From contig JAKBKY010000008.1 in assembly GCA_021832345.1 (NCBI GenBank), positions 1 through 64,000 on the forward strand: DNA of 64,000 nucleotides, written 5' to 3'. The position numbers and the translations under genes were made by a program. Below the pieces are notes generated by a model. That model was given only the letters and a program-made list of their open reading frames with translations, ran no database searches and was not told the origin of the DNA. Within the stretch, counting starts at the first letter, position 1, and the number at the start of each line of letters is the position of its first letter. This document shows, in pieces, positions 1 through 64,000 of the stretch. The stretch is from a bacterium. Lineage in GTDB: Bacteria; Vulcanimicrobiota; Vulcanimicrobiia; Vulcanimicrobiales; Vulcanimicrobiaceae.

Positions 1-1
1 C

Positions 2-175
2 CTGCTCGCCGCTTGGATCGAGCCGAATCGCAATCGTCCGCTTCACCTCATCACCCTACACGCCCGGTGTGCCATACGCCTGGCAGTCCCAAGAAAGGAG
101 CGGCGCTTCCTCCTCGGCCTCAACGCCGAGGTTGGCGCCAACCACTCGATGAACGGAGGCGCTTTCGCCCTCTGA
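2..175 (+). CDS. possible 3' end of a gene entering from the left edge
   Basis: An open frame runs from the window edge to a TGA at 173-175 (57 codons) with third positions mostly C or G, as in the real genes here. The peptide (for example RFLLGLNAEVGANHSM near its end) was not recognised. Competing open frames exist on both strands over the same bases, so this may be non-coding. If real, it is the C-terminus of a gene just upstream of the sugar transporter operon. Confidence 0.25.
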   Translation: MLAAWIEPNRNRPLHLITLHARCAIRLAVPRKERRFLLGLNAEVGANHSMNGGAFAL

Positions 176-189
176 GGCCAACCTCAGGG
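168..189 (+). terminator. hairpin upstream of the sugar-binding protein gene
   Basis: CCCTCTGAGG, a CCAA loop, then CCTCAGGG form a stem of about 8 bp with one bulge. It overlaps the stop codon of the possible partial frame to its left and lies about 45 bp before the GTG start at 233. No T-run follows, so it may be a factor-dependent terminator, an mRNA-end stabiliser, or chance in GC-rich DNA. Confidence 0.3.
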
Positions 190-232
190 CCAAAGTTCGA
201 CTCCTCTTCGTTGCATTCGTAAGGAGAAACGC

Positions 233-1198
233 GTGACTCATCTGCCTGCTCGTCTCGCCGCCGCGAGCCTTATCGTTCTGCTCGCCGCATGCTCGCACTC
301 AGCCGGTCAGGCGAATGCCGGCGCTTCTCCCGGCGCCACGACTGCGCGCGCCACGAAAACGATCGGCGTCTCCATTCAGAATCGCGAGGCGCAGTTCTAC
401 CAAGTGATGGAAACCGGGATGCAAGCCGAGGCCAAGAAGTTCGGCTACAAACTCGAGGTTGTCGACGCCAATCGCGACAACGCGCGTCAGCAGAGCCAAG
501 TCGAGGATTTTATCTCGCAGAAGGTCAACGCGATCGTGCTGATCCCCTACGATTCGCAGGCGATCGGCAGCGCCATCGCCGAGGCCAATCGAGCGAAGAT
601 TCCGGTCTTTACCGCCGATATCGCCAGCACCAGCAAGATCGGCAAGGTGCTCTCGTATATCGCCTCCGACAACGTCCAAGGCGGCGTCAAGGCGGCCGAC
701 CTGCTCTGCAAAGGGATCGGCGGCAAAGGGGAGGTCGCCATCATCGACGAGCCTGAGGTGACTAGCGTCCAAGACCGCGTCAAGGGCTTTCGCCGGGAAC
801 TCAAAGCCAAGTGCCCGGGTGCGAAGATCGTCGCCGACGTTGATGCCGGCGGCCAGCGCGATCGGGCGGCAAGCGACATGAGCGACGTGTTGCAATCGCA
901 CCCCCACGTCAAGGGCGTCTTCGGCATCAACGATGACTCGGCGCTCGGTGCTCTGACCGCAGTGCAGCAAGCGGGCCGCGTCGGCAAAGTGGCGATCGTC
1001 GGCTTCGATGCAACGCCCGAGGCGCGCACCGCCATCGCGAAAGGTCAGATGTACGGTGATGTGGTGCAGTACCCGAAGACGATCGGCAAGCTCACCATCG
1101 ATACGATCCACAGCTACTTCGCCGGGAAGAAGATCTCGCGCCTCGTTCACGTCAGCGTCGGTACGTTTACGAAGGCCGACGCAGGGAAACCGAACTGA
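233..1198 (+). CDS. sugar ABC transporter substrate-binding lipoprotein (RbsB/periplasmic-binding family)
   Basis: Binds a sugar outside the membrane and hands it to the permease encoded two genes downstream. The 321-residue length and the order (short lipoprotein leader, then a two-lobe type 1 periplasmic-binding fold) fit the ribose/xylose/galactose-binding family. The leader has a lipobox LLAAC with Cys at residue 20, so the protein is probably lipid-anchored. Family signatures include GVSIQNREAQFYQVMETGM near the N-terminus and FGINDDSALGAL in the C-terminal half. The GTG start at 233 is supported by AAGGAGA 5-10 nt upstream. It is the first gene of a binding protein - ATPase - permease operon; its TGA overlaps the probable CTG start of the ATPase. 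The sugar cannot be read from sequence. Confidence 0.9.
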   Translation: MTHLPARLAAASLIVLLAACSHSAGQANAGASPGATTARATKTIGVSIQNREAQFYQVMETGMQAEAKKFGYKLEVVDANRDNARQQSQVEDFISQKVNAIVLIPYDSQAIGSAIAEANRAKIPVFTADIASTSKIGKVLSYIASDNVQGGVKAADLLCKGIGGKGEVAIIDEPEVTSVQDRVKGFRRELKAKCPGAKIVADVDAGGQRDRAASDMSDVLQSHPHVKGVFGINDDSALGALTAVQQAGRVGKVAIVGFDATPEARTAIAKGQMYGDVVQYPKTIGKLTIDTIHSYFAGKKISRLVHVSVGTFTKADAGKPN

Positions 1199-2703
1199 GC
1201 GCGACTGTACCGCCGCTTCTAGAGATGCGCGGCATCGGGAAGTCGTTTCCCGGTGTTCGCGCTCTGGATGGGGTCAGCCTGACGCTCTCGGCCGGTGAGG
1301 TCTTGGCACTCGTCGGCGAGAACGGCGCGGGGAAATCTACGCTGATGAAGATTCTCGCGGGCGCCACGCCGGCCGACTCCGGGACGATTCTCGTCGACGG
1401 CGTCCTCGTGCGCATCGACGGGCCGCGGGCCGCCGAGGCGTTGGGCATCGGCATGATCTACCAAGAGTTTAATCTCGTCCCGGAGCTGGGCGTCGTCGAG
1501 AACATCGTGCTCGGCAACGAACCGACGCGCTCGGGCCTGCTCGATGCCGCCGCGGCCACGGATCGCGCGCGCCGGGTGCTGGAAGAGCTCGGCATCGACC
1601 TGGCGCTGCACACCCCTGTCGGGCGTCTCGCGATTGCCGGCCAACAGATGGTCGAGATCGCCAAGGCCTTCACGCGCAAGGCGCGCATCATCGTGATGGA
1701 TGAACCCTCGGCAGCGCTCTCGGAGCGTGAGATCGAGCGCCTCTTCGCGTTGATCGAGCGGTTGCGCGCGGGTGGTGTAGGCATTATCTACATCTCGCAC
1801 CGCATGGAGGAGATCGCTCGCATCGCCGACCGCGTCACCGTCTTGCGTGACGGGCGGGTCATCGAGACGCGCGCCGTTACGGCGTTTCCGCAGGACGAGA
1901 TCGTGCAAGCGATGGTCGGCCGTCGTCTGGACGCGCACTTCCCCGAGCTTCCACCCGTGGCAGCGGATGCGCCGACGGTGCTGGAGGTTCGTGGGCTGCG
2001 TCGTCAGCCTGTCGTAGGCCCACTCTCGTTCCAGGTTCGCGCAGGTGAGATCCTGGGTTTGGCGGGCCTCATCGGAGCCGGGCGAACGGAGATCCTACGA
2101 GCGATCGCCGGAGCCGATCGGGCGCAGAGCGGAGAGGTGGAGATCGACGGGGCTGCCGTACGGATCCGCCGGCCTAGCGACGCGATCGAGCACGGCGTCG
2201 CGTTCATCACCGAAGATCGTAAGGCGCAGGGTTTGGTGTTGGGGATGAGCGTTCGAGAGAACGTGACGCTTGCGCATTTGGCGCACTTCGTCAATCGCTG
2301 GCAACTCGTGGATCGCGCTGCCGAGGCCCACGCGACGGCGGGCATGATCGACGAACTGCACATTCGTACGCCCGGAACCGAACAACTGGTACGCAATCTG
2401 TCAGGCGGGAACCAGCAGAAGGTCGTTCTTGCGAAGTGGTTGCTCGGCAAGGCGCGGATCTTGCTCTTCGACGAGCCTACGCGGGGCATCGACGTCGCAG
2501 CGAAGGCCGAGATCTATCAACTCATGGTCAATCTCGTACGCAATGGAGCGGCAATCGTCATGGTTTCAAGCGAACTTCCCGAGGTGCTGGGGATGGCGCA
2601 TCGCATCTTAGCGATACGCGCGGGGCGAATCGCCGCCGAGTTCTCGCATAACGATGCGACGCCCGCGGCGGTTATGGCGGCGGCGACGGGAGCGGCAGCC
2701 TAA
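1195..2703 (+). CDS. sugar ABC transporter ATP-binding protein, duplicated ATPase (RbsA-like)
   Basis: Energises uptake by the neighbouring permease. Two ABC ATPase halves: the first has Walker A GENGAGKST and a Walker B-type MDEPSAALS; the second has a degenerate P-loop region (GLIGAGRTE) and signature LSGGNQQK followed by FDEPTRGID, the usual RbsA/XylG/MglA pattern. The first in-frame ATG is at 1225, but starting there removes the first beta strand (LLEMRGI). No ATG, GTG or TTG lies in frame from 1225 back to at least 1138. CTG at 1195 overlaps the upstream TGA as CTGA and gives LSATVPPLLEMRGIGKSFPG and 502 residues, the normal family length. CTG is therefore chosen; ATG 1225 is the conservative alternative. 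The TAA at 2701 overlaps the permease ATG. Confidence 0.88.
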   Translation: MSATVPPLLEMRGIGKSFPGVRALDGVSLTLSAGEVLALVGENGAGKSTLMKILAGATPADSGTILVDGVLVRIDGPRAAEALGIGMIYQEFNLVPELGVVENIVLGNEPTRSGLLDAAAATDRARRVLEELGIDLALHTPVGRLAIAGQQMVEIAKAFTRKARIIVMDEPSAALSEREIERLFALIERLRAGGVGIIYISHRMEEIARIADRVTVLRDGRVIETRAVTAFPQDEIVQAMVGRRLDAHFPELPPVAADAPTVLEVRGLRRQPVVGPLSFQVRAGEILGLAGLIGAGRTEILRAIAGADRAQSGEVEIDGAAVRIRRPSDAIEHGVAFITEDRKAQGLVLGMSVRENVTLAHLAHFVNRWQLVDRAAEAHATAGMIDELHIRTPGTEQLVRNLSGGNQQKVVLAKWLLGKARILLFDEPTRGIDVAAKAEIYQLMVNLVRNGAAIVMVSSELPEVLGMAHRILAIRAGRIAAEFSHNDATPAAVMAAATGAAA

Positions 2704-3713
2704 TGGGGACGCTCTCATCCACGCGCACGTACTGGTTGCGGATTAGCCTTGCGGTGGTTGTCTTCATCGCGTTTGTGGTGGTCGTGAACGTCGCGGCCCA
2801 CGGAGCCTTTCTCGAACCTAGTAATCTCATCATGGTCCTGCGCCAGATCACCTATAACTGCATCCTCGGGGTAGGGCAGACGTTCGTCATCATCACGGCC
2901 GGGATCGATCTCTCCGTGGGATCGCTCGCCTCGATGACGGGTGTGATCATGGCGCTCTTTGCCAACGCGGTGCATCTGCACGGGATCGCGCTGGTACTGG
3001 CGACGCTCGCGGTGGGCGTGGCCGTCGGAGCGCTGGCCGGATACGTCAACGCGCTGCCCGTCGTGCGCCTGAACTTGCCGCCTTTCATCACGACGATTGC
3101 CATGCTGCAGATGGCCCTGGGGCTCTCCTATATCTTCTCGCACGGGCAGCCGATCGCGCTGCGTTCGTCGGCGTTTACAAACCTCGGCATCGGGACGCTC
3201 TTCGGCAGCGTTCTGGGACCGCTCCATCTGCCGAGCCTGCCGGTGCCGGTCATTTGGATGATCGCGGTGCTGGTGATCGCTTCGGTGCTGCTGACCAAGA
3301 CGCGCTTCGGGCGCTACGTCTTTGCCATCGGTGGGAACGAAGAAGCGGCGCGCCTCGCGGGAGTCAACGTCATTCGCGTCAAGACGCTGGTCTATGTCAT
3401 CAGCGGAGTGTGCGCGGCGATCGTCGGCTTTCTCTACATGGCGCTCTTTTCGTCCGGATCGCCGCAGACCGGCACCGGCGATGAGCTGCTGGAATCGATC
3501 GCTGCGGTGGTGGTCGGCGGGACCAGCCTCATGGGCGGCCGCGGCAGCATCATCGGAACGTTCTTCGGTGCCTTGCTGATCGGCTCGCTCTACAATGCCA
3601 TGAACCTGCTCAACATCGACTCCTACCTGCAGAAAGTCGTGCTGGGCGCGGTCATTCTCTTGGCCGTCGTCCTCGACGAACTTCGCAAGCGCTATCTTGC
3701 GCGGAGTGCGTAA
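2703..3713 (+). CDS. sugar ABC transporter permease (RbsC-like)
   Basis: Membrane channel of the importer encoded with the two preceding genes. The 336 residues are mostly hydrophobic segments. The family signature GQTFVIITAGIDLSVGS (near residues 59-75) and the GGTSLMGGRGSIIGTFFGA stretch (near 273-291) identify the branched BPD_transp_2 family of ribose/xylose-type permeases. The ATG shares an A with the stop of the ATPase gene (TAATG), implying translational coupling. The last coding bases form one arm of a 15-bp perfect inverted repeat that ends the operon. No kinase or isomerase lies beside it to reveal the sugar. Confidence 0.92.
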   Translation: MGTLSSTRTYWLRISLAVVVFIAFVVVVNVAAHGAFLEPSNLIMVLRQITYNCILGVGQTFVIITAGIDLSVGSLASMTGVIMALFANAVHLHGIALVLATLAVGVAVGALAGYVNALPVVRLNLPPFITTIAMLQMALGLSYIFSHGQPIALRSSAFTNLGIGTLFGSVLGPLHLPSLPVPVIWMIAVLVIASVLLTKTRFGRYVFAIGGNEEAARLAGVNVIRVKTLVYVISGVCAAIVGFLYMALFSSGSPQTGTGDELLESIAAVVVGGTSLMGGRGSIIGTFFGALLIGSLYNAMNLLNIDSYLQKVVLGAVILLAVVLDELRKRYLARSA

Positions 3714-3737
3714 GGTGTCCATAAGATAGCGCTTGCG
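3684..3737. terminator. 15-bp perfect inverted repeat between convergent genes
   Basis: CGCAAGCGCTATCTT (3684-3698) and AAGATAGCGCTTGCG (3723-3737) are exact complements separated by 24 nt. The left arm lies inside the last codons of the permease gene and the right arm ends 20 bp before the stop of the convergent gene. This placement suits a bidirectional transcription end or mRNA 3'-end stabiliser. There is no T-run on either side. Confidence 0.55.
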
Positions 3738-3756
3738 CGCAGCGTTTAGAAGTCGC

Positions 3757-4425
3757 CTAGAAGTTGCCGCCGTTCAAGTGGGCGTGCAGCTTGATATGGA
3801 GGAAGGACTGATCGAGGATGATCGTGTTGCCGCTCCACTCGATATTGCGTAGCGGCAGATGCGAGGTGCGTGAGAAGAAGATCATCATCTTCGTGATGTG
3901 GCGCTTTGGGGTCGGCCCGTTCGGGATGAGCGTAACGGCGTCCGTGAGCTGACCGTTAATCTTTCCGCCGGCGACTTGACTCAAGCGTCCCGGCGTCGTC
4001 ACATACTTGTCGACCACATTCTGCAGCAAGCCGTCGGGAATCGTATAGCCCAGCAGCGAGGTCGCTCGCGGGTCGTGGATGCTGACCGTCAAGTGGATCA
4101 TGGAGAGAATGCCGCCTTGATGGCCGCTGACGGTGTTTCCGCCCGACCAGACGCCGCCGCTGCCCTGGCCGTCGCCTGAGAGGATCAGCGTCTTGGCAAA
4201 GTGCGGTTTCATAAACCAATACTGATAGACGCGGCTCTGTGTCTGCGAGCCCTTAACTTCGTGTGACTGGAGCCTAAACGTATAGCTGTGGACGTTGGCG
4301 ATGAGCGCCTGGAACGCCGAGATTGCCGGGGTGGAGTTGGCCGCCGATGCGCTGCCCATCAGCGAAGCGCTCAAGACGGCCGCTGCCAGCGCGGCCCCAA
4401 GGTAGATGCGAAGAGTGGATTTCAT
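3757..4425 (-). CDS. secreted protein, possibly LolA/DUF1571-like
   Basis: 222 residues with a clear Sec signal peptide: basic start, hydrophobic core and an ASA-type cleavage site near residue 28. The mature part begins with a helix (ISAFQALIANVHSYTFRLQS) followed by alternating strands with YQYWFMKPHFAKTLI and DGQGSGGVWSGG. This layout recalls lipoprotein-carrier (LolA-like) or DUF1571 proteins, which form an open beta half-barrel. The similarity is structural impression only; no diagnostic motif was seen. The ATG overlaps the stop of the Usp gene by 4 nt, so it is the last gene of the permease - small protein - Usp unit. Likely periplasmic. Confidence 0.75.
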   Translation of the reverse strand: MKSTLRIYLGAALAAAVLSASLMGSASAANSTPAISAFQALIANVHSYTFRLQSHEVKGSQTQSRVYQYWFMKPHFAKTLILSGDGQGSGGVWSGGNTVSGHQGGILSMIHLTVSIHDPRATSLLGYTIPDGLLQNVVDKYVTTPGRLSQVAGGKINGQLTDAVTLIPNGPTPKRHITKMMIFFSRTSHLPLRNIEWSGNTIILDQSFLHIKLHAHLNGGNF

Positions 4426-5036
4426 AGATTCTCCCGTGTTTCATCGACGAGGAGCGTACCGTGCTTGCCTTCGACGCCGATGAGGACGTCGCATTTAGCA
4501 TCGGCCGCGATCGCCTCGACCGTGCGGCCGAGTGGGGCCCCGCTGTACTTGCCTTCTCGGTAGGAGCCCATGACCAATAAGTTGGCTTTTTCGCGTTTGG
4601 CGAGGGCAAGAACCGTCTCTGCGGCTGAACGGGTCTTGATCGTTTCGGTACGGATGTCAACACCGTTATTGGCGGCGATGGTTTCAGCGGCGGCTAGGGC
4701 GTCGAGCGCGGCGCGCTCCTCGACCGGCATCTCGGCATCGGGAGGCAGCGTATATGGGACCTCGATGACGTAGATCGCCAAGAGTTCCGAGCGCTCGCCG
4801 CGTGCGAGTTTCGCTGCAAGCGCCGTCATGTGCCCCGAGGCGATCTCCGGTGAGAAGACCACGATGATGCTGCCGACCATGCGCTCGAGCGAGGTCTCCG
4901 CCTCTTGAGCGAGTCGTTGCACCAAGGATGCCGGCGGATGGAGCATCCACCACACCGTTGCGACGATCGCCGAGACGATCAGGAGAGCGGTCAGCGCTCC
5001 GATCGGGGTGATCCCGCTGCCGGCGATGACCGTCAT
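4422..5036 (-). CDS. membrane-anchored universal stress protein (UspA domain)
   Basis: 204 residues. One transmembrane helix at about residues 12-33 (ALTALLIVSAIVATVWWML) is followed by a UspA domain from about residue 54 (GSIIVVFSPE). The nucleotide-binding pattern of ATP-type Usp proteins is visible: VMGSYREGKYSGAPLGRTVEAI, the G-2x-G-9x-G(S/T)-like loop. An N-terminal anchor is uncommon because most Usp proteins are soluble. Overlaps of 4 nt on both sides place it in the operon of the APC permease, suggesting control or support of that transporter, as seen for other Usp-transporter pairs (inference). Confidence 0.85.
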   Translation of the reverse strand: MTVIAGSGITPIGALTALLIVSAIVATVWWMLHPPASLVQRLAQEAETSLERMVGSIIVVFSPEIASGHMTALAAKLARGERSELLAIYVIEVPYTLPPDAEMPVEERAALDALAAAETIAANNGVDIRTETIKTRSAAETVLALAKREKANLLVMGSYREGKYSGAPLGRTVEAIAADAKCDVLIGVEGKHGTLLVDETRENL

Positions 5037-5218
5037 GGGCGATCTCTATAGAGACGGATCGCCAGCGTAATACGATAGAACCCGAGCCCGGCGAGCGCCA
5101 GGCCAAAGGCAAACCCGGGCAGAGTGGAGAGCGAGAGACCGAACGGCGCCATCCGTGCGATGACGATCGCTCCCAGGACGATAAAGGCGGCCGAGAGCAC
5201 CAGGCGGTAGGCGATCAT
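5033..5218 (-). CDS. small membrane protein, 61 residues, unknown
   Basis: Two hydrophobic helices (about residues 5-22 and 30-50) and a basic C-terminal tail ending LYRDRP. It overlaps the permease stop by 4 nt (ATGA) and the Usp start by 4 nt, so it is translated as part of this unit. The position between an APC transporter and a membrane-anchored Usp suggests an accessory subunit, but nothing in the sequence shows a function. Confidence 0.75.
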   Translation of the reverse strand: MIAYRLVLSAAFIVLGAIVIARMAPFGLSLSTLPGFAFGLALAGLGFYRITLAIRLYRDRP

Positions 5219-6837
5219 GCCACGCTCTCCTTGGCGGTGCGCTCGTCGCTCGCCTTGACGTTGGCAATGTACTCATCCATCAGTTCGAGTTCGCCGGCAT
5301 TGCGCAGAATGTCGACCTGCTGTTTGCGCCACTCATGCTTCTGCGAGTGGAGGAGCGGCATCTTGCGATGATGGCGATAGACGAGGTACATGATGATGCC
5401 GAGCACGAGCCAGAGGGGGCCTGCGACGCGCCCGATGGGGTGGGTCATCAGGGTGAAGATCAGGATTGAGAAGATGCCTGCGAAGCCGATGACGCCGACG
5501 ACGGGAAACTCGACGCGCTCGCCTCGGAAGCGCATCGGAATATTCAAAGGAATCTTAAAGCGCCGCGGGCTCAGCGGATCGATCAGGCGTAGGGCAATGA
5601 GCGCGATGAAAACGAACGAGTAGCTCGTTGCGGCGCCGAACGCGTAGAGATCTGCAAGAAAATCCAGGCCGCTCTCGCCGTCGAAGAAACGTGCATAGAA
5701 AGCGTTGGCATGTGGGTCGAGATACGGAATCGCGGCGAAGATCAGTTCGATTGCGGCCAATCCACAGAAGGCGATCAGGGAGACCATCGGCGTGCGGAAG
5801 CGCTTGTGGACGCTTTGAAACATCGATGGAAGGAGGTTCGAGGAGCTCATCGCGTAAGCGATGCGCGAGCTGCCGAAGACTCCGGAGTTCGACGAGATCA
5901 GGAGCAGCACGGCGCCGAGAACCGGCACGTAAAAGGCGGCGATCGCTCCCCAGTAGGGGACTTGTTTGGCTAGTAATGCGACGGCAGCTCCCTGATTGTC
6001 GCCGTTGTTGACGAAGATCTGCCAGAACTGTATCGCCTGCCCGTGCGCGTCGAGAATCGGGTGCCAGGGTTGCAGTCCAAGGGCCAGGTTCGAGTACCCG
6101 AGCGCAAAGATCAGAATGGTGAGAATCAACCCTACCGAGGTGCGTGGAATAATCGATGCGGGTCGTTGGGTCTCTTGAGCGGCCTGTGAGATGGATTCAA
6201 GGCCGACGAACGAGATGATGGCATACGAGATGCCGAGCATGAGCTGGTCGGGGCTGGGCCAGCTCGTTTGCATGTTGTGAATGAGCAGTTCCGGCCGGAA
6301 CGCAAACAAGAAGCCGAAGAAGAGAATGCAGGTTTCGCTTGCGATATCCAGCGCCGAGACGAATCCATTGAAGGCGGTGCTTTCGCGCACCCCGATAACG
6401 TTGAGCAGGCAGAGCGCCGCGATCAAACCGAACACCACCCAGAAGTGGACCCAGGGATGAGCGGAGTTGACGAACGTCGGGACGAGTTGGCTCAAATAAT
6501 CGACGCAGGCCCAGGCGAAGATCGTGATGTCGATCGTGAAGTCGAGTAAGACCGCCCACCCGGCGATAAACCCGAAGATGTCGCCGAGACCTCGCAGCAC
6601 GAAGTACTGGCCGCCGCCGGCGACGGGATAGGTGGATGCAAGCTCCGTGTAGGCGAGGCCGATGCAGACGTAGACCAGGCCCGCAAAGAGAAAGGCCACG
6701 TTGGATGCGCCGGCCGCAGCGGCCAGGACCAGGCCCAGACCGATGAAGATATCAGCGCCGACGTCGGAGTAGCCCCAAGAGAAGGAGCCCCAGGGTGTGA
6801 CCGTGCGGCGCAGTTCAGCGTGTTTTTCGGTGGACAT
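5215..6837 (-). CDS. APC-family amino acid/polyamine permease
   Basis: 540 residues with about 12 hydrophobic helices. The N-terminal GWGYSDVGADIFIGLGLVL-type region, the GLAYTELASTYPVAGGGQY segment after helix 2 and FVGLESISQAAQET in helix 6 are typical of the amino acid-polyamine-organocation superfamily. The hydrophilic C-terminal tail of about 55 residues is helical and charged. Substrate unknown. Its ATG lies 17 nt downstream of the kinase gene stop and its stop overlaps the small membrane protein start, so kinase, permease, small protein, Usp and secreted protein form one chain. Confidence 0.88.
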   Translation of the reverse strand: MSTEKHAELRRTVTPWGSFSWGYSDVGADIFIGLGLVLAAAAGASNVAFLFAGLVYVCIGLAYTELASTYPVAGGGQYFVLRGLGDIFGFIAGWAVLLDFTIDITIFAWACVDYLSQLVPTFVNSAHPWVHFWVVFGLIAALCLLNVIGVRESTAFNGFVSALDIASETCILFFGFLFAFRPELLIHNMQTSWPSPDQLMLGISYAIISFVGLESISQAAQETQRPASIIPRTSVGLILTILIFALGYSNLALGLQPWHPILDAHGQAIQFWQIFVNNGDNQGAAVALLAKQVPYWGAIAAFYVPVLGAVLLLISSNSGVFGSSRIAYAMSSSNLLPSMFQSVHKRFRTPMVSLIAFCGLAAIELIFAAIPYLDPHANAFYARFFDGESGLDFLADLYAFGAATSYSFVFIALIALRLIDPLSPRRFKIPLNIPMRFRGERVEFPVVGVIGFAGIFSILIFTLMTHPIGRVAGPLWLVLGIIMYLVYRHHRKMPLLHSQKHEWRKQQVDILRNAGELELMDEYIANVKASDERTAKESVA

Positions 6838-6854
6838 CGAGTCGGAGGGTATCC

Positions 6855-8120
6855 TTACAGGCCGATGGCCGAGCGTTCGATAGCATTGGCGAGATACTCG
6901 GCCTCGCCATAGGATTCGTGCAGGTTATGTTCGTGAAAGATCCGCAACGCCTCCGTCAGGCGGTTGACGGCATCGCGTAGCTCCGAGCGTTCCCGAATGC
7001 CGTCGGCAGCCTTCTGCAAGATCATCGAGGCGTACTTTAAGGTCGTCTTGGCATATTCGACATCGTTGCCGAGGACGGAGAACTCGTGAAGCGCGATGAG
7101 GTAGGCCTCCCGTGCTTCGTCGTAGTTCCGCCGGCGGGTTGCCATCATCCCTTTGAGCACCGCTTCGATGGCCTCGCTGCGATTACGCGAGCTTGCTAGC
7201 GCCCGGTCGAGTGCGTCGCGAAGCGAGGAGTCGGTGGTTGCATCGGCATGGACGACGTTGCGCGGAGTGCGCGTATCGGCGACGTGCGCTGTCTGTTGTG
7301 GTGCCACGAGTGTCTGCACGTCGACGATAAACTGGCGAGCGGTCTGATAGCGCTGCGCCGGTTCGCGCTCGATGGCCCGCATGATCACGCGTTCGAGCGG
7401 CTCCGGGATGGCCCGGTTGACTTGGCGCGCCGGTGCCGGCAGATCGTGCACGTGGGAGAACATGGTCGCAACGAGGTCGTCCCGCTCGCTGCGAAACGGC
7501 ACCGTTCCGGTAAAGATCTCGTACATAACGATGCCGACGGAGTAGAGGTCGCTGCGCACATCGGCGGGTTTGCTCAAGAAACGCTCCGGAGCGAGATAGG
7601 CGATCGTCCCGACAATCTGGCCGCTGCGCGTCGTCTGCGTGACATCCGTCGAGCGGCGTGCCAACCCGAAATCCATGAGCTTGACGTACGAGTTGTCTTC
7701 GACCGTCATGATGTTCGACGGCTTGATATCGCGATGTACCACACCTTGGCCGTGCGCATAGTCCAGCGCCTCCAAGACATCGATGAGGAAGCCCATGGCC
7801 TGCCTGAAGGTCAGCGCCCCGCCTTCCAGATCGCGCAGGGTCTTGCCCTTGACCAGTTCCATAACGATGTACGAAAGCCCGTCCGCTTCGCCGGCGTCGA
7901 AGATCGAGACGATCCGAGGATGGTTGAGCGATGCCATCGCCCGCGCCTCAAGCAGGAGCCGAGCGTTCACGTCGTCGGAGCGTTCGATCAGCACCTTCAC
8001 CGCGATCTCGCGCCCTAGACGGGTATCGATCGCGCGATAGGTGTCGGCGGTGCCGCCTCGCCCAATCAGGTCGCCGAGTTCATAGCGTCCCGAAAGCGTT
8101 CGACCTGCCAGCGTATCCAC
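6855..8120 (-). CDS. Hanks-type Ser/Thr protein kinase with helical C-terminal half
   Basis: Phosphorylates proteins on Ser/Thr. The kinase domain fills about residues 12-275: glycine loop GRGGTADTY, invariant Lys in IAVKVL, catalytic HRDIKPSN, metal-binding DFGLA and the LAPERF segment. All catalytic residues are present. The remaining 145 residues are helix-rich, with repeated Glu/Ala/Arg pattern resembling TPRs (RNYDEAREAYLIALHEF). Unlike PknB-type receptors there is no transmembrane segment or PASTA repeat, so it is probably cytosolic. GTG at 8120 follows the yraN TAA directly. Substrates are unknown; the downstream transporter unit is a candidate. Confidence 0.93.
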   Translation of the reverse strand: MDTLAGRTLSGRYELGDLIGRGGTADTYRAIDTRLGREIAVKVLIERSDDVNARLLLEARAMASLNHPRIVSIFDAGEADGLSYIVMELVKGKTLRDLEGGALTFRQAMGFLIDVLEALDYAHGQGVVHRDIKPSNIMTVEDNSYVKLMDFGLARRSTDVTQTTRSGQIVGTIAYLAPERFLSKPADVRSDLYSVGIVMYEIFTGTVPFRSERDDLVATMFSHVHDLPAPARQVNRAIPEPLERVIMRAIEREPAQRYQTARQFIVDVQTLVAPQQTAHVADTRTPRNVVHADATTDSSLRDALDRALASSRNRSEAIEAVLKGMMATRRRNYDEAREAYLIALHEFSVLGNDVEYAKTTLKYASMILQKAADGIRERSELRDAVNRLTEALRIFHEHNLHESYGEAEYLANAIERSAIGL

Positions 8121-8465
8121 TTAGAAGGCGTTCTCGTGCAACGTGACCCGTTCTCCATTCAATGTGACGACATCGAAGCGTATCTTCGCGTTCGGTGCGA
8201 CGATCTGCGCGTAGTCTGCTGCAAGGCGTCGCAGTTTCGAACGTTTGCGGGCGTCGACGGCGCCTAAGGCTGACCCGAAGCTCGATCCGTTACGGCTCTT
8301 CACTTCGACAACGACCAGGCTCACTCCATTGAGGCAGACAAGATCGATCTCCCCGTCCGGACCGCGGAGGTTCTGCGCGAGGATACGGTATCCGTGGGCT
8401 TCGAGGAAAGCGGCTGCCCGTTCCTCGCCCCGGCGGCCGGACTGAGCGCTATGAGGGTGTGCCAT
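8121..8465 (-). CDS. yraN: YraN/UPF0102 family protein
   Basis: 114 residues with the ATG at 8465. The family core is present: SGRRGEERAAAFLEAHGYRIL, then GEIDLVCLNG and VVVEVKSR, the D-x(n)-E-x-K arrangement of a restriction-nuclease-like fold. It is a conserved protein of unclear role found beside rnhB in many bacteria, as here. The open frame extends upstream to 8543, but that would bury it further in rnhB and adds non-conserved residues; 8465 gives a 17-nt overlap with rnhB and matches the usual family start. No strong ribosome-binding site is seen. Confidence 0.85.
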   Translation of the reverse strand: MAHPHSAQSGRRGEERAAAFLEAHGYRILAQNLRGPDGEIDLVCLNGVSLVVVEVKSRNGSSFGSALGAVDARKRSKLRRLAADYAQIVAPNAKIRFDVVTLNGERVTLHENAF

Positions 8466-9123
8466 GGAGATCGAGAGCCAACTGCGCGGCTCGAACCGGG
8501 GCGAAAGCTCGGCGGTGGTGGGGGCTGGGGCCGTAGCGACCAAGCGCCGTCAGGTGAGCGGGTGTTCCGTATCCCTTATGCGCGGCATACCCATAGCGAG
8601 GATCTTCCCGGTCGAGCGCGCGCATGAGCGCGTCGCGATGGACCTTCGCCACGATCGAGGCCGCCGCAACGACCGCGCTGCGGGCATCGCCGTGGATGAG
8701 CGGCTCCTGCGGTCCGGTAAAGTGCGGCAGGCGGACAGCGTCGGTGATGAGGTAGTCGATGGGGCATTCGACGGCCGCAAGCGCGCGCTCCATCGCCAGC
8801 AGCGTGGCACCGAGAATGTTCAGGCGCTCGATCTCCGCCACGGAGGCCAGGCCGACTCCCCAGCCGCTGGCCTGCTCGGCAATCGCGGTGGCTAAGACGC
8901 TTCGGCGCGCTTCCGGGACCTTCTTCGAATCGTTGAGCCCCGGGAGGTAGAGCGGCGAGCTGACCACGATGCAGGCGGCGACGACGGGTCCCGCCAAGGG
9001 GCCGCGCCCCACTTCGTCGATCCCGGCGATGAGGCGGTGCCCCAGAGACATCGCCGCACGTTCGTGGCGATGGAGCTCGTGCAGGCGCGAGCGTTCGCGA
9101 TCCGAGAGCGTGCTAGCGTCCAT
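8449..9123 (-). CDS. rnhB: ribonuclease HII
   Basis: Removes misincorporated ribonucleotides and RNA from RNA-DNA hybrids. 224 residues; the hallmark GIDEVGRGPLAGPV (near residue 33) supplies the first acidic pair, and LITDAVRL and SIVAKVHRD carry later family residues (Asp and Lys/Asp). The C-terminal YGYAAHKGYGT and LGRYGPSPHHRRAF are typical. It starts 11 nt inside the rbgA 3' end and its stop lies within yraN, so rbgA-rnhB-yraN are coupled. Confidence 0.96.
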   Translation of the reverse strand: MDASTLSDRERSRLHELHRHERAAMSLGHRLIAGIDEVGRGPLAGPVVAACIVVSSPLYLPGLNDSKKVPEARRSVLATAIAEQASGWGVGLASVAEIERLNILGATLLAMERALAAVECPIDYLITDAVRLPHFTGPQEPLIHGDARSAVVAAASIVAKVHRDALMRALDREDPRYGYAAHKGYGTPAHLTALGRYGPSPHHRRAFAPVRAAQLALDLHGTPS

Positions 9124-9934
9124 CCGGCGCTCCGGCGGTTGGCTGCACCGCTTCGAAGGAGATGCGCCCGAAGCCGGCGCTGCCGAAGTGGCTCAGGTAG
9201 GATCGCGCCGCATTGTGTATGTCCGCCTCGCCGCCGCGCCGCAGGATACCGCGAAGCGCCGCAAATGCCTCGAGGTTTGGAACCTTGAGGTCCGCTCGAT
9301 GTTCGCGCAGCCACATGTAGAGACGATCGGTGACCTCTTCCGGGTCATAGCGATCCTTTGGAACCGCCCCAACGGCTGCGAGCATCCATTGCGCCTCTGG
9401 GGTCGCAATCTTCGGCACGAGGACCCCGGGCGTGTCCATCAGCTCGAGGTTGCGGCCCAGGCGAAACCATTGCAACGTACGGGTGACGCCTGCGCGATCT
9501 TCAGTTTTTGCCGCGGAGCGTCGAATGAGGCCGTTGATAATCGCCGACTTGCCGGAGTTGGGCAGCCCGACGACGATCGCGCGCTTGCGGCCGCGTACCC
9601 CGACGGCGAGCCGCTCAAGTGCCGATGCGACGGTGGCGACCTCGGGCTGCGCCGTTGCTTGAACCGCTACAGCGGGCTGCCCGAGCTTGGCCAGATGCGA
9701 CATCCAGCCTTGCGTGGTTCGAGGATCGGCGAGATCGGTGCGGGTGAAGACGAGCAGGTGCGGGCGGGCGCCGATCAGGTCGTCGAGTGCGGGGTTGCGG
9801 CCGCTTGCGGCGATCCGTGCATCTGCAACTTCGACGATGACGTCGATAAGTTCGAGATACTCGCGAATCTTGCGCATCGCGCGCACCATGTGCCCGGGAT
9901 ACCACTGGACCGCGCGGTCGAGATTGTCGCTCAT
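9113..9934 (-). CDS. rbgA: ribosome biogenesis GTPase RbgA/YlqF
   Basis: Circularly permuted GTPase that helps finish the large ribosomal subunit. Motif order confirms the permutation: G4 region near residue 65, then G1 VVGLPNSGKSA (near 155), G2 GVTRT, G3 DTPGVL. The N-terminal QWYPGHMVRAMRKI is the RbgA signature. The G4 motif reads TRTD where NKxD is expected, so guanine specificity may be altered or supplied differently. 273 residues is family length. It lies 15 nt after lepB and overlaps rnhB by 11 nt, the common lepB-rbgA-rnhB order. Confidence 0.94.
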   Translation of the reverse strand: MSDNLDRAVQWYPGHMVRAMRKIREYLELIDVIVEVADARIAASGRNPALDDLIGARPHLLVFTRTDLADPRTTQGWMSHLAKLGQPAVAVQATAQPEVATVASALERLAVGVRGRKRAIVVGLPNSGKSAIINGLIRRSAAKTEDRAGVTRTLQWFRLGRNLELMDTPGVLVPKIATPEAQWMLAAVGAVPKDRYDPEEVTDRLYMWLREHRADLKVPNLEAFAALRGILRRGGEADIHNAARSYLSHFGSAGFGRISFEAVQPTAGAPDGR

Positions 9935-9949
9935 GGTGCCTTAGGTGCC

Positions 9950-10459
9950 TCAGAGTGCGCCGAGACGGTCGGCCGGCCACAGGGCCGCCACGGCCTTGCC
10001 GATGACGTCCCGCTCGGGAACGGGGCCGAACATGCGTGAATCTTCGCTGACGACCCGGTTGTCGCCAAGCACGTAGAGCATTCCCGGTGGGACGGTGATC
10101 GAGGGGAGACTCCGGTCGTCGCGATAGCGGACGTAGGGTTCGAAGAGCCGTTGCCCGTTGACGTAGACGATGCCTTGCCGGATGCGGATCCGGTCTCCGG
10201 GGAGCCCGATGACGCGCTTGATGAAGATCTCGGGAGGGTTGCCGTCATGGCGGAAGGCGATGATGTCGCCGCGCTGCGGTGCGCCGAATCGGTAGGCCAG
10301 CGTATCGATGACGACCCGTTCCCCGGAGTCGATCTGTGGAGCCATGGAGCGGCCCGAGACTTGCGGAAAGCGAACGAAGAAGGCTGCGAGCAGCGCCGCG
10401 AGAATCGCGACTTGCACTGCCAGTCCGGCAACCGAACGCCAGCGGAGCGACCGAAGCAC
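9950..10459 (-). CDS. lepB: signal peptidase I, short form (third of three)
   Basis: Cleaves signal peptides of exported proteins at the outer face of the membrane. 169 residues: one N-terminal transmembrane helix (about 10-30), catalytic Ser38 in SGRSMAP and general base Lys82 in FIKRVIGLPGD, then the GDNR box (VLGDNRVVSEDSR). It lacks the long insert between the Lys box and the GDNR box seen in the two upstream copies, and resembles the classic minimal enzyme. GTG start at 10459, 38 nt after the second copy. Confidence 0.93.
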   Translation of the reverse strand: MLRSLRWRSVAGLAVQVAILAALLAAFFVRFPQVSGRSMAPQIDSGERVVIDTLAYRFGAPQRGDIIAFRHDGNPPEIFIKRVIGLPGDRIRIRQGIVYVNGQRLFEPYVRYRDDRSLPSITVPPGMLYVLGDNRVVSEDSRMFGPVPERDVIGKAVAALWPADRLGAL

Positions 10460-10497
10460 GGACGGAGGTCTTCGACGCGCGGCAGCGCGCGCCTATG

Positions 10498-11238
10498 CTA
10501 GCGCGTCAGGAACCTTGCGTCTTGCGGCGGCCAGAAGATGAGCACCGCCTTGCCGGTAAAACCGGCGGGCTGCCCGGCGCGCGGCCCGGTGAAGAAGCGT
10601 CCCTGGTCTTGCGCGAATCCCCAAATGTGCGAGTCTTCGGAGTCGTTGCGATTGTCGCCCATCATGAAGTAGCAGTGCGGTGGGATGCGGTTGGGCGCGA
10701 GCCAATCTTTCTTCGGCGGGATATTCGCATCGGCAGGATCCAGCGGTTGGTAGCCGCCGCCGTCGTTGACGTAGATTTCGTAGTTCTTGATGATGAGATT
10801 ATAGGCAGGTTTGGCGGCCTCGTAGGGCTCGTACTGGGCCCTGCCGTCCAAGTAGACCGTTCCGTTATGGATGCGCATCGTCTCTCCCGGCAGCCCGATG
10901 ACGCGCTTGATGAAATCATCCGGCGTGGGGATGGGAGGCGGAAAAACGACGATGTCGCCTTCCTGCGGCTTGAAGAAGCGATATTGAAACTTGTCGACCA
11001 AGAGAACGTCATGGATTTGCAGTGTCGGCAACATCGACCCGGACGGGATGTAGTACGTGCGGGCAACGAACGTAATGAGAAACCACGCCGCCAGGCCGGC
11101 CGTAATGAATGGATCGAGATACTCGCGTGCGATAGCGGTGCTTCGGCCCCGGCTATTGGCAGTGACCGGACGCAAGCTGAGGATAATTCGCGCGATAAAC
11201 AGGACGGCGACGAGAATGAGCAGTTCGGTTGGCGTCAT
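10498..11238 (-). CDS. lepB: signal peptidase I, long form (second of three)
   Basis: 246 residues. An N-terminal helix (TELLILVAVLFIARIIL) is followed by a second hydrophobic segment near 45-60, then Ser68 in PSGSM, Lys111 in DFIKRVIG and MGDNRNDSEDSHIWGF. Between the Lys box and the GDNR box there is an insert of about 50 residues (ending in DANIPPKKDW) absent from the short copy. All catalytic residues are intact. Its close similarity to the upstream copy across the full length indicates tandem duplication. It starts 28 nt after that gene's stop. Confidence 0.93.
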   Translation of the reverse strand: MTPTELLILVAVLFIARIILSLRPVTANSRGRSTAIAREYLDPFITAGLAAWFLITFVARTYYIPSGSMLPTLQIHDVLLVDKFQYRFFKPQEGDIVVFPPPIPTPDDFIKRVIGLPGETMRIHNGTVYLDGRAQYEPYEAAKPAYNLIIKNYEIYVNDGGGYQPLDPADANIPPKKDWLAPNRIPPHCYFMMGDNRNDSEDSHIWGFAQDQGRFFTGPRAGQPAGFTGKAVLIFWPPQDARFLTR

Positions 11239-11266
11239 CAGGATAACGTTCTCTCTTGTAGTGCCT

Positions 11267-12004
11267 TTAGGAAAGAATTCGAAAGCGGTGGAGCGGCCAA
11301 AAGATGCAGAAGACTGGGCCGGCGAAACGTGCGCGCGCGGAAGTCCCTTTCAAGGGTCCTGCGGCGAACGGACCATGACGTTGCGCAAATCCCCATACAT
11401 GGGAATCGTCGGAGTAGTTGCGGTTGTCTCCGAGGACGAAGTAGAAGCCTCGCGGGATGCGATTGGGCGCTTGCCACATCGAGCGTGGTGGGATATCCGC
11501 TTGGCGGGGGTTGAGGGCCACGCCGTCGACGTAGATGGTGTAATGTGCAATCTCCAGATTATAGCGGGGCGCCTGGTTGATATACGGCTCCGAGACGGCT
11601 CTTCCATTGCGATAAACGATACCATGGCGAATCGAGATCGTATCACCCGGGACTCCGATCACGCGCTTGACGAAGTCGTCTCCGCCTGAAGCGATAGGAG
11701 GCATGAAGACGGCGATCTCGCCCGGCCGTGGAGGATGCAAGCGGTAGGACAGCTCGTCGACGAGGACGATATCGCCGACGTGGAGCGTCGGGATCATGGA
11801 AATTGACGGAATGTAGAACGTGCGAATGACGAAGGTCGCAAGAAAGAGCGCGACCAAGCCGATGACGATGAACCCGTCTAGCCACTCTCGGAGAACGGCA
11901 ACGGCCGGTGCGCGTCGTGCGTCGGTCGTCAGCGCCTTACTGCCCGCTGCGATGCGTACGATCGCGAGCACACCGATCGCAGCGAGAAGTTCGAGAGGAG
12001 TCAG
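11267..12004 (-). CDS. lepB: signal peptidase I, long form (first of three), probable CTG start
   Basis: Catalytic Ser in PSISM and Lys in DDFVKRVIG, with LGDNRNYSDDSHVWGF. A GTG at 11971 gives only 234 residues and begins inside the first helix. Reading back to the rplS stop adds 11 codons, LTPLELLAAIG, which align residue for residue with MTPTELLILVA of the second copy. The ATG of that copy is matched by CTG at 12004, which overlaps the rplS TGA as CTGA. The resulting 245 residues equal the 246 of the paralogue. No other start codon fits, so CTG initiation is proposed; GTG 11971 is the default alternative. The long insert is shared with the second copy. Confidence 0.9.
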   Translation of the reverse strand: MTPLELLAAIGVLAIVRIAAGSKALTTDARRAPAVAVLREWLDGFIVIGLVALFLATFVIRTFYIPSISMIPTLHVGDIVLVDELSYRLHPPRPGEIAVFMPPIASGGDDFVKRVIGVPGDTISIRHGIVYRNGRAVSEPYINQAPRYNLEIAHYTIYVDGVALNPRQADIPPRSMWQAPNRIPRGFYFVLGDNRNYSDDSHVWGFAQRHGPFAAGPLKGTSARARFAGPVFCIFWPLHRFRILS

Positions 12005-12363
12005 CGCTCGGTCGGCCGGACGGTCTTCTTCTCTTTGATGCGCGCGGCTTTGCCGATGCGGTCGCTCAGGTAGTAGAGCCTGCTGCGGCGAACGCGGCCT
12101 CGCTTGCCGACGTCGATCTTTTCGACGCGCGGGCTATGCACCAGAAACGTTTTTTCGACGCCGACGCCATGGGCGACTCTGCGCACGGTGATCGATTCGC
12201 TCGTGCCGCCGCCCTTGTGGACCGTCACGACGCCTTCAAACATCTGCACGCGTTCCTTGCCGCCTTCGACGATCTTCGAATAGACCTTTACGGTGTCGCC
12301 GGAACGGAATCCAGGCAACTGCTCTTTGCGCTGCTCGCGATTGAGAATGTCGATGACGTTCAT
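12001..12363 (-). CDS. rplS: 50S ribosomal protein L19
   Basis: 120 residues matching L19 throughout: LPGFRSGDTVKVYSKIVEG, RVQMFEGVVTVHKGGG, ESITVRRVAHGVGVEKTF and the basic C-terminal KRGRVRRSRLYYLSDR. L19 sits at the subunit interface of the ribosome. It heads the rplS-lepB-lepB-lepB-rbgA-rnhB operon and has its own good promoter 73-101 nt upstream, separate from trmD. The stop TGA is shared with the CTG start of the next gene. Confidence 0.97.
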   Translation of the reverse strand: MNVIDILNREQRKEQLPGFRSGDTVKVYSKIVEGGKERVQMFEGVVTVHKGGGTSESITVRRVAHGVGVEKTFLVHSPRVEKIDVGKRGRVRRSRLYYLSDRIGKAARIKEKKTVRPTER

Positions 12364-12435
12364 GGCTCTTTATCCGATTTCTAGCAGATGCGCGACAAAA
12401 CGGGCATGCGGAGCAGGCTCCGACGCAACTTCGGC

Positions 12436-12464
12436 ATGATACCACGCACCGCAACGGACCGCAA
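12436..12464 (-). promoter_or_regulatory. sigma-70-type promoter for rplS
   Basis: Read on the minus strand: -35 TTGCGG (12459-12464), a 17-nt spacer, -10 TATCAT (12436-12441). The start point would be near 12429, giving a leader of about 65 nt before the rplS ATG. The -10 hexamer is identical to that proposed for speD at 26283. Confidence 0.65.
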
Positions 12465-12550
12465 CGCCTCTACTCGCCGCCCCTCTTCGCGCCTCGTCTT
12501 CGAATAAAAATCGCCTCCGAATCCAAGAATGGCCCAAGTCCGACAGACTC

Positions 12551-13234
12551 CTAGGAATCGAGGAGGTCGGCGCGACGCTCGGCGGTTCGTCGCCGGGACT
12601 CTTGCCGGCGCCAGGCGGCGATCCGGGCGTGGTCGCCGGAGAGCAGAACCTCCGGGACGCTGACCCCGCGAAAGGTAGCCGGACGCGTGTAACTGGGGTG
12701 GTCGAGCAGACCGTGGGCGAACGACTCGGCGTCGGTCGACCCGGGCGTGACGACGCCCTCAAGAAGCCGGACGGTCGCGTCCATGAAGGCCAGCGCCGGA
12801 ATCTCTCCGCCGGTCAGGACGAAATCGCCCAGCGAGAACTCTTCGACCGGATACAGCTCGCCGAGCCGTTCGTCGATGCCCTCGTAATGGCCGCAGATCA
12901 AGATGAGACGGTCGAGGCCGGCCAGGCGTTTGGCATCGCTATGGGCGAAGTGCTTGCCGGCGGGAGTCGGCATGAGGATCGCCCGGCGTTCGTTCGGGGG
13001 CGCTTGGTCGAGGATCCGATCGAGGGATCGGACGATCGGCTGTAGCCGTAAGACCATGCCCGGTCCTCCGCCGTAGGGGTCGTCGTCCGCACGTTGCGCT
13101 CCGTCGAGCTCGTCGAGCAGGTGATGGTAGCGTAGGTCGACGATTCCGGCTTCGACCGCTCGCCCCACAATCGATAGGCCGACAAACGGGGCAAAGACTT
13201 CCGGGAAGAGCGTGAGGATATCGATCGTGAACAT
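12551..13234 (-). CDS. trmD: tRNA (guanine-37-N1)-methyltransferase
   Basis: Methylates G37 next to the anticodon using S-adenosylmethionine, preventing frameshifts. 227 residues. The trefoil-knot SAM site is visible: PTPAGKHF, ICGHYEGIDERL and EFSLGDFVLTGGE; substrate-binding DDDPYGGGPGMVL lies before it and the C-terminal RPATFRGVSVPEVLLSGDH is standard. It lies 187 bp upstream of rplS, the usual neighbour, but rimM and rpsP are not on its other side: the next gene is divergent, with only 11 bp between start codons. Confidence 0.97.
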   Translation of the reverse strand: MFTIDILTLFPEVFAPFVGLSIVGRAVEAGIVDLRYHHLLDELDGAQRADDDPYGGGPGMVLRLQPIVRSLDRILDQAPPNERRAILMPTPAGKHFAHSDAKRLAGLDRLILICGHYEGIDERLGELYPVEEFSLGDFVLTGGEIPALAFMDATVRLLEGVVTPGSTDAESFAHGLLDHPSYTRPATFRGVSVPEVLLSGDHARIAAWRRQESRRRTAERRADLLDS

Positions 13235-13245
13235 CTTGAGGTACC

Positions 13246-13728
13246 GTGTTCGACTTCTTTCGAAGATTCGCTAGGTCTGGGCCCCGGACACCGCTCGACG
13301 CGGCCCTTGAGGCGCTCTCTCGCGGCGACCACCCACGGGCGCTGGCTGCCTTGGAGGCACTCTTGGCGCAGCCCGACCTCGAACGCAGCCAGCGTGTGAT
13401 TGCGTTGAATAAGCGGGGGGTGCTGCGCGTCGGCTTGCACGACCACGGTGCCGCGCGCGGCGACTTCGAGGCGGCGCTTGCCCTCGATCCCGCCTACGCG
13501 CCGGCGCATGCCAATCTCGGCAATCTCCTCTACGAAGAGGCGCGTTACGAAGAGGCAATCCTGCGCTACGAGGCTGCGATCCGAGCCGACGATGCGTACG
13601 CGACGGCCTACGTCAACGTGGCTGCAGCCTACAAGCGGCTCGGTCGGCACGCGCAGGCCGTCGGCGCGCTGCGAAAGGCGGCTCGCTTAGAGGGACGATT
13701 GCCTCTGAAGCCAAGCAAGTCCCGATGA
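13246..13728 (+). CDS. TPR-repeat protein
   Basis: 160 residues with three to four tetratricopeptide repeats: ALEALSRGDHPRALAALEAL, GDFEAALALDPAYAPAHANLG, ILRYEAAIRADDAYATAYVN and AAYKRLGRHAQAVGALRKA. TPR arrays bind partner proteins, and no other domain is present. GTG start with a TTGAGG-like element before it. The stop overlaps the next gene's ATG (ATGA), so the Clp-N-like protein is a natural candidate partner. The start lies 11 bp from the divergent trmD start, leaving no room for conventional separate promoters. Confidence 0.8.
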   Translation: MFDFFRRFARSGPRTPLDAALEALSRGDHPRALAALEALLAQPDLERSQRVIALNKRGVLRVGLHDHGAARGDFEAALALDPAYAPAHANLGNLLYEEARYEEAILRYEAAIRADDAYATAYVNVAAAYKRLGRHAQAVGALRKAARLEGRLPLKPSKSR

Positions 13729-14219
13729 TCGACCGCGACGCGATCCGCCTCTCCGACGAACTGTTGACCGTGATGCGTGCGGCGGCACGGTACGCCGTAC
13801 GGTTCCATGAACCGTTTGTGTCGTCGCGCAGCGTGCTCTTGGCTTTGCTCGATGATCCGACCATCGGCTCTGCGCTCGAAACGGTCGTCTCTCGCGAGAA
13901 GCTTGAGGCGTTGCCGCTGCCTAGCGACCCGCGCAAAGGGCTCATGCGGATTCCGGAGCCGGGGTTGATATCAAGCGAACAAGCTGCGATCCCACGCTAC
14001 GATACGTTGGCGTTTAAGCTGCCCGACGGGAGCACCAGCGTGTGGCTGGGCCGCGATGCGTATGTCATGTTCAACGAGGGTGCACAGCGCGCCGAGGGCA
14101 CCTATCTGCCCAAGCACCTGGCCTTCGGGATCGCGGCTGAGGCCCTGCGCTCGCCCGGAGTGCTGGCGGAGCTGCGCGTTGAACCCGGGCGCCTAACCGA
14201 CGCCATCTACAACCTCTAG
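13725..14219 (+). CDS. stand-alone Clp-N-like domain protein
   Basis: 164 residues. The first half (LLTVMRAAARYAVRFHEPFVSSRSVLLALLDDPTIGSAL) fits the Clp repeat: a helix, then the x-H/R-x-LLLALL motif used by ClpA/ClpC N-domains and ClpS-type adaptors to bind substrates. No ATPase domain follows. The C-terminal half (TLAFKLPDGSTSVWLGRDAY and LAFGIAAEALRSPGVLAEL) is not recognised. The ATG overlaps the TPR gene stop. A role as an adaptor or regulator is inference. Its 3' end overlaps the convergent gene by 27 nt. Confidence 0.72.
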   Translation: MIDRDAIRLSDELLTVMRAAARYAVRFHEPFVSSRSVLLALLDDPTIGSALETVVSREKLEALPLPSDPRKGLMRIPEPGLISSEQAAIPRYDTLAFKLPDGSTSVWLGRDAYVMFNEGAQRAEGTYLPKHLAFGIAAEALRSPGVLAELRVEPGRLTDAIYNL

Positions 14220-14714
14220 ACGCGCCGGCATGTGCGACTGGCGGTCGCGAGCGGATGCGTCGCTGGTTGCCAGTTCTTCGAGGTATTCGAAGAGTTCGGG
14301 CAAGGTGATCTGTTCGAGTGCGGTGCGATCCGCTTTGCGGCTTTCGTCGTCGCCTTCGTCACGTACGTAGCAACGTGACTCGATGCCGTCGCTACTCTCA
14401 CTTGCAAATGACACGGCGAATCCACGACCGGGCAGTTCGTCGTAGATTCGCATCGTCTGCGGGTTGAGGATTTCGATCGAATGGGCGTGGTGATCGGCGT
14501 CGAAGAAGAGGATCGTGAGGTAATCGCGGTTCGATACTTCGATGGAACCAACCGTGAAGACGTTCTTGGCTGAAAAAAACTCGTGGCCGTGCTTGCTTCT
14601 ACTCGATATCTCGTAGAAGACGCGGCGCGCGACAAAACGGTGCAGAATCTTGCGCACGGTTGGGAGCGAAGCGAGCGTTTCGGTACGATTGCCCCGCGTA
14701 TAAATAATCTTCAC
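14193..14714 (-). CDS. hypothetical protein, 173 residues
   Basis: Not recognised. A soluble, acidic protein with two beta-rich stretches (VFTVGSIEVSNRDYLTILFFDADHHAHSIEIL; FAVSFASESSDGIESRCYV) and a helical LPELFEYLEELATSDASARD near the end. The 3' end overlaps the convergent Clp-N-like gene by 27 nt. GTG start. Codon use is less GC-biased than in its neighbours. The frame is open over its full length with sensible composition, so it is probably real. Confidence 0.6.
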   Translation of the reverse strand: MKIIYTRGNRTETLASLPTVRKILHRFVARRVFYEISSRSKHGHEFFSAKNVFTVGSIEVSNRDYLTILFFDADHHAHSIEILNPQTMRIYDELPGRGFAVSFASESSDGIESRCYVRDEGDDESRKADRTALEQITLPELFEYLEELATSDASARDRQSHMPARLEVVDGVG

Positions 14715-14774
14715 GGGTGGACCGGCGGACTTGCACGGGGTCGGCAGGGAGCCCTGCCGAAGAGTGAGGGCGGT

Positions 14775-15020
14775 ATGTTTTCAGCTCCGGATATGGTCGT
14801 GATCGGCGTCCTGGCGCTCTTGCTCTTCGGCCCGGAGCGGCTGCCGAGCATGATGCGCCAGGCCGGCAGGGTGATGCGTGACGTGCAGAACGCGTCTCAG
14901 TCGTTCGTCGCCGAAATGGAGCGGGCAGCGGAACTCCGTGAGCCGGTCTCGCCGCCCTCACCGCCAGTCGATCAATCACTGGGCACGCCTCTGCAGCCCG
15001 ACGAGCCGCCCGAGTCCTAG
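14775..15020 (+). CDS. TatA/TatB-type twin-arginine translocase subunit
   Basis: 81 residues: a short N-terminal transmembrane helix (MVVIGVLALLLFGPERLPSM), the FGPERLP hinge with the conserved Phe-Gly, an amphipathic helix (RQAGRVMRDVQNASQSF) and a Pro-rich tail. This is the TatA/B/E layout; a longer amphipathic helix and Glu in the hinge lean towards TatB, but the type cannot be settled. The ATG at 14775 is preceded by GAGGGCGG. The open frame begins further upstream at 14583, but those residues are not family-like. No tatC is nearby. Confidence 0.85.
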   Translation: MFSAPDMVVIGVLALLLFGPERLPSMMRQAGRVMRDVQNASQSFVAEMERAAELREPVSPPSPPVDQSLGTPLQPDEPPES

Positions 15021-15280
15021 ATGTTGAAGTTCTGGCGGATCTCGGTGATGCGCTGGGCGATGAGGCTACGCACCTGCGCCTGAAGGCGTTCTTTTTGATC
15101 GCCGGGCAGGCGCTGGTAGACGAGATACCCGGCGGCTGACGCCAACCCGCCCAGCACACCGACGAGCAGCACCTTGCCGATGTCGCCCCCGTCGTCGTGG
15201 TCGTCGTGATGCTCTGAATGCTGGCCGTGGCTATTAGGTGCAGACCATTGCGGTGGGGCTGTGTGGAATTGTTCAGGCAT
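15017..15280 (-). CDS. small His/Asp-rich membrane protein
   Basis: 87 residues. A His/Asp cluster (HGQHSEHHDDHDDGG, about residues 18-32) is followed by one hydrophobic helix (GKVLLVGVLGGLASAAGYLVY) and a basic amphipathic tail (QRLPGDQKERLQAQVRSLIAQ). The cluster could bind metal ions, but that is inference. The 3' end overlaps the tatA/B-type gene tail-to-tail by 4 nt. It occupies the place after prp where rpmA would normally be, but it is not L27. Confidence 0.6.
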   Translation of the reverse strand: MPEQFHTAPPQWSAPNSHGQHSEHHDDHDDGGDIGKVLLVGVLGGLASAAGYLVYQRLPGDQKERLQAQVRSLIAQRITEIRQNFNI

Positions 15281-15347
15281 TCGCTCTCCTCGTGATGCGG
15301 CGTAGGTTGCGTGGTACGTTCATCGTACCCGCAACGCCTCGTTTCGG

Positions 15348-15677
15348 TTACGCTTCGTGCTCGTTTCGGCAACGAACGTGGGCGGGGTGCTCCTGCGCGA
15401 TGCGCGCGACCGCCAGTTGCGCCGTAGCGACGATGGCGGCTACTGCCTCGTTGTCTCGTGCGACCTGCGGCCAGCGCACGGCGAGGGTGCCTTTGCGTTG
15501 TTCGACCTGGAGTTTGATGCCCGCATGGGACTCAAGGCCCAGGCGCGCCGCAAGCAGGATCGCTGAGACCGCCGCACAGACGATGTCCTGCCCTTCCGCG
15601 GCGAAGCCGGCATGACCGTCGGCAAAAAACGAGGACAGCCGGTTCCGGCTGTCCCTGCGAAAGGTAACTTCAAGCAT
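15348..15677 (-). CDS. prp: ribosomal-processing cysteine protease Prp
   Basis: 109 residues. The catalytic pair sits in GHAGFAAEGQDIVCAAVSAI: His in DGHAG and Cys in IVCAA, 12 residues apart, as in the Prp/YsxB family. Prp trims the N-terminal extension of ribosomal protein L27 in some lineages. It lies 14 nt downstream of rplU as usual, but rpmA (its substrate gene) does not follow. The C-terminal part (LQVEQRKGTLAVRWP) is typical for the fold. Confidence 0.9.
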   Translation of the reverse strand: MLEVTFRRDSRNRLSSFFADGHAGFAAEGQDIVCAAVSAILLAARLGLESHAGIKLQVEQRKGTLAVRWPQVARDNEAVAAIVATAQLAVARIAQEHPAHVRCRNEHEA

Positions 15678-15691
15678 CGCGCGCCGAAGGG

Positions 15692-16006
15692 CTAGGCGAG
15701 GCTGATCTTGGTGATCTTGACTTGCGCGAAGTGCTGGCGGTGGCCGTTGAGCTTGCGAACGCGCTTCTTCGGCTTGTAGCGAAAGACCAGAATCTTCTTG
15801 GCCTTGGCTTGACGGAGTACCGTGCCGAGGACCGAGGCGCCCGCAACGGCCGGCCGGCCGACCTGCACGTTGGTGCCGTCGCTGGCCAGAACCACAGAGT
15901 CGAACGTCACATCGGTGCCGACCTCACGGTCGATGAGGTCGCAGGCGATGACGTCGCCCTCGGCGACCCGGTACTGCTTGCCGCCGGTTTCGATGATCGC
16001 GTACAT
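15692..16006 (-). CDS. rplU: 50S ribosomal protein L21
   Basis: 104 residues from ATG 16006: MYAIIETGGKQYRVAEGD, then LVFRYKPKKRVRKLNGHRQHF and the final VKITKISLA, all diagnostic of L21, which binds 23S rRNA. The open frame extends upstream to 16093, but the extra residues are not L21-like and lie over the promoter. The -10 hexamer is only 9 nt from the ATG and there is no Shine-Dalgarno sequence, so the mRNA would be nearly leaderless. Confidence 0.97.
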   Translation of the reverse strand: MYAIIETGGKQYRVAEGDVIACDLIDREVGTDVTFDSVVLASDGTNVQVGRPAVAGASVLGTVLRQAKAKKILVFRYKPKKRVRKLNGHRQHFAQVKITKISLA

Positions 16007-16015
16007 AACCAAGGT

Positions 16016-16044
16016 ACAGTACCAAGCGCCGGAGCCTCTGTCAA
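16016..16044 (-). promoter_or_regulatory. strong sigma-70-type promoter of rplU
   Basis: On the minus strand: -35 TTGACA (16039-16044, perfect consensus), 17-nt spacer, -10 TACTGT (16016-16021). The distance from the -10 to the rplU ATG is 9 nt, so the transcript should begin about 2-3 nt before the start codon. Confidence 0.75.
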
Positions 16045-16047
16045 ATC

Positions 16048-16189
16048 GCCCGGTCGCAGGGTGCAGGCGCAAAGCCCCGATCGGCCGCTGCACAGCCGAT
16101 CGACCGGGCCGCCCAGGGACCAGCCCTATGGGGGCTGCCCTCCCCTCGAAGGAACGGCGCCGTGCTCCTCCATCGAGCCCTGGGCGGCC
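16048..16189. other. strongly self-complementary region, candidate structured RNA
   Basis: Part of a stretch (16007-16403) without a convincing gene. It holds three long exact pairings: GCCCGGTCG (16048-16056) with CGACCGGGC (16101-16109); GTGCAG (16061-16066) with CTGCAC (16088-16093) nested inside; and GGCCGCCCAGGG (16107-16118) with CCCTGGGCGGCC (16178-16189). GATCGGC (16079-16085) can also pair with GCCGATC (16095-16101), giving a pseudoknot. Beyond it, 16207-16255 has a further imperfect pairing (GGTGGC with GCCGCC, TTATCC with GGATTA). No tRNA, tmRNA, RNase P or SRP signature was seen. The strand is unknown and a mobile-element relic is the alternative. Confidence 0.4.
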
Positions 16190-16403
16190 GCTTCACGGAG
16201 GTGCTGCCGGCGCGGGTGGCCCTTATCCTGAGTACGCCAACCGGATTAGCCGCCTTCACGCGCAAGCCGAATGACGTCGCAACGTTACGACGCCACCCAG
16301 CCCTGACGGTGCAGCCGCTCTACCTGAACGCGAAGGGCCTGTGAGGGCGTTGGTGCGTCGTCGGCGTTCTGGAAGCGTAGCCCGGAGGTGATACAATCAC
16401 AGC

Positions 16404-16517
16404 ATGAAGGCATGGTTGAAGCGATTTTTTCTAGAGTTTTACGAGGTGCATCGGGGCATTTTCGATGAAGAGTGGGCGCTTAAGCGAGCCTACGAGCGGT
16501 GGGCAAACGAGAAGTAG
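16404..16517 (+). CDS. possible 37-residue small protein
   Basis: An ATG frame encoding a Trp/Arg/Glu-rich helix (MKAWLKRFFLEFYEVHRGIF at the start) that ends with TAG at 16515-16517. GGAGGTG lies 14 nt before the ATG, slightly far for a ribosome-binding site, and a TACAAT hexamer sits 6 nt before it. The composition looks like a real amphipathic peptide, but no homologue comes to mind. Its 3' end overlaps the read-through tail of the DUF2442 relic on the other strand. Confidence 0.35.
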   Translation: MKAWLKRFFLEFYEVHRGIFDEEWALKRAYERWANEK

Positions 16518-16699
16518 CGGCTCGCTTCACGCGCCGTGCCGCTCTTCGGAGCGACAACAAACGAACGATTTGGTGATAGACGGAACCGCCCGTGCGCCGC
16601 AAACCCGCATGAAATCGAACGCCGGGTCTGCAACGGCACCGAAGGATGTTCGGCGAAGTGGGCGCTCGACCCGCGATTCGTTCGTTTGCGCGGATCGGC

Positions 16700-17122
16700 G
16701 GAGGTCGTCCGCCTTTGCGCCCGTTTTTGCGAGCGGCGCGGGTCTTCGCATCGTTGCGAACGGATCCGCCGCGTTTACCGAGTTCACTCATCCAGCGCCG
16801 GTTGCCGAAGACGCTTTCGAGCAGGCTTGGAACGTAGTGGTCCACGTCGAGCGCCTCCCAATGCAATCCCTCGCCGAAGTCGTCAATCTCGACGTTCGCA
16901 ACCTCCTGCGGATCGGCGTCTTCCAATCCTTGTAAGAGCTTGCGCGGCATGAGCAGTTCGACGCCGGTTGCAAGTTTGATCGCGAGCATGTCGTCGGTCG
17001 CGCGGTACTCAGCGGCCACGGCTCGCGGTCGATAGGGGGTGCTGGGCGTACACCTTGCCGCTTGCGATCGCGGCTTTGATCTCCAAGTCGGTTGTCGCAA
17101 TACGCGATTGTGCTTTAGCCAT
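16700..17122 (-). pseudogene. frame-shifted DUF2442-type protein
   Basis: From an ATG at 17122 one frame reads MAKAQSRIATTDLEIKAAIA and then SGKVYAQHP before hitting a stop near 16997. The family sequence resumes in another frame: ATDDMLAIKLATGVELLMP, FGEGLHWEALDVD and WMSELGKRGGSV, ending KNGRKGGRP at about 16702. This is the DUF2442 pattern, the usual partner of DUF4160 in small toxin-antitoxin-like pairs. A C-run near 17035 (cacccccta) is the likely frameshift site. After GGRP the frame reads through without a stop to 16480, so the 3' end is also lost. A sequencing indel cannot be excluded. Confidence 0.6.
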
Positions 17123-17315
17123 GCATTTTCTCCCAAAGCCGTACGAACTTGTCGAAGTGCCGATCTGCGCACCGCTCCAGCCCGACGGGCAACCGCCACG
17201 TGTCCGTCCAGCGTGAGTTCGATGACCACGCGCCCGTCGCCGACGAAGGCATGGAAGTGGCGTGGTTCATGGTCGGCCGGATAGGCCAGTCTATCCGAAA
17301 CGCCTTTCGGTTTTC
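17115..17315 (-). pseudogene. frame-shifted DUF4160-type protein
   Basis: One frame gives LAYPADHEPRHFHAFVGDGR and then VVIELTLDGHVAV, the DHEPPHFH-like signature of DUF4160. The C-terminal helix continues only in another frame (RLPVGLERCADRHFDKFVRL, then WEKMHG) to a TAA at 17115-17117. The N-terminus with a start codon is missing. Its end lies 5 nt before the ATG of the DUF2442 relic, overlapping it in the normal order for this pair. Both genes being broken points to decay rather than a single sequencing error. Confidence 0.55.
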
Positions 17316-17400
17316 AAGGTGTAGGGTGACGTTTCGCGGCCCGCTGAGGCCTGTCTGGCTCTCCGGCTAAGATTTGGGTCATCCGCGAGCCTAGACGCGC

Positions 17401-17429
17401 TTGACAACCACCGGCATGTAGGTTAGATT
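17401..17429 (+). promoter_or_regulatory. promoter of the ABC exporter operon
   Basis: -35 TTGACA (17401-17406, consensus), 17-nt spacer, -10 TAGATT (17424-17429). Transcription would start near 17436, about 40 nt before the GTG at 17477, at the left edge of the imperfect palindrome described next. The surrounding 70 bp are clearly AT-richer than the flanks. Confidence 0.7.
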
Positions 17430-17436
17430 GCATACA

Positions 17437-17458
17437 AGTCTATTTAACAAACTAGTCT
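17437..17458 (+). promoter_or_regulatory. 22-bp imperfect palindrome at the transcription start, candidate operator
   Basis: The two half-sites follow AGnCTAnTT-N4-AAnTAGnCT, with 7 of 9 positions symmetric. It covers about +1 to +22 of the promoter at 17401-17429, the place where a repressor would block initiation. The winged-helix regulator encoded second in the operon is the natural candidate binder (inference). Confidence 0.5.
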
Positions 17459-17476
17459 TCTAAACGGAGAACATGA

Positions 17477-18064
17477 GTGGAACGTCAAGAAGCGGCCGAG
17501 CATTTGGAGCTCGTCGATCGGATCCTCGAGCAGTCCTCGCGCAGGCTCTACGTCGGCGGGGAGTTCTTCGTGGTCTGGGGCTGCGAGTCGGCGCTGATCT
17601 CGCTGCTCTTTCAACTGCTCTCGGACGGGCGGATCTCGGCGCCTTGGCTCTGGCTTGCCGGTGCCGGCTATGCGTTCGCCGTCGCCTTTACCGTGGTGCG
17701 GTATCGGCAGTTAGCCGTGTGTATGGAGCGCAAATCATGGCTCCAGCGGGAGTTTCTCAACGTTCTGTGGCTCGCGCTGGGCCTGACTTTCGTCACGCAG
17801 ATAGGTGCCTTTGGGCTCTATCCCGGCTTTGCCGGTGGCGGGCTGTGGAGTTTTTCCGCGAGCTTCGTGCTCTTCTACATCGGGATGCACGGCAACCGCG
17901 CGGCGATCGTCGGCGGCATGCTCCTGTTGGTCTCGCTTATCGTGGCCGCGTTCATGCCGGCCGTCGCCGGCTATGCGCTCGCCGCCGGCATGCTTCTCGG
18001 CGACGCGGGCTTCGGTGTGGCGAGCCTGCTGGCGACCGACGAGCGCGCTCATCGGCATGGATGA
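17477..18064 (+). CDS. membrane protein of ABC exporter operon, unknown
   Basis: 195 residues with about six hydrophobic helices after a 30-residue soluble start (AAEHLELVDRILEQSSRRLY) and a WGCESALISLLFQLL first helix. Not recognised, though small multi-helix proteins of this shape are often encoded beside a winged-helix regulator and ABC exporter. GTG start with CGGAGAAC upstream. The 3' end overlaps the regulator gene by 8 nt. A sensor or accessory role for the exporter is inference. Confidence 0.75.
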   Translation: MERQEAAEHLELVDRILEQSSRRLYVGGEFFVVWGCESALISLLFQLLSDGRISAPWLWLAGAGYAFAVAFTVVRYRQLAVCMERKSWLQREFLNVLWLALGLTFVTQIGAFGLYPGFAGGGLWSFSASFVLFYIGMHGNRAAIVGGMLLLVSLIVAAFMPAVAGYALAAGMLLGDAGFGVASLLATDERAHRHG

Positions 18065-18341
18065 ACTCTTGCTCTCCAAGATTCGCTTAGGCATCGTGGC
18101 CGCGCTGTTGACCGCGGACTGGGCATCATTCGCTTCGTTGCAGCGCTCGCTGCAGACGACGCAGGGGAATCTCGCCGCGCATCTGGCCAAGCTCGTCGAA
18201 GCGGGCTACATCGACGAGCAGAAGCTCTTCGTCGACCGTCGTCCGCAGACGCGCTACAGTCTCACCGTCGCCGGGCGCGCGGCGTTTGCGGCGCACGTCG
18301 GCGAGATGCAACGACTCCTTGCTTCGGGAGGTCCATCATGA
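18057..18341 (+). CDS. winged-helix transcriptional regulator (HTH_27/MarR-like)
   Basis: 94 residues. The recognition region SFASLQRSLQTTQGNLAAHL, followed by LVEAGYIDEQKLFVDRRPQTRYSLT, is the winged-helix signature of small regulators that often precede ABC exporters; a C-terminal helix (GRAAFAAHVGEMQRLL) would dimerise. There is no separate ligand domain. It starts at ATG 18057 inside the end of the membrane protein gene, and its TGA overlaps the ATPase start (ATGA). It probably autoregulates the operon through the palindrome at 17437-17458. Confidence 0.88.
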   Translation: MDELLLSKIRLGIVAALLTADWASFASLQRSLQTTQGNLAAHLAKLVEAGYIDEQKLFVDRRPQTRYSLTVAGRAAFAAHVGEMQRLLASGGPS

Positions 18342-19213
18342 ACGTCGTTACGCTGCGCAACGTGCGCAAGAGCTACGGTGCAAGCGTCGCCCTGAAAGGT
18401 ATTTCCCTAGAGATAGACGACGGCGAGATCGTCGCCTTGCTTGGCCCCAACGGCGCCGGGAAGACCACCACGCTCGAGATTCTATTGGGGCTGCGTCGCC
18501 TGGATGCGGGGGCGGTGGTTGTTTGCGGCGGATCCCCGAGCGACGCCGTTGTGCGGACCGCGATCGGTGCAACGCCGCAGGCCAGCGACTTTCCGGAGAT
18601 GCTCCGCGTACGGGAACTGCTGGCCTTCGTCGCGGCACAGTATCCTGCGCCCGCGGATCTCGGGTCAACGCTGAGCGCGTTGGGAATCGGAGCGCTTGCC
18701 GACCGGTACGTCGGCGGGCTCTCGGGCGGGCAGCGTCGCTCCCTTGCGTTGGCGCTCGCCTTCATCGGCAATCCCCGCCTCATGGTCCTGGATGAACCGA
18801 CAACCGGCCTCGACGTGGACACTCGCCGTTTGGTGTGGAAGCAGATTGCCCTCGCCTCACAAGAGCGGCGTACGATCCTCTTCGCAACGCACCATCTCGA
18901 GGAAGCCGAGATGCTCGCAACGCGTGTAGTCGTCATCAACTGCGGCGAGATTGCCTTCGACGGAACACCGGCAGCGTTGCGGCAATGCTATGCCACGCGC
19001 CGTCTCGTGTACGTGGGCGACCCCTTCGATCCGTCGTCGTATGGTCTCGACGCACGGGTTACGGTACAGGCTGGGACGGTCACCGTGACCACACCCGATA
19101 CGGATGCTGCCATCCGAGCGCTCGTAGCAGCGCAGGTTCGGTTTACGAGTCTCCACGTCGTGGCCGACTCGCTGGAGACCGCATTCCTCGCCATGACAGG
19201 AGGGTCACCGTGA
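18338..19213 (+). CDS. ABC transporter ATP-binding protein
   Basis: 291 residues. Walker A GPNGAGKTTT, signature LSGGQRRSLALALA, Walker B LMVLDEPTTGLD and the H-loop FATHHLEEAE are all present. It is a CcmA/DrrA-type exporter ATPase with a C-terminal extension of about 80 residues (Val-rich strands). Coupled by ATGA to the regulator and by GTGA to the permease. The exported substrate is unknown; lipid, bacteriocin or drug export are the usual roles. Confidence 0.92.
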   Translation: MNVVTLRNVRKSYGASVALKGISLEIDDGEIVALLGPNGAGKTTTLEILLGLRRLDAGAVVVCGGSPSDAVVRTAIGATPQASDFPEMLRVRELLAFVAAQYPAPADLGSTLSALGIGALADRYVGGLSGGQRRSLALALAFIGNPRLMVLDEPTTGLDVDTRRLVWKQIALASQERRTILFATHHLEEAEMLATRVVVINCGEIAFDGTPAALRQCYATRRLVYVGDPFDPSSYGLDARVTVQAGTVTVTTPDTDAAIRALVAAQVRFTSLHVVADSLETAFLAMTGGSP

Positions 19214-19950
19214 GATCTCTGGGGCTTATCGACATCTACGCGCGGCTCATGTTCCTCGAACTTTTTCGCACACCGGCCTACGTCGTTCCGACCGTCGTCT
19301 TCCCGGCGTTATTCTTTGCGATGTTTGCCCTCCCGTGGGCGCGTACGCCCGGGCTCGCCGATACGGAGATGCTCTCGTTCGTTGCGATTGCCGTCATCGG
19401 TGTGACCCTCTTCCAATTCGGCGTCGGCGTTGCGGCCGAACGCGCTCGGCCCTGGGAGCGCTACCTGCGGACGTTGCCCGCGAACGTGGCGATTCGCTTC
19501 GCAGCGCGCTCTCTCTGCGCGCTGCTCTTCGGCGCGCTCGCCGGGGCGTGCGTCGTTGTGGTCGCGCGGCTCTTCTCGCCGATCGATCTGAATGGGCCGC
19601 AGTGGGCGCTGCTGGCGCTCTACGCGGTGCTCGGAGGCATCCCGTTCGTGCTCTTTGGAATAACGATCGGGTACTGGTCGAACGCGCGGGCGGCGGTGGC
19701 CATCGCGAACCTCTGCTATATGCTGCTCGCGTTTGCCGGCGGTTTGTGGGTGCCGCCGGCGTTCTTGCCCGCGCCGATAACGCTTGTCTCGCCGTATCTG
19801 CCCACTCGAGCGTTTGGCGAACTGCTCTGGAGCATCGCCGGCGCCGGTCATGCCTCTGCATCGCTCGTGGTGTTGGCGGCCTACACTGCACTCTTCACGA
19901 CGCTTGCCGCCGTCGGCTATCGTCGCGACGAACAAGCCCGTTATGTTTAA
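19210..19950 (+). CDS. ABC-2 type transporter permease
   Basis: 246 residues and six hydrophobic helices of the ABC-2 membrane family: an N-terminal amphipathic stretch (IYARLMFLELFRTPAYVV), FQFGVGVAAERARPWERYLR between helices 2 and 3, and GGLWVPPAFLP before the last ones. GTG 19210 overlaps the ATPase TGA (GTGA) with AGGAGGG 6-12 nt upstream; an open frame further left is a shadow of the ATPase. The TAA stop is the first part of the 128-bp repeat element. Confidence 0.88.
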   Translation: MRSLGLIDIYARLMFLELFRTPAYVVPTVVFPALFFAMFALPWARTPGLADTEMLSFVAIAVIGVTLFQFGVGVAAERARPWERYLRTLPANVAIRFAARSLCALLFGALAGACVVVVARLFSPIDLNGPQWALLALYAVLGGIPFVLFGITIGYWSNARAAVAIANLCYMLLAFAGGLWVPPAFLPAPITLVSPYLPTRAFGELLWSIAGAGHASASLVVLAAYTALFTTLAAVGYRRDEQARYV

Positions 19951-20074
19951 GGGCGCCTGATACATCCAGGCACTCGTCTTGAACCCTCGGAGAACGCACC
20001 TGCTTCGTCATGTACTCAGTCACAGATCACGCTGTATATGCTCCCTCGCACCTGGATGTATCAGGCGCCCTTAA
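19947..20074 (+). repeat. 128-bp repeat element with 24-bp perfect terminal inverted repeats, copy 1
   Basis: The left arm (19947-19970, beginning TTAAGGGCGCCTGATACATC) is the exact reverse complement of 20051-20074. Between them lies an 80-bp core. A second copy of equal length and orientation is at 60945-61072; the cores differ at about 10 of 80 positions and are almost identical over CTCAGTCACAGATCACGCTG. The element begins on the TAA stop of the ABC permease gene and ends 61 nt before the next gene start. As RNA it would form a long stem with a folded loop. A non-autonomous mobile element or a repeated transcription/RNA-end element are both possible; no transposase is present. Confidence 0.85.
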
Positions 20075-20135
20075 CGTTCACCGGAAAGGGTCCCTTATGA
20101 ACTTCTGCGACCGTACTGTGAAAGGAAGACTTCTC

Positions 20136-21065
20136 ATGAAACATCTCGTCCTTGTCCTGTGGCTCTTCACGCTCTTGGTGGATCCGGCGCTCGCTGTCGT
20201 GCCGCCAGCCCCTCCTCCCGCGGTCGCGACCTTCGACGTCGGTTCGATCCACGTCACGCAGTACGGCAGCGGACCGCAGAGCCTCATCTTCATTCCGGGT
20301 TTGACCTGTGGGCCATGGGAGTGGTTCGGTCAGATTGCGCACTTCGCACCGTCGTACACGATCTACGCGCTCACGTTGCCCGGCTTCGACGGTCGACCGC
20401 CGATTGCTCCGCCACTGTTCAAGACGGTCTCGTCGGACTTTTGGAAACTTCTCGCGGAGCGGCACATCGACAAACCCGTTGTGATCGGGCACAGCCTGGG
20501 CGGGACGCTCGGGCTCATGCTCGCGACTCAGCATCCTGAGTTGCTGCGCGGCGTCGTGGCGCTCGATGGACTGCCGATCTTCCCCGGCAACAATTTCTTG
20601 ACGCCCGCGCAAATCAAGGCGCGAGCCAATGCGACGGCATCGATGATTGCCTCCGAAACGCCGGCGCAGTTCTTGGCAAGCGAGCAGAACGCCGTGCTTC
20701 CGAGCATGATAACGTCGAGGGCCGATGTGGCGGCCGTCGCACCACTCGTTGCTCGTTCCAATGTCCGCGCCACAGCGCAGTGGCTGCGAGAGGATCTCGA
20801 ACTTGATCTGCGGCCGCAACTTCCTAAAGCAACCGTGCCCATTCTTGAGATCGCGCCCTACGACGCCGCCGTCGACAGCAGATACTTGCCCTCACTTGCC
20901 GCCAAGCGGACATACTACGAGCACTTGCTCGCCGGTGCCCCGCATGCCACGGTTCTCATGATTGCAAACTCACGCCACTTCGCAATGTACGATCAACCTC
21001 AGGCCGTCACCGACGCGATCGCAGGATTTCTTGCACCACCCCGCCCTCCAGCTGCACGAGTGTGA
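20136..21065 (+). CDS. secreted alpha/beta-hydrolase
   Basis: 309 residues from ATG 20136 (AAAGGAAG 8-15 nt upstream). A Sec signal peptide (MKHLVLVLWLFTLLVDPALA) precedes an alpha/beta-hydrolase domain with oxyanion-region FIPGLTCGPWEW, nucleophile elbow VIGHSLGGTLG and a late catalytic His in NSRHFAMYDQP. The open frame begins earlier, at 20010 inside the repeat element, but the upstream residues are unrelated. An esterase/lipase-like function is likely; the substrate is unknown. The last codons overlap the next gene's GTG. Confidence 0.86.
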   Translation: MKHLVLVLWLFTLLVDPALAVVPPAPPPAVATFDVGSIHVTQYGSGPQSLIFIPGLTCGPWEWFGQIAHFAPSYTIYALTLPGFDGRPPIAPPLFKTVSSDFWKLLAERHIDKPVVIGHSLGGTLGLMLATQHPELLRGVVALDGLPIFPGNNFLTPAQIKARANATASMIASETPAQFLASEQNAVLPSMITSRADVAAVAPLVARSNVRATAQWLREDLELDLRPQLPKATVPILEIAPYDAAVDSRYLPSLAAKRTYYEHLLAGAPHATVLMIANSRHFAMYDQPQAVTDAIAGFLAPPRPPAARV

Positions 21066-22171
21066 GACAACCCTACCAGCATGCGTTCGCTGCGTTTGCT
21101 CCTTGGCGATATCCGATGTGTTCTTGGCGCATAGCGACGATGCTGCGGACAGTTATCGTGTGCGGAGTTCTCAGTGCCGGGCTGCCGGCGTGCACATCGA
21201 CGGCCGGCTCAGGTTCTATGCGTGCCTCGCGCGCCGCTCTTGCCGCGCAGCTTTCCAATCGGGCCATTCTCTGCACGGTCATATCTACGCCGTACATTGG
21301 AACCTTATGCGCGCCGCGTCGCGCTGGTCGCCGGGCGGCGATGATTCTGCTTGGTGGCTCCGAAGGCGGAGATTCGATGGCGAGTACGGCAGCCTTCTTC
21401 GCGAGGCACGGCTACGTCGCGACATCGGTTGCATACTTCGGATTGCCCGGCCTGCCGAGGTACCTGGTCAATATCCCGGTCGAAACGATTCATCCGGCGA
21501 TTGAGGCGCTTGTACGCCGTGGTGACGTTGATCCACGGCGGATCGGGATCCTCGGGGGTTCAAAAGGCGGCGAGTTCGCCCTATTGGTTGCTTCAACGTA
21601 TCCGCAGATCCATGCGGTCGTCGCCGACGTTCCTTCGCCATTCGGGTGGATGGGGCTGGGCGCAGGCGATGAGCCAAGCGGGTGTTCGTGGAGCCGTCAC
21701 GGCAAGCCGCTGCCGTGTGTGCCGCCGAGCGCACGCGCGAATCGGGAGCTTGGAACGGAGTACATGCTGCATCTTCCCGTCGTGCTGCGCAAGCTCTATA
21801 ACGCTTCGATGCGCGCCCATCCTGATGCCGTGAGGGCCGCGTTCTTTCCCCTGCAGCGTATCGCGGGTCCGGTGCTCTGTCTCTCCGGCACCGACGATCA
21901 GATGTGGGACTCGCGCAAGCAGTGTGCGATGGCGATGGACTATCTGCATCAACACAAACATCCGTACGCGGATCGCGCGATCTCGTATGCCGATGCCGGG
22001 CACGCCTTCCTATGGGCCAGGTTTATGCCGCCTAGAGAGACGACATCGTATCGCGTGGGCGGCGTCACCATGAAACTTGGCGGAACGCCGCAGGGGAATA
22101 CAGCCGCTTCGATGGCCGGCTGGAAGACGATCTTCGCCTTTCTGCAGCGTGCCTTAGGGGCGCAGCGTTAA
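21062..22171 (+). CDS. exported alpha/beta-hydrolase of the acyl-CoA thioesterase/BAAT type
   Basis: Catalytic features of the BAAT C-terminal domain: LLGGSEGGDS, nucleophile region GILGGSKGGEFAL, acidic LSGTDDQMWDS and AGHAFLW for the His. A hydrophobic leader with a possible lipobox (GLPAC) starts at the internal ATG 21140, so the mature protein may be a lipoprotein of about 325 residues. GTG 21062 overlaps the upstream stop (GTGA) and gives 369 residues; the start is unsettled between these. Together with the preceding gene it forms a two-hydrolase unit. The 3' end overlaps the convergent acylase gene by 18 nt. Confidence 0.8.
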   Translation: MRQPYQHAFAAFAPWRYPMCSWRIATMLRTVIVCGVLSAGLPACTSTAGSGSMRASRAALAAQLSNRAILCTVISTPYIGTLCAPRRAGRRAAMILLGGSEGGDSMASTAAFFARHGYVATSVAYFGLPGLPRYLVNIPVETIHPAIEALVRRGDVDPRRIGILGGSKGGEFALLVASTYPQIHAVVADVPSPFGWMGLGAGDEPSGCSWSRHGKPLPCVPPSARANRELGTEYMLHLPVVLRKLYNASMRAHPDAVRAAFFPLQRIAGPVLCLSGTDDQMWDSRKQCAMAMDYLHQHKHPYADRAISYADAGHAFLWARFMPPRETTSYRVGGVTMKLGGTPQGNTAASMAGWKTIFAFLQRALGAQR

Positions 22172-24400
22172 GCGCTCTCGTGCCGCTGCGGCGACGGCGG
22201 CGCGCGTGAACGGGAGCGCAACCAGCCGTTCGTTCGTCCAGGTGCGCGCCAGGTCCGTATAGTGCCCGGAGCCCGGCTCACCGGACTCGCCCTGCGGAAT
22301 GACGATTCCGCCGGCGTTCCAATCGCCGGCCTTCCATACGGCGCGGAAGCTCTGTGAGAAGGCCGGCTGCTGCATGTGGATGGTATACGCATCACCGTTG
22401 CCCGGGAAGCGCGTGCCGTTGAGAAAACTCGCACCGAGCGCGGCTAGGGGATGGTAGACCTGCACGGCACCCGCGCGCCGCCATCGGTGCGCCGCCATTC
22501 TGCGCAGTTTGGGCGTGTCGTTGACGCGCACCAAGGCACGGCCGATGGCGGTGTACTGCCACAGCGGTAGGCTATGCGTTGCGCGCTGGGCGCGCAGCGC
22601 GATGAGCGAGCGGACGATGCGGCCGTTGTGCCCCGATGTCAGCGCGATGCGCAGCGCCGCTGCCGCGCCGGCTCCACGTGAGGCGGGAGCGAAGTGCCCT
22701 TTCCACGTGGCCAGCCGCGCCAGCAGCGCGCGCTCTGCCGGTGCGAGCGCAACGTGCGCTGCGCCGGCCACGCTCAGGTGCGCGAGTTCCCGTTCGGGCA
22801 GCGAGAGCGTGTCTAGCTGCATGTGGGCAAAGTAGGCCAGGCTATAGCGTGTGCGGGCCCGCAAGAGTTCGGCGATACGATAGGCGCGATAGGGTGGCGC
22901 GAACTGCGCGCTGAGGCGGAGCGGATAGCCGGTCGGATACATCTGGTTGTTCGCCGTCCAGACGACGGCGCGGCGCGACGGAGCGACGTGCGGCAGTTGC
23001 TTGTACGGGACGGCGCCGAAGTGCCGTGCCGACGCGCTTGAGCGGTGAACGTAGCGTGCCCAGGCCGGATCGTCGGGGATAGAGCCGGCGAGCTGATAGG
23101 CAACGCGCCCGCTCGTCGATGCAAGGACGAAGTTCTGCGTCGGTCCGGGATAGGCGCGTAACGCCGCGAGCGCTTGCGTGAGGGAGCGCGCGCGGTCGAG
23201 GCGAGCGAAGGTCGGCAACGGCGAGCGCGGATGGTCGTAGGCGCTCCAGCGCACCAGAACCAAGCGCCGGTGGTGCGTGCCTTCGTGGATCCAGGCCCCA
23301 AACTCCGTAGCGCTGCGATAGTAGCGCACGGTGACGCTGCGGCTGAAACGTACGCCGAAGGTTTGGGTGTGCCAATTGCGGGCCGGCAGATGCGAGGGGG
23401 CGGCAAAGACCGATAGCGATGCGACGGTGCCGTCGGTCGCGCCCCAGGCGATGGTATCGTTGTGGCCGAGAATCACGCCCGGTGTCCCAACGAGGGAGGC
23501 GCCTGCGACATGGAAGCCTGGGCTGCGCAGATCGACCAGGTACCAGACGCCGGGAATGGCGAGCGGCAGATGCGGATCGTTTGCGAGTAACGCATGGCCG
23601 CCGGTCGTGCGGGCGGAACCGGCTGCCCACTCGTTACTGCCGACCGGCGGCCGGCGATCGAGCAGCGTTGCAATCAGCTTGCGGGACGCCTGCGCGCAGT
23701 GCCGCGGATCGGCCATGCCCGAGAGCCCGGCCGTCACCGGCGCGTTGTAGCAGGGATCGGAGAGCGGGAAGGCCGCGTTGACTGCCGGCAGCCCATGCGC
23801 GCGATAGATCGCATCGCGAGGTGCGATGTCGTTCCAGGTGTCGGTGAGATCTAAGACCGTCGCGAATCCCACGGCGAGGCTATCCTTTGGGGTCCAAGGC
23901 GCCGGCGAGTAGAGCAAGATGCGAAACTCCACCGGCAGCGGTTGCGAGCGCATCGCGGCGTTCACGCCGTCGGAGAACGCGGTGAGGATCGCTTTGTCGT
24001 GAGGCGAGAGGTGCGCCCATTGGCGCTTGACGATCGCACGCACCGGCACGACGCGGGCCGCTTCGTCGGCGCGCAGCGCCGGCGCTCCCAGCACTTGCGC
24101 GAGTTGTCCATAGACGAAGCGGCGCAGCAGGTCCATCTGGAAGAGTCGATCGGAGCCCTCCGCAAAGCCGTCGGCAAAGAAGAGGTCGTGTTCATCGGCG
24201 GCTTCGATGTGTGGGATGTCGGAAGCGTCGCGTAGGATCGTCACCGGCGCGCGTAACTGCGGGAAGACGAGCGTCCCGCTCGTGGCAGCGGCGATGTGCA
24301 TGCCGACGAGAACGTTGCCGGCATAGACGGCGAGGGCGAGCGCAAGAAGGGCGAACAGCGTGAGGATGCTGCGTACGAGGAGTCGTCGTGCGCGTTGCAC
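22154..24400 (-). CDS. penicillin acylase family N-terminal nucleophile hydrolase
   Basis: 748 residues, the length of an unprocessed precursor. An N-terminal hydrophobic anchor/signal (SILTLFALLALALAVYAGNV) is followed by the alpha subunit, in which VTILRDASDIPHI and ADGFAEGSDRLFQMDLLRR are characteristic. The autocatalytic cleavage would expose Ser in PPVGSNEWA (about residue 255), followed by LLANDPHLPL and GTPGVILGHNDTIAWGAT of the beta subunit. Such enzymes deacylate beta-lactams, acyl-homoserine lactones or acylated peptides; the substrate here cannot be told. GTG start 15 nt after the Rieske gene, so it is last in the sufB unit. Confidence 0.92.
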   Translation of the reverse strand: MQRARRLLVRSILTLFALLALALAVYAGNVLVGMHIAAATSGTLVFPQLRAPVTILRDASDIPHIEAADEHDLFFADGFAEGSDRLFQMDLLRRFVYGQLAQVLGAPALRADEAARVVPVRAIVKRQWAHLSPHDKAILTAFSDGVNAAMRSQPLPVEFRILLYSPAPWTPKDSLAVGFATVLDLTDTWNDIAPRDAIYRAHGLPAVNAAFPLSDPCYNAPVTAGLSGMADPRHCAQASRKLIATLLDRRPPVGSNEWAAGSARTTGGHALLANDPHLPLAIPGVWYLVDLRSPGFHVAGASLVGTPGVILGHNDTIAWGATDGTVASLSVFAAPSHLPARNWHTQTFGVRFSRSVTVRYYRSATEFGAWIHEGTHHRRLVLVRWSAYDHPRSPLPTFARLDRARSLTQALAALRAYPGPTQNFVLASTSGRVAYQLAGSIPDDPAWARYVHRSSASARHFGAVPYKQLPHVAPSRRAVVWTANNQMYPTGYPLRLSAQFAPPYRAYRIAELLRARTRYSLAYFAHMQLDTLSLPERELAHLSVAGAAHVALAPAERALLARLATWKGHFAPASRGAGAAAALRIALTSGHNGRIVRSLIALRAQRATHSLPLWQYTAIGRALVRVNDTPKLRRMAAHRWRRAGAVQVYHPLAALGASFLNGTRFPGNGDAYTIHMQQPAFSQSFRAVWKAGDWNAGGIVIPQGESGEPGSGHYTDLARTWTNERLVALPFTRAAVAAAARERLTLRP

Positions 24401-24415
24401 CGCGGTGTGGCTTCT

Positions 24416-24718
24416 CTAAAGATCGAGGACGACATCGTCGCCCTCGATGGTCACCGCAAACGTCGGCACCGGCAGGACGGCGGGGAGCGTCAGTGCCTCG
24501 CCGGTGCGCACGTCGAAGGTGGCCCCATGACGCGGACAGATGACGCAGGCGCCGTCCAGGGTGCCCTGATCGAGAGGCGAGCCGTCGTGCGTGCAGAGAT
24601 CTTCGATGGCGTAGATCGCTCCGCCGGCGTTACAGAGAAGGATGTCGACCCCGTCGACGTTGACGGCTCGGGTGGTACCGGGCACGATCTCGGAGACACG
24701 GGCAACGACTCTGCTCAT
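24416..24718 (-). CDS. Rieske [2Fe-2S] ferredoxin
   Basis: 100 residues. The two cluster-binding pairs are clear: CTHDGSPL (Cys-X-His) and CPRHGATFD (Cys-X2-His), 17 residues apart, with the surrounding NirD/biphenyl-dioxygenase-ferredoxin fold. It carries electrons as a small soluble protein. It lies 43 nt after sufB, the Fe-S cluster scaffold gene, a pairing seen in other suf loci. Confidence 0.93.
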   Translation of the reverse strand: MSRVVARVSEIVPGTTRAVNVDGVDILLCNAGGAIYAIEDLCTHDGSPLDQGTLDGACVICPRHGATFDVRTGEALTLPAVLPVPTFAVTIEGDDVVLDL

Positions 24719-24761
24719 AAGGAGCGTCAGTTCGTAGCTCGACCTGCCTGCGGCCTGCTCG

Positions 24762-26186
24762 TTAGCCGACCGAGCCTTCCATCTCCATCTTGACGAGCCG
24801 GTTCAACTCGACGGCGTACTCCATCGGGAGTTCCTTGATGAAGAAGTCGAAGAAGCCGTTGACGATCATGGCCGTCGCGTCGGCTTCGGTGAGGCCGCGC
24901 GACATTGCGTAGAAGAGCTGCTCCTCGCCGATCTTGCTGACGCTGGCCTCGTGTTCGACGGTCGAACGCTGTTCGTGAATCTTCATCGTCGGCTTGGTGT
25001 CGCTGGATGACTGGTCGTCCATGATGAGCGCATCGCAGCGTACCCGCGCCTTCGCCCCCACCGCCCCGGGATAGATTTCCACCAAGCCGCGGTAGGTGGT
25101 CTTACCGCCGTGCGCGACCACGCTCTTGTTGGTGACGACCGAGGTGGTGTTGGGCGCAGCGTGGATCACCTTCGCGCCGGCGTCCTGGTGCTGGCCTTCA
25201 CCGGCGAAGGCCATCGAGAGAATCTCGCCGCGCGCACCCTCGCCCATCAGGTAGATCGCCGGATACTTCATCGTCAGACGAGAACCGATATTCCCATCGA
25301 CCCACTCCACCGTGGCGTTGCGTTTGGCTATCGCGCGCTTGGTCACGAGATTGAAGATGTTGCGGTACCAGTTCTGGATCGTCGTATAGCGGATCGAACT
25401 TCCGTCAAGCGCGATGAGCTCGACCACCGCGCTATGCAGGGACGCAGTGGAGAACTTCGGAGCCGTACAGCCCTCGATGTAGTGCACCTTGGCGCCTTCG
25501 TCGGCGATGATGAGGGTGCGCTCGAACTGCCCCATGTTCTCGGCGTTGATGCGGAAGTAGGCCTGGAGCGGCATCTTCACTTCGACGCCCTTGGGGACGT
25601 AGACGAACGAGCCGCCGGACCACACGGCCGAGTTGAGTGCTGCGAACTTGTTGTCGCCGGGCGGAATCACCGTCGAGAGGTACTTGCGGATGATCTCAGG
25701 ATGGAGTTTTACCGCCGTATCCATGTCGCAGAAGAGGACGCCTGCGCGTTCGAGGTCCTCGCGAACGGAATGGTAGACGACCTCAGATTCGTATTGGGCC
25801 GAGACCCCGGAGAGGAACTTGCGCTCGGCTTCCGGGATGCCCAAGCGGTCGAAGGTTCGCTTGATGTCGTCGGGGACGTCGTCCCAGTTGCGCTCAGGAC
25901 CGTCCGTGGACTTCACGAAATAGTGGAGATCTGCGAAGTCGATCTCCGAGAGCAACGCGGTATCGCCCCACGACGGCATCGGCTTGGACATGAAGAGCTC
26001 GTAGGCGTTCAGGCGAAAATCACGCATCCACTCCGGCTCTTGTTTCATCGAGCTGATCCGCTCGACGATCTCCCGCGTCAACCCCTTGCCGGACTTAAAG
26101 ACGTAGTGCTCCGGGTCGTGGAACCCGTGCTGGTATTCCTGCTCGCTGCCGGAGGGGGCCGTTGGGGGCTGAACTTGGGGGGCCAT
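24762..26186 (-). CDS. sufB: Fe-S cluster assembly scaffold protein SufB
   Basis: 474 residues from ATG 26186, full family length; the frame open to 26372 runs through the promoter region. Part of the SufBCD complex that builds Fe-S clusters under stress or iron limitation. Conserved stretches: [60 protein letters not shown] with the conserved Cys, and near the end [19 protein letters not shown] with [20 protein letters not shown]. SufC, SufD and SufS are not in the window. Promoter and a shared inverted repeat are just upstream; no ribosome-binding site is seen. Confidence 0.97.
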
Positions 26187-26195
26187 GGCGCATAG

Positions 26196-26224
26196 AGCGT
26201 ACCCCCGGCCGGCGGCATAGTCAA
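26196..26224 (-). promoter_or_regulatory. promoter of sufB
   Basis: On the minus strand: -35 TTGACT (26219-26224), 17-nt spacer, -10 TACGCT (26196-26201). The -10 ends 9 nt before the ATG, the same spacing as at rplU, so the transcript would be nearly leaderless. The -35 is inside one arm of the inverted repeat at 26219-26242. Confidence 0.65.
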
Positions 26225-26242
26225 GATTGTGAAGTCTTAACT
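26219..26242. promoter_or_regulatory. inverted repeat overlapping the sufB -35, candidate operator
   Basis: AGTCAAGA (26219-26226) and TCTTAACT (26235-26242), 8 nt apart, match at 7 of 8 paired positions. The first arm contains the sufB -35 hexamer, and the far arm ends 17 nt before the -35 of the divergent speD promoter. An Fe-S-sensing repressor of the Rrf2/SufR kind is a reasonable candidate binder by analogy with other suf loci; the regulator gene is not in the window. Confidence 0.5.
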
Positions 26243-26259
26243 GGAGAATCTTCTCCGGC

Positions 26260-26288
26260 TTTACAGGGGGGTACGCAGGCAGTATCAT
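26260..26288 (+). promoter_or_regulatory. promoter of speD
   Basis: -35 TTTACA (26260-26265), 17-nt spacer, -10 TATCAT (26283-26288). It faces the sufB promoter. Transcription from about 26295 would give a 5' leader of roughly 195 nt before the TTG start of speD. Confidence 0.65.
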
Positions 26289-26488
26289 GGGCGCCGGACC
26301 CTCGGAGCCTCCGTGGGCCCACGGTATGGGAGGCGCGCCCCAACGCGCCATCGCGACGAGTCGCCCGTGCACCGAAAAGCGCCGGCAAGAGTTCGTCGAA
26401 AGGTCGGGGACGTGACTGCACCGCAGGCGCCAGCCGACGAAGTCCGGAGGTGGGATTCCCCCGTAGGGTCATAGGAGAACCAAAGAAG
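26289..26488 (+). promoter_or_regulatory. foldable 5' leader of speD, candidate regulatory RNA
   Basis: Holds no gene. A stem stacks GGGCGC (26289-26294) on GCGCCC (26335-26340) and, directly continuous on the 3' side, GCCTCC (26307-26312) on GGAGGC (26329-26334), with a 12-nt 5' bulge; CCGTGGGCCCACGG (26311-26324) offers an alternative hairpin. Downstream TTCGTCG (26392-26398) pairs with CGACGAA (26435-26441). No known SAM, cobalamin or other riboswitch consensus was recognised. An RNA sensing S-adenosylmethionine or polyamines would make sense before speD (inference). The outer strand of the first stem begins at or just before the expected transcript start. Confidence 0.4.
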
Positions 26489-26899
26489 TTGAAGGCACTC
26501 GGTACGCACATCGTGTGCGAGTTGTCGGGCTGTGGCGTTGACCGTTTGACCGACATCGACGGTGTTCGCAAGATGATGGTCGAAGCGGCCAAGGCCGCCA
26601 ACGCGACGATCATGGAGAGCGCGTTCCATCGTTTCGAGCCGCAAGGCGTCTCAGGAACGGTGATCCTTGCAGAGTCGCACCTTTCGATCCATACGTGGCC
26701 CGAGAAAGGCTATGCGGCGATGGATTTCTACACGTGCGGCGATCATACCGATCCGTGGCTTGCGTGTGAGTATGCCGCCAAAGCCCTGTGCGCGCAAGCG
26801 ATGCGCACGACGGAGATCAAGCGCGGCATCGAAGCCGGCAATGGAAGCTTCACCCATCTCGTGACCCGTGTCCTGGACACGGCCGAGCGCTCCGCTTAG
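26489..26899 (+). CDS. speD: S-adenosylmethionine decarboxylase proenzyme
   Basis: Makes decarboxylated SAM, the aminopropyl donor for spermidine. 136 residues from TTG 26489, starting KALGTHIVCELSGCG as in bacterial class 1b SpeD; GGAG lies 12 nt upstream. Self-cleavage occurs at Glu62-Ser63 in AESHLSIHTWPE, producing the pyruvoyl cofactor from Ser63. DFYTCGD carries another conserved Cys. The frame stays open far upstream to 26162, but only through the leader. speE follows 135 bp downstream. Confidence 0.95.
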   Translation: MKALGTHIVCELSGCGVDRLTDIDGVRKMMVEAAKAANATIMESAFHRFEPQGVSGTVILAESHLSIHTWPEKGYAAMDFYTCGDHTDPWLACEYAAKALCAQAMRTTEIKRGIEAGNGSFTHLVTRVLDTAERSA

Positions 26900-27034
26900 C
26901 CATCGCTGATCTCACCCCACGCTCGTCGCCGGTCGCCACGCGACCGTAGTTCAATGTTGCAACAGGCTTTTTCGCTTATCCGTGCAGTGCTCCCAACGGG
27001 GGCGCCGCACGGATGTGGCGAACAGGCCGCAGCT

Positions 27035-27922
27035 ATGCCCAAGACCGAGCACTGGCAATGGTACGTCGAGGAGTCGGCGCCCACCGAGCAGCATCACCAC
27101 GCGATCTCGCAGGTGCACTTTGCCGGCCGCTCGGAGTTTCAACAGGTGGCCATCGTCGAGACGCCGGTCTTCGGCAAAATGTTGATTCTGGACGGCGATA
27201 CCCAGAGTTCGCAACACGACGAGAAGATCTACCACGAAACGCTCGTCCACCCGGCGCTTGCCGGCGCCGCCGACCGTTCGGAGGTACTGATTCTCGGCGG
27301 CGGTGAAGGCGCCACGTTGCGAGAGGTACTGCGTCACCCCGACGTTGCCCGGTGCACGATGGTCGATATCGACGGGGTTGTCGTCGATCTGAGCAAGCGC
27401 TATCTGCCGGAATGGTCGCAAGGGGCGTTTGACGATCCTCGCGCCCGGGTCATCATCGGGGACGCCCTCGCCTTCATGCGAGACAACGAGGATCGCTATG
27501 GCGCGATCATCTCGGATCTCACCGAGCCCCTCGAAGACTCACCCAGCAATCTCCTCTTCAACGAAGAGGTATTCGCGCTGATCAAGAGCCGTCTTGCGCC
27601 GGGCGGCGTCTATGTGCTCCAGGCCAGCACGGCCTCGTTTCATAACGCGTCGCTGCATTGCAAGATGGCTCGCACACTGCGCAAGCACTATCGCTACGTC
27701 ACGTCGTTCGTTACTTACGTGCCTGCTTTCGATACGGATTGGGCGTTCTTGGCGTGTAGTGACCGTGTCGACCTGGCCACTCTGGAGCCTGAGATTATCG
27801 ACACATACTGCGCACACTTGCGCGGCGAGAACTTCTTCTATGACGGGATGACGCACCGTCGCCTTTTTTCGTTGCCTCGTTATCTGCGGCGCATGCTCGC
27901 CGCTTCAGGAGAGACGTTTTAG
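27035..27922 (+). CDS. speE: spermidine synthase (polyamine aminopropyltransferase)
   Basis: Transfers the aminopropyl group from decarboxylated SAM to putrescine. 295 residues from ATG 27035. Typical sites: MLILDGDTQSSQHDE, EVLILGGGEGATLREVLRH for the nucleotide, VDIDGVVVDLSK, GDALAFMRD and IISDLTEPL with the catalytic Asp. The open frame reaches back to 26954, but those residues are not conserved. The 135-bp gap after speD shows no clear promoter. The TAG is followed immediately by the ATG of the SDR gene. Confidence 0.95.
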   Translation: MPKTEHWQWYVEESAPTEQHHHAISQVHFAGRSEFQQVAIVETPVFGKMLILDGDTQSSQHDEKIYHETLVHPALAGAADRSEVLILGGGEGATLREVLRHPDVARCTMVDIDGVVVDLSKRYLPEWSQGAFDDPRARVIIGDALAFMRDNEDRYGAIISDLTEPLEDSPSNLLFNEEVFALIKSRLAPGGVYVLQASTASFHNASLHCKMARTLRKHYRYVTSFVTYVPAFDTDWAFLACSDRVDLATLEPEIIDTYCAHLRGENFFYDGMTHRRLFSLPRYLRRMLAASGETF

Positions 27923-28738
27923 ATGGAAGCGCGCTACGCAGAACAGGTCGTCCTGATCACCGGCGGCGGCTCGGGCCTTGGCCGGGCGATGGCCCTGGAT
28001 TTTGCGCGCGAAGGGGCTCGCGTCTGCATCGTCGGGCGCAGACAAGAGAAGCTCGATGAGACGTGCAAGGAGCTGAGCGCGCTTGGCGCCGATGCGATCG
28101 GGCTCGGCGGTGACGTTCGCGATCCCGCGCGCGTGGAGCAGATCATCGCCGAAACGCGCGAGCGCTTTGGCGGGATCGATGTTCTGGTCAATAACGCTGC
28201 GGGCAACTTCGTCTGCCCAAGCGAGCAGCTCTCGTATAACGGTTTCAAGTCCGTCGTCGATATCGTGCTGCTGGGGACATTCAACTGCACGCGAGCCGCC
28301 TTTGAAACCCTGCGTGCGCGTCGCGGAAGGATTCTCAACATCATCGCGACCTATGCCTGGGGCGGCGAGCCCGGCGCGATTCATTCTGCCTGTGCCAAAG
28401 CCGGCGTCCTGGCGATGACGCGAACGTTGGCTGCGGAGTGGGGGCAGTACGGGATTCGTGCCAACGCCATCGCTCCCGGGCCCATCCACACCGAAGGCAC
28501 CGACAAGAACCTTTGGAGCGTCGGCGATGTTGAGGAGCATATCCGTCGCCAAATCCCTCTCGGTCGCCTGGGCGAAGCCGCCGACGTCTCGCGCGCTGCG
28601 CTGTGGCTCTGTTCGCAGGAGGCGTCGTGGGTGAGTGGGGCTGCCTTAGCCGTCGACGGCGCTCAGTGGCTTGCGGGCGGGACCTTGAACCTTCGAGGCG
28701 CTTGGGATGCCATGATGGGCGGCGTACCAAAGCCGTAG
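27923..28738 (+). CDS. short-chain dehydrogenase, 2,4-dienoyl-CoA reductase-like
   Basis: 271 residues, classic Rossmann SDR: TGGGSGLGRAMAL for NADP(H) (with VGRRQEK favouring the 2'-phosphate), NNAAGNFVCPSEQLS, then GRILNIIATYAWGG and HSACAKAGVLAM. The usual YxxxK is replaced by SxxxK, with an upstream Tyr in ATYAW. That arrangement and the NNAAGNF motif mark the 2,4-dienoyl-CoA reductase branch, which helps oxidise unsaturated fatty acids. Starts directly after speE, but its function fits better with the thioesterase that follows. Confidence 0.88.
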   Translation: MEARYAEQVVLITGGGSGLGRAMALDFAREGARVCIVGRRQEKLDETCKELSALGADAIGLGGDVRDPARVEQIIAETRERFGGIDVLVNNAAGNFVCPSEQLSYNGFKSVVDIVLLGTFNCTRAAFETLRARRGRILNIIATYAWGGEPGAIHSACAKAGVLAMTRTLAAEWGQYGIRANAIAPGPIHTEGTDKNLWSVGDVEEHIRRQIPLGRLGEAADVSRAALWLCSQEASWVSGAALAVDGAQWLAGGTLNLRGAWDAMMGGVPKP

Positions 28739-28776
28739 CGCAGACCGCCGAGCCGGCGTACCTTAAGGAGGTGTTC

Positions 28777-29208
28777 ATGTCTAGCGATCGCGATGCCGCC
28801 ATGCGGCAGTGGAACAAGGAGAAGTCGCATTTCGTCGAGTTGCTCGATCTGCACCTCGTGTCTGTTGAGCATGGCCGGGCGGTCATGCGCATGCCCTACC
28901 GCCATGAGATCAGCAACGGAACCGGGGCCGTTCACGGAGGTGCCATCGTGAGTCTCTGCGACACGACCTTCTACCTGGCTCTCGCCTCGATCTACGGCCG
29001 CGATCAAGACACGACCACGGTCTCCCTGCAGTGCAGCTTTCTTGCACCTGCGCGCCCACCGCACGATCTCATCGCCGAGGCGACCGTCTTGCGATCCGGC
29101 CGGCGTATCTGCTACGGCGAAGTTCACGTGCGCAGTGGAGAGGAGCTCGTCGCGCATGCAACGCTGAACTTCCTCAACACCTATCCGGAGGAGAAGCGCG
29201 TCCCGTGA
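28777..29208 (+). CDS. hotdog-fold thioesterase (PaaI family)
   Basis: 143 residues from ATG 28777, with a near-perfect AAGGAGGT 5-12 nt upstream. The hotdog signature GTGAVHGGAIVSLCDTTFYL carries the active-site region, followed by TVSLQCSFLAPARP and RRICYGEVHVRSG. It would hydrolyse acyl-CoA thioesters; the acyl group is unknown. The preceding gene looks like an enoyl-CoA-handling reductase, and gcvT starts on this gene's stop (GTGA). Confidence 0.88.
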   Translation: MSSDRDAAMRQWNKEKSHFVELLDLHLVSVEHGRAVMRMPYRHEISNGTGAVHGGAIVSLCDTTFYLALASIYGRDQDTTTVSLQCSFLAPARPPHDLIAEATVLRSGRRICYGEVHVRSGEELVAHATLNFLNTYPEEKRVP

Positions 29209-30308
29209 GCTCCACCACTACGCAGCGGACTGCCCTCTACGACGAGCATCTACGACTGGGCGCACGGATGGTGCCGTTTGGCGGCTTCGAGATGCCCGTG
29301 CAGTACGCGGGCATTCTCAAAGAGCATGAAGCGGTACGCAAACGTGCCGGTCTCTTCGATCTCTCGCATATGGGACAGTTTCTGCTCGAGGGTCCCGACG
29401 TCGCGGCATGGGCCGATCGCTTAACGATCAATGCGGTCTCGACCATGAAGCCGTTTCAGGCGCGCTATAATATCTTCTGTAACGAACACGGCGGCGCTCA
29501 CGACGACGTCATCTTCTATCGGCTGGCGGATCGCTTTCTCTTGGTGGTCAACGCCGGAAATGCGCAGAAGATGTGGGGGCACGTCACCGCGCATCTTCCC
29601 AACTCCGGAGTTACCGCCACGAACCTGCATGGAGCTCGCGCGTTGATTGCCATTCAGGGGCCACAGTCGCTTGCGATGCTGGCGCCGCATGTGGACATTG
29701 CGCCGGCGGACATGAAATACTATTTCTGTGCGGAGGGGCACGTCGACGGCGTACCCGCGCTGATCGCACGGACCGGCTATACCGGTGAAGACGGCTTCGA
29801 GCTCTTCGTTGACGGCGCTCACGCAGCGCACGTTTGGCGACGGTTGCTGGCAGACCACGCGGCGGACGGCTTGGAGCCCTGTGGGCTTGGCGCTCGCGAC
29901 GTGCTGCGGCTTGAGGCCGGCATGCCGCTCTATGGCCACGAACTGACCGAGGAGATCACGCCGGTTCAGGCGGGACTTACCTGGGCCCTGAAGCTGGCAA
30001 AGCCGGAGTTTCTCGGTCGCGCGGCGCTGGAACAGCAACTGCAAGCCGATCTCTATCCTCGCATCGTCGGCTTGATAATGCGCGGTCGCGCCCCGGCTCG
30101 GCAAGGTTATCCGGTGTTCTCCGGCGAGCGGCAGGTGGGCCGGATCTGTAGCGGATCGCCGGCGCCGGCCGTAGGCAACCGGAGCATCGCGACGGCCCTG
30201 GTCTCCAAGGAGTGCGCACCTCTCGGGAGCCTCTTGACCGTCGATATCCGCGGCAGCCGGCACGAAGCGGATGTTGTCGCGCTCCCATTTTACAAGCGCA
30301 CCCAGTAG
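29205..30308 (+). CDS. gcvT: glycine cleavage system T protein (aminomethyltransferase)
   Basis: 367 residues from GTG 29205, which overlaps the thioesterase TGA (GTGA). Releases ammonia and passes the methylene group to tetrahydrofolate. Conserved: [44 protein letters not shown] and [20 protein letters not shown], then YPVF in the C-terminal barrel. The longer open frame leftwards is a shadow of the thioesterase. First gene of gcvT-H-PA-PB. Confidence 0.96.
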
Positions 30309-30355
30309 CCGCGATCGATCGCGCATCTCGGTTTTGAAGAAAGGGGTTCTACCAC

Positions 30356-30736
30356 GTGGCGCAGCCGGAACATCTCCTCTATACCAAAGAACACGAATGG
30401 GTAAAGCTTGACGGCGATATCGCAACGATCGGGATTACCGATCACGCGCAGCACTCGCTGGGCGACATCGTCTATGTCGAACTGCCCAAAGTCGGGAGGC
30501 ACATCGAACAGTTTGCGAATATCGGCGTCGTCGAGTCGGTGAAGGCCGTCTCCGATCTGTTTACTCCCGTGAGCGGCGAGGTGACGGAGGTCAATGCGGA
30601 GTTAGACGCCGACCCCGCCGCCGTCAATCGCGACGCCTATGGAGCGGGTTGGTTCATCAAGGTGAAGATGTCGGATCCGGCGGAGCAGAAGAAGCTCCTC
30701 TCGGCGGCCGAGTATGAGAGACTGAACGCGGAGTAA
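30356..30736 (+). CDS. gcvH: glycine cleavage system H protein
   Basis: 126 residues; carries the lipoyl arm that shuttles the aminomethyl group between P, T and L proteins. The lipoylation Lys lies in VVESVKAVSDLF, preceded by HSLGDIVYVELPKVG and followed by SGEVTEVN, all as in the family. GTG start after AAAGGGGT. 47 nt after gcvT and 6 nt before gcvPA. Confidence 0.96.
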   Translation: MAQPEHLLYTKEHEWVKLDGDIATIGITDHAQHSLGDIVYVELPKVGRHIEQFANIGVVESVKAVSDLFTPVSGEVTEVNAELDADPAAVNRDAYGAGWFIKVKMSDPAEQKKLLSAAEYERLNAE

Positions 30737-30742
30737 CGCTCG

Positions 30743-32104
30743 ATGTACACACCGCACACCCAGGCCGACATCGCCGCCATGCTTGAAACGATCGGCGTGG
30801 CGTCGCTCGATGATCTGATTCGCGTCCCGGATGACGTGGCGCTCAAGGTGCCGCTCGACATCGTGCCGGCGTTGCCGGAGTATCAGATCGCGCGTCGCTT
30901 CGCCCATTTCGCCGAGAAGAATTCAGGCGCGCGCGCGACCTCCTTTCTGGGTGCCGGTGCCTACCGTCATTACGTGCCGCCTGCGGTCGCGGCGCTGGCG
31001 ATGCGCGGTGAGTTTCTGACCGCGTATACGCCTTACCAGGCAGAGGTCTCGCAGGGTTACCTTCAGACGATCTATGAGTGGCAGACGTATATATGTCTCT
31101 TGACCGGCATGGATATTGCCAATGCATCGGTGTACGACGGCGCGACGGCCTTGGCAGAGGGCGCTATCATGGCGATCAATGAGACGGGACGTACCCGGCT
31201 GTTGGTCTCGCGTGCCGTGAACCCAAACTATAGAGCGGTCCTGCAAACCTACTGCAGCGGCTTGGACGTTGCCATCGACGAGCTGCCGATTGCCGCCGAC
31301 GGGGGAACGGATTGCTCCGGAGTGGCAGCGGCTGTGGCGGATAAAAACTATGCCGCCGTCATCCTGCAATCACCCAACTTCTTCGGCGTTGTCGATACGT
31401 TGCCGAAGGCTGCTGGCCAGGCGGCGCTTGCGAGCGAAACGGTGCCGATTGCCGTCATCGCAGAGGCGATGGCTCTCGGAGCCCTTGCGACTCCTGCCTC
31501 GTGGGACGCGCAGATCGTCGTAGGTGAGGCGCAGTCCTTCGGTAACGCGTTGGCCTATGGCGGCCCCTACGTTGGATTCATCGCTGCGACGGAGAAGCAT
31601 CTGCGCCGGATCCCAGGGCGGCTCGTCGGCAAGACCGTCGATAAGCACGGCGAACCTGCATTTACGCTTACCCTTCAAGCGCGCGAACAGCACATTCGCC
31701 GAGAGCGAGCGACCTCGAATATCTGCAGCAATCAGGCGCATTGCGCGCTCATTGCAACGATCTACCTCGCGTTGCTCGGCAGCACCGGCTTGCGCGACGT
31801 CGCGGCGCTGAACCTCGAGCGTTCCCGAGAGCTGGCGAGCGCGGTTGGTGGGATCGACGGCTGCGAACTGCGCTTTAACGGTCCATTCTTTAACGAGTTT
31901 GTCGTGCGTCTGCGTCGGCCCGTCGAAGAGGTGCTGGCGGCTCTGCGTACTCGCCATATTTTAGGCGGCGTGCCGTTGGGTCGCTTCTATCCCGAGTATG
32001 CAGACTCGATGGTGATGACTGCGACCGAGCTAACCACGACGGGTGAGATTGCGTCACTAACCGCGGCACTCAAGGAGATCATGCATGCCCCCGCGCTCGT
32101 CTGA
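30743..32104 (+). CDS. gcvPA: glycine dehydrogenase (decarboxylating) subunit 1
   Basis: 453 residues; N-terminal half of the split P protein, which decarboxylates glycine. Characteristic: YTPHTQADIAAMLETIG, FLGAGAYRHYVPP, TAYTPYQAEVSQGYLQTIYE and NASVYDGATALAEG; the late IPGRLVGKTVDKHG and ERATSNICSNQA are also standard. It forms the heterotetramer with GcvPB, whose gene overlaps by 20 nt. Confidence 0.96.
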   Translation: MYTPHTQADIAAMLETIGVASLDDLIRVPDDVALKVPLDIVPALPEYQIARRFAHFAEKNSGARATSFLGAGAYRHYVPPAVAALAMRGEFLTAYTPYQAEVSQGYLQTIYEWQTYICLLTGMDIANASVYDGATALAEGAIMAINETGRTRLLVSRAVNPNYRAVLQTYCSGLDVAIDELPIAADGGTDCSGVAAAVADKNYAAVILQSPNFFGVVDTLPKAAGQAALASETVPIAVIAEAMALGALATPASWDAQIVVGEAQSFGNALAYGGPYVGFIAATEKHLRRIPGRLVGKTVDKHGEPAFTLTLQAREQHIRRERATSNICSNQAHCALIATIYLALLGSTGLRDVAALNLERSRELASAVGGIDGCELRFNGPFFNEFVVRLRRPVEEVLAALRTRHILGGVPLGRFYPEYADSMVMTATELTTTGEIASLTAALKEIMHAPALV

Positions 32105-33605
32105 CCATTGCGCCGCACCGCTGATCTTCGAGCAGGGAGCGCTGGGGCGGGCCAATCGCTACGTTGAGTCGGGCAAGCCGCTCGAGACGTTTCTGCCGCA
32201 TCGGCTCTTACGCGACGACCTGCCGTTGCCGGACAATAGCGAACTCGACGTGGTTCGGCATTTTACTCGGCTATCTCACCGAACATTCGGCATCGATACC
32301 GGTTTCTATCCGCTTGGATCATGCACGATGAAGTACAACCCACGCGTTAATGACGCGATGGCGAACCTCCCGGGCATGCGCGATCTCCACCCGTGGACCG
32401 ACGATGCGTTAGCACAGGGTGCCTTGCAGGTGATGTACGAGTTGGAGCGCAGCCTCTCGTCGCTCTTCGGCATGGCGGCCTTTAGTCTCAATCCCTCAGC
32501 CGGGGCACACGCCGAACTGACGGCGCTCTTGATCGCCAAGCGCTATTTTAAAGAGCTTGGCCAGACCCGCCGCGACAAAGTCATCGTGCCGGATACCGCT
32601 CACGGGACGAACCCGGCGTCTGCAGCGATGTGCGGTTTCAAGGTGATCTCTCTGCCGAGCGATGCGCGCGGTCGCGTGAGCCTGGCAGAGATCGAAAAGG
32701 TGCTGGGCGACGACACCGCCGTCTGCATGATGACCAACCCGAATACCCTAGGCCTCTTCGAAGATGATATTCGAAGGATCGCTGCGGCGGTTCATGCTGT
32801 GGGTGGACTCATGTACTATGATGGCGCCAATGCCAACGCCTTGATGGGGAACGCCCGCCCGGGCGACATGGGCTTCGATCTCATGCACCTGAACCTCCAC
32901 AAGACGTTCACCATCCCGCATGGCGGCGGCGGTGCGGGGCACGGCCCGGTCGGCGTGGCGGCGCATCTCGTCGAGTACCTACCGACGCCGGTCGTTGCTT
33001 GGCAAGCCGATCCCGATGCCGATCCGTCGCTGGCACCGAGCGATCGGCTGCGTTTTCGACTCGACTTCGACCGGCCCAAGTCGGTGGGGCCGGTCCGTTC
33101 GTTCTGGTCGAACTTCGCGCACGCCGTGCGAGCGCTCTCCTACATCTACGCAAACGGCGCGCAAGGGCTCACGAAGGTCTCGCAGTTGGCGGTCCTCAAC
33201 GCGAACTACCTGCGCGTCAAGATCGGCGAGTTTCTCGACATCCCCTACGATGAGCCCTGTCGGCACGAGTTCGTCGCCAGCGCTGCGGGGTTGAAGAAGC
33301 GGACCGGCGTACGGGCGCTGGACCTCGCCAAGGCGCTGCTCGATCGGGGCTACCATGCGCCGACGATCTACTTCCCGCTGCTCGTCCCAGAGTGCTTGAT
33401 GTTCGAGCCCACCGAAACCGAGTCCAAGGAGACCCTCGACGGCTTCGTGGCCGCGCTCCGGGAGATCGTCCAGACCGCCGAGCGCGATCCTGAGGCCGTC
33501 TTAGCCGCTCCGGTCACGACCGTGGTCGGGCGTATCGACGAGACGCGGGCGGCTCGCTACCCCAACCTGCGGTGGCGGCCCCGGGGCGAGGCTCTTCAAA
33601 GGTAG
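32085..33605 (+). CDS. gcvPB: glycine dehydrogenase (decarboxylating) subunit 2
   Basis: 506 residues; C-terminal half of the P protein, carrying the pyridoxal-phosphate site: Lys in LNLHKTFTIPHGGGGAG. Also FYPLGSCTMKYNPR, AGAHAELTALLIAKRYF and MTNPNTLGLFE. The tail after about residue 440 (ETLDGFVAALREIVQTAERD) is helical as in other subunits. It starts 20 nt inside gcvPA. Last gene of the cluster; the L protein (dihydrolipoamide dehydrogenase) is elsewhere. Confidence 0.96.
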   Translation: MPPRSSDHCAAPLIFEQGALGRANRYVESGKPLETFLPHRLLRDDLPLPDNSELDVVRHFTRLSHRTFGIDTGFYPLGSCTMKYNPRVNDAMANLPGMRDLHPWTDDALAQGALQVMYELERSLSSLFGMAAFSLNPSAGAHAELTALLIAKRYFKELGQTRRDKVIVPDTAHGTNPASAAMCGFKVISLPSDARGRVSLAEIEKVLGDDTAVCMMTNPNTLGLFEDDIRRIAAAVHAVGGLMYYDGANANALMGNARPGDMGFDLMHLNLHKTFTIPHGGGGAGHGPVGVAAHLVEYLPTPVVAWQADPDADPSLAPSDRLRFRLDFDRPKSVGPVRSFWSNFAHAVRALSYIYANGAQGLTKVSQLAVLNANYLRVKIGEFLDIPYDEPCRHEFVASAAGLKKRTGVRALDLAKALLDRGYHAPTIYFPLLVPECLMFEPTETESKETLDGFVAALREIVQTAERDPEAVLAAPVTTVVGRIDETRAARYPNLRWRPRGEALQR

Positions 33606-33649
33606 AAAAAAGGGCGTCCTCTCGGCAGGCGCCTCTTGGGACGGAGGGC

Positions 33650-33655
33650 TATAAT
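33650..33655 (+). promoter_or_regulatory. consensus -10 upstream of the Nudix gene
   Basis: A perfect TATAAT stands 62 nt before the Nudix ATG in the 111-bp gap after gcvPB. No good -35 lies 16-18 nt upstream, so strength is uncertain. It would start the Nudix-scpA-scpB-methyltransferase-nfo-dinB unit. Confidence 0.45.
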
Positions 33656-33716
33656 AGGGGTAATCACGGGCGTCGGCATCGGCGCCTTTGCAGTCTCTCC
33701 TGACGGGTTGGCAAGC

Positions 33717-34196
33717 ATGCGCATCAAGTACGAAGTGTCGGCAGGTGGGCTCGTGCTGCGTGGCCGCGACGGCGGTTTCGACGCATTGCTGATCGGGCGT
33801 GGCTCGCCTCGCATCTGGACGCTCCCCAAGGGGCATGTCGAGGTGCGGGAGTCGAACGAGCAGGCGGCGATCCGTGAAACCCGAGAGGAGACCGGCTGCT
33901 GGGGCGATATCATCACGCGGCTCAATGAGATATCGTATTTGTTCTACGTCGGGCGCGCCAAGCACCAGAAGACGGTGATGTTTTTCCTGATGCGCTATCT
34001 CTCGGGCGAGACGAGCAATCACGATGGTGAGGTGGACGAGGCGCGTTGGTTCGATGTCGCGGCGGCGCGCAAGGCGCTCAAGTACGTCAACGAAAAGCGT
34101 TTGGTGGATCTGGCGCTCGACTACTTGGCCGCTCACCCGGCGACTCTGGAAGAGGAGCCCGCATTCGCTCGTACTCTCGAAGCACGGACATCTTGA
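33717..34196 (+). CDS. Nudix hydrolase
   Basis: 159 residues from ATG 33717. The Nudix box is complete: GHVEVRESNEQAAIRETREE then TGC, matching GX5EX7REUXEEXGU. The early SAGGLVLRGRDGGFDALLIGRG and YVGRAKHQKTVMFFLMRY resemble diadenosine polyphosphate or nucleotide-cleaning MutT relatives. The frame is open to 33636 without conserved residues. 11 nt precede scpA. Confidence 0.9.
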   Translation: MRIKYEVSAGGLVLRGRDGGFDALLIGRGSPRIWTLPKGHVEVRESNEQAAIRETREETGCWGDIITRLNEISYLFYVGRAKHQKTVMFFLMRYLSGETSNHDGEVDEARWFDVAAARKALKYVNEKRLVDLALDYLAAHPATLEEEPAFARTLEARTS

Positions 34197-34207
34197 GCCT
34201 GGCGACG

Positions 34208-34987
34208 ATGCACCCAAACCCCTCGATCGGCGTCGAGGACGTGGAGAGTCATGACGACCACGCCTGCTTCGTCCGGGTCGATGTCTTCGATGGCCCGCTC
34301 GATCTCTTGTTGAGCCTCGTCAAGGAACAACAGCTCGATATCGCAACCGTACCCTTGGCGAGCGTGGCAGCCCAATACTTGGCGTATGTTTCGATGATGG
34401 AAGCGCTCGACGTCGAGGTTGCGGCAGAGTACCTGCTGATTGCGGCGACCCTGGTCTTCCTGAAGTCAAAGGCGTTGCTGCCGCCTCTGCCGGCCGAGTT
34501 CCTCGACGAGGAGACCGAGACGCCGGAGGCGGTCGAGGAGCGCCTGCGACGGCGCTTGATCGCCTACTCGCGGTATCGGGAGTTCGGCGATGACCTGCGC
34601 CGGCGCCAGGGTGAGGCAAGCGCCTTTTACTATCGCGAAGGCGGGGATCCGTCGAACGACTTGGTGCAACGGTATCGCATCGATGCCGAGCGGCTGGCGC
34701 GAGCGTTCATGGTGATGCTCGGCCAGGTACGTCCACAGAAACGCTCCATCGCGCGAGAGCATCTCTCCCTCATAGCGCAGATGGACTATATCGTGCGGCG
34801 CATCCGCGAGCAGGGCGACATCCTCTTCTCCACGCTCTGTCACGAACTCGGCATGCACCGCGAAGTCATTATCGTGACCTTTCTTGCGATCCTAGAACTC
34901 GTTGCTCGCGGGAGGATCGACTACGAGCAGCCGGCTCTCCTCGACGACATTCGCCTCTTTCACCCTACGCCGACGGATGTATCGTGA
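34208..34987 (+). CDS. scpA: segregation and condensation protein A
   Basis: 259 residues; kleisin subunit of the SMC-ScpAB condensin that organises and segregates the chromosome. FDGPLDLLLSLVKEQQLDI begins the SMC-binding helical domain, then AAEYLLIAATLVFLKSKALLP and the C-terminal winged helix (TFLAILELVARGRIDYEQ). ATG 34208; the longer frame upstream is a shadow of the Nudix gene. Coupled to scpB by GTGA. Confidence 0.95.
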   Translation: MHPNPSIGVEDVESHDDHACFVRVDVFDGPLDLLLSLVKEQQLDIATVPLASVAAQYLAYVSMMEALDVEVAAEYLLIAATLVFLKSKALLPPLPAEFLDEETETPEAVEERLRRRLIAYSRYREFGDDLRRRQGEASAFYYREGGDPSNDLVQRYRIDAERLARAFMVMLGQVRPQKRSIAREHLSLIAQMDYIVRRIREQGDILFSTLCHELGMHREVIIVTFLAILELVARGRIDYEQPALLDDIRLFHPTPTDVS

Positions 34988-35592
34988 ATCTAGATATTCT
35001 TGAGAACGACGAACCACGTGACGAGGAGCGGGACGCAGAGCAGCTCCTCCCTCTGATCGAGGCGCTCCTCTTTGTCGCGAGCGAGCCGCTCTCGATCAAG
35101 CGCATCGCTCAGCTCACGCATGCGAGCGAAGTTGCCGTCGCCGCGGCGCTCGCCGAGATCGAGCAGATGTACGCATCGCGCGGCATCGTCCTGCGTGAAG
35201 TTGGCGGCGGCTACCGCTTTGCATCGGCGCCGCTTGCTCGCGATGTGGTCGAGGCGTACTTGTTGCCGCCCAAAACGACCCTATCGGCGCCGGCGCTCGA
35301 AACATTGGCAATCGTGGCCCATATGCAACCCGTGACGCGGGGAGAGATCGAAGGCATGCGCGGCGTCAACTCGGATAGTGTGGTGAGTACGCTGCTCGAC
35401 CGAGGCTTGATTGCGGAGGCCGGCCGCAAGGACGTTGTGGGTCGACCCATGCAGTATAAGACAACGTCGCTCTTTCTGGAGACCTTTGGGCTAGCATCGT
35501 TACGGGATCTCCCGGCGCCGGAGCTTGAGCGTGGGCAACCGCTGGAGCTGGAGCTCCTCGCCGCAGAACCGGAGCCGGGCTCGGCATCGTGA
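34984..35592 (+). CDS. scpB: segregation and condensation protein B
   Basis: 202 residues with the two winged-helix domains of ScpB: LIEALLFVASEPLSIKRIAQL, then ETLAIVAHMQPVTRGEIEGM followed by RGVNSDSVVSTLLDRGLIAE and GRPMQYKTTSLFLETFGL. It binds ScpA in the condensin complex. The last 25 residues are Glu/Leu-rich. GTG start on the scpA stop; its own TGA overlaps the methyltransferase GTG. Confidence 0.95.
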   Translation: MNLDILENDEPRDEERDAEQLLPLIEALLFVASEPLSIKRIAQLTHASEVAVAAALAEIEQMYASRGIVLREVGGGYRFASAPLARDVVEAYLLPPKTTLSAPALETLAIVAHMQPVTRGEIEGMRGVNSDSVVSTLLDRGLIAEAGRKDVVGRPMQYKTTSLFLETFGLASLRDLPAPELERGQPLELELLAAEPEPGSAS

Positions 35593-36323
35593 CGATCTAC
35601 GACCACTGCGTTGATGCGTACCATGAGGGGCGTATCGGCTACTCCAACGATATCTACGATGCGCTCGTCCAACTCGGTCTGGGGCGCTCCCATCGCGTCC
35701 TGGATATCGGTTGCGGCACGGGTCTGGCGAGTATTCCGCTGATCGTCAACGGCTTCGAGGTGGTCGGCATCGACGCTTCGCCTGCGATGCTGGCCAAGGC
35801 ACGAGCAGCCTATCCTCAAGCGCGATGGGTGGCGGGTCGCGCCGAGGCGCTGCCGTTTGAAGATGACAGTTTCGATCTCGTGATTTCGGCGCAAGCCTTT
35901 CACCAGGTCGATCGCGGTGCTGCGATGGAGGCGCTGGTGCGGGTTCTGCGCCCCGGCGGGATCGCCGCTCTCTGGTGGAAGCATCTTTTCACGACCGACC
36001 TGGTGTATACGGTGCGGCAAGAGAGCGCGGCCGCGCTTGATGTGGAGTTGCCGCCGAGCGGTTTAGGGCGAGGCTTCCGCGAGTTCTATGCAGCCCCACT
36101 ACACTCTCAAACGGTTCGGATCTTCCCGTGGAGGATTGCCCAGCCGTTCGCTTCGGTCATCGCCTACGAGCGATCCCGAGCCGGCACACTCAAGCATCTC
36201 GGCGGAGCGGCGGATGCGTACCTCACCGAGTTCGAGCGGCGGCTGGCCGAGCGCATCGGCTCAACGAGTCAAAGCATCGTGCTCTCGTATGTGCAGTATT
36301 TTTACAGCGCGGTAAAGCCGTAA
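35589..36323 (+). CDS. class I SAM-dependent methyltransferase
   Basis: 244 residues. SAM-binding motif I VLDIGCGTGLASIPL, acidic end of strand 2 in VVGIDASPAML, then ALPFEDDSFDLVISAQAFHQV and VLRPGGIAALWW, the UbiE/Methyltransf_11 series. The substrate is unknown; about 90 C-terminal residues are not diagnostic. GTG start on the scpB stop (GTGA), 4 nt before nfo. Confidence 0.88.
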   Translation: MTIYDHCVDAYHEGRIGYSNDIYDALVQLGLGRSHRVLDIGCGTGLASIPLIVNGFEVVGIDASPAMLAKARAAYPQARWVAGRAEALPFEDDSFDLVISAQAFHQVDRGAAMEALVRVLRPGGIAALWWKHLFTTDLVYTVRQESAAALDVELPPSGLGRGFREFYAAPLHSQTVRIFPWRIAQPFASVIAYERSRAGTLKHLGGAADAYLTEFERRLAERIGSTSQSIVLSYVQYFYSAVKP

Positions 36324-36327
36324 CGGG

Positions 36328-37161
36328 ATGAAGATCGGCCTTCACGTGCGCCTCGGCGAGGGACCCACGGCCGCAGTGCAGTACGCGCAGTCGCTGGGTT
36401 GCTCCGCCATCCAAGTTTTTATCGGGAACCCACGTAGCTACAAGATCACGCCGATCGACGAAGCGATGCTCGCTGACTTTGCGGCGTTACGGAAAACGGC
36501 GAAGATCGACCAGTGCGTCATCCACACATCCTATCTCATCAACTTGGCAAGCGACGACCCTCGTATCCGGCACGGCTCCGCGAACCTGCTGACTCATGAC
36601 TTGCGCGCTGCGGCCGTTGGGAAGATGCGCTACGTCAACACGCACATCGGCTCGTATGGCGAGCGTGACCGTCAGGAAGGCTTTGCGACGGTCTGCCGAG
36701 CGCTAGAGAGAGCCCTTGAAACGATCGAGACTGACGTGGATCTCGTGCTTGAGAACTCGGCCGGCGCCGGCAATCTTGCCGGGGGAACCCTGGATGAGCT
36801 GGGTGCCTTTCTGCGCGCACTCGACCATCCGCAGTTGGGCATCTGCATCGATACCGCGCACGCTTGGGCCTCCGGTTACGCTCTCGATACGCCGGAACAC
36901 GTTGATGAGTTCCTGTGTGAGGCCGATGCGAAGATCGGCCTCGCGCGCATCAAGATGTTGCACATCAACGATACCCAGATTCCGCTTGGCGGCGCGCGCG
37001 ACCGTCATTGGCACATCGGCCGCGGGAACATCGGGCTGGCGGGTTTTCGTGCGCTGCTGACGAGACCCGAACTTGCCCGGAAGACGGCAATCCTCGAGAC
37101 GCCCGGAGAGCGGGATGACGACGCAGCCAACATGGAGGCGATCCGAGCGATTCTAGAGTGA
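36328..37161 (+). CDS. nfo: endonuclease IV (AP endonuclease)
   Basis: 277 residues; cuts DNA at abasic sites in base excision repair. A TIM barrel binding three metals: KIGLHVRLGEGPTAAVQYA, IHTSYLINLASDDP, YVNTHIGSYGE, LVLENSAGAGNLAGG with the metal Glu, GICIDTAHAWASGY, HINDTQIPLGGARDRHWHIG and a final LETPGE. All metal ligands expected for the family are visible. 4 nt before dinB, making a small repair unit. Confidence 0.94.
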   Translation: MKIGLHVRLGEGPTAAVQYAQSLGCSAIQVFIGNPRSYKITPIDEAMLADFAALRKTAKIDQCVIHTSYLINLASDDPRIRHGSANLLTHDLRAAAVGKMRYVNTHIGSYGERDRQEGFATVCRALERALETIETDVDLVLENSAGAGNLAGGTLDELGAFLRALDHPQLGICIDTAHAWASGYALDTPEHVDEFLCEADAKIGLARIKMLHINDTQIPLGGARDRHWHIGRGNIGLAGFRALLTRPELARKTAILETPGERDDDAANMEAIRAILE

Positions 37162-37165
37162 TGCG

Positions 37166-38206
37166 ATGATCGCCCACTTTGACATCGATGCATTCTATGC
37201 GAGCGTGGCCGTGAGGGAGGATCCTTCGCTGCGCGGTCGGCCGGTGGCGATAGCCGGGAGCAGCCGGCGAGCGGTGGTGCTGACGGCATCCTATGAAGCT
37301 CGACCCTTTGGCGTAGGCTCGGCGATGCCGTTGTACCGGGCACGCGAGCTCTGTCCTCAGCTTGTGGTGGTGGCGCCGAACATGGGCCTCTACAAGGCGA
37401 TATCGCGTGAAGTTTTCTCGGTGTTGGGAGCGCGCGGGCATCCGCTTGAACGACTCTCGCTCGACGAAGCCTTCGTGGAGATGGGAGAGATGCAGCCCGT
37501 GCAGGCGCAGGCTCTCGCCGCTACGATCCGCCGGGAGGTCTTCGCTGCGACGCGGCTGACCGTGAGCGCCGGGGTTGCCGGGGCGAAGATGGTTGCGAAG
37601 GTTGCCTCAGATTGCTGCAAACCCGATGGCCTGCTTGTGGTGGCCCCGGGTGAAGAAGCAGCGTTTCTTGCGCCCCTATCGGCGGGGCGGCTGTGGGGCG
37701 TCGGACCAAAGACATTGGCGCGTCTTGCCGCGCGCGGCATCAGCACTATCGGTGAGATCGCTAAGCTCGACGCGGCATCGCTGCGCATGCTCTTTGGGTC
37801 ATGGGGGCAGACCGCCGGAGAGCTGGCCAACGGTATCGACCGGCGGCAAGTCGAGCCCGTGCGTGAGGTCAAGTCGATCTCAACCGAAGAGACCTTCGAA
37901 TACGATGTGTCGGACGAAACGCAACTGCGCGAGGTGTTGGCCGAACAAGCACGCCAACTCTGCGAGACGTTGCTGCGCGACGACGTCGTCGGCTCTAGCG
38001 TCGGCGTCAAGATCAAGCGCGCCGATCGCACGGTCACTTCGAGGCAGACCAGACTCTCCGAGCCGACGCGTCATTGGAGAACGGTCTATCATGCAGCGTT
38101 GTGGTGCCTGCGGCGAGCGCGCACACCCGAGCTTCCGGTGCGTCTCTTAGGGACCCGGGTGGCCGAACTCACCCCGGGCGACATCCGGCAAGGTAGTCTC
38201 TTTTAG
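37166..38206 (+). CDS. dinB: DNA polymerase IV (Y-family translesion polymerase)
   Basis: 346 residues. Catalytic acids: Asp in HFDIDAFYASVAVRE and the SLDEAFVEM pair. KVASDCCKPDGLLVV and the helix-hairpin-helix LWGVGPKTLARLAARGISTIGEI follow, then the little-finger domain (KSISTEETFEYDVSDETQLR). No C-terminal clamp-binding peptide was picked out with confidence, although the end GSLF is similar. Convergent with the efflux cassette, 10 nt apart. Likely DNA-damage related, but no LexA box was seen upstream of the unit. Confidence 0.94.
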   Translation: MIAHFDIDAFYASVAVREDPSLRGRPVAIAGSSRRAVVLTASYEARPFGVGSAMPLYRARELCPQLVVVAPNMGLYKAISREVFSVLGARGHPLERLSLDEAFVEMGEMQPVQAQALAATIRREVFAATRLTVSAGVAGAKMVAKVASDCCKPDGLLVVAPGEEAAFLAPLSAGRLWGVGPKTLARLAARGISTIGEIAKLDAASLRMLFGSWGQTAGELANGIDRRQVEPVREVKSISTEETFEYDVSDETQLREVLAEQARQLCETLLRDDVVGSSVGVKIKRADRTVTSRQTRLSEPTRHWRTVYHAALWCLRRARTPELPVRLLGTRVAELTPGDIRQGSLF

Positions 38207-38216
38207 ACGGTCGCAG

Positions 38217-39344
38217 CTACATCGTCGTGCGCGCGAACCGGATGCTCGCAATGGCGAGCACGGCAAATCCGAAGCCCAGCGTGGCCACCGCCGGAACCCA
38301 GAGTTCCGTCAGTCCGGCTCCGCGAACGATGATGCCGCGCAGGATCTCCAAAAAGTACGTGAGCGGCAGTGCGTAGCTCACCGCCTGCATGACCGGCGGC
38401 ATCAGTCCGACTTCGAACAGCATCCCCGAAAGCAGTACCGACGGCAGCAGGAAGAAAACCGAGAGCAGCATCGCCTGGATCTGCGACTTCGCGAACGTCG
38501 AGATGAGCAGCCCCATCCCGAGCGCCGCGAGCAGAAACCCGGCCCCGAGCAGCAGCAGCAGTGCCACGTTGCCGGCGATCGGCACCATGAAGACGATGCG
38601 CATCGCCGCCAGCACCAGCACGAAATCGACGAATCCAACGACGCCGTACGGTGCGATCTTGCCGAGCATCAGCGCGGTCGATCCGATCGGCGTTACCAGC
38701 AGTTGATCGAGCGTACCGCGCTCGCGTTCGCCTACGATGGAGAGTGCCGTCAGGATCATCGTGATGTTCTGCATGATGAGGCCGATCAGGCCAGGAACCA
38801 AGAAGTTCGCACTTCGCAGCGATGGATTGAAGAGCATGCGCGTGCGAACGTCGACCGCCGGCGCACCCGCATTCGGCGATGCGTTTCGCAGCTCGTTGCT
38901 CATCGCGATGCCGATCTGCCGCGCATCGCCGTAAGCTTGCTGCGCGATCGCCGAATCCGATCCGTCGATCAGCACCTGCAACTGCGCGGGCCTCCCCAAC
39001 TCGATGTCGGCTGTAAAGTTCTCCGGGATGTCGAATGCGACGTGAGCCTTTCCGGCGACGATTGCCTCTTTGAGCGCTTTGCGCGACGGCTCGCGGTAGC
39101 GCATGTCGAAGGCTCGCGATGCCTGCAAGGCGGAGAGCAGGCGATACGAGAGCCGGCCGCGGTCGCCGTCGTAATACGCTGATGCGATATGCTCGACACG
39201 CGTGTTGATCGCGTAACCGAAGAGAAGCAATTGCATGATCGGCATCGCGATCGCGAGCACCAGCGTAGCCGGATCGCGCAGGATGTGGCGAACCTCCTTA
39301 TACAAGACGGCTCCCAGGCCGTTGAAATCGACCAGCGCTCTCAA
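38217..39344 (-). CDS. ABC-2 type transporter permease (efflux)
   Basis: 375 residues in the YbhS/YhiP-type layout: a helix near 20-45 after KEVRHILRDPATLVL, then a 150-residue extracytoplasmic domain with FDIPENFTADIELG, then five helices with MLILTALSIVGERERGTLDQLLVTP between the first two. TTG start overlaps the ATPase TGA (TTGA). Last gene of the HlyD-ATPase-permease exporter, likely for a drug or lipid. Confidence 0.9.
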   Translation of the reverse strand: MRALVDFNGLGAVLYKEVRHILRDPATLVLAIAMPIMQLLLFGYAINTRVEHIASAYYDGDRGRLSYRLLSALQASRAFDMRYREPSRKALKEAIVAGKAHVAFDIPENFTADIELGRPAQLQVLIDGSDSAIAQQAYGDARQIGIAMSNELRNASPNAGAPAVDVRTRMLFNPSLRSANFLVPGLIGLIMQNITMILTALSIVGERERGTLDQLLVTPIGSTALMLGKIAPYGVVGFVDFVLVLAAMRIVFMVPIAGNVALLLLLGAGFLLAALGMGLLISTFAKSQIQAMLLSVFFLLPSVLLSGMLFEVGLMPPVMQAVSYALPLTYFLEILRGIIVRGAGLTELWVPAVATLGFGFAVLAIASIRFARTTM

Positions 39345-40297
39345 CGCTCGTACTCGCGGGTCAGCGTTACGAAGACGTCTTCGAGCGAAGGTTCGATGCG
39401 TGTGATGTCTTCCGCGCGGACGCCGTCGTGAAGATCGCCGGCTAAACGCTGCGGCGTCACCGCGCTATCGGCGACCAGGTGTAGCTCGCGGCCAAAGATC
39501 GTCGCCTCGCGAACGTACGGGAGCGCGCGGGCGGCCGAGAAGAGTCGCATGACGTCGTGCGCCGTGACGGCGTAGCGCACCGTTCCCGGCTCGTGCACCT
39601 CGGTGAGCGCGCGCAGTTGGTCGCTGGTCCCGTGCGCCACCAACTTGCCTTCGAAAACGTACGCAACTTCGGTGCAGCGCTCGGCCTCGTCCATGTAATG
39701 CGTGGTGACGAAGAACGTCTTGCCGCCTTCTGCCAACTGAAACAGCAAGTCCCACAGTTCGCGGCGCGCCACCGGATCGATCCCCGCCGTCGGCTCGTCG
39801 AGAAAGACCACCGGCGGGTCGTGCAGCAGCGCCGCAGCCAGCGCGAGGCGGCGCTGCCAGCCGCCGGAGAGGCGTTCGGAACGCACGTCGAGGTATCGCG
39901 CGATGCCGGTGAGTTCGACGACCGACGCCTTACGTTCGCGCCGCTGCTCGCGCGGCAACCCATAGGCTCGCGCGTAAAATTCGAGGTTCTCGTCGGCCGA
40001 AAGATCGCCATACAAGGTAAACCCCTGCGCCATATAGCCGATGCGGTGACGGATCTCGCGGCCCGAAATCACCACGTCGAGGCCGTCGATCTGCGCCGTT
40101 CCCGCCGAGGGCCGCACCAGCCCGCACAGCATCTTGATGGTGGTGGACTTGCCGCTGCCGTTGGGACCGAGAAAACCGAAGATCGTTCCCTGCGGAATGC
40201 GTAGCGACACGCCGTCGACGACCAAGCGCCCAGCGTACCGTTTGCTCAGACCGTCGGCGGCGATCACGATGCGCCGGCCGCCCTCCGGCTGGTTCAC
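39341..40297 (-). CDS. ABC transporter ATP-binding protein (efflux)
   Basis: 318 residues. Walker A GPNGSGKSTT, Q-loop IGYMAQGFTLYGDL, signature LSGGWQRRLALA (with W in place of the usual Q), Walker B VVFLDEPTAGIDP and H-loop FVTTHYMDEAERC. The CcmA/YbhF-type C-terminal domain of about 90 residues follows. GTG start overlaps the HlyD-family stop (GTGA) and the end overlaps the permease start (TTGA). Confidence 0.93.
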   Translation of the reverse strand: MNQPEGGRRIVIAADGLSKRYAGRLVVDGVSLRIPQGTIFGFLGPNGSGKSTTIKMLCGLVRPSAGTAQIDGLDVVISGREIRHRIGYMAQGFTLYGDLSADENLEFYARAYGLPREQRRERKASVVELTGIARYLDVRSERLSGGWQRRLALAAALLHDPPVVFLDEPTAGIDPVARRELWDLLFQLAEGGKTFFVTTHYMDEAERCTEVAYVFEGKLVAHGTSDQLRALTEVHEPGTVRYAVTAHDVMRLFSAARALPYVREATIFGRELHLVADSAVTPQRLAGDLHDGVRAEDITRIEPSLEDVFVTLTREYER

Positions 40298-41433
40298 GGC
40301 GGCGCCACGGAGACGGTCGTTCCACCGTAGATCTGGTGTTTGGGGTCGAGAATGCGAATCTTTACGCCGAACGTGAGGTCGGCGCGTTCGCCGGCCGTCT
40401 GCACGTCGTTGGGCGTAAACTGCGCGACGTCGTCGCGCTGTTCGACGAAGCCGTGGAAGGCGTGACCAGCCAGCGCGTCGGACGTCACCGTGACGCGGGT
40501 GCCGACCGCGAAGGCGGCAAGAAAACGTTGTGGGACGTAGATCCTGACGTACGGATTGCGTAAAGCATTCACGGTTGCCGCCGCGGCGCCCGGCGCGACG
40601 AGGTCGCCGGGGTGCAGATCGATGCTTTCGACGACGCCGTCGACCGGAGTCCGCACGACGGTTTCATCGAGCGCGACTCGCGCCCGCGCGACGTCGGCGC
40701 GTGCGATCGCGACGGCGGCGGATCCCTGCGCCAAACGTTCCGGACGCGCGCCGGCGCGCACGTACGCCGCCTGCGCCTGTGCCGCGCGCGCGCCGTACTC
40801 GTCGGCTCGCACGCCTCCCGGAACCGTGGCTCGCACGCGCCTCGCGCCCGCGCGCGCGCCTGCTAATCTCGATAGCGTCATCGCGTACTGTGCGCGCGCT
40901 GCGCGGTACGACGCTTGGGCGTTATCGAGCGTCTGCCGTGAAAGATCGCCGGTCTGCACCAGCGACGAGGTTCGCGCGAGCGTCTGCCGCGCGAGTGCGA
41001 GGGCCGCGCGCGCTTGCGACACCGCCGCTCCGGCATCGCGCACTTGCGCGCGTACGGCCGCCAACCGAGCGGCGGCGGCACCGGCGGTGGAGCGATAGAG
41101 CGCCGCAGCCTGCGCGGCTTGCGCCTGCGCTCGTGCGATCTCCGTGGAACGCGATCCCGCCTCCAACTCGGCCATCTGGGCGCGGGCCAACGCGAGGCGT
41201 CCCTGTGCGGCGTGCAGATCGGCACGCTGCGCACGATCGTCGAAGCGCACGATAATCTCGCCGGCGCGAACGCGCTCGCCCGCGCTCACCGCCACCTGCA
41301 CGACGCGACCTCCGGCGGTGCTCCCAATGCGCACCGACTCCGCGTGCACGACCCCGCTGAACGACGTTCCCGCGCGCGCTCCACACGCGGATAGCACCGC
41401 GACGACGACGAGCGTCAAGGCGCGCGCCCTCAA
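40294..41433 (-). CDS. HlyD-family membrane fusion lipoprotein (efflux)
   Basis: 379 residues from TTG 41433, chosen because it places a lipoprotein signal (ALTLVVVAVLSAC) at the start; an open frame continues to 41544, but with Arg-rich non-conserved residues. A first lipoyl half (GGRVVQVAVSAGERVRAGE) and a second (VRTPVDGVVESIDLHPGDLV) flank a long Ala/Arg/Gln coiled coil of about 180 residues, then a beta-barrel domain. It bridges the inner-membrane pump to the cell exterior, which suggests a diderm envelope (inference). Confidence 0.87.
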   Translation of the reverse strand: MRARALTLVVVAVLSACGARAGTSFSGVVHAESVRIGSTAGGRVVQVAVSAGERVRAGEIIVRFDDRAQRADLHAAQGRLALARAQMAELEAGSRSTEIARAQAQAAQAAALYRSTAGAAAARLAAVRAQVRDAGAAVSQARAALALARQTLARTSSLVQTGDLSRQTLDNAQASYRAARAQYAMTLSRLAGARAGARRVRATVPGGVRADEYGARAAQAQAAYVRAGARPERLAQGSAAVAIARADVARARVALDETVVRTPVDGVVESIDLHPGDLVAPGAAAATVNALRNPYVRIYVPQRFLAAFAVGTRVTVTSDALAGHAFHGFVEQRDDVAQFTPNDVQTAGERADLTFGVKIRILDPKHQIYGGTTVSVAPP

Positions 41434-41577
41434 TGGAGATTCCCCATACGGCCGGCCTTTTCGACTCCGGATTGTCGCTCTCCGGTCGCGACCATAGCGA
41501 ACTTGCCGATGACGCGCAGCAACGGCGCGCTCATCCGAATGCACCGTACGAGCGACCTCGGCAGTGCTAAAGGTGCC

Positions 41578-42543
41578 CTAAACGTGGTCGGTAGCCCAAA
41601 CGCCGTCGCAGTCACTCGGCGCGGTCGCGCTCTCGATGAGGCGCTGCCCCTGCGGTGTCAGTGCTGTGGCCATCAGGATCGCACTCTTTCGGCGGTGCAC
41701 CGAAGCACGGGGCAGCAGCCGGCGAGCGCCGTCCGGTGGGAGCCACCCGACGACTCGGCGCAGATCGCCGGCAGCCGCTCGTAACAGTGGGCCAACCAGG
41801 CCGGCATGCTCCGCATCGAACCCAAACTCATCGACGACATAGGCATCGCGTCGTGCCATGCGGACCCCGAGCACGTAGGCGCCGATCTCTTCACCCGTGC
41901 GTAGCGCCAGGCACGTGGCCGTGCCGTGCGGATGCTGGGATTCGTGCTCGTTGCGCAGACGGATCCACCCCCAGACGCTCGCGCTGCGCTCGAAGCCCCA
42001 TGGTCGAAGCCGCTCGCGTCGTGCGAACATTCGCTCGATGGCGGGCCAATCGCGTGTCGCGATCTGCGCAACCTCAATGCGCTGCGGTGGCAGGGCATCC
42101 GACCGAAAGGAGAAGCTGCGTGAGGGCAGCTCGCGCAAACCGATCGCCGCATAGAACGCCGGGTGAATATCCGAGAAGAGATAGGCAAGATCGTACCCGT
42201 CTTCTCCGGCTCGATCCAAAGCGGTGGCCAGCATCGTTCGGCCATAACCACGCCCACGATACTCCGGGACGGTGAAGACGGCTCCGATGCCCATCGCTTT
42301 GAGGCGTCTCCGTTCATGGTGAATCGTGCGCTCGTAGCGCTTGAACGAACCCACGAGCGTCGAGCCGTCATACCACCCAAAGGTGCGATACCAGCGCCTT
42401 CCGTACGGCGAGTGCGCAAGTTCGAGCGTGTGTCGGACATAGGTTGCGAGATCGCGCGCCCCCGCCCAGAGCTCCTGGGTGAGCGGGAGTACTTGGTTCG
42501 CGTAGGCGTCCGGGGGAAGCAGGACGAGGCGCGGCACGGTCAC
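41578..42543 (-). CDS. GNAT-family N-acetyltransferase
   Basis: 321 residues from GTG 42543, which overlaps the helicase stop (GTGA). The acetyl-CoA motif A lies in GAVFTVPEYRGRGYGRTMLA (about residues 95-114), preceded by FKRYERTIHHERRRLKAMG and followed by DLAYLFSDIHPAFYAAIGL. The second half (about 160 residues) resembles a degenerate second GNAT repeat as in Eis-like enzymes, without a clear motif. The acetylated target is unknown. The next gene leftwards is 144 bp away. Confidence 0.85.
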   Translation of the reverse strand: MTVPRLVLLPPDAYANQVLPLTQELWAGARDLATYVRHTLELAHSPYGRRWYRTFGWYDGSTLVGSFKRYERTIHHERRRLKAMGIGAVFTVPEYRGRGYGRTMLATALDRAGEDGYDLAYLFSDIHPAFYAAIGLRELPSRSFSFRSDALPPQRIEVAQIATRDWPAIERMFARRERLRPWGFERSASVWGWIRLRNEHESQHPHGTATCLALRTGEEIGAYVLGVRMARRDAYVVDEFGFDAEHAGLVGPLLRAAAGDLRRVVGWLPPDGARRLLPRASVHRRKSAILMATALTPQGQRLIESATAPSDCDGVWATDHV

Positions 42544-44585
42544 CGAAGCTCCTGCAAGAACTCCGGTGCGCTCACGCCCCTGGTCGGCTTGCCGGAGGCG
42601 GTGATGAGCGTGCTCGTTTTGGCTCGCGAGCACGCCAGCAGAAAGGCCGCACGTTCGGCCTCATTGTAACGGTCACGAGTTCCGTTCTTATACATGTAGT
42701 AGCTGAACTTCGCGGTGCGCGCGTTGCCGGCATCGCCGACGTTCTCACGGGCGATCATGCCGAGCTGTGGACTAAAGAGAAAGCCGTCCGGAGCGTACCA
42801 GCGCGGGAAGATGCCCGGCTGCACGGCGGCGATCACCACGTGTTCGAAGGTGCATCCAAGCGTTGCGCCGACATCGGTGATCCTGACGGCCTGCTCCTCA
42901 TCAGGGAGCACGGTCACGGTACTCCCCCTGCGTTGCTCGATCTCTTCGAGAAGATCGCCGAGGGTCGCGCCGGGCCTGCGTGTTTCGAATCCTTCGATAT
43001 ACCGTAGGAGCAAGGCTAAGATGCGTCCTTGGGCGCGCGCCGGTGCGCTATTCGCCTCACCTACTCGCGCGAGACCCGCATTCCATGCGTTGCGCGCCAG
43101 CATGCGTAAAGGCCGGTAGGCGAGGTCATGCAAGCCGGTCTTCCGCAGGTTGCGCAAGCGTTCCAGAGCCCGGCGCGCAAAGGCAGAGAGCTGCGCATCT
43201 TGCGTGCCTCGTAGCACGTTCCAGCCCAGGCGAAGATCGCGCTGGGCATCCCGGCGCGATGCGCGAGGATGAGACGGTGCGCCCCCAAAGAGAGCCGTCT
43301 GACCGTCGGCCGGCTCCGCACAGAGGAGTGCCAAGCTTGCGTCGTTCAACCCAAAGGCGGGCGCGCTCAAGGTTCGCAGCAGATAGTCGTGGCGAAACGG
43401 GTCCCAAATGTTCCAAAGAACGGCGATCGCATCGAGCGCCCGCGGGTCGTCAAAGAGAGCAAGATCCCCTACCGGGCAGACGGGGATGCCTGCCTCAAGG
43501 AGTGCTTGCTCGAAGAGCGTGGCGACGTCGAGCGAACGTAGGATCACGGCGATCTCTCGTGGTGCGCAGCCCGCATCGATCAAGTCTCGCACGTGCGCGG
43601 CGACGACCGCAGCTTCGTCCCGCGGCGTCGCCTCACGTCGCACTGCTCTGCTCGTTCGCCGTGAAGGCGGCTCGAGCGTTAGACGATCGTTGGAGTCGCT
43701 GAAGACCCGGGCGCCAACTGCTCCGCGAAAGCCGGCTGCGCCGCACTCCGGATTCCCGGCAAGCGTAATTGCGTCGTCGCCAAAGAGCGCGCGTAGGAAG
43801 CCGAGTTGACCGGCGGTCAGCTCGTGAGCATCGTCCACGAATGCTGCGGCATACTTCTCGCGTTGCGCTTGACCGAGAGTGCGGTCGGCGGCGTGCGCAG
43901 CGGCTTCCAGAAGAATGTCGCGCGTGGAAAGGCGTTGCGTACGCAGCGCCGCGGCGAGGTCGGCACGATAGAGCCCGGCCAGAATCTTGACGAGGTCCAC
44001 CTCGCGGCGGTACTGGCGGCGCAGTTCATCCGCGTCAACATTGAGCGAAGCGTGGTGCTCGCGTTTGGTGTAGCGTAGGAGCTCAGGGTGGGAGAAGTTG
44101 GGCGGGTTTGCGTAGAACGTCGCCGCTCCCGAAAGTGCGCTCTGCGTGAATGCATCGGGACCGATCCCTGCCTCACGCAGTTTACACGCAAGCCGATAGG
44201 CGCTTGTGAGAAACCGCCTTGGCGTGCGTAGGCCGGGGACCTCCGGATCGATCTCTCCACTTTGAAGCTCCGGCCACTGCAGATCGACCAGCGGTTGTGC
44301 AGCGTCGAGGAAGCGTTGTTGCGCGCCGACTTCGTCGAGGCGTTCCGGCATGGGCAGTCCACGAACTCGCGCAGTCTCGCAGAGAAGGTCATAGGCCACG
44401 TCATCGAGCGAGGCTACCACCACATCGTTCATAGCGGCCAGCCGCCGAGCGAGGATCGCGAGGGCAGTGGGCACGGGAGAGGTCACCAACAGGACGCCGG
44501 CCGGTGTGCTGCGGCGGGCGGCTTCGATTCGTTCGATCAGTGCGGTTGTCTTGCCGCAGGCGTGCGGTCCGAGTATCGTTCTCAT
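42540..44585 (-). CDS. UvrD/AddB-like helicase half
   Basis: 681 residues of superfamily 1 type. An unusual Walker A, GPHACGKT (residues 6-13), starts almost at the N-terminus; Walker B-like AAFVDDAHELT is at about 250; PDEEQAVRITDVGATLGCTF and FLLACSRAKTSTLI are at motif V/VI positions. It lacks the nuclease domain that AddB carries. The nuclease is encoded directly upstream with a 4-nt overlap, so the two probably act as one split helicase-nuclease in double-strand break repair. No AddA partner is in the window. Confidence 0.82.
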   Translation of the reverse strand: MRTILGPHACGKTTALIERIEAARRSTPAGVLLVTSPVPTALAILARRLAAMNDVVVASLDDVAYDLLCETARVRGLPMPERLDEVGAQQRFLDAAQPLVDLQWPELQSGEIDPEVPGLRTPRRFLTSAYRLACKLREAGIGPDAFTQSALSGAATFYANPPNFSHPELLRYTKREHHASLNVDADELRRQYRREVDLVKILAGLYRADLAAALRTQRLSTRDILLEAAAHAADRTLGQAQREKYAAAFVDDAHELTAGQLGFLRALFGDDAITLAGNPECGAAGFRGAVGARVFSDSNDRLTLEPPSRRTSRAVRREATPRDEAAVVAAHVRDLIDAGCAPREIAVILRSLDVATLFEQALLEAGIPVCPVGDLALFDDPRALDAIAVLWNIWDPFRHDYLLRTLSAPAFGLNDASLALLCAEPADGQTALFGGAPSHPRASRRDAQRDLRLGWNVLRGTQDAQLSAFARRALERLRNLRKTGLHDLAYRPLRMLARNAWNAGLARVGEANSAPARAQGRILALLLRYIEGFETRRPGATLGDLLEEIEQRRGSTVTVLPDEEQAVRITDVGATLGCTFEHVVIAAVQPGIFPRWYAPDGFLFSPQLGMIARENVGDAGNARTAKFSYYMYKNGTRDRYNEAERAAFLLACSRAKTSTLITASGKPTRGVSAPEFLQELR

Positions 44586-45880
44586 CGTCCGAAGCGCTCA
44601 CCGGCCGCCGCCGGACGGTTGTTACAGGCGGTTGCGTAGGCGCAGTACGTACATGCGGCGGGATCGCCGGCTACGGGGAAGTACTCGATCGTATTCGACG
44701 AGAGCCGCGCGCAGATGTCGATCATGGCGTCGCGGGCGGCTTGGAGCTCCTCGATCGAGATCGTCCCCCTGCGCTCGCCTGCCTTACGCGCAGAGGCTTC
44801 TTGAGGGAGGCTACCGACGACGAGTTCGATCGGATGGATCTCCTCGCGGGCGTCCTTGAGCGGAATCAAGGCCAAGCGCTGAACCCGATCGCCCGCTTGG
44901 GTGCGTGCCCAGTAATAAAAGGGGAGTTGGAACTCAACGAAGCGGCGGATCTTCTCTCGATACTCCGCAGCGCTCTGCGCGATGTTCCCCGTCTTGTAGT
45001 CCAGGATGGAGATATCGCCGGTTGCCTCGTCGCGATCCACCCGATCGATGAATCCGATAAAGGCATACCCGTCGAGATCGAGCGCTACTGGAAGCTCTCG
45101 GCCGACCACGGAGAAGGGTGCGCTTCGTGCTTGCTCTACTAACCAGGTCACGTATCGCTGGGCGGTGCGCTGCGCTCGACGCCTCTGGAGTTCGAGTTCG
45201 ACGGCGGTCTCGAACTCGGCGGCAGAGCGATGAAACGCGTTCGCGACATCGTCGGCGATGCGCCGGCGCATGGCGGGTTCCTCATCGGCGGACGGCTGTA
45301 CGAACACCTCGTGGAATGCCTCCAGGGCAGCGTGAAAGGCGGTTCCGTAGGTTGAGGCCGAGGAAGCCGGATCTTCGACGGCACCGCAAGCGTAGCGATA
45401 GAACCATTTGCGCGGGCATTCGGCGTAGGCGTTGAGCGCCGAGGCACTAAAGGAACCGCGACGGCCGGGAACACCTGTGGGTTCTTCGCGCGCAGACGCG
45501 GGCGCCGGCACAAGGTCGTCATCCATTGCTTCGGTTGCGGCGAGGTGCGGCGTGCGCGGGAAGAGTTGCCCGGCAAGTGCCGACAACGCCGCCTCGTCGG
45601 CGCCGGTTTGCGTCGCTTCACGCAGGTGGCGGAGGCTCGCAGCGAAGCGGTGCAGGGCGGCGCGCTCTTCAAATGAGAGCGCGATGCGGTCGTGGGCGAT
45701 GGCCTGGAGCAGATCGCCGCCTGCCGCCAGCTTTCCGTAGGCGACGGCAACATCGTGGTCGACCCCGGAGTGTACGGAGAGGAGCAGGTGCAACACCAGC
45801 GTATCGCTTGGCGTACGGCACCAATGGAGGAGCTGCGCGTAGAACTCTCCTGCGAGGCAATCTTCGGGCACGGCGCACAT
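44582..45880 (-). CDS. PD-(D/E)XK nuclease with Fe-S staple (AddB C-terminal-like)
   Basis: 432 residues. The nuclease domain begins near 145: LNAYAECPRKWFYRYACG (first Cys), GTAFHAALEAFHE, then GFIDRVDRDEATGDISILDY with KTGN giving the Asp-x(n)-Asp-Tyr-Lys core, and QLPFYYWA. Near the C-terminus CTYCAYATAC supplies three further Cys (C-X2-C-X5-C); with the early Cys they form the 4Fe-4S staple known from AddB and Cas4. The first 140 residues are helical and resemble a helicase segment. ATG overlaps by 4 nt with the helicase gene. Divergent from ubiX by 52 bp. Confidence 0.85.
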   Translation of the reverse strand: MCAVPEDCLAGEFYAQLLHWCRTPSDTLVLHLLLSVHSGVDHDVAVAYGKLAAGGDLLQAIAHDRIALSFEERAALHRFAASLRHLREATQTGADEAALSALAGQLFPRTPHLAATEAMDDDLVPAPASAREEPTGVPGRRGSFSASALNAYAECPRKWFYRYACGAVEDPASSASTYGTAFHAALEAFHEVFVQPSADEEPAMRRRIADDVANAFHRSAAEFETAVELELQRRRAQRTAQRYVTWLVEQARSAPFSVVGRELPVALDLDGYAFIGFIDRVDRDEATGDISILDYKTGNIAQSAAEYREKIRRFVEFQLPFYYWARTQAGDRVQRLALIPLKDAREEIHPIELVVGSLPQEASARKAGERRGTISIEELQAARDAMIDICARLSSNTIEYFPVAGDPAACTYCAYATACNNRPAAAGERFGR

Positions 45881-45932
45881 CGTTTTAGAGCCGGAACCAG
45901 GCGCCCCTTCTTGCGAGGTCTAAGAGCCGCTC

Positions 45933-46502
45933 ATGCGGCGAATCATCATCGGCATCTCCGGTGCCAGCGGCAGTGCGTACGGGCACATGGCCCTGCAGGC
46001 GCTGCGAGCCATCGGTGGAGTTGAGACGCATCTGGTCCTCACCCAGTCCGCCCGGCGCACCATCGAGCTTGAGACCGATATGACCGGCGACGACTTTGAG
46101 TCGCTGGCAGACGTCACCTATCGCGACGACGACATGGCGGCGGCGATCTCGAGCGGATCGTTCCTTACCGACGGAATGCTCATCATGCCCTGCTCGATGA
46201 AGAGCGCGGCAGCGATCGCGTATTCGCTCAACTCCAATCTACTCGTACGTGCAGCCGACGTCTGCTTGAAGGAGAAGCGCCGCTTGGTGTTAGCGGTGCG
46301 TGAGACCCCTCTTCATCTTGGGCATCTGCGTACGCTGACGCAGTTGGCCGAGATGGGAGCGACCATCCTGCCGCCCGTTCCGGCGATGTATGCCGCACCC
46401 CAGAGCGTCGACGACATCCTTGCGCACACCGTGGGGAAGGCGCTGGATCAATTCGCGATTCCAAACGAACTCTTCCGGCGCTGGCGCTCTCCCGCGCTCT
46501 AA
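45933..46502 (+). CDS. ubiX: flavin prenyltransferase UbiX
   Basis: 189 residues. Makes the prenylated FMN cofactor needed by UbiD-type decarboxylases. GISGASGSAYGHMALQAL at the N-terminus is the FMN-binding signature; later LIMPCSMKSAAAIAYS, KEKRRLVLAVRETPLHLGHL and PPVPAMYAAPQSVDD are diagnostic. No ubiD is adjacent, so its client enzyme lies elsewhere. Faces the convergent acyl-CoA synthetase gene with 52 bp between. Confidence 0.95.
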   Translation: MRRIIIGISGASGSAYGHMALQALRAIGGVETHLVLTQSARRTIELETDMTGDDFESLADVTYRDDDMAAAISSGSFLTDGMLIMPCSMKSAAAIAYSLNSNLLVRAADVCLKEKRRLVLAVRETPLHLGHLRTLTQLAEMGATILPPVPAMYAAPQSVDDILAHTVGKALDQFAIPNELFRRWRSPAL

Positions 46503-46554
46503 CAGATTGCGGGGGAAATCCCGCGACCTGCTAAGGCGCCTCGCGGTCGACCGT

Positions 46555-48024
46555 TCAGGGCGCCGAGAGACGCGCTCGCAGGGCCGGCTTATCCACTTTG
46601 CCCATCGCGTTGCGCGGCAGTGCGTCGAGGATGTAGAACTCTTTGGGGATCTTGAAGCTTGCGAGACGCGAACGCAAGTCGGCCAGAAGGCCGGCGGTTT
46701 CAAACGGCGCCGCTTCGAGGAAGGCCACCGGCACTTCACCGCGCAGGTCGTCGGGGCGTCCGACCACAGCGCAGGCGCGAACGTTGCTCCACGCTTCGAT
46801 CGCCTCCTCAACCTCGCGGGGGTAGACGTTGAATCCGCCGGTGATGATGAGCTCCTTGGCGCGCCCGACGATGCGATAGACATCGTGCTCGGTATCGTAG
46901 TGCGCGAGGTCGCCGCTACGATACCAGCTCGTCCCGGTTTCATCGACGATGAGCGCTGCCGCAGTGGCTTCGGGGCGCTCCCAGTACCCCGAGAAGAGGT
47001 TGGGCCCAGCTACGAGCAACTCGCCGGTCTCGCCCGGCGGCAGCGGCATGCCGCCGGGCGCAACGACGCGCACGCGTACGCCTGGGAAAGGGATGCCCAC
47101 CGAGCCCGCGATACGAGGTCCACCGTAGCGGTTGCCCAGCGCAAATCCAAACTCGGTAGCGCCGTAGCGCTCCAGGATCGAGCTGCCGAAACGCTCGTAA
47201 AACGCCCGATGGATCGCCGGTGAGAGGGCCGCCGATCCGCAGACGAAGAGCCGAAGCGGCGCATAGGTTCGCGAACCGGCATGCTCGAGCAGTCGCGCAT
47301 ACATCGTCGGGACTCCGAAGAACATACTGACTCGTTCACTCTCGAAGGTGGCGAGTACGCGCTGCGCGTCGAAGCGCTCGTGCAGGACCGTGCGCGCGCC
47401 TGCGGCGAGCGCGCAGGTTAGGCCGGCAACCAAACCATGAATGTGAAAGAGCGGCAGGCTGAGCAACAGCGTGTCGTCGGCTTGCCAACGCCAGGTGCTG
47501 ATCAACTGCGCCGCGATTGCGGCCAGCGCGCCGTGCGAGAGCATGGCGCCCTTGCTGCGTCCGGTCGTCCCGCTGGTGTAGACGATCAACGCGATCTCGT
47601 CGGCCTGCCGGCTGAGAACCGGAATCGGGTGAATGGTTTCGTCGTCTGCCCAAGCCTCGATCTGCGAGATGTCGACGCTCCGGCAGTGCACTTGCGCCTG
47701 TGTGAACTCCGCGACGACGCTGGGCGAGACGATGACGATCGCCGGTCGCGCATCCCGAAGAAGATGCGCCAGATCGTTACGCCGATAGAGCACGTTGGCG
47801 GGAACGGCGATCGCCCCGAGGCGCAGTGCGGCAAGGAAAGCATAGACGAATCCAAGGCGATTCTCGGAGTAGATGCAGATACGGTCTCCCGCAGCCAGTC
47901 CCAGCGTCTGCAGTCGTGCCGCCACGCGCCGTGCGCCCAGATGCAGCCGGCGATAGGTGATCTCGTTGAGGGCGAGTGCCTCGGCGCGATCGGCTAGGGC
48001 CCCGTCCCAGAGGTCGACGATCAT
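46555..48024 (-). CDS. acyl-CoA synthetase (AMP-forming), malonyl-CoA ligase-like
   Basis: 489 residues. P-loop-like VYTSGTTGRSKGAMLSHG, then FGVPTMYARLLEH, YGATEFGFALGN, SGDLAHYDTEHDVYRIVGR and the catalytic Lys segment PRNAMGKVDKPAL near the C-terminus. GTVG-like AGSVGIPFPGVRVRV suggests a MatB/short-acid ligase, but the acid cannot be assigned. The ATG overlaps the nucleotidyltransferase stop (ATGA). In the ispE unit it is the last gene. Confidence 0.9.
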   Translation of the reverse strand: MIVDLWDGALADRAEALALNEITYRRLHLGARRVAARLQTLGLAAGDRICIYSENRLGFVYAFLAALRLGAIAVPANVLYRRNDLAHLLRDARPAIVIVSPSVVAEFTQAQVHCRSVDISQIEAWADDETIHPIPVLSRQADEIALIVYTSGTTGRSKGAMLSHGALAAIAAQLISTWRWQADDTLLLSLPLFHIHGLVAGLTCALAAGARTVLHERFDAQRVLATFESERVSMFFGVPTMYARLLEHAGSRTYAPLRLFVCGSAALSPAIHRAFYERFGSSILERYGATEFGFALGNRYGGPRIAGSVGIPFPGVRVRVVAPGGMPLPPGETGELLVAGPNLFSGYWERPEATAAALIVDETGTSWYRSGDLAHYDTEHDVYRIVGRAKELIITGGFNVYPREVEEAIEAWSNVRACAVVGRPDDLRGEVPVAFLEAAPFETAGLLADLRSRLASFKIPKEFYILDALPRNAMGKVDKPALRARLSAP

Positions 48025-48767
48025 CGAAGCAGACGTTCGGCGAGAGCGACGTCGCTGACCCGATCCACGTTGACGGCGCTCTGGGCGTAGGGCGAGACGA
48101 CCGCCCGGACGGGTGCGCCCAGGATGACGCCGGCACGGGCCTGCGCTTGGTCGATGCGCAGCCGGCCGAGAGCGAAGCGCAGGAGAACGTCGTAGCCGAA
48201 GAGCGAGGCCAGGCGAAACGGATTCTTGCGGGCTGCACCGAGTCGCTCGATCGAGCGTTCCAGCGCCGGGAAGACCCGAGGGCGCAGCGCCATCAATCCG
48301 CCGCCGCAGAACGTGCCTTCACGCAGACGCGCCCAAGTATGAGGGACCTGCGGGTAAGCAGCCAGATGAACGCGCTTCTCCACGCAGCCGTACCACAGAT
48401 CCGCTTCATCGCTACGGACGCGCGAGATAAAATCTTCGACGACCTCCGGCGTGAGCAGCGGAAGATCGGAGGCGGTAAGCAGGACGATCTCATCGGGTGG
48501 GAGGCCCTCGAGTCCGTTGCGTAGGCTTGTGCGAATCTGCCTGCCGTCCGCCCGCAGCTCGTCAGCCAGACCCAGGCACGGCTCTGCGTGAGCCGTCGCG
48601 GGAGCGACCACGATGATCTTCTCGATGCTCGGTGTTGCGCGTAGCGCTTGTAGCACTCGTTCGACCAGCGGGATGCCGCCGATCGGCAGGAAGGCCTTAT
48701 TTGGGATACCGGCAGCCAGCGCCGCAACGGCGTCGGGTGGTCCGCCTGCTAGGACAACGACGTGCAT
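48021..48767 (-). CDS. nucleotidyltransferase (NTP_transf_3/MobA-like)
   Basis: 248 residues from ATG 48767. The glycosyltransferase-like nucleotide fold starts VVVLAGG and continues NKAFLPIGGIPLVERVLQAL with the conserved Lys; VLLTASDLPLLTPE holds the metal Asp. It resembles MobA/IspD/GlmU N-domains but matches none closely. It overlaps ispE by 19 nt, so a role in the isoprenoid or a cell-surface sugar pathway is possible. The larger open frame to 49283 is a shadow of ispE. Confidence 0.85.
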   Translation of the reverse strand: MHVVVLAGGPPDAVAALAAGIPNKAFLPIGGIPLVERVLQALRATPSIEKIIVVAPATAHAEPCLGLADELRADGRQIRTSLRNGLEGLPPDEIVLLTASDLPLLTPEVVEDFISRVRSDEADLWYGCVEKRVHLAAYPQVPHTWARLREGTFCGGGLMALRPRVFPALERSIERLGAARKNPFRLASLFGYDVLLRFALGRLRIDQAQARAGVILGAPVRAVVSPYAQSAVNVDRVSDVALAERLLR

Positions 48768-49645
48768 CGGTGGATCTGCCAAGCGGGGGTGGCGCGGAAG
48801 CGAGTTTGAAAGCGACGATAGCCGGCCGGCAGCATGAGGCGCTCTGCCAGGAGCGCGATCTCGTGCTCGTCCGGCGCTAGGGCGAAGACGCACGAACCCG
48901 AGCCCGTCAGGATGGGATTGGTCGCGCCCGCTCGGCGCAGTGCCGCAAGCGCCACGGCTACCGCCGGTGTGCGGGCGCTCACCACGCCGGTGAAATCGTT
49001 TTGGAGCACTGCTTGGAGGGCGTCGAAATCGGCCCGCTGGAGCGCTTGGAGCGCCTGGAGCGAACTCGAATTGCGGCGTAGCCGCGATCCGAACTCGCCG
49101 CGATCGAGCGCAGCGTAGGCATCGGCGGTCGAGATGCCCTCCGGCGGTTTGACGAGCAATGCGTGCCACGACGGAAGGGTGCCGACCGGCGTGACGCGCG
49201 CGCCCGTCCCTTCGACGAGTGCGCCGGTTTCGCAGAGGAAGAAGGGCACGTCGGAGCCTAGACGCGCTGCCAGGGAGAGCCAATCGCGCTTGAGCCCTGC
49301 TCCCAAGTGACCGGCCATGGCCGCCAACAGCACCGCCGCCGCATCGCTCGATCCCCCGCCGAGGCCGGCTTGCCTGGGGATACGCTTGCGTAGCGCGAGG
49401 CGCACGTTACGCGTGGGCGGTGCGATACTCTCAAAAGCGCGGACGGCGAGGTTCTCCTCGCCTGCCAGCGCCGGATCGTCGCAATCGAAGGAGAAGCCCT
49501 CGGCCGAGCGTTCGAGCTGTAGTTCGTCGGCAAGTTCAAGCGGAACCATCAGGCTGCGCAGCGTGTGGTAGCCGTCGGCTCGCCGCCCGAGCACTTCGAG
49601 CGTGAGGTTCAGCTTTGCAGGCGCGCGCAGCAGCGTGGGCAACAT
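48749..49645 (-). CDS. ispE: 4-diphosphocytidyl-2-C-methyl-D-erythritol kinase
   Basis: 298 residues from ATG 49645; the open frame to 49765 has no family residues. Fourth enzyme of the MEP isoprenoid pathway. GHMP-kinase motifs: RAPAKLNLTLEVLGRRADGYH, ATP-binding PRQAGLGGGSSDAAAVL and TNPILTGSGSCVFAL. Divergent from the glycosidase gene by 53 bp. The C-terminal bases are shared with the nucleotidyltransferase start. Confidence 0.95.
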   Translation of the reverse strand: MLPTLLRAPAKLNLTLEVLGRRADGYHTLRSLMVPLELADELQLERSAEGFSFDCDDPALAGEENLAVRAFESIAPPTRNVRLALRKRIPRQAGLGGGSSDAAAVLLAAMAGHLGAGLKRDWLSLAARLGSDVPFFLCETGALVEGTGARVTPVGTLPSWHALLVKPPEGISTADAYAALDRGEFGSRLRRNSSSLQALQALQRADFDALQAVLQNDFTGVVSARTPAVAVALAALRRAGATNPILTGSGSCVFALAPDEHEIALLAERLMLPAGYRRFQTRFRATPAWQIHRCTSLS

Positions 49646-49698
49646 CGTGGCTCGTTTAGCAGAGAGGGGCCGCTCCTCCTTGAGCGTACAGGGAGCGC

Positions 49699-52119
49699 AT
49701 GGGGCCAAGTTACGATGCGCAGCACAACGAGTTCTGTGCCTATGTGGTGCCCGAGGCGCAGACACCGTACGGCATCCTCCTCGGGAACTTCAAGTGCTAT
49801 GCCCAGTCGACGGCCAAGGGTGGGGTGCGCGGCTTGTGGGATGCCGACAGCGATCGGATCATCTTTGGGACGCATCAGATTGCGTATCGGACGAATCTCG
49901 GGGGCAAGACGTTCTTCCCCTACCAAATCGAGCGGACGTTTACGTTCCTGCCATACGCGCAACTGGCTGAGTTCACTTTGGAGAAGCGCGTCCATGTGAC
50001 CGAAGCGTTCTACGTTCCGCACGGCCCGGCATTCGATCGCACGGTCTCTTTCGTGGTCGACCTGACGCTTTTCAACTCCAGTTCCGAGACAGTCGAAGTG
50101 ACGGCCTTCCCTTGGGCGCTGTTGGTCGGTCAGCGTTTCTATGGCGAGCCCGAACTGCGCGTGCGGTCCTGGGTCGAGGACGCCTTCTTGGCGACCGCAA
50201 ACCAAGAGACCGGCGGCGAGCGTTGGTGGGGTGCATCGCGCAAGCCTGCGGCAGCGGTGGTTTCACTGCGCGAGCAATCGCTGATCCGGAATATGCGGCG
50301 AGGCACGCTCGAACTCGGAGAACCCCTGGAAGAGGTGACGCCGCAACAAGCGCAATGGGTGAGCCGGCGGGTGTTCGGCGCCTTCGAAGTTCGCATCGGC
50401 ATCGCCCCCGGCGCTCGGGAATCGCTGCGCTTGGCGGTCGTCTTCCATAAGGACGGCCGGGAGGGCAGCCGCCCGGTGCTCGAACGTCTGCTCGGCGACG
50501 AAAAGGCACTCCACGATACGCAGCATTACTACGCCGTCAAGCTCGCAGACGCGCGCTTTATGACCCCGTCGCCGGTTATCAATCGCGGCGTCGTCTGGGC
50601 CAAGGCGAACATGCTGCGGATCATCAAGGAGTATCCCAACGGTTGGGGAGCCACGAATTCTCCGCCATCCGACATTTTGGTCTCGCGCGATACTTCGTGG
50701 TTCATTCATGGATTCGATTGCTTCTTGCCGCAATTTAGCCGGGATGCACTGGAGGTCTTTAATCGTTTCGTTGACGACAACGGGCGCATGATCGAATATG
50801 TACGTGGAGTGACTGCGTATAAAACGTCCTACGATCTCAACATCAATGACGATACCCCGCTACATCTGATCGCCATGTTGCATCACTACAATGCGACGCT
50901 CGACGCACAATGGCTCAGCGATCGCATCGAACTGGTGCGGAAGATCACCGATTACATGCTTTCTCAACGGGATGAGAACGGGCTGTTGTTCTGTAATGCC
51001 AAAGGGGTCGATCTCTATGGGATCAGCTCTTGGCGGAACATCATCCCCGACTATACGTTGGACGGCGCGGTTACCGAAATCAATGCAGAGGGCGTATTTG
51101 CGCTTGAAGCCGCAGCGATGATGTGCGCGGTGGTTGGAGATAACGAGCATTGGCAGCGCTACGCTCGAGAAGCACAATCCCTGCGCGATGCGATGATGCG
51201 CTATTTGTACGATGCCGATACGGGTGGATTCGTCCTCAATTACGATCAGGATCAAAATTATCAAGATAACTTCACCGCAGACGAGGTCTTCCCGGTACTT
51301 TTTAACGTCGCCGATGCCGATCAGCGACGCTCGATCTTGCGGCGCCTGTGCGAGGCGGACTTTGTCACGCCGGTTGGCTTGCGCACGATTTCGACTGCGG
51401 ATGCCTGGTACTTCCCGTCGTTTGGTTACGGCTTGTTGGGCGGCATCTGGCCGGATCTGACGCTGTGGTGTGTCGTAGCCTTGGCCCGGAACGGGATGAT
51501 GGAACGTGCGGTAGCGTTTCTTGAATCCATCTACGCGGCCATGGAGGCGGGATCGTCCCGCAACACGGTCCCGGGCGAGTTCGCCGAATGGTTCGACGGC
51601 GGTTCGTTCACCAACCGCGGTATGTACCTTTCACCCTGGACCGGCGCAAAGTATCTCTGGGCCGTGGCGGAGACCGTTGGTGGCCTCGACGGCTACCGCA
51701 CCAGCGGCCGGCCGCATCTGGCGCCCTTAGCACCGCCGGGGTGGCGCTGGTGCGCCGGCGGTCGCGTCCATTGGGGCGGCCGGCGGTGCAGCTATGTTAT
51801 CGACCTCGATCAGGAGAGGGTCTACTCCGATGTCCCGGAGCTCTCATGTGAGGAGCCCTACACGCATACCTTTGTCGGGCGAGATGTGAGCGACGAAGTG
51901 ATGGTTTCACCGGCGGAGGTGGGAGCGCTGGCGTTTGAAGATGAGGCGGGCAGCGTACGCATCTTCGTCTGCAATCCGCAGGATTGTGCGCGAACCGTAC
52001 ATCTGGAGTTTCGGGGCCGGACGCTGCGCGTTCGAGCGGCGATCGGCGCACTGCGCGAGGTGCGGTTCGCGCCGGTCGAGCCTCGGACCGGTCGTCTCTC
52101 CCTGCGCGGCTCCGCCTAG
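49699..52119 (+). CDS. large glycoside hydrolase with (alpha/alpha)6 domain, debranching/GH15-like
   Basis: 806 residues and no signal peptide. The first 280 residues are beta-rich (GGVRGLWDADSDRIIF, FTFLPYAQLAEFTLEKRVHV). From about 300 a helical barrel runs with LVSRDTSWFIHGFDCFLPQF near residue 330, ASSWRN-like DLYGISSWRNIIPDY, and PGEFAEWFDGG near 626; the last 130 residues are a beta-sandwich. This matches amylo-1,6-glucosidase/GDE-type barrels, in which the Asp near 332 and Glu near 627 would be the catalytic acids (inference). Likely acts on glycogen or another alpha-glucan. Start ATG follows GGGAG closely. Confidence 0.82.
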   Translation: MGPSYDAQHNEFCAYVVPEAQTPYGILLGNFKCYAQSTAKGGVRGLWDADSDRIIFGTHQIAYRTNLGGKTFFPYQIERTFTFLPYAQLAEFTLEKRVHVTEAFYVPHGPAFDRTVSFVVDLTLFNSSSETVEVTAFPWALLVGQRFYGEPELRVRSWVEDAFLATANQETGGERWWGASRKPAAAVVSLREQSLIRNMRRGTLELGEPLEEVTPQQAQWVSRRVFGAFEVRIGIAPGARESLRLAVVFHKDGREGSRPVLERLLGDEKALHDTQHYYAVKLADARFMTPSPVINRGVVWAKANMLRIIKEYPNGWGATNSPPSDILVSRDTSWFIHGFDCFLPQFSRDALEVFNRFVDDNGRMIEYVRGVTAYKTSYDLNINDDTPLHLIAMLHHYNATLDAQWLSDRIELVRKITDYMLSQRDENGLLFCNAKGVDLYGISSWRNIIPDYTLDGAVTEINAEGVFALEAAAMMCAVVGDNEHWQRYAREAQSLRDAMMRYLYDADTGGFVLNYDQDQNYQDNFTADEVFPVLFNVADADQRRSILRRLCEADFVTPVGLRTISTADAWYFPSFGYGLLGGIWPDLTLWCVVALARNGMMERAVAFLESIYAAMEAGSSRNTVPGEFAEWFDGGSFTNRGMYLSPWTGAKYLWAVAETVGGLDGYRTSGRPHLAPLAPPGWRWCAGGRVHWGGRRCSYVIDLDQERVYSDVPELSCEEPYTHTFVGRDVSDEVMVSPAEVGALAFEDEAGSVRIFVCNPQDCARTVHLEFRGRTLRVRAAIGALREVRFAPVEPRTGRLSLRGSA

Positions 52120-52130
52120 GCTCGACCGGC

Positions 52131-52145
52131 CCGGAACCGTTCCGG
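52131..52145 (+). terminator. short hairpin after the glycosidase gene
   Basis: CCGGAA-CCG-TTCCGG, a 6-bp perfect stem with a 3-nt loop, 11 nt past the TAG. No T-run follows. It may end the glycosidase transcript ahead of pdxS. The rest of the 99-bp gap holds a TACGAT hexamer about 45 nt before pdxS without a matching -35. Confidence 0.35.
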
Positions 52146-52218
52146 CGCAAGCGGGGTCTGTAGTTGCAGAGCCTGGTACGATAGAGGCGCACCCGCCCAT
52201 TTCACTAGAGGAGTCGTC

Positions 52219-53112
52219 GTGGAACAGACCGGAACCCTGACCGTTAAGCGTGGCCTCGCCCAGATGCTCAAGGGCGGGGTGATCATGGATGTCGTCACTC
52301 CCGAACAGGCCGTCGTCGCACAGGAGGCAGGCGCCGTCGCGGTGATGGCCCTCGAGCGGATTCCAGCCGATATTCGAGCGGACGGCGGGGTTGCTCGCAT
52401 GAGCAACCTCGAGTTAGTGCGCAGTATCATGGACGCGGTGACGATCCCGGTCATGGCGAAGTGTCGCATCGGTCACTTTGCCGAGGCTCAAGCGCTCGCG
52501 CAGCTCGGCGTCGACTTCATCGACGAGTCGGAGGTGCTCACGCCGGCCGACGATGCGTACCAGGTCGACAAGCACGCATTTACGACGCCGTTCGTCTGCG
52601 GAGCACGCAATTTGGGAGAGGCTCTGCGGCGCATCGCCGAAGGTGCGGCGATGATTCGCAGCAAGGGCGAGGCGGGGAGCGGAAACATCGTCGAGGCGGT
52701 GCGGCACATTCGGGCGATCAACGATGCGATCAGAAGCTTGACGACGGCGCCGCGCCAGGAGTGGGTATCGCGGGCGCGCGACCTCGGCGCGCCGCTTGAG
52801 TTGGTGGCCGAAGTGGCAGAACTGGGCAGGCTCCCGGTCGTGATGTTCTGCGCCGGAGGCGTCTCCACGCCCGCAGACGCGGCGCTGATGATGCAACTTG
52901 GCGCCGAGGGCATCTTCGTCGGGAGCGGGATCTTCAAATCGAACAATCCTCGAGCGTTTGCCAAAGCCATCGTCGACGTGACCACGCACTTTAACGACCC
53001 GCAGATGATCGTCCAGGCAAGCCTCTCCCTCGGGCGCGAGGGGCAGGCGATGGCCGGACTGGATGTGCGCAAGCTCCCCGAATCCGAGTTGATGGCCCAG
53101 CGCGGGAACTAA
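52219..53112 (+). CDS. pdxS: pyridoxal 5'-phosphate synthase, PdxS subunit
   Basis: 297 residues, GTG start after AGAGGAG. Condenses ribose 5-phosphate, glyceraldehyde 3-phosphate and ammonia into [16 protein letters not shown], both active lysines ([10 protein letters not shown] and [10 protein letters not shown]), the acidic [12 protein letters not shown], and [19 protein letters not shown] are all present. Supplies PLP for the gcvP, bio and decarboxylase enzymes in this window. 4 nt before pdxT. Confidence 0.97.
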
Positions 53113-53116
53113 GGGC

Positions 53117-53728
53117 ATGGCGCGACCGAACGTCGGCGTACTCGCTCTGCAAGGCGATGTCGCTGAGCACATCGCGGCACTGGCTCGCGTCGACGCCGAA
53201 GGCATCCCGGTGAAGACCGTTGCCCACCTTGAGCGGGTAGACGCCTTGGTGATCCCCGGCGGTGAATCGACGACCGTCATGAAGCTCATCGAGCGTTTTG
53301 GGCTTGCCGATACCATCCGCCGTCGCGTCGCGGCCGGGATGGCGCTCTGGGGAACGTGTATGGGCCTGATCGTTGCTGCCCACGACGTCGCCGGAGTTGA
53401 CCAGGCGACGCTCGACCTGCTCGACGTGACCGTGCGCCGGAACGCGTTCGGGCGTCAGAATGAGTCGGCCGAGGTGGACCTCGCGATCCCGGCGCTCGGC
53501 GCTGCACCCTTCCCGGCGATCTTCATTCGTGCTCCATGGATCGAACGAGTGGGGCCCGGCGTGCAGGCGTTGGCCAAGCGTGATGGCCACGTGGTTATGG
53601 TTCGTCAGGGCCGTGTGCTTGGCACCTCCTTTCATCCCGAGTTGAGTGCCGATGGGCGCGTGCATCGCTACTTCCTCTCGATGCTGCACGGGGACCAACG
53701 CATAGGGAAGGCTTCTACCGCCGCATAA
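53117..53728 (+). CDS. pdxT: pyridoxal 5'-phosphate synthase, glutaminase subunit PdxT
   Basis: 203 residues; class I glutaminase that feeds ammonia to PdxS. VLALQGDVAEHIAAL, VIPGGESTT, nucleophile Cys in WGTCMGLI (family usually GTCAG), LDVTVRRNAFGRQ and the His/Glu in GTSFHPEL are present. Adjacent to pdxS as usual. Confidence 0.96.
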   Translation: MARPNVGVLALQGDVAEHIAALARVDAEGIPVKTVAHLERVDALVIPGGESTTVMKLIERFGLADTIRRRVAAGMALWGTCMGLIVAAHDVAGVDQATLDLLDVTVRRNAFGRQNESAEVDLAIPALGAAPFPAIFIRAPWIERVGPGVQALAKRDGHVVMVRQGRVLGTSFHPELSADGRVHRYFLSMLHGDQRIGKASTAA

Positions 53729-53739
53729 CACTAGACTCC

Positions 53740-54030
53740 ATGGGTTCTCAGGCGCCGCCTCACGAGGTACATGCGACCGGGTTCCAAGGGCAGATTCCGG
53801 CGATCGAGCCGCTGCTGTCGGAGTTGATCGCGACCTTGGCACTGGCGGCGCTCGCCTATCTTGCGGAGGACGACGGCGAGCCGGATTGGGAGGCTGCCGA
53901 TATTGCCGTCGACATGGCGGCTACGGCCTTCGAACGAGTGAAGGAAAGATTGAGTACCGATCAACGGTTGGCGCTCACCCAGATGCTGACCGAAACCAGG
54001 ATGACTTTCGTACGGAAGCGAGGCATGTGA
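53740..54030 (+). CDS. DUF1844-like small helical protein
   Basis: 96 residues. PLLSELIATLALAALAYLAE, then AADIAVDMAATAFERVKERL and LALTQMLTETRMTFVRKRG match the DUF1844 pattern (helix, ID-x-L-pattern, ending LR-x-x-FV). Function unknown. 11 nt after pdxT; no ribosome-binding site stands before the ATG, so translation may depend on coupling. Confidence 0.65.
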   Translation: MGSQAPPHEVHATGFQGQIPAIEPLLSELIATLALAALAYLAEDDGEPDWEAADIAVDMAATAFERVKERLSTDQRLALTQMLTETRMTFVRKRGM

Positions 54031-54061
54031 TGCCTCGCTTCTCGCTAGGAGGCGGTCGCGC

Positions 54062-54592
54062 ATGACCGACGTCTTGGTGTTGAACTTCACGTACGAAGCG
54101 ATGAACGTCACGACCTTTCAGCGGGCGGTGAAACTGATCTTTGCCGGCAAGGCCGAGATCGTTCACAACCGCGATCGAACGATCGCGTCGACGACGCTTC
54201 AGATGCGCATGCCGTCCATCATTCGGATGCTGTACTACATACGCCGCCCGCGCCAGAAGGTCGCTCTCACCAAGAAGAACGTGCTCTTGCGCGACGACTA
54301 CCTCTGCCAGTACTGCGGTTTGCGTGGCGAGAAGCTCATGACGGTCGACCACGTCGTGCCCAAGAGCAAGGGCGGTCCATCGACGTGGGAAAATCTGGTG
54401 TGTGCGTGCATGCGTTGCAATAATCGCAAGAACAATCGTACGCCGGACGACGCAAATATGCAGCTCACGCGTAAGCCGCGTCAACCGAAGTACATCCCTT
54501 GGATTCAAGTGAAGCGCAATACGTTGCCCAGCGAATGGTGTAAGTTCCTCTTCCTCTACAATGTGTCCATAGAAGAGCGGATCGAAGTCTAA
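54062..54592 (+). CDS. HNH endonuclease
   Basis: 176 residues. The zinc/HNH module lies at about 80-125: CQYCGLRGEKLMTVDHVVPK, KGGPSTWENLV, CACMRCNNRKNNRTP, giving the two Cys pairs and the D-H/N/N core. The N-terminal NFTYEAMNVTTFQRAVKLIF is common to the short stand-alone HNH proteins widespread in bacteria. Its cellular role is unclear; nothing mobile surrounds it. AGGAGGC precedes the ATG. Confidence 0.92.
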   Translation: MTDVLVLNFTYEAMNVTTFQRAVKLIFAGKAEIVHNRDRTIASTTLQMRMPSIIRMLYYIRRPRQKVALTKKNVLLRDDYLCQYCGLRGEKLMTVDHVVPKSKGGPSTWENLVCACMRCNNRKNNRTPDDANMQLTRKPRQPKYIPWIQVKRNTLPSEWCKFLFLYNVSIEERIEV

Positions 54593-54742
54593 CCTGCTTT
54601 GGCAGAACGACCGTCTGCGCATAGGCGGGCTCGGCCGCGGCCGCCACGATCCCAAACGAACGTCCACGGCCGCCACGCATCCGTCGGAGCGGACGATGAG
54701 GATTGCAGGGCTGCCTCCTTGTGTGCCGTACCCCTGGCGCTC

Positions 54743-55966
54743 GTGAGCACTCCTCTCGACAGCCGGTTGTGGCTTCCCTTCACCCAAATGCGGGGGTTTG
54801 ATCCCTCGGCGCGCACGTTCGTGCGGGGCGCCGGCGTCGAGCTCGAAGACGCGCGCGGAGCGCGGCTGTTCGATGCCACAAGCTCCATCTGGACGACGAT
54901 CCACGGGCATGGTCATCCGGCGATTGTCGAGGCGATCTCTCGCCAAGCGGCGACACTCGACCACGCGACGACCTTGGGTGCCAGCAACCCGCCGGCCGAG
55001 GCGCTGGCGCAGCGGCTCTGCGCGCTGACCGGTTTGGATCACGCATTCTTTTCGGCCGATGGAGCAAGCGCCGTCGAGGCGGCGCTCAAGATGGCGCTGC
55101 AGTATTGGGCAAACCTCGGCGAACCGGAGCGCACTCGTTTCGTGCGTTTCGTCGACTCCTACCACGGCGATACCACGGGCGCCATGAGCCTTTCGGATAT
55201 CGGACTGTTCAAAGCGCCGTTCGGGGCGATTACCTTCGAAACGCTCCCTTACGACGCGATGGCGCGATGCTTGGCGCGCGACGACGTCGCGGCCGTCTTT
55301 GTCGAACCGCTGGTGCAAGCGGCGGCGGGGATGCGTCTGGTGCCGATCGCTCACTATGCCGCGCTCCGTGGCGCACGCAAGCCGTTGTTGGTCATCGATG
55401 AGATCGCCACCGGGTTTGGGCGTACGGGCACCATGTTTGCCTACGAACAGCTTGGCATACGACCGGATCTCCTCTGCGTGGGCAAGGGTCTAACCGGCGG
55501 AACGTTGGCGCTCTCGGCGACGTTGGTTTCAGAGCGCGTCTACGCTGCGTTTCTCGCCCAGTATCGTGACGGCCGGCACTTCTTTCACGGGCACTCTTAC
55601 GCCGGCAACCCCATCGCCTGCGCGGCGTCGCTCGCGTCGCTCGATCTCTTCCAGCGCGAGGATACCCTCGAGCGGGCACGCAGCTTGGCGGCCGGATTCT
55701 CTCCACGACTCGATCGCTTGCGCACGCACCCGAGTGTGCGTCAGGTACGGGCGCACGGATTGATGGTAGGCATCGAGTTGCATGCGGAGCGGCTGGATGC
55801 GCGTGGGGCGATCAGCGCCGCCTGGCGTGTGGCGAACCAGCTCTACGAACAGGGGCACTTTACGCGACCGATCGGCGATGTGATTCAATTGGTGCCGCCG
55901 TTGATCAGCGAACTCGCGACGGTCGAGGCGTTCTTCGACGCCCTCGAAGTGGCTCTCGTTTCGTGA
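54743..55966 (+). CDS. bioA: adenosylmethionine-8-amino-7-oxononanoate aminotransferase
   Basis: 407 residues from GTG 54743, chosen because DSRLWLPFTQM is the usual BioA beginning; an open frame to 54599 adds unrelated Arg/Pro residues and no ribosome-binding site is obvious. Makes DAPA for biotin. PLP aminotransferase class III: DATSSIWTTIHGHGHPAI, DSYHGDTTGAMSLSDIG, LVIDEIATGFGRTGTMFAYE and the PLP Lys in VGKGLTGGTLALS. FHGHSYAGNPIACAA is typical. GTGA overlap with bioF. 150 bp upstream holds a small GCAGA...TCTGC hairpin and an 11-bp direct repeat (CGGCCGCCACG, twice). Confidence 0.94.
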   Translation: MSTPLDSRLWLPFTQMRGFDPSARTFVRGAGVELEDARGARLFDATSSIWTTIHGHGHPAIVEAISRQAATLDHATTLGASNPPAEALAQRLCALTGLDHAFFSADGASAVEAALKMALQYWANLGEPERTRFVRFVDSYHGDTTGAMSLSDIGLFKAPFGAITFETLPYDAMARCLARDDVAAVFVEPLVQAAAGMRLVPIAHYAALRGARKPLLVIDEIATGFGRTGTMFAYEQLGIRPDLLCVGKGLTGGTLALSATLVSERVYAAFLAQYRDGRHFFHGHSYAGNPIACAASLASLDLFQREDTLERARSLAAGFSPRLDRLRTHPSVRQVRAHGLMVGIELHAERLDARGAISAAWRVANQLYEQGHFTRPIGDVIQLVPPLISELATVEAFFDALEVALVS

Positions 55967-57063
55967 GCTATCTGGACGGCGTCGAACGGATGTTGGCGCA
56001 GATTGCGGCCCAAGATCGCCTGCGTCAGGTCGAGCCCGTCCGGCGCGCCGGAGCGATCGATTTTTCGAGCAATGACTATCTAGGGCTGGCCCGCGATCCT
56101 TCGGTCGTCCAGGCGCTACACCGCGCAACGCGCGTCGGGTCAGGCGGTTCACGGTTGCTTGGCGGGCGTGACCGCGAACACCAACTGCTCGAAGAGGAGT
56201 TGGCTGCATGGCTGGGCCGGGAGCGCGCGCTGCTCTTCTCGTCGGGGTACCTTGCGGCGCTCGGTGCGATCGGCGTCCTCTCGTCTCTGGTCTCAAGCGT
56301 CTATTCGGATCGCCTCAACCATGCCTGCTTGATCGACGGCATCCGTCTGGGACGCTCACGTTGCGAGATCTATCCGCACGCCGCTCTGCCGAGCCGAGAG
56401 CAGCGTCGCAGCGGCGCTCTGGTAGTGAGCGAGTCGATCTTCAGCATGGATGGAGACACGGTGGCACCGGCCGGTCTGCTAGATCGTCTCGGAGAGGACG
56501 ACGTCTTGTTGATCGATGAAGCGCATGCGCTCGGCGTGGTCGGCTCGCAGGGTGCGGGTCTGGCTTGTCGCCTCGACGATCCACGCGTGGTGGTGCTGGG
56601 GACGCTCTCGAAGTCATTGGGCGGTTGCGGCGGCTTTGTGGCCGGCCCGGCGCGGCTGATTGAACTCTTCATCAACACGGCGCGGAGCTTTATCTTCGAT
56701 ACGGCGTTGCCGCCTTCTCTTGCTCTTGCCGCACGCATTGCGCTCCTCATGGCGCGTCGCGGGGATGACCGTCGCGCGGGGTTGCACGCAGCGGTGGCGC
56801 GATTGCGCACCGGCCTGCGAGCCCTGGGACATTCGGCGATTGAGGATCTCTCACCGATCGTGCCGGTCCTCCTGGGGGAGGAACGTCGAGCGCTTTACGT
56901 CGCGGCGCAACTGGCGCAGTTCGGCCTGATCGTCCCTGCGATTCGTCCGCCGACCGTACCGGCCGGTACGTCGCGCTTGCGCATCTCCGTGCGCGCCGAT
57001 CATACGCGCGAAGAGATCGATCTGCTGATCGCGAGGCTTGGCCAATGCATCGCTACTTCGTAA
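55963..57063 (+). CDS. bioF: 8-amino-7-oxononanoate synthase
   Basis: 366 residues; joins pimeloyl thioester and alanine. SSNDYLGLARDPSVV, GSGGSRLLGGRDREHQLLEE, HALGVVGSQGAGL and the PLP Lys in LGTLSKSLGGCGGFVAG are all present. GTG on the bioA stop; its end overlaps the bioD start by 19 nt. Confidence 0.95.
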   Translation: MSYLDGVERMLAQIAAQDRLRQVEPVRRAGAIDFSSNDYLGLARDPSVVQALHRATRVGSGGSRLLGGRDREHQLLEEELAAWLGRERALLFSSGYLAALGAIGVLSSLVSSVYSDRLNHACLIDGIRLGRSRCEIYPHAALPSREQRRSGALVVSESIFSMDGDTVAPAGLLDRLGEDDVLLIDEAHALGVVGSQGAGLACRLDDPRVVVLGTLSKSLGGCGGFVAGPARLIELFINTARSFIFDTALPPSLALAARIALLMARRGDDRRAGLHAAVARLRTGLRALGHSAIEDLSPIVPVLLGEERRALYVAAQLAQFGLIVPAIRPPTVPAGTSRLRISVRADHTREEIDLLIARLGQCIATS

Positions 57064-57695
57064 CCGGCACCGATACCGATGTGGGCAAGACTCGCGTCTG
57101 CGCAGCGCTGGCCTGCGCTCTGCGGAACTGCGGCGAGCCGGCGACGGTGCTGAAGCTCGTTCAGACGGGTCTGCCGGGCGGCGTTCCGGGTGACGCTCAG
57201 CTCGCCGGGACGCTTGCCGAGGTCCCATTCCTTGAACTCGCCCGGTTCCCCGAGCCCGCCGATCCGTGGTCGGCCGCGCTGGCTGCGGGCGTTGCGCCGA
57301 TTCGAGCAGCCTGCCTGGCTCGCGCGGTGGACGGCGTTGCGGGCAGCGTCCTGGTCGAAGGCTCCGGCGGTCTGTTGGTGCCGCTCAACGAGGAGGAGCA
57401 TCTGGGCGATGTCGCCCGTTTGGCGCGTCTACGCGTGGTGCTTGTGGTCGGCTTGCGCTTGGGTTGCTTGAATCATGCACTCTTGACGTTGGCCGCATGC
57501 GAACAACTCGAGCTGCCGCCGGCGGGCATCTGCCTTGTGGAGCGCTGGGGTGACGTCGGGCCCCGCTACCGCGCGGATGTCGTGCGCACGTTGCAGGGAA
57601 AGGCCAGGCTACTGGGCATACTGCCCTTTGCCGACGATGAAGCTGCCGCGGTAGGGGCAGCAGCCCGGCTCTTTCGCTCGACGCTGGAGACCTAG
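57045..57695 (+). CDS. bioD: dethiobiotin synthetase
   Basis: 216 residues; closes the ureido ring using ATP. P-loop GTDTDVGKTRVCAAL, conserved Lys in LKLVQTG, VEGSGGLLVPLNEEEH and VVLVVGLRLGCLNHALLT are the family signature. Third gene of bioA-bioF-bioD; bioB is not here. 162 bp separate it from the decarboxylase gene. Confidence 0.94.
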   Translation: MHRYFVTGTDTDVGKTRVCAALACALRNCGEPATVLKLVQTGLPGGVPGDAQLAGTLAEVPFLELARFPEPADPWSAALAAGVAPIRAACLARAVDGVAGSVLVEGSGGLLVPLNEEEHLGDVARLARLRVVLVVGLRLGCLNHALLTLAACEQLELPPAGICLVERWGDVGPRYRADVVRTLQGKARLLGILPFADDEAAAVGAAARLFRSTLET

Positions 57696-57785
57696 TGTAC
57701 CTCACCCCCTTACGAAGTTTCTCGTTCGCGTCGCGGTTACGGTCGGCGGCGTTCGTGATTGCACACCACTGCGCGACTGCCAAGG

Positions 57786-57812
57786 GGCGCTAGCGCATAG
57801 CGCCACGCGCTA
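57786..57812 (+). promoter_or_regulatory. overlapping alternative hairpins upstream of the decarboxylase gene
   Basis: GGCGCTA (57786-57792), a 5-nt loop, TAGCGCC (57798-57804) form a perfect 7-bp stem; TAGCGC also pairs with GCGCTA (57807-57812) across 3 nt. The two folds exclude each other. They stand 46 nt before the GTG start of the decarboxylase. A switch in transcription or translation is possible (inference). Confidence 0.35.
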
Positions 57813-57857
57813 TGTCGTCCTTGCCTTTGCGCCCTTGCCTTCACGGAGCACTCCATC

Positions 57858-59372
57858 GTGGACCAATCGAAGACCCCGTACTTCCAGGCCTTGCTCGAGT
57901 ATGTCGATGCCGGCGTCATCCCGTTTCATACGCCGGGGCATCAACAGGGATTGGGGATGGACCGCGCCTTTCGCGAGTTCGTCGGCGACAATATCTGCGC
58001 GATCGATCTGACGCCCATGCCGGGCATCGATGACCTCCTCCAGCCTACCGAGTCCCTTAAAGAAGCGCAGGAGTTGGCCGCCGAGGCGTACGGGGCCGAC
58101 CGGACCTTCTTCCTCATCAACGGTTCGACGAGCGGAAACCAATGCATGATGATGGCCGCCGTCAACCCCGGTGAGAAGATCGCGGTGCCGCGAAACTCGC
58201 ACAAATCGATGCTCGGGGGGCTTGTGATGAGCGGCGCACGCCCCATCTATATGCAGCCTGAGGTGGATGAAGAGCTTCACATGGATCTGACGGTGACCCC
58301 GCAGACCATCGCGCGTACGCTCGAAGAGCATCCGGATCTGGTCGCCGTCTACATCGTCAATCCGACCTACTACGGCATCACCACCGATATAGAAGCGATC
58401 GTAGAGTTGGTGCATGCCGCCGGCAAGCTCCTGTTGGTGGATGAGGCCTGGGGCCCGCACTTTCACTTCCATCCGGCGCTCCCGATCTCTGCGACGGCTG
58501 CGGGCGCGGACCTCTGCATCAACTCGACGCATAAGATGCTCTCCGCTTTCTCTCAGTGCGCAATGTTGCATCAGAAGGGAGATCGAGTGCGCGTCGACCG
58601 CCTCAAGGCCGTCCTCAAGATGCTTCTCTCCACGTCTCCCAATCTTCCGATGGTCGCCTCGTTGGATGTCGCACGTAAGCAGATGGCGACCGAAGGGCCG
58701 GCTCTGCTCTCTCAAACGATCGAACTTGCGCAGGAGACGCGCCGGCGCTTGAATCAGATCGAAGGCTTGTACTGCTTCGGCAAGGAGATCCAAGGTCGCA
58801 AGGGCGTCTTTGATCTCGATCCGACGAAGATCGCGGTGACGGTCAAGGCCTTAGGGTACACCGGATACGAGGCCTCCGAACTGTTGCGCCGGCGCTACAA
58901 CATCCAAGTCGAACTCGCCGATCTCTTTAACGTGGTGGCTCTCTTTACGATTGGAACCTCTCGTGATGCGGCCGATCGTTTCGTCGCGGCCTTCGAAGAG
59001 ATGGCGCGCGACGATCGCCCGGTCGACATCTTCGCGCCGTCGGGGATCCTGGAGCGGCGCCTAAAGAAAGGCAGTTACCGCCTGCCGAAGATCGCTCCCA
59101 TGCGGATGTTGCCGCGCGACGCCTTTCTCGCCGATACGGAGTTCGTTTCTTTCGCCGATAGTCGCGGGCGTATCTGTGCGGAGACGATCTCTCCGTATCC
59201 ACCCGGCATTCCGGTGATCTCGCCGGGAGAAGAGATCACCGGCGAGATCATCGAGTATCTCAAGCTGGAGTTAAAGGCCGGCGTGCGCATCCAGGGACCC
59301 TACGACGACGAGTTACGAAAAATCCGCGTGGTGCAAGCATCGGCGGCAGGGGGAGCTTCCTTGGGCGCCTAA
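57858..59372 (+). CDS. Orn/Lys/Arg decarboxylase, fold-type I (arginine-type)
   Basis: 504 residues, GTG start with CGGAGCA upstream. PLP enzyme: FHTPGHQQGLGMDRAF, TPMPGIDDLLQPTE, FLINGSTSGNQCMMM, VNPTYYGITTDIEAIVELVH, LVDEAWGPHFHFHP and the PLP Lys in NSTHKMLSAFSQ. The C-terminal domain has ISPYPPGIPVISPGEEI. This layout and length fit the short arginine decarboxylases (SpeA type) of Gram-positive bacteria and cyanobacteria. With speD and speE it gives a route arginine - agmatine - (putrescine) - spermidine; lysine or ornithine as substrate cannot be excluded. Confidence 0.93.
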   Translation: MDQSKTPYFQALLEYVDAGVIPFHTPGHQQGLGMDRAFREFVGDNICAIDLTPMPGIDDLLQPTESLKEAQELAAEAYGADRTFFLINGSTSGNQCMMMAAVNPGEKIAVPRNSHKSMLGGLVMSGARPIYMQPEVDEELHMDLTVTPQTIARTLEEHPDLVAVYIVNPTYYGITTDIEAIVELVHAAGKLLLVDEAWGPHFHFHPALPISATAAGADLCINSTHKMLSAFSQCAMLHQKGDRVRVDRLKAVLKMLLSTSPNLPMVASLDVARKQMATEGPALLSQTIELAQETRRRLNQIEGLYCFGKEIQGRKGVFDLDPTKIAVTVKALGYTGYEASELLRRRYNIQVELADLFNVVALFTIGTSRDAADRFVAAFEEMARDDRPVDIFAPSGILERRLKKGSYRLPKIAPMRMLPRDAFLADTEFVSFADSRGRICAETISPYPPGIPVISPGEEITGEIIEYLKLELKAGVRIQGPYDDELRKIRVVQASAAGGASLGA

Positions 59373-59409
59373 GGCCTGTAAAACCTCTCCTGGGAAGTGA
59401 GGACCACCC

Positions 59410-60948
59410 TTGGCGCTCAAAGCCGAATCGATTGCTCCCGGATGGGAGCTCAGCCAACTCCTCGACATCTTCCCCCTCCCGATCCGCCAGTCGCTTGTAC
59501 GTTTGCCCAACTTCGATGCGGTTATCGAGGTCGTCCTTGATTTAGGGCGCCCCCCTGAGGCGCGCTTCGAACAAGATGTCGTCTATCTGAGCGAGACGCC
59601 GGTGAGTACGGAAGATATTCAGCATACATGCTCGCGTATCTCCGGGTTCGGATCCGACAATCGAGCCGGCATCGAAAAGACGCTGCATCGGATTAGTGCG
59701 ATTCGCAATCGTACCGGGAAGATCGTCGGCTTGACGTGTCGGGTCGGTCGCGCGGTCTACGGAACGATCGACATTCTCCTCGATGTGTTGCGCAGCGGGC
59801 AGTCGATCTGTCTGCTGGGCAGGCCCGGAGTCGGCAAGACGACGATGTTGCGTGAGTGTGCTCGCGTACTCTCGCAAGAGCGGCAGCGCGTGGTCATCGT
59901 CGATACCTCCAACGAAATCGCGGGTGACGGGGACGTGCCGCATCCGGGAATCGGCATGGCTCGACGCATGCAGGTAGCGGATGCCGCCCTGCAGCACGCG
60001 GTGATGATTGAAGCGGTGGAGAACCACATGCCGCAGGTCATCGTCATCGACGAGATCGGGACGGAGGCCGAGGCGGCCGCGGCGCGGACGATCGCCGAGC
60101 GTGGCGTGACGCTCATCGGGACTGCTCACGGGCAGACGCTCGAAAACCTCTTGATGAACCCGACGCTCTCGGATCTGATGGGTGGAATCAGCGCAGTGAC
60201 CCTTTCGGATGAAGAGGCACGACGGCGCGGTACGCGCAAGACGGTGCTCGAACGCAAAGCTCCTCCGACATTTGATGTCGTCGTGGAGATTCACGATCGC
60301 GATCGTTTAGCTATTCACAAGAACGTTGCCGATGTCGTGGACGCCCTGCTGCGGGGGTACCAACCGCAGCCGGAGATACGGCAACGCCAACCTAGCGGCG
60401 CGGTGACCGTCATTCAAGAAGCTGACACGGAATCGATGCCGGTGTTGGCTGAAGCGTACGCGCACGACCCACACGATGCCGACGAACGCGAGAAACCCTT
60501 ACTCATCTTCCCGTACGGCATCTCGCGCAATAAGATCGAACGCGCGATTCATAACTTGCGTGTGACGGCTGCGATGGCACGGACCTGGGATGAAGCCGAC
60601 GTCGTGCTCACGCTCAAGTCTCTCGAACGCAAACAGCAGCCGAAGCTCAAAGCGATCGCGGCAGAGAACGTCCCGGTCTACTCGATCAAGACCAATACCA
60701 CGACGCAGATCCAAGGTGCGCTACGCGACGTCTTCGGCTTGGGCTCCATCGATCACGAAGAGATCGCTCTGCGAGAGGCAGAAGAGGCCGTCTATCAGGT
60801 GTTGCTGACCAGTCAGTCGGCCGAACTCTCTCCCCAAACGTCGTACGTTCGTAGGATGCAGCACCAGCTTGCTGAAAAGTACCGCCTGGATTCGCGGAGT
60901 ACCGGCCTCGAGCCCAACCGGCGCGTTCGTATCTTCAAATCCACATAA
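59410..60948 (+). CDS. Ycf45-like AAA ATPase with R3H domain
   Basis: 512 residues from TTG 59410, with AGTGAGGA upstream. The SpoIIIAA-like N-terminal region (about 60-115) leads to Walker A LLGRPGVGKTTML near 135, DTSNEIAGDGDVPHPGIG and Walker B VIVIDEIGTEAEA near 215. A middle conserved part has FPYGISRNKIERAI. The C-terminus has the R3H motif in SYVRRMQHQLAEKYRLDSRS (Arg-x3-His), a single-strand nucleic-acid binder. Proteins of this type are widespread in cyanobacteria and relatives; the role is unknown. Its TAA is the first element base of repeat copy 2. Confidence 0.9.
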   Translation: MALKAESIAPGWELSQLLDIFPLPIRQSLVRLPNFDAVIEVVLDLGRPPEARFEQDVVYLSETPVSTEDIQHTCSRISGFGSDNRAGIEKTLHRISAIRNRTGKIVGLTCRVGRAVYGTIDILLDVLRSGQSICLLGRPGVGKTTMLRECARVLSQERQRVVIVDTSNEIAGDGDVPHPGIGMARRMQVADAALQHAVMIEAVENHMPQVIVIDEIGTEAEAAAARTIAERGVTLIGTAHGQTLENLLMNPTLSDLMGGISAVTLSDEEARRRGTRKTVLERKAPPTFDVVVEIHDRDRLAIHKNVADVVDALLRGYQPQPEIRQRQPSGAVTVIQEADTESMPVLAEAYAHDPHDADEREKPLLIFPYGISRNKIERAIHNLRVTAAMARTWDEADVVLTLKSLERKQQPKLKAIAAENVPVYSIKTNTTTQIQGALRDVFGLGSIDHEEIALREAEEAVYQVLLTSQSAELSPQTSYVRRMQHQLAEKYRLDSRSTGLEPNRRVRIFKST

Positions 60949-61072
60949 GGGCACCCGATACATCCGGACACTCGTCTTTGATCCTCGGGAAACGCATCTG
61001 CTTCGTCGAGTGCTCAGTCACAGATCACGCTGTAGATGCTCCCTCGCACCTGGATGTAGCGGGTATCCGGAA
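60945..61072 (+). repeat. 128-bp repeat element, copy 2
   Basis: Same length and orientation as 19947-20074, again beginning over the TAA of the upstream gene. The core around 61015-61035 (CAGATCACGCTGTA-type) is nearly identical, but the terminal arms have diverged: the left reads ATAAGGGCACCCGATACATC, the right pairs with it only partly. It lies between convergent genes, 21 nt from the end of the PilZ-like gene, so it may also mark the end of transcription. Confidence 0.8.
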
Positions 61073-61093
61073 CATCGCGCCGGCGGACGGCGC

Positions 61094-61789
61094 CTATTGG
61101 AGTCGGACGTCGCCCGCTTCGGTAATCAAGAAGCGCGTATCGTAAGCAACCGACTCGCCGTCGGCCTCGGTGCGCCGGCTGTGCACGTTGAAACGGTGTG
61201 CCGCCGGCTCCCCGGGGTGCTTGATGAGGCCGCCGTAGAAGAGTTTGAGCGTCGGCGATGCCCCGCCCCGCGGCAGCTCGAGGCGACCCTTCTCCACAAG
61301 CGCAGCGACGATCTGTGCTTGAATGTTTGGAGGGAGCATGCGATAGGCGTCGTCGACGTACTCCGACATCGTCTGGTTTTGCATCTTGCGCCGATTTGCG
61401 ACCTCCGGCTGTTCGGCGACAAATGCCACGATCGCGTCCCAATCCTCGGCGCAGATCGCTTGAATCTCGACCATATAACGCTGCCACGTCTCGTGGTGGT
61501 CGCTTATCGTGTCGGCGCGCACCTTGTGGACCTTGGCGCATACCTCTCGTGTACCGAGTTGGAAGGTGAGGGTGAACTCGGGATCGGGGATGTGCTCTTG
61601 GAGCTCGAAGACCAGACCGGTTGGAGATATCTGTAGGCCGGTGCCCGCATGGTCGCGGGTAGGCGCGGCCGGGTTGGGTTGCCACCAGATGGGAAACGTT
61701 GCCGGGCGTCGCTGATAGGAACGCCGGTCTCCCGCTCGCGTGAGAAACCAGTCGATGACATCGGTGAGTGGCGATGGCTTGAAAGTCAT
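61094..61789 (-). CDS. PilZ-domain-like protein
   Basis: 231 residues. RRSYQRRPATFPIWW carries the RxxxR element of c-di-GMP-binding PilZ domains, and LQISPTGLVFEL the (D/N)xSxxG element, with Gln in place of Asp/Asn. Strands follow to about residue 105; the C-terminal half (YVDDAYRMLPPNIQAQIVAAL) is helical and unfamiliar. c-di-GMP binding is possible but uncertain because of the changed residue. Its ATG is only a few bases from the tmk frame on the other strand. Confidence 0.72.
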   Translation of the reverse strand: MTFKPSPLTDVIDWFLTRAGDRRSYQRRPATFPIWWQPNPAAPTRDHAGTGLQISPTGLVFELQEHIPDPEFTLTFQLGTREVCAKVHKVRADTISDHHETWQRYMVEIQAICAEDWDAIVAFVAEQPEVANRRKMQNQTMSEYVDDAYRMLPPNIQAQIVAALVEKGRLELPRGGASPTLKLFYGGLIKHPGEPAAHRFNVHSRRTEADGESVAYDTRFLITEAGDVRLQ

Positions 61790-61818
61790 GGGTGTCGTCT
61801 CCGTCGAAGCTTGGACTC

Positions 61819-62430
61819 GTGTTTATTGTCGTCGAGGGCATCGAAGGGAGCGGCAAGAGTACGCTTGCCGCGGGTCTGGCCGACCGACTGCGCGGTGCGG
61901 GGCGCGATGTCCTGGTAGCGCGCGAGCCCGGCGGTACCGAGGCCGGGGATGCGATTCGACGCATCTTGCTGCAACCCGGTCGCGACCTGGTGCCCGCGAC
62001 CGAGGCCTTCCTGGTGAATGCATCGCGCGCACAGCTCGTCGAGGAGGTGATTCGACCGGCGCTCTCGGCCGGGCGCATCGTTATCTGCGACCGGTACGTC
62101 GATTCGACGCTGGCCTACCAGGGGTATGGGCGCGGGATCCCACTGGAGATCCTCTCCGGCCTCTGTACGTTGGCGACCGGTGGGCTCACGGCCGACCTGA
62201 CGATCCTCCTCGATCTTTCGCTTGAGGTGTCGCGCGAACGGTTGCAGAGCAGGGGAGAGGCACGGGATCGCATGGAGAGCGCCGACGCTGCCTTTCACGA
62301 GCGGGTGCGGGCCGGCTTTCTGGAGCTTGCGGCCAACCGGCCGTCGGTCTATCTGCTCGATGCCGCAGTAGGCGCGCAGCGGTTACTCGATCGAGCCTGG
62401 GCGCTGCTCACCACGGCGGGTGCGCGGTGA
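61819..62430 (+). CDS. tmk: thymidylate kinase
   Basis: 203 residues from GTG 61819: FIVVEGIEGSGKSTLAAGL (P-loop), AREPGGTEAGDAIR, CDRYVDSTLAYQGYGRG and the LID Arg/Glu region RLQSRGEARDRME. Phosphorylates dTMP to dTDP. A GTG at 61792 also fits the frame, but would leave 2 bp to the divergent PilZ-like start and adds nine unconserved residues. The stop overlaps the holB GTG (GTGA). Confidence 0.95.
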   Translation: MFIVVEGIEGSGKSTLAAGLADRLRGAGRDVLVAREPGGTEAGDAIRRILLQPGRDLVPATEAFLVNASRAQLVEEVIRPALSAGRIVICDRYVDSTLAYQGYGRGIPLEILSGLCTLATGGLTADLTILLDLSLEVSRERLQSRGEARDRMESADAAFHERVRAGFLELAANRPSVYLLDAAVGAQRLLDRAWALLTTAGAR

Positions 62431-63440
62431 GCGCGGCGCCGCTGGTCTTTGATGTCGTCGGTGCTGCCGGGCCGACGCAGTTCTTCTCACGCCTGCCCCT
62501 CGACCAACTCGCTCATGCGTATCTCTTCAGCGGGCCGGCCGGCGTCGGGAAGAAGACGTTTGCGCGGCGTTTGGCGCAGTCGCTTCTCTGTCACGCTCCG
62601 AAGCCCGGCATCCTCGGCTACGATGAGAGCTGCGTCTCTTGCCGGCTCTTTACGGCTGCCGAGGATACGCGCCATCCCGACTTTCTCGAACATGTGGGGA
62701 GCCTGAAGATCGGCGACGCAGATGCTCCGATGGGCTTCTACGAGAGTGCGGAGCTCTCGTCACGCGATCTTGTCCGGCTGCTCTCGATGCGTTCCTATAG
62801 CGGGGGCCGCCGTATCCTGTTGCTGGGCGACCTTGAGTTTGCGACCCACCATGCGGCAAACGCCCTGCTCAAGTTTTTCGAGGAGCCGCCGAGCGGGGTG
62901 CTGCTGGTGGTGACCACTGCGGCGCCTGGGCGATTGCCGGGCACGATACGTTCGCGCTTGGTTGAGGTGCGCTTTGGGTTGCTCTCGCGCCACGAGGTGC
63001 GCGAGGTGTTGCTTCGAGGTGGATGTGATCCCGATTCGGCGCAGCGCGCCTGCGCACTTGCGCAGGGAAGCGTGACCCAAGGGCTGGCAGCGCTCGCGGG
63101 GCAAGAGGAGTCGTTGCGCGCGGCCGTCGCCGCATGGTTCTTCGATGTCGTGCGGGGGCGTACGCCGCAGAGCACCTGGGCGACCCGCGAGACGCTCAAT
63201 GAGGGGTTGGCTATGCTCAAGACGCTCGTGCGCGATTGGTCCGCTCTTGGACTGAGCGAACCGGTGCCGCTCTTGGCTGCCGACTACGCCCAGGAGTTAC
63301 GTTGCTTGGAGCCGCCCTCGCGTACCGAGTTGCTCGCCTGGTTTGCTCGAATCGACGATGCTGCGCACTTGGCGCGCACGAATGTGTCGCCCGCGATGGT
63401 CTGCGAAGCGGTGCGTATGAGCCTTACGAGAGCCGGCTGA
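62427..63440 (+). CDS. holB: DNA polymerase III delta' subunit
   Basis: 337 residues; clamp-loader AAA+ protein. FSGPAGVGKKTFARRLAQSL holds a Walker A; the zinc region has LLCHAPK and YDESCVSCRLF; GGRRILLLGDLEFATHHAANAL and LLKFFEEPPSGVLLVV are the usual HolB stretches. GTG on the tmk stop, the common tmk-holB order. The 3' end overlaps the convergent membrane protein gene by 17 nt. Confidence 0.92.
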   Translation: MSAAPLVFDVVGAAGPTQFFSRLPLDQLAHAYLFSGPAGVGKKTFARRLAQSLLCHAPKPGILGYDESCVSCRLFTAAEDTRHPDFLEHVGSLKIGDADAPMGFYESAELSSRDLVRLLSMRSYSGGRRILLLGDLEFATHHAANALLKFFEEPPSGVLLVVTTAAPGRLPGTIRSRLVEVRFGLLSRHEVREVLLRGGCDPDSAQRACALAQGSVTQGLAALAGQEESLRAAVAAWFFDVVRGRTPQSTWATRETLNEGLAMLKTLVRDWSALGLSEPVPLLAADYAQELRCLEPPSRTELLAWFARIDDAAHLARTNVSPAMVCEAVRMSLTRAG

Positions 63441-63993
63441 GCGAGACTTCATCGTAGCCTTTCGCCAGCGGAAAGGCGAGGTAGCCCAGGGTGACCGCTT
63501 GGAGCACGGCGGCCGCAAGTTGTGCGGTCGTCGGGTTCGTGTAGGGCCAGATCAGCGGCAGCACGAGAGACGGTAGGTAGAACCAGAGCAGGATGAAGAC
63601 GATTGCCAGCAATGCGGTCGGCAGCGGGTGGTTGCGCACCGCGCGGATCGAGGCTGAGAGCGCCACCGAACCCGGAAACCCGCCGATGGCGGCGGCCGGG
63701 ATCGCATAGATCAGAAAGAACGTCGCCACGAGTTCCCCCCCGATGCCTCCCCAGACTCCAAAGAGGCCGCCGACGAGCGCCGCTACGTAGACGATGAACC
63801 AGAAGCCGATCGTCGCGAGAACGATCGAACCGGCCTTGCCGCGCGCCTCTTCCCACGCGCTGTCAAAGCCGGCTCTGCGGCCGCGCCAGCAGTCGCGCGC
63901 GAAGATCACCGCGACGCCGAGCGCGAAGCCGTATGCAATCTCGATGACGATCTGAAAGATGCCTGCGCCAAAGCCTCCGAGCGGATCGGTCAT
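63424..63993 (-). CDS. multi-helix membrane protein, unknown (possibly truncated by window edge)
   Basis: 189 residues with four to five hydrophobic helices, for example IVIEIAYGFALGVAVIFA and IVLATIGFWFIVYVAALVGGLF, and a short C-terminal PLAKGYDEVSLSRLS. No family was recognised; the shape recalls small DUF4013/Yip1-like proteins. ATG 63993 lies 7 nt from the window end, so the true start may be outside. Confidence 0.75.
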   Translation of the reverse strand: MTDPLGGFGAGIFQIVIEIAYGFALGVAVIFARDCWRGRRAGFDSAWEEARGKAGSIVLATIGFWFIVYVAALVGGLFGVWGGIGGELVATFFLIYAIPAAAIGGFPGSVALSASIRAVRNHPLPTALLAIVFILLWFYLPSLVLPLIWPYTNPTTAQLAAAVLQAVTLGYLAFPLAKGYDEVSLSRLS

Positions 63994-64000
63994 GTACCCT

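Follow-up and report, generated by a model that had tools for sequence, protein, structure and literature searches.

In the usual picture of a MITE, selection keeps the ends and the middle is filler. REPIN, a palindromic repeat, is partnered by RAYT, a Y1 (HUH) transposase. Bacterial MITEs derived from IS5 and IS630, such as RUP of pneumococcus with IS630-Spn1, are short and non-coding, have IS-like terminal inverted repeats and target duplications, and occupy intergenic sites in dozens of copies; for RUP, no part other than the ends is known to be important (PMC2229807). ERIC (127 bp) and NEMIS/Correia likewise combine small size with hairpin potential, intergenic position and a proposed action as RNA, with orientation being crucial for ERIC action (PMC2229807). 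In IStrons, a structured RNA (a group I intron) rides on the ends of a DNA transposon (PMC4227781).

The repeat described here was found in a 64,000-nt stretch of DNA (the window). It has all of the above features of IS5- and IS630-derived MITEs, but one structured core is common to MITEs with unrelated IS-family ends, and this is the unusual part. It resembles ERIC and NEMIS/Correia in length, hairpin potential, position and proposed RNA action; however, it contains tandem G·A loops, shows no strand preference, and had no Rfam match (at gathering in the window, or in seven element loci searched up to E 1). Compared with IStrons, it carries a hairpin of ~68 nt without a group I intron, splicing evidence or an internal transposase gene; no intron was among the Rfam results for the seven loci, and the elements are too short for a group I core. 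Palindromic repeats are found both here and in REP/REPIN systems with RAYT transposases, and end-only 26-bp palindromes also occur here, whereas target duplication and inverted ends resembling those of ISs are indicative of DDE transposases. Literature searches returned nothing on this repeat, nor on MITEs of this group. In the present study, mobile-element anatomy, family sizes, end matches, a conserved structure and the combination of bodies with differing ends were established at the level of sequence. Here the part that is kept is the middle, a precisely shaped hairpin whose non-Watson-Crick loops are fixed, and the ends switch between transposon families. Overall, the best explanation would be a modular, orientation-independent RNA hairpin carried by many MITEs, to which we assign a probability of about 0.6.

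Anatomy and copies of the window repeat

The first-pass annotation had reported a 128-bp repeat with 24-bp exact terminal inverted repeats that occurs twice, at the same length and in the same orientation. The inverted repeat of copy 1 was indeed perfect over 24 bp (19947-19970 / 20051-20074). On each side, it consists of 20 bp of element end and 4 bp of a palindromic target duplication, TTAA; the true extent of copy 1 is therefore 19951-20070 (120 bp), with TTAA on either flank. The left TTAA also supplies the stop codon of the upstream gene (ORF 18835-19950, ends TAA). Copy 2 (60949-61068) has the same length and orientation, and its ends are decayed. Over the 128-bp spans, the two copies differ at 5/24 positions on the left, 10/80 in the core and 7/24 on the right, in agreement with the earlier description of a core differing at about 10 of 80 positions and more diverged ends. 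The features are as follows (R1 denotes a covariance model of the hairpin).

19947-19950, no strand: left target-site duplication TTAA of copy 1; same 4-mer at 20071-20074
19951-20070, minus (hairpin strand): copy 1, short 120-bp form of a 163-bp MITE with GGGCRCC ends; 22 copies aligned end to end
19951-19970, plus: terminal inverted repeat GGGCGCCTGATACATCCAGG of copy 1; perfect inverted repeat
20051-20070, minus: terminal inverted repeat at the other end of copy 1; perfect inverted repeat
19998-20064, minus: hairpin module of copy 1; R1 match, 42.6 bits, E 8e-10 in the window
20015-20048, minus: most conserved heart of the hairpin, CGAGGGAGCATA-N10-TCTGTGACTGAG, from alignments of hairpin modules
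20071-20074, no strand: right target-site duplication TTAA of copy 1, matching the left 4-mer
60949-61068, minus: copy 2, short form of the same MITE; flanks ATAA / GGAA, not matching
60996-61059, minus: hairpin module of copy 2; R1 match, 37.9 bits, E 1.8e-8 in the window

The element is able to fold end to end. Relative to the family, both ends of copy 1 (19951-19970 and 20051-20070) have an identical one-base deletion (CCTGATACATCC in place of CCTCGATACATCC), as would result if one end had served to correct the other.

That the repeat occurs twice is true of the window only; in the genome that contains it (G000; 2.34 Mb, 11 contigs, 98% complete), about 26 copies were found, on 10 of the 11 contigs. 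At full length, the element measures 163 bp, and 18 copies are of 161-163 bp. The short form (120-122 bp) comprises both window copies (copy 2 being L017 in the family alignment), L003 (G000:C5:11708) and L005 (G000:C3:301549), and one deletion of ~41 bp between GCACC repeats is common to all four. A/T-rich target duplications of 4 bp were identical in 11 of 22 copies, compared with 3.3 expected, and none of 20000 shuffles reached this number. The family thus has terminal inverted repeats in an element of <500 bp, target duplications, dispersed copies and no transposase of its own; as judged from these features, the window repeat is an internally deleted, non-autonomous transposable element (MITE). 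Given the target duplications and IS-like terminal repeats, the window elements move, or moved, as MITEs.

The earlier statement that no transposase is linked was borne out for the two DDE families searched, PF01609 and PF13358, both of which are absent from the whole G000 genome. When the assembly was scanned for window-family ends with up to three mismatches, no full IS with such ends was found; apart from chance-level matches, all GGGC-type ends lay in MITEs or end-only palindromes, and a partner IS with the same ends in G000 was accordingly rejected. The end-only 26-bp palindromes (GGGCACCTGGATTTATCGAGGTGCCC and variants) are located at G000:C11:176576-176601 (L035), G000:C5:192398-192423 (L034) and G000:C7:about 105700 (L032), and one of them has CTAG on either flank. 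They are MITEs reduced to two fused ends, with a REP-like look.

Among the 18 long copies, mean pairwise differences were lowest in the core (hairpin module; 0.043), higher in the terminal repeats (0.112) and highest in the sub-terminal arms (0.13-0.19), the core being about 3 times less variable than the ends. Conserved cores within one family could partly reflect recent common ancestry; the core is also conserved across genera. The first-pass annotation was hence right that the core is more conserved than the ends, but its hint that this pattern speaks against transposition was unsupported, given the 4-bp target duplications, the IS5-type-like ends, and sister MITE families that match IS5-group and IS630 ends.

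Hairpin structure, covariation and distribution

On the window minus strand, the core is a 68-nt hairpin interrupted by two or three internal loops of tandem G·A. The minus strand reads CGAGGGAGCATA-N8..10-TCTGTGACYGAG, and this core recurs in other genera within elements of quite different ends. In copy 1, the outer left part of the hairpin is replaced, owing to the short-form deletion, and its heart has two tandem GA/GA loops with two G-C/G-U pairs between them. A covariance-model check for compensatory changes, proposed at the outset, found them. In a sequence-only alignment of 25 modules (A2), 95.3% of pairs were standard for one structure, versus 25-43% when partners were slid; 11 pairs had changes on both sides, and the covariation score was 0.401, compared with 0.130 for shuffled alignments. 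In a larger alignment (127 matches, 105 distinct), which was fitted to the covariance model and hence leans towards the model structure, 89.6% of the designed pairs formed, versus 23-48% when slid. The tandem loops remained GA/GA in 97/105 and 92/105 distinct copies, the third loop switched as a unit between A·G and C·A (50 versus 46), and the G·U beside the loops was fixed in 101/105. Outside this fixed pair, G·U and A·C mispairs stood at 62:24, counts that are not independent as the copies are related; the excess of G·U favours the GA strand as the folded one. As read from these alignments, the data show that selection has maintained a single strand that folds, its stems varying through compensatory changes and its G·A loops staying fixed.

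L003 and L005, two of the four short-form copies, lack the outer hairpin strand and have also lost the first GA loop (CCGG, TCGG). This would follow if the hairpin as a whole were the unit under constraint and, from this small number, suggests that breakage of the hairpin releases the constraint.

R1 identified 47 hairpin modules in G000. The search of relatives recommended by the first-pass annotation was extended with this model to one phylum, in which 57 of 149 genomes had matches (23 of 70 genera among the better genomes); the loci examined were skewed to high-scoring copies. Nearly all positive genomes belong to the same family, two (G063 and G064) to another family of the order, and one with a weak match (G092) lies elsewhere. 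When ~85,000 species genomes were scanned with a window-family-specific pattern, the sole match, on a Clostridiaceae contig, was due to chance, and the repeat was absent from the viruses searched. The relative G008, absent from the list of genomes with hairpin modules, has 28 PF01609 matches, with over 20 near-identical copies of one transposase gene; module number thus does not simply follow IS number.

Transposon ends combined with the hairpin

The MITEs around the hairpin in the listed loci have ends of at least eight types, among them IS5-like and IS630-like ones.

GGGCRCCTCGATAAATCC
GGGAA(C/G)CTCTGAAGAAGTC; elements of ~280 bp with two mutually inverted modules at a spacing of ~111 bp
TAGGAG(C/G)CTGTCGG
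(T)TAGCAGGTTGCGG
CTAGTGT...
AGTGNAGGCCGTCAAGCAG
AGGGAGACCCGAGAGATATGG
GTGCCCCGG(C/A)TCATAG
Further end types beyond these eight

Many elements have two modules on opposite strands, and thus one for each reading direction. MITE ends were compared with IS ends, the matches being short (~20 bp). An IS5-group element in G125 (transposase NF033581, E 1.2e-93) has the ends GGGAAGCTCTGA, as in two-module MITEs, one of which (L123) lies in the same genome. The ends of an IS630 element in G124 (NF033545, E 2.8e-76) are like those of MITEs L147 (of G000) and L136. The consensus end of the window family matched the end of L224 at 15 of 18 positions with one gap, and 0/2000 shuffles were as good; the best end matches of G125 and G124 likewise gave 0/2000 each, and a few weaker cross-matches were within chance. 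Both L224 and L221 contain PF01609 transposase ORFs, and IS5-type is used for them in this broad sense. The window-family MITE ends resemble those of such IS5-type ISs in relatives. Carriage of the hairpin beside IS630 transposase genes was also considered and rejected, as no R1 match was present within the IS630 loci fetched.

On a tree of hairpin bodies (112 columns, weakly resolved), end classes were clustered but mixed, with 18 changes compared with a minimum of 6. For the CAGGTTGCGG class, the starred branches require three changes or more. L124, with GGGATGCCCTGAAGAAG ends, is nested together with L129 and L130 (GCGGGCTGCGG and GCAGGTTGCTG ends), and two-module elements of G064 with CAGGTTGCGG ends fall within the two-module group that has GGGAA ends. 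The boundaries between some end classes (IS5-like variants) may be gradual, but such grading hardly accounts for a step between IS5-like and IS630-like ends.

Genomic context and working form of the hairpin

Copies are mostly intergenic and often lie just downstream of stop codons. In 69 single-module copies with both neighbours, taken from the best matches rather than at random and surveyed with a simple home-made gene caller, the GA strand was the same as that of both neighbours in 20 and opposite in 19, with neighbours convergent in 20 and divergent in 10. This lack of strand preference argues against one-orientation action on the mRNA of a neighbouring gene, and a role as an mRNA regulator of neighbours was rejected on these counts.

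In the RNA-hairpin reading, the ends would be recognised, now or formerly, by an IS5-type transposase acting in trans from another source. The hairpin body has been combined with several kinds of transposon ends, IS5-like and IS630-like included, in one family and, more rarely, elsewhere in the phylum. The working form would be RNA read from the GA strand in transcripts crossing the element, and a shared host protein would bind it through the tandem G·A loops. The hairpin is probably a protein-binding site that aids persistence of the element; the benefit (transcript stability, insertion tolerance, or recruitment of a transposition factor) would fall to the element itself rather than consist in regulation of particular neighbouring genes. 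If the hairpin acts as RNA, it would be a mobile RNA module using DNA transposons as vehicles. More tentatively, and at somewhat less than even odds, it may represent a novel class of structured RNA in bacteria, spreading as a passenger, a tandem-GA hairpin that repeatedly acquired unrelated transposon ends (IS5, IS630 and others), sometimes with one copy per strand for either direction, and so a selfish RNA module tied to no single transposase. With the 68-nt motif and the ready covariance model, the question of how MITEs persist in bacterial genomes becomes testable.

Almost identical covariation would be predicted for a hairpin of RNA and for one of single-stranded DNA, and we would judge RNA to be roughly twice as likely as DNA to be the working form. 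C-GA-G tandem mismatches are stable in DNA too. The GA strand could thus fold when single-stranded (on the lagging strand or as a cruciform) and aid transposition, end synapsis or host-factor binding, as would suit the end-to-end folding and the lack of orientation bias relative to genes. However, RNA more naturally accounts for the fixed G·U(T) wobble and for the excess of G·U over A·C, and unrelated transposases (IS5 and IS630) would all need to profit from one internal sequence; this explanation is the strongest competitor, though rather unlikely.

Clearly less probable is a host-useful mRNA element that stabilises or cuts neighbouring transcripts. ERIC and NEMIS offer precedents (PMC2229807), and the intergenic positions past stop codons would fit, but the copies lie at many different loci without strand preference, and the excess of convergent over divergent neighbours (20:10) fits mere insertion tolerance.

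MITE transcripts commonly fold into stem-loops (PMC10969869), and the elements might be ordinary MITEs without a selected function, whose paired changes arose by hairpin-templated repair (quasi-palindrome correction) and whose conservation comes from young copies. The same base missing from both ends of copy 1 is what such correction would give. It would, however, also turn the GA/GA loops into normal pairs, and the retention of these near-invariant mismatches across genera weakens this explanation, as does a core that is less variable than the ends within one family; we regard it as improbable. Chance duplication of a palindromic stretch, suggested by the presence of only two copies in the window, is refuted by the ~26 family copies and 47 hairpins in the genome and has a negligible likelihood.

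Two minor observations concern short sequences adjoining or nested in other elements. A similar end-only palindrome of the other MITE type (TAGGGAAGCTCTGACTTCTTCAGAGCTTCCCTA; L162, G029:C11:32433-32452) directly adjoins the apparent start of an IS630-like transposase gene with different ends. Also, TGTCATCCTGAGCG(G/A)AG, a common bacterial repeat, is nested in the two-module MITE L072 (G103:C104) and is present in both ends of the IS5-group element L225 (G125:C83).
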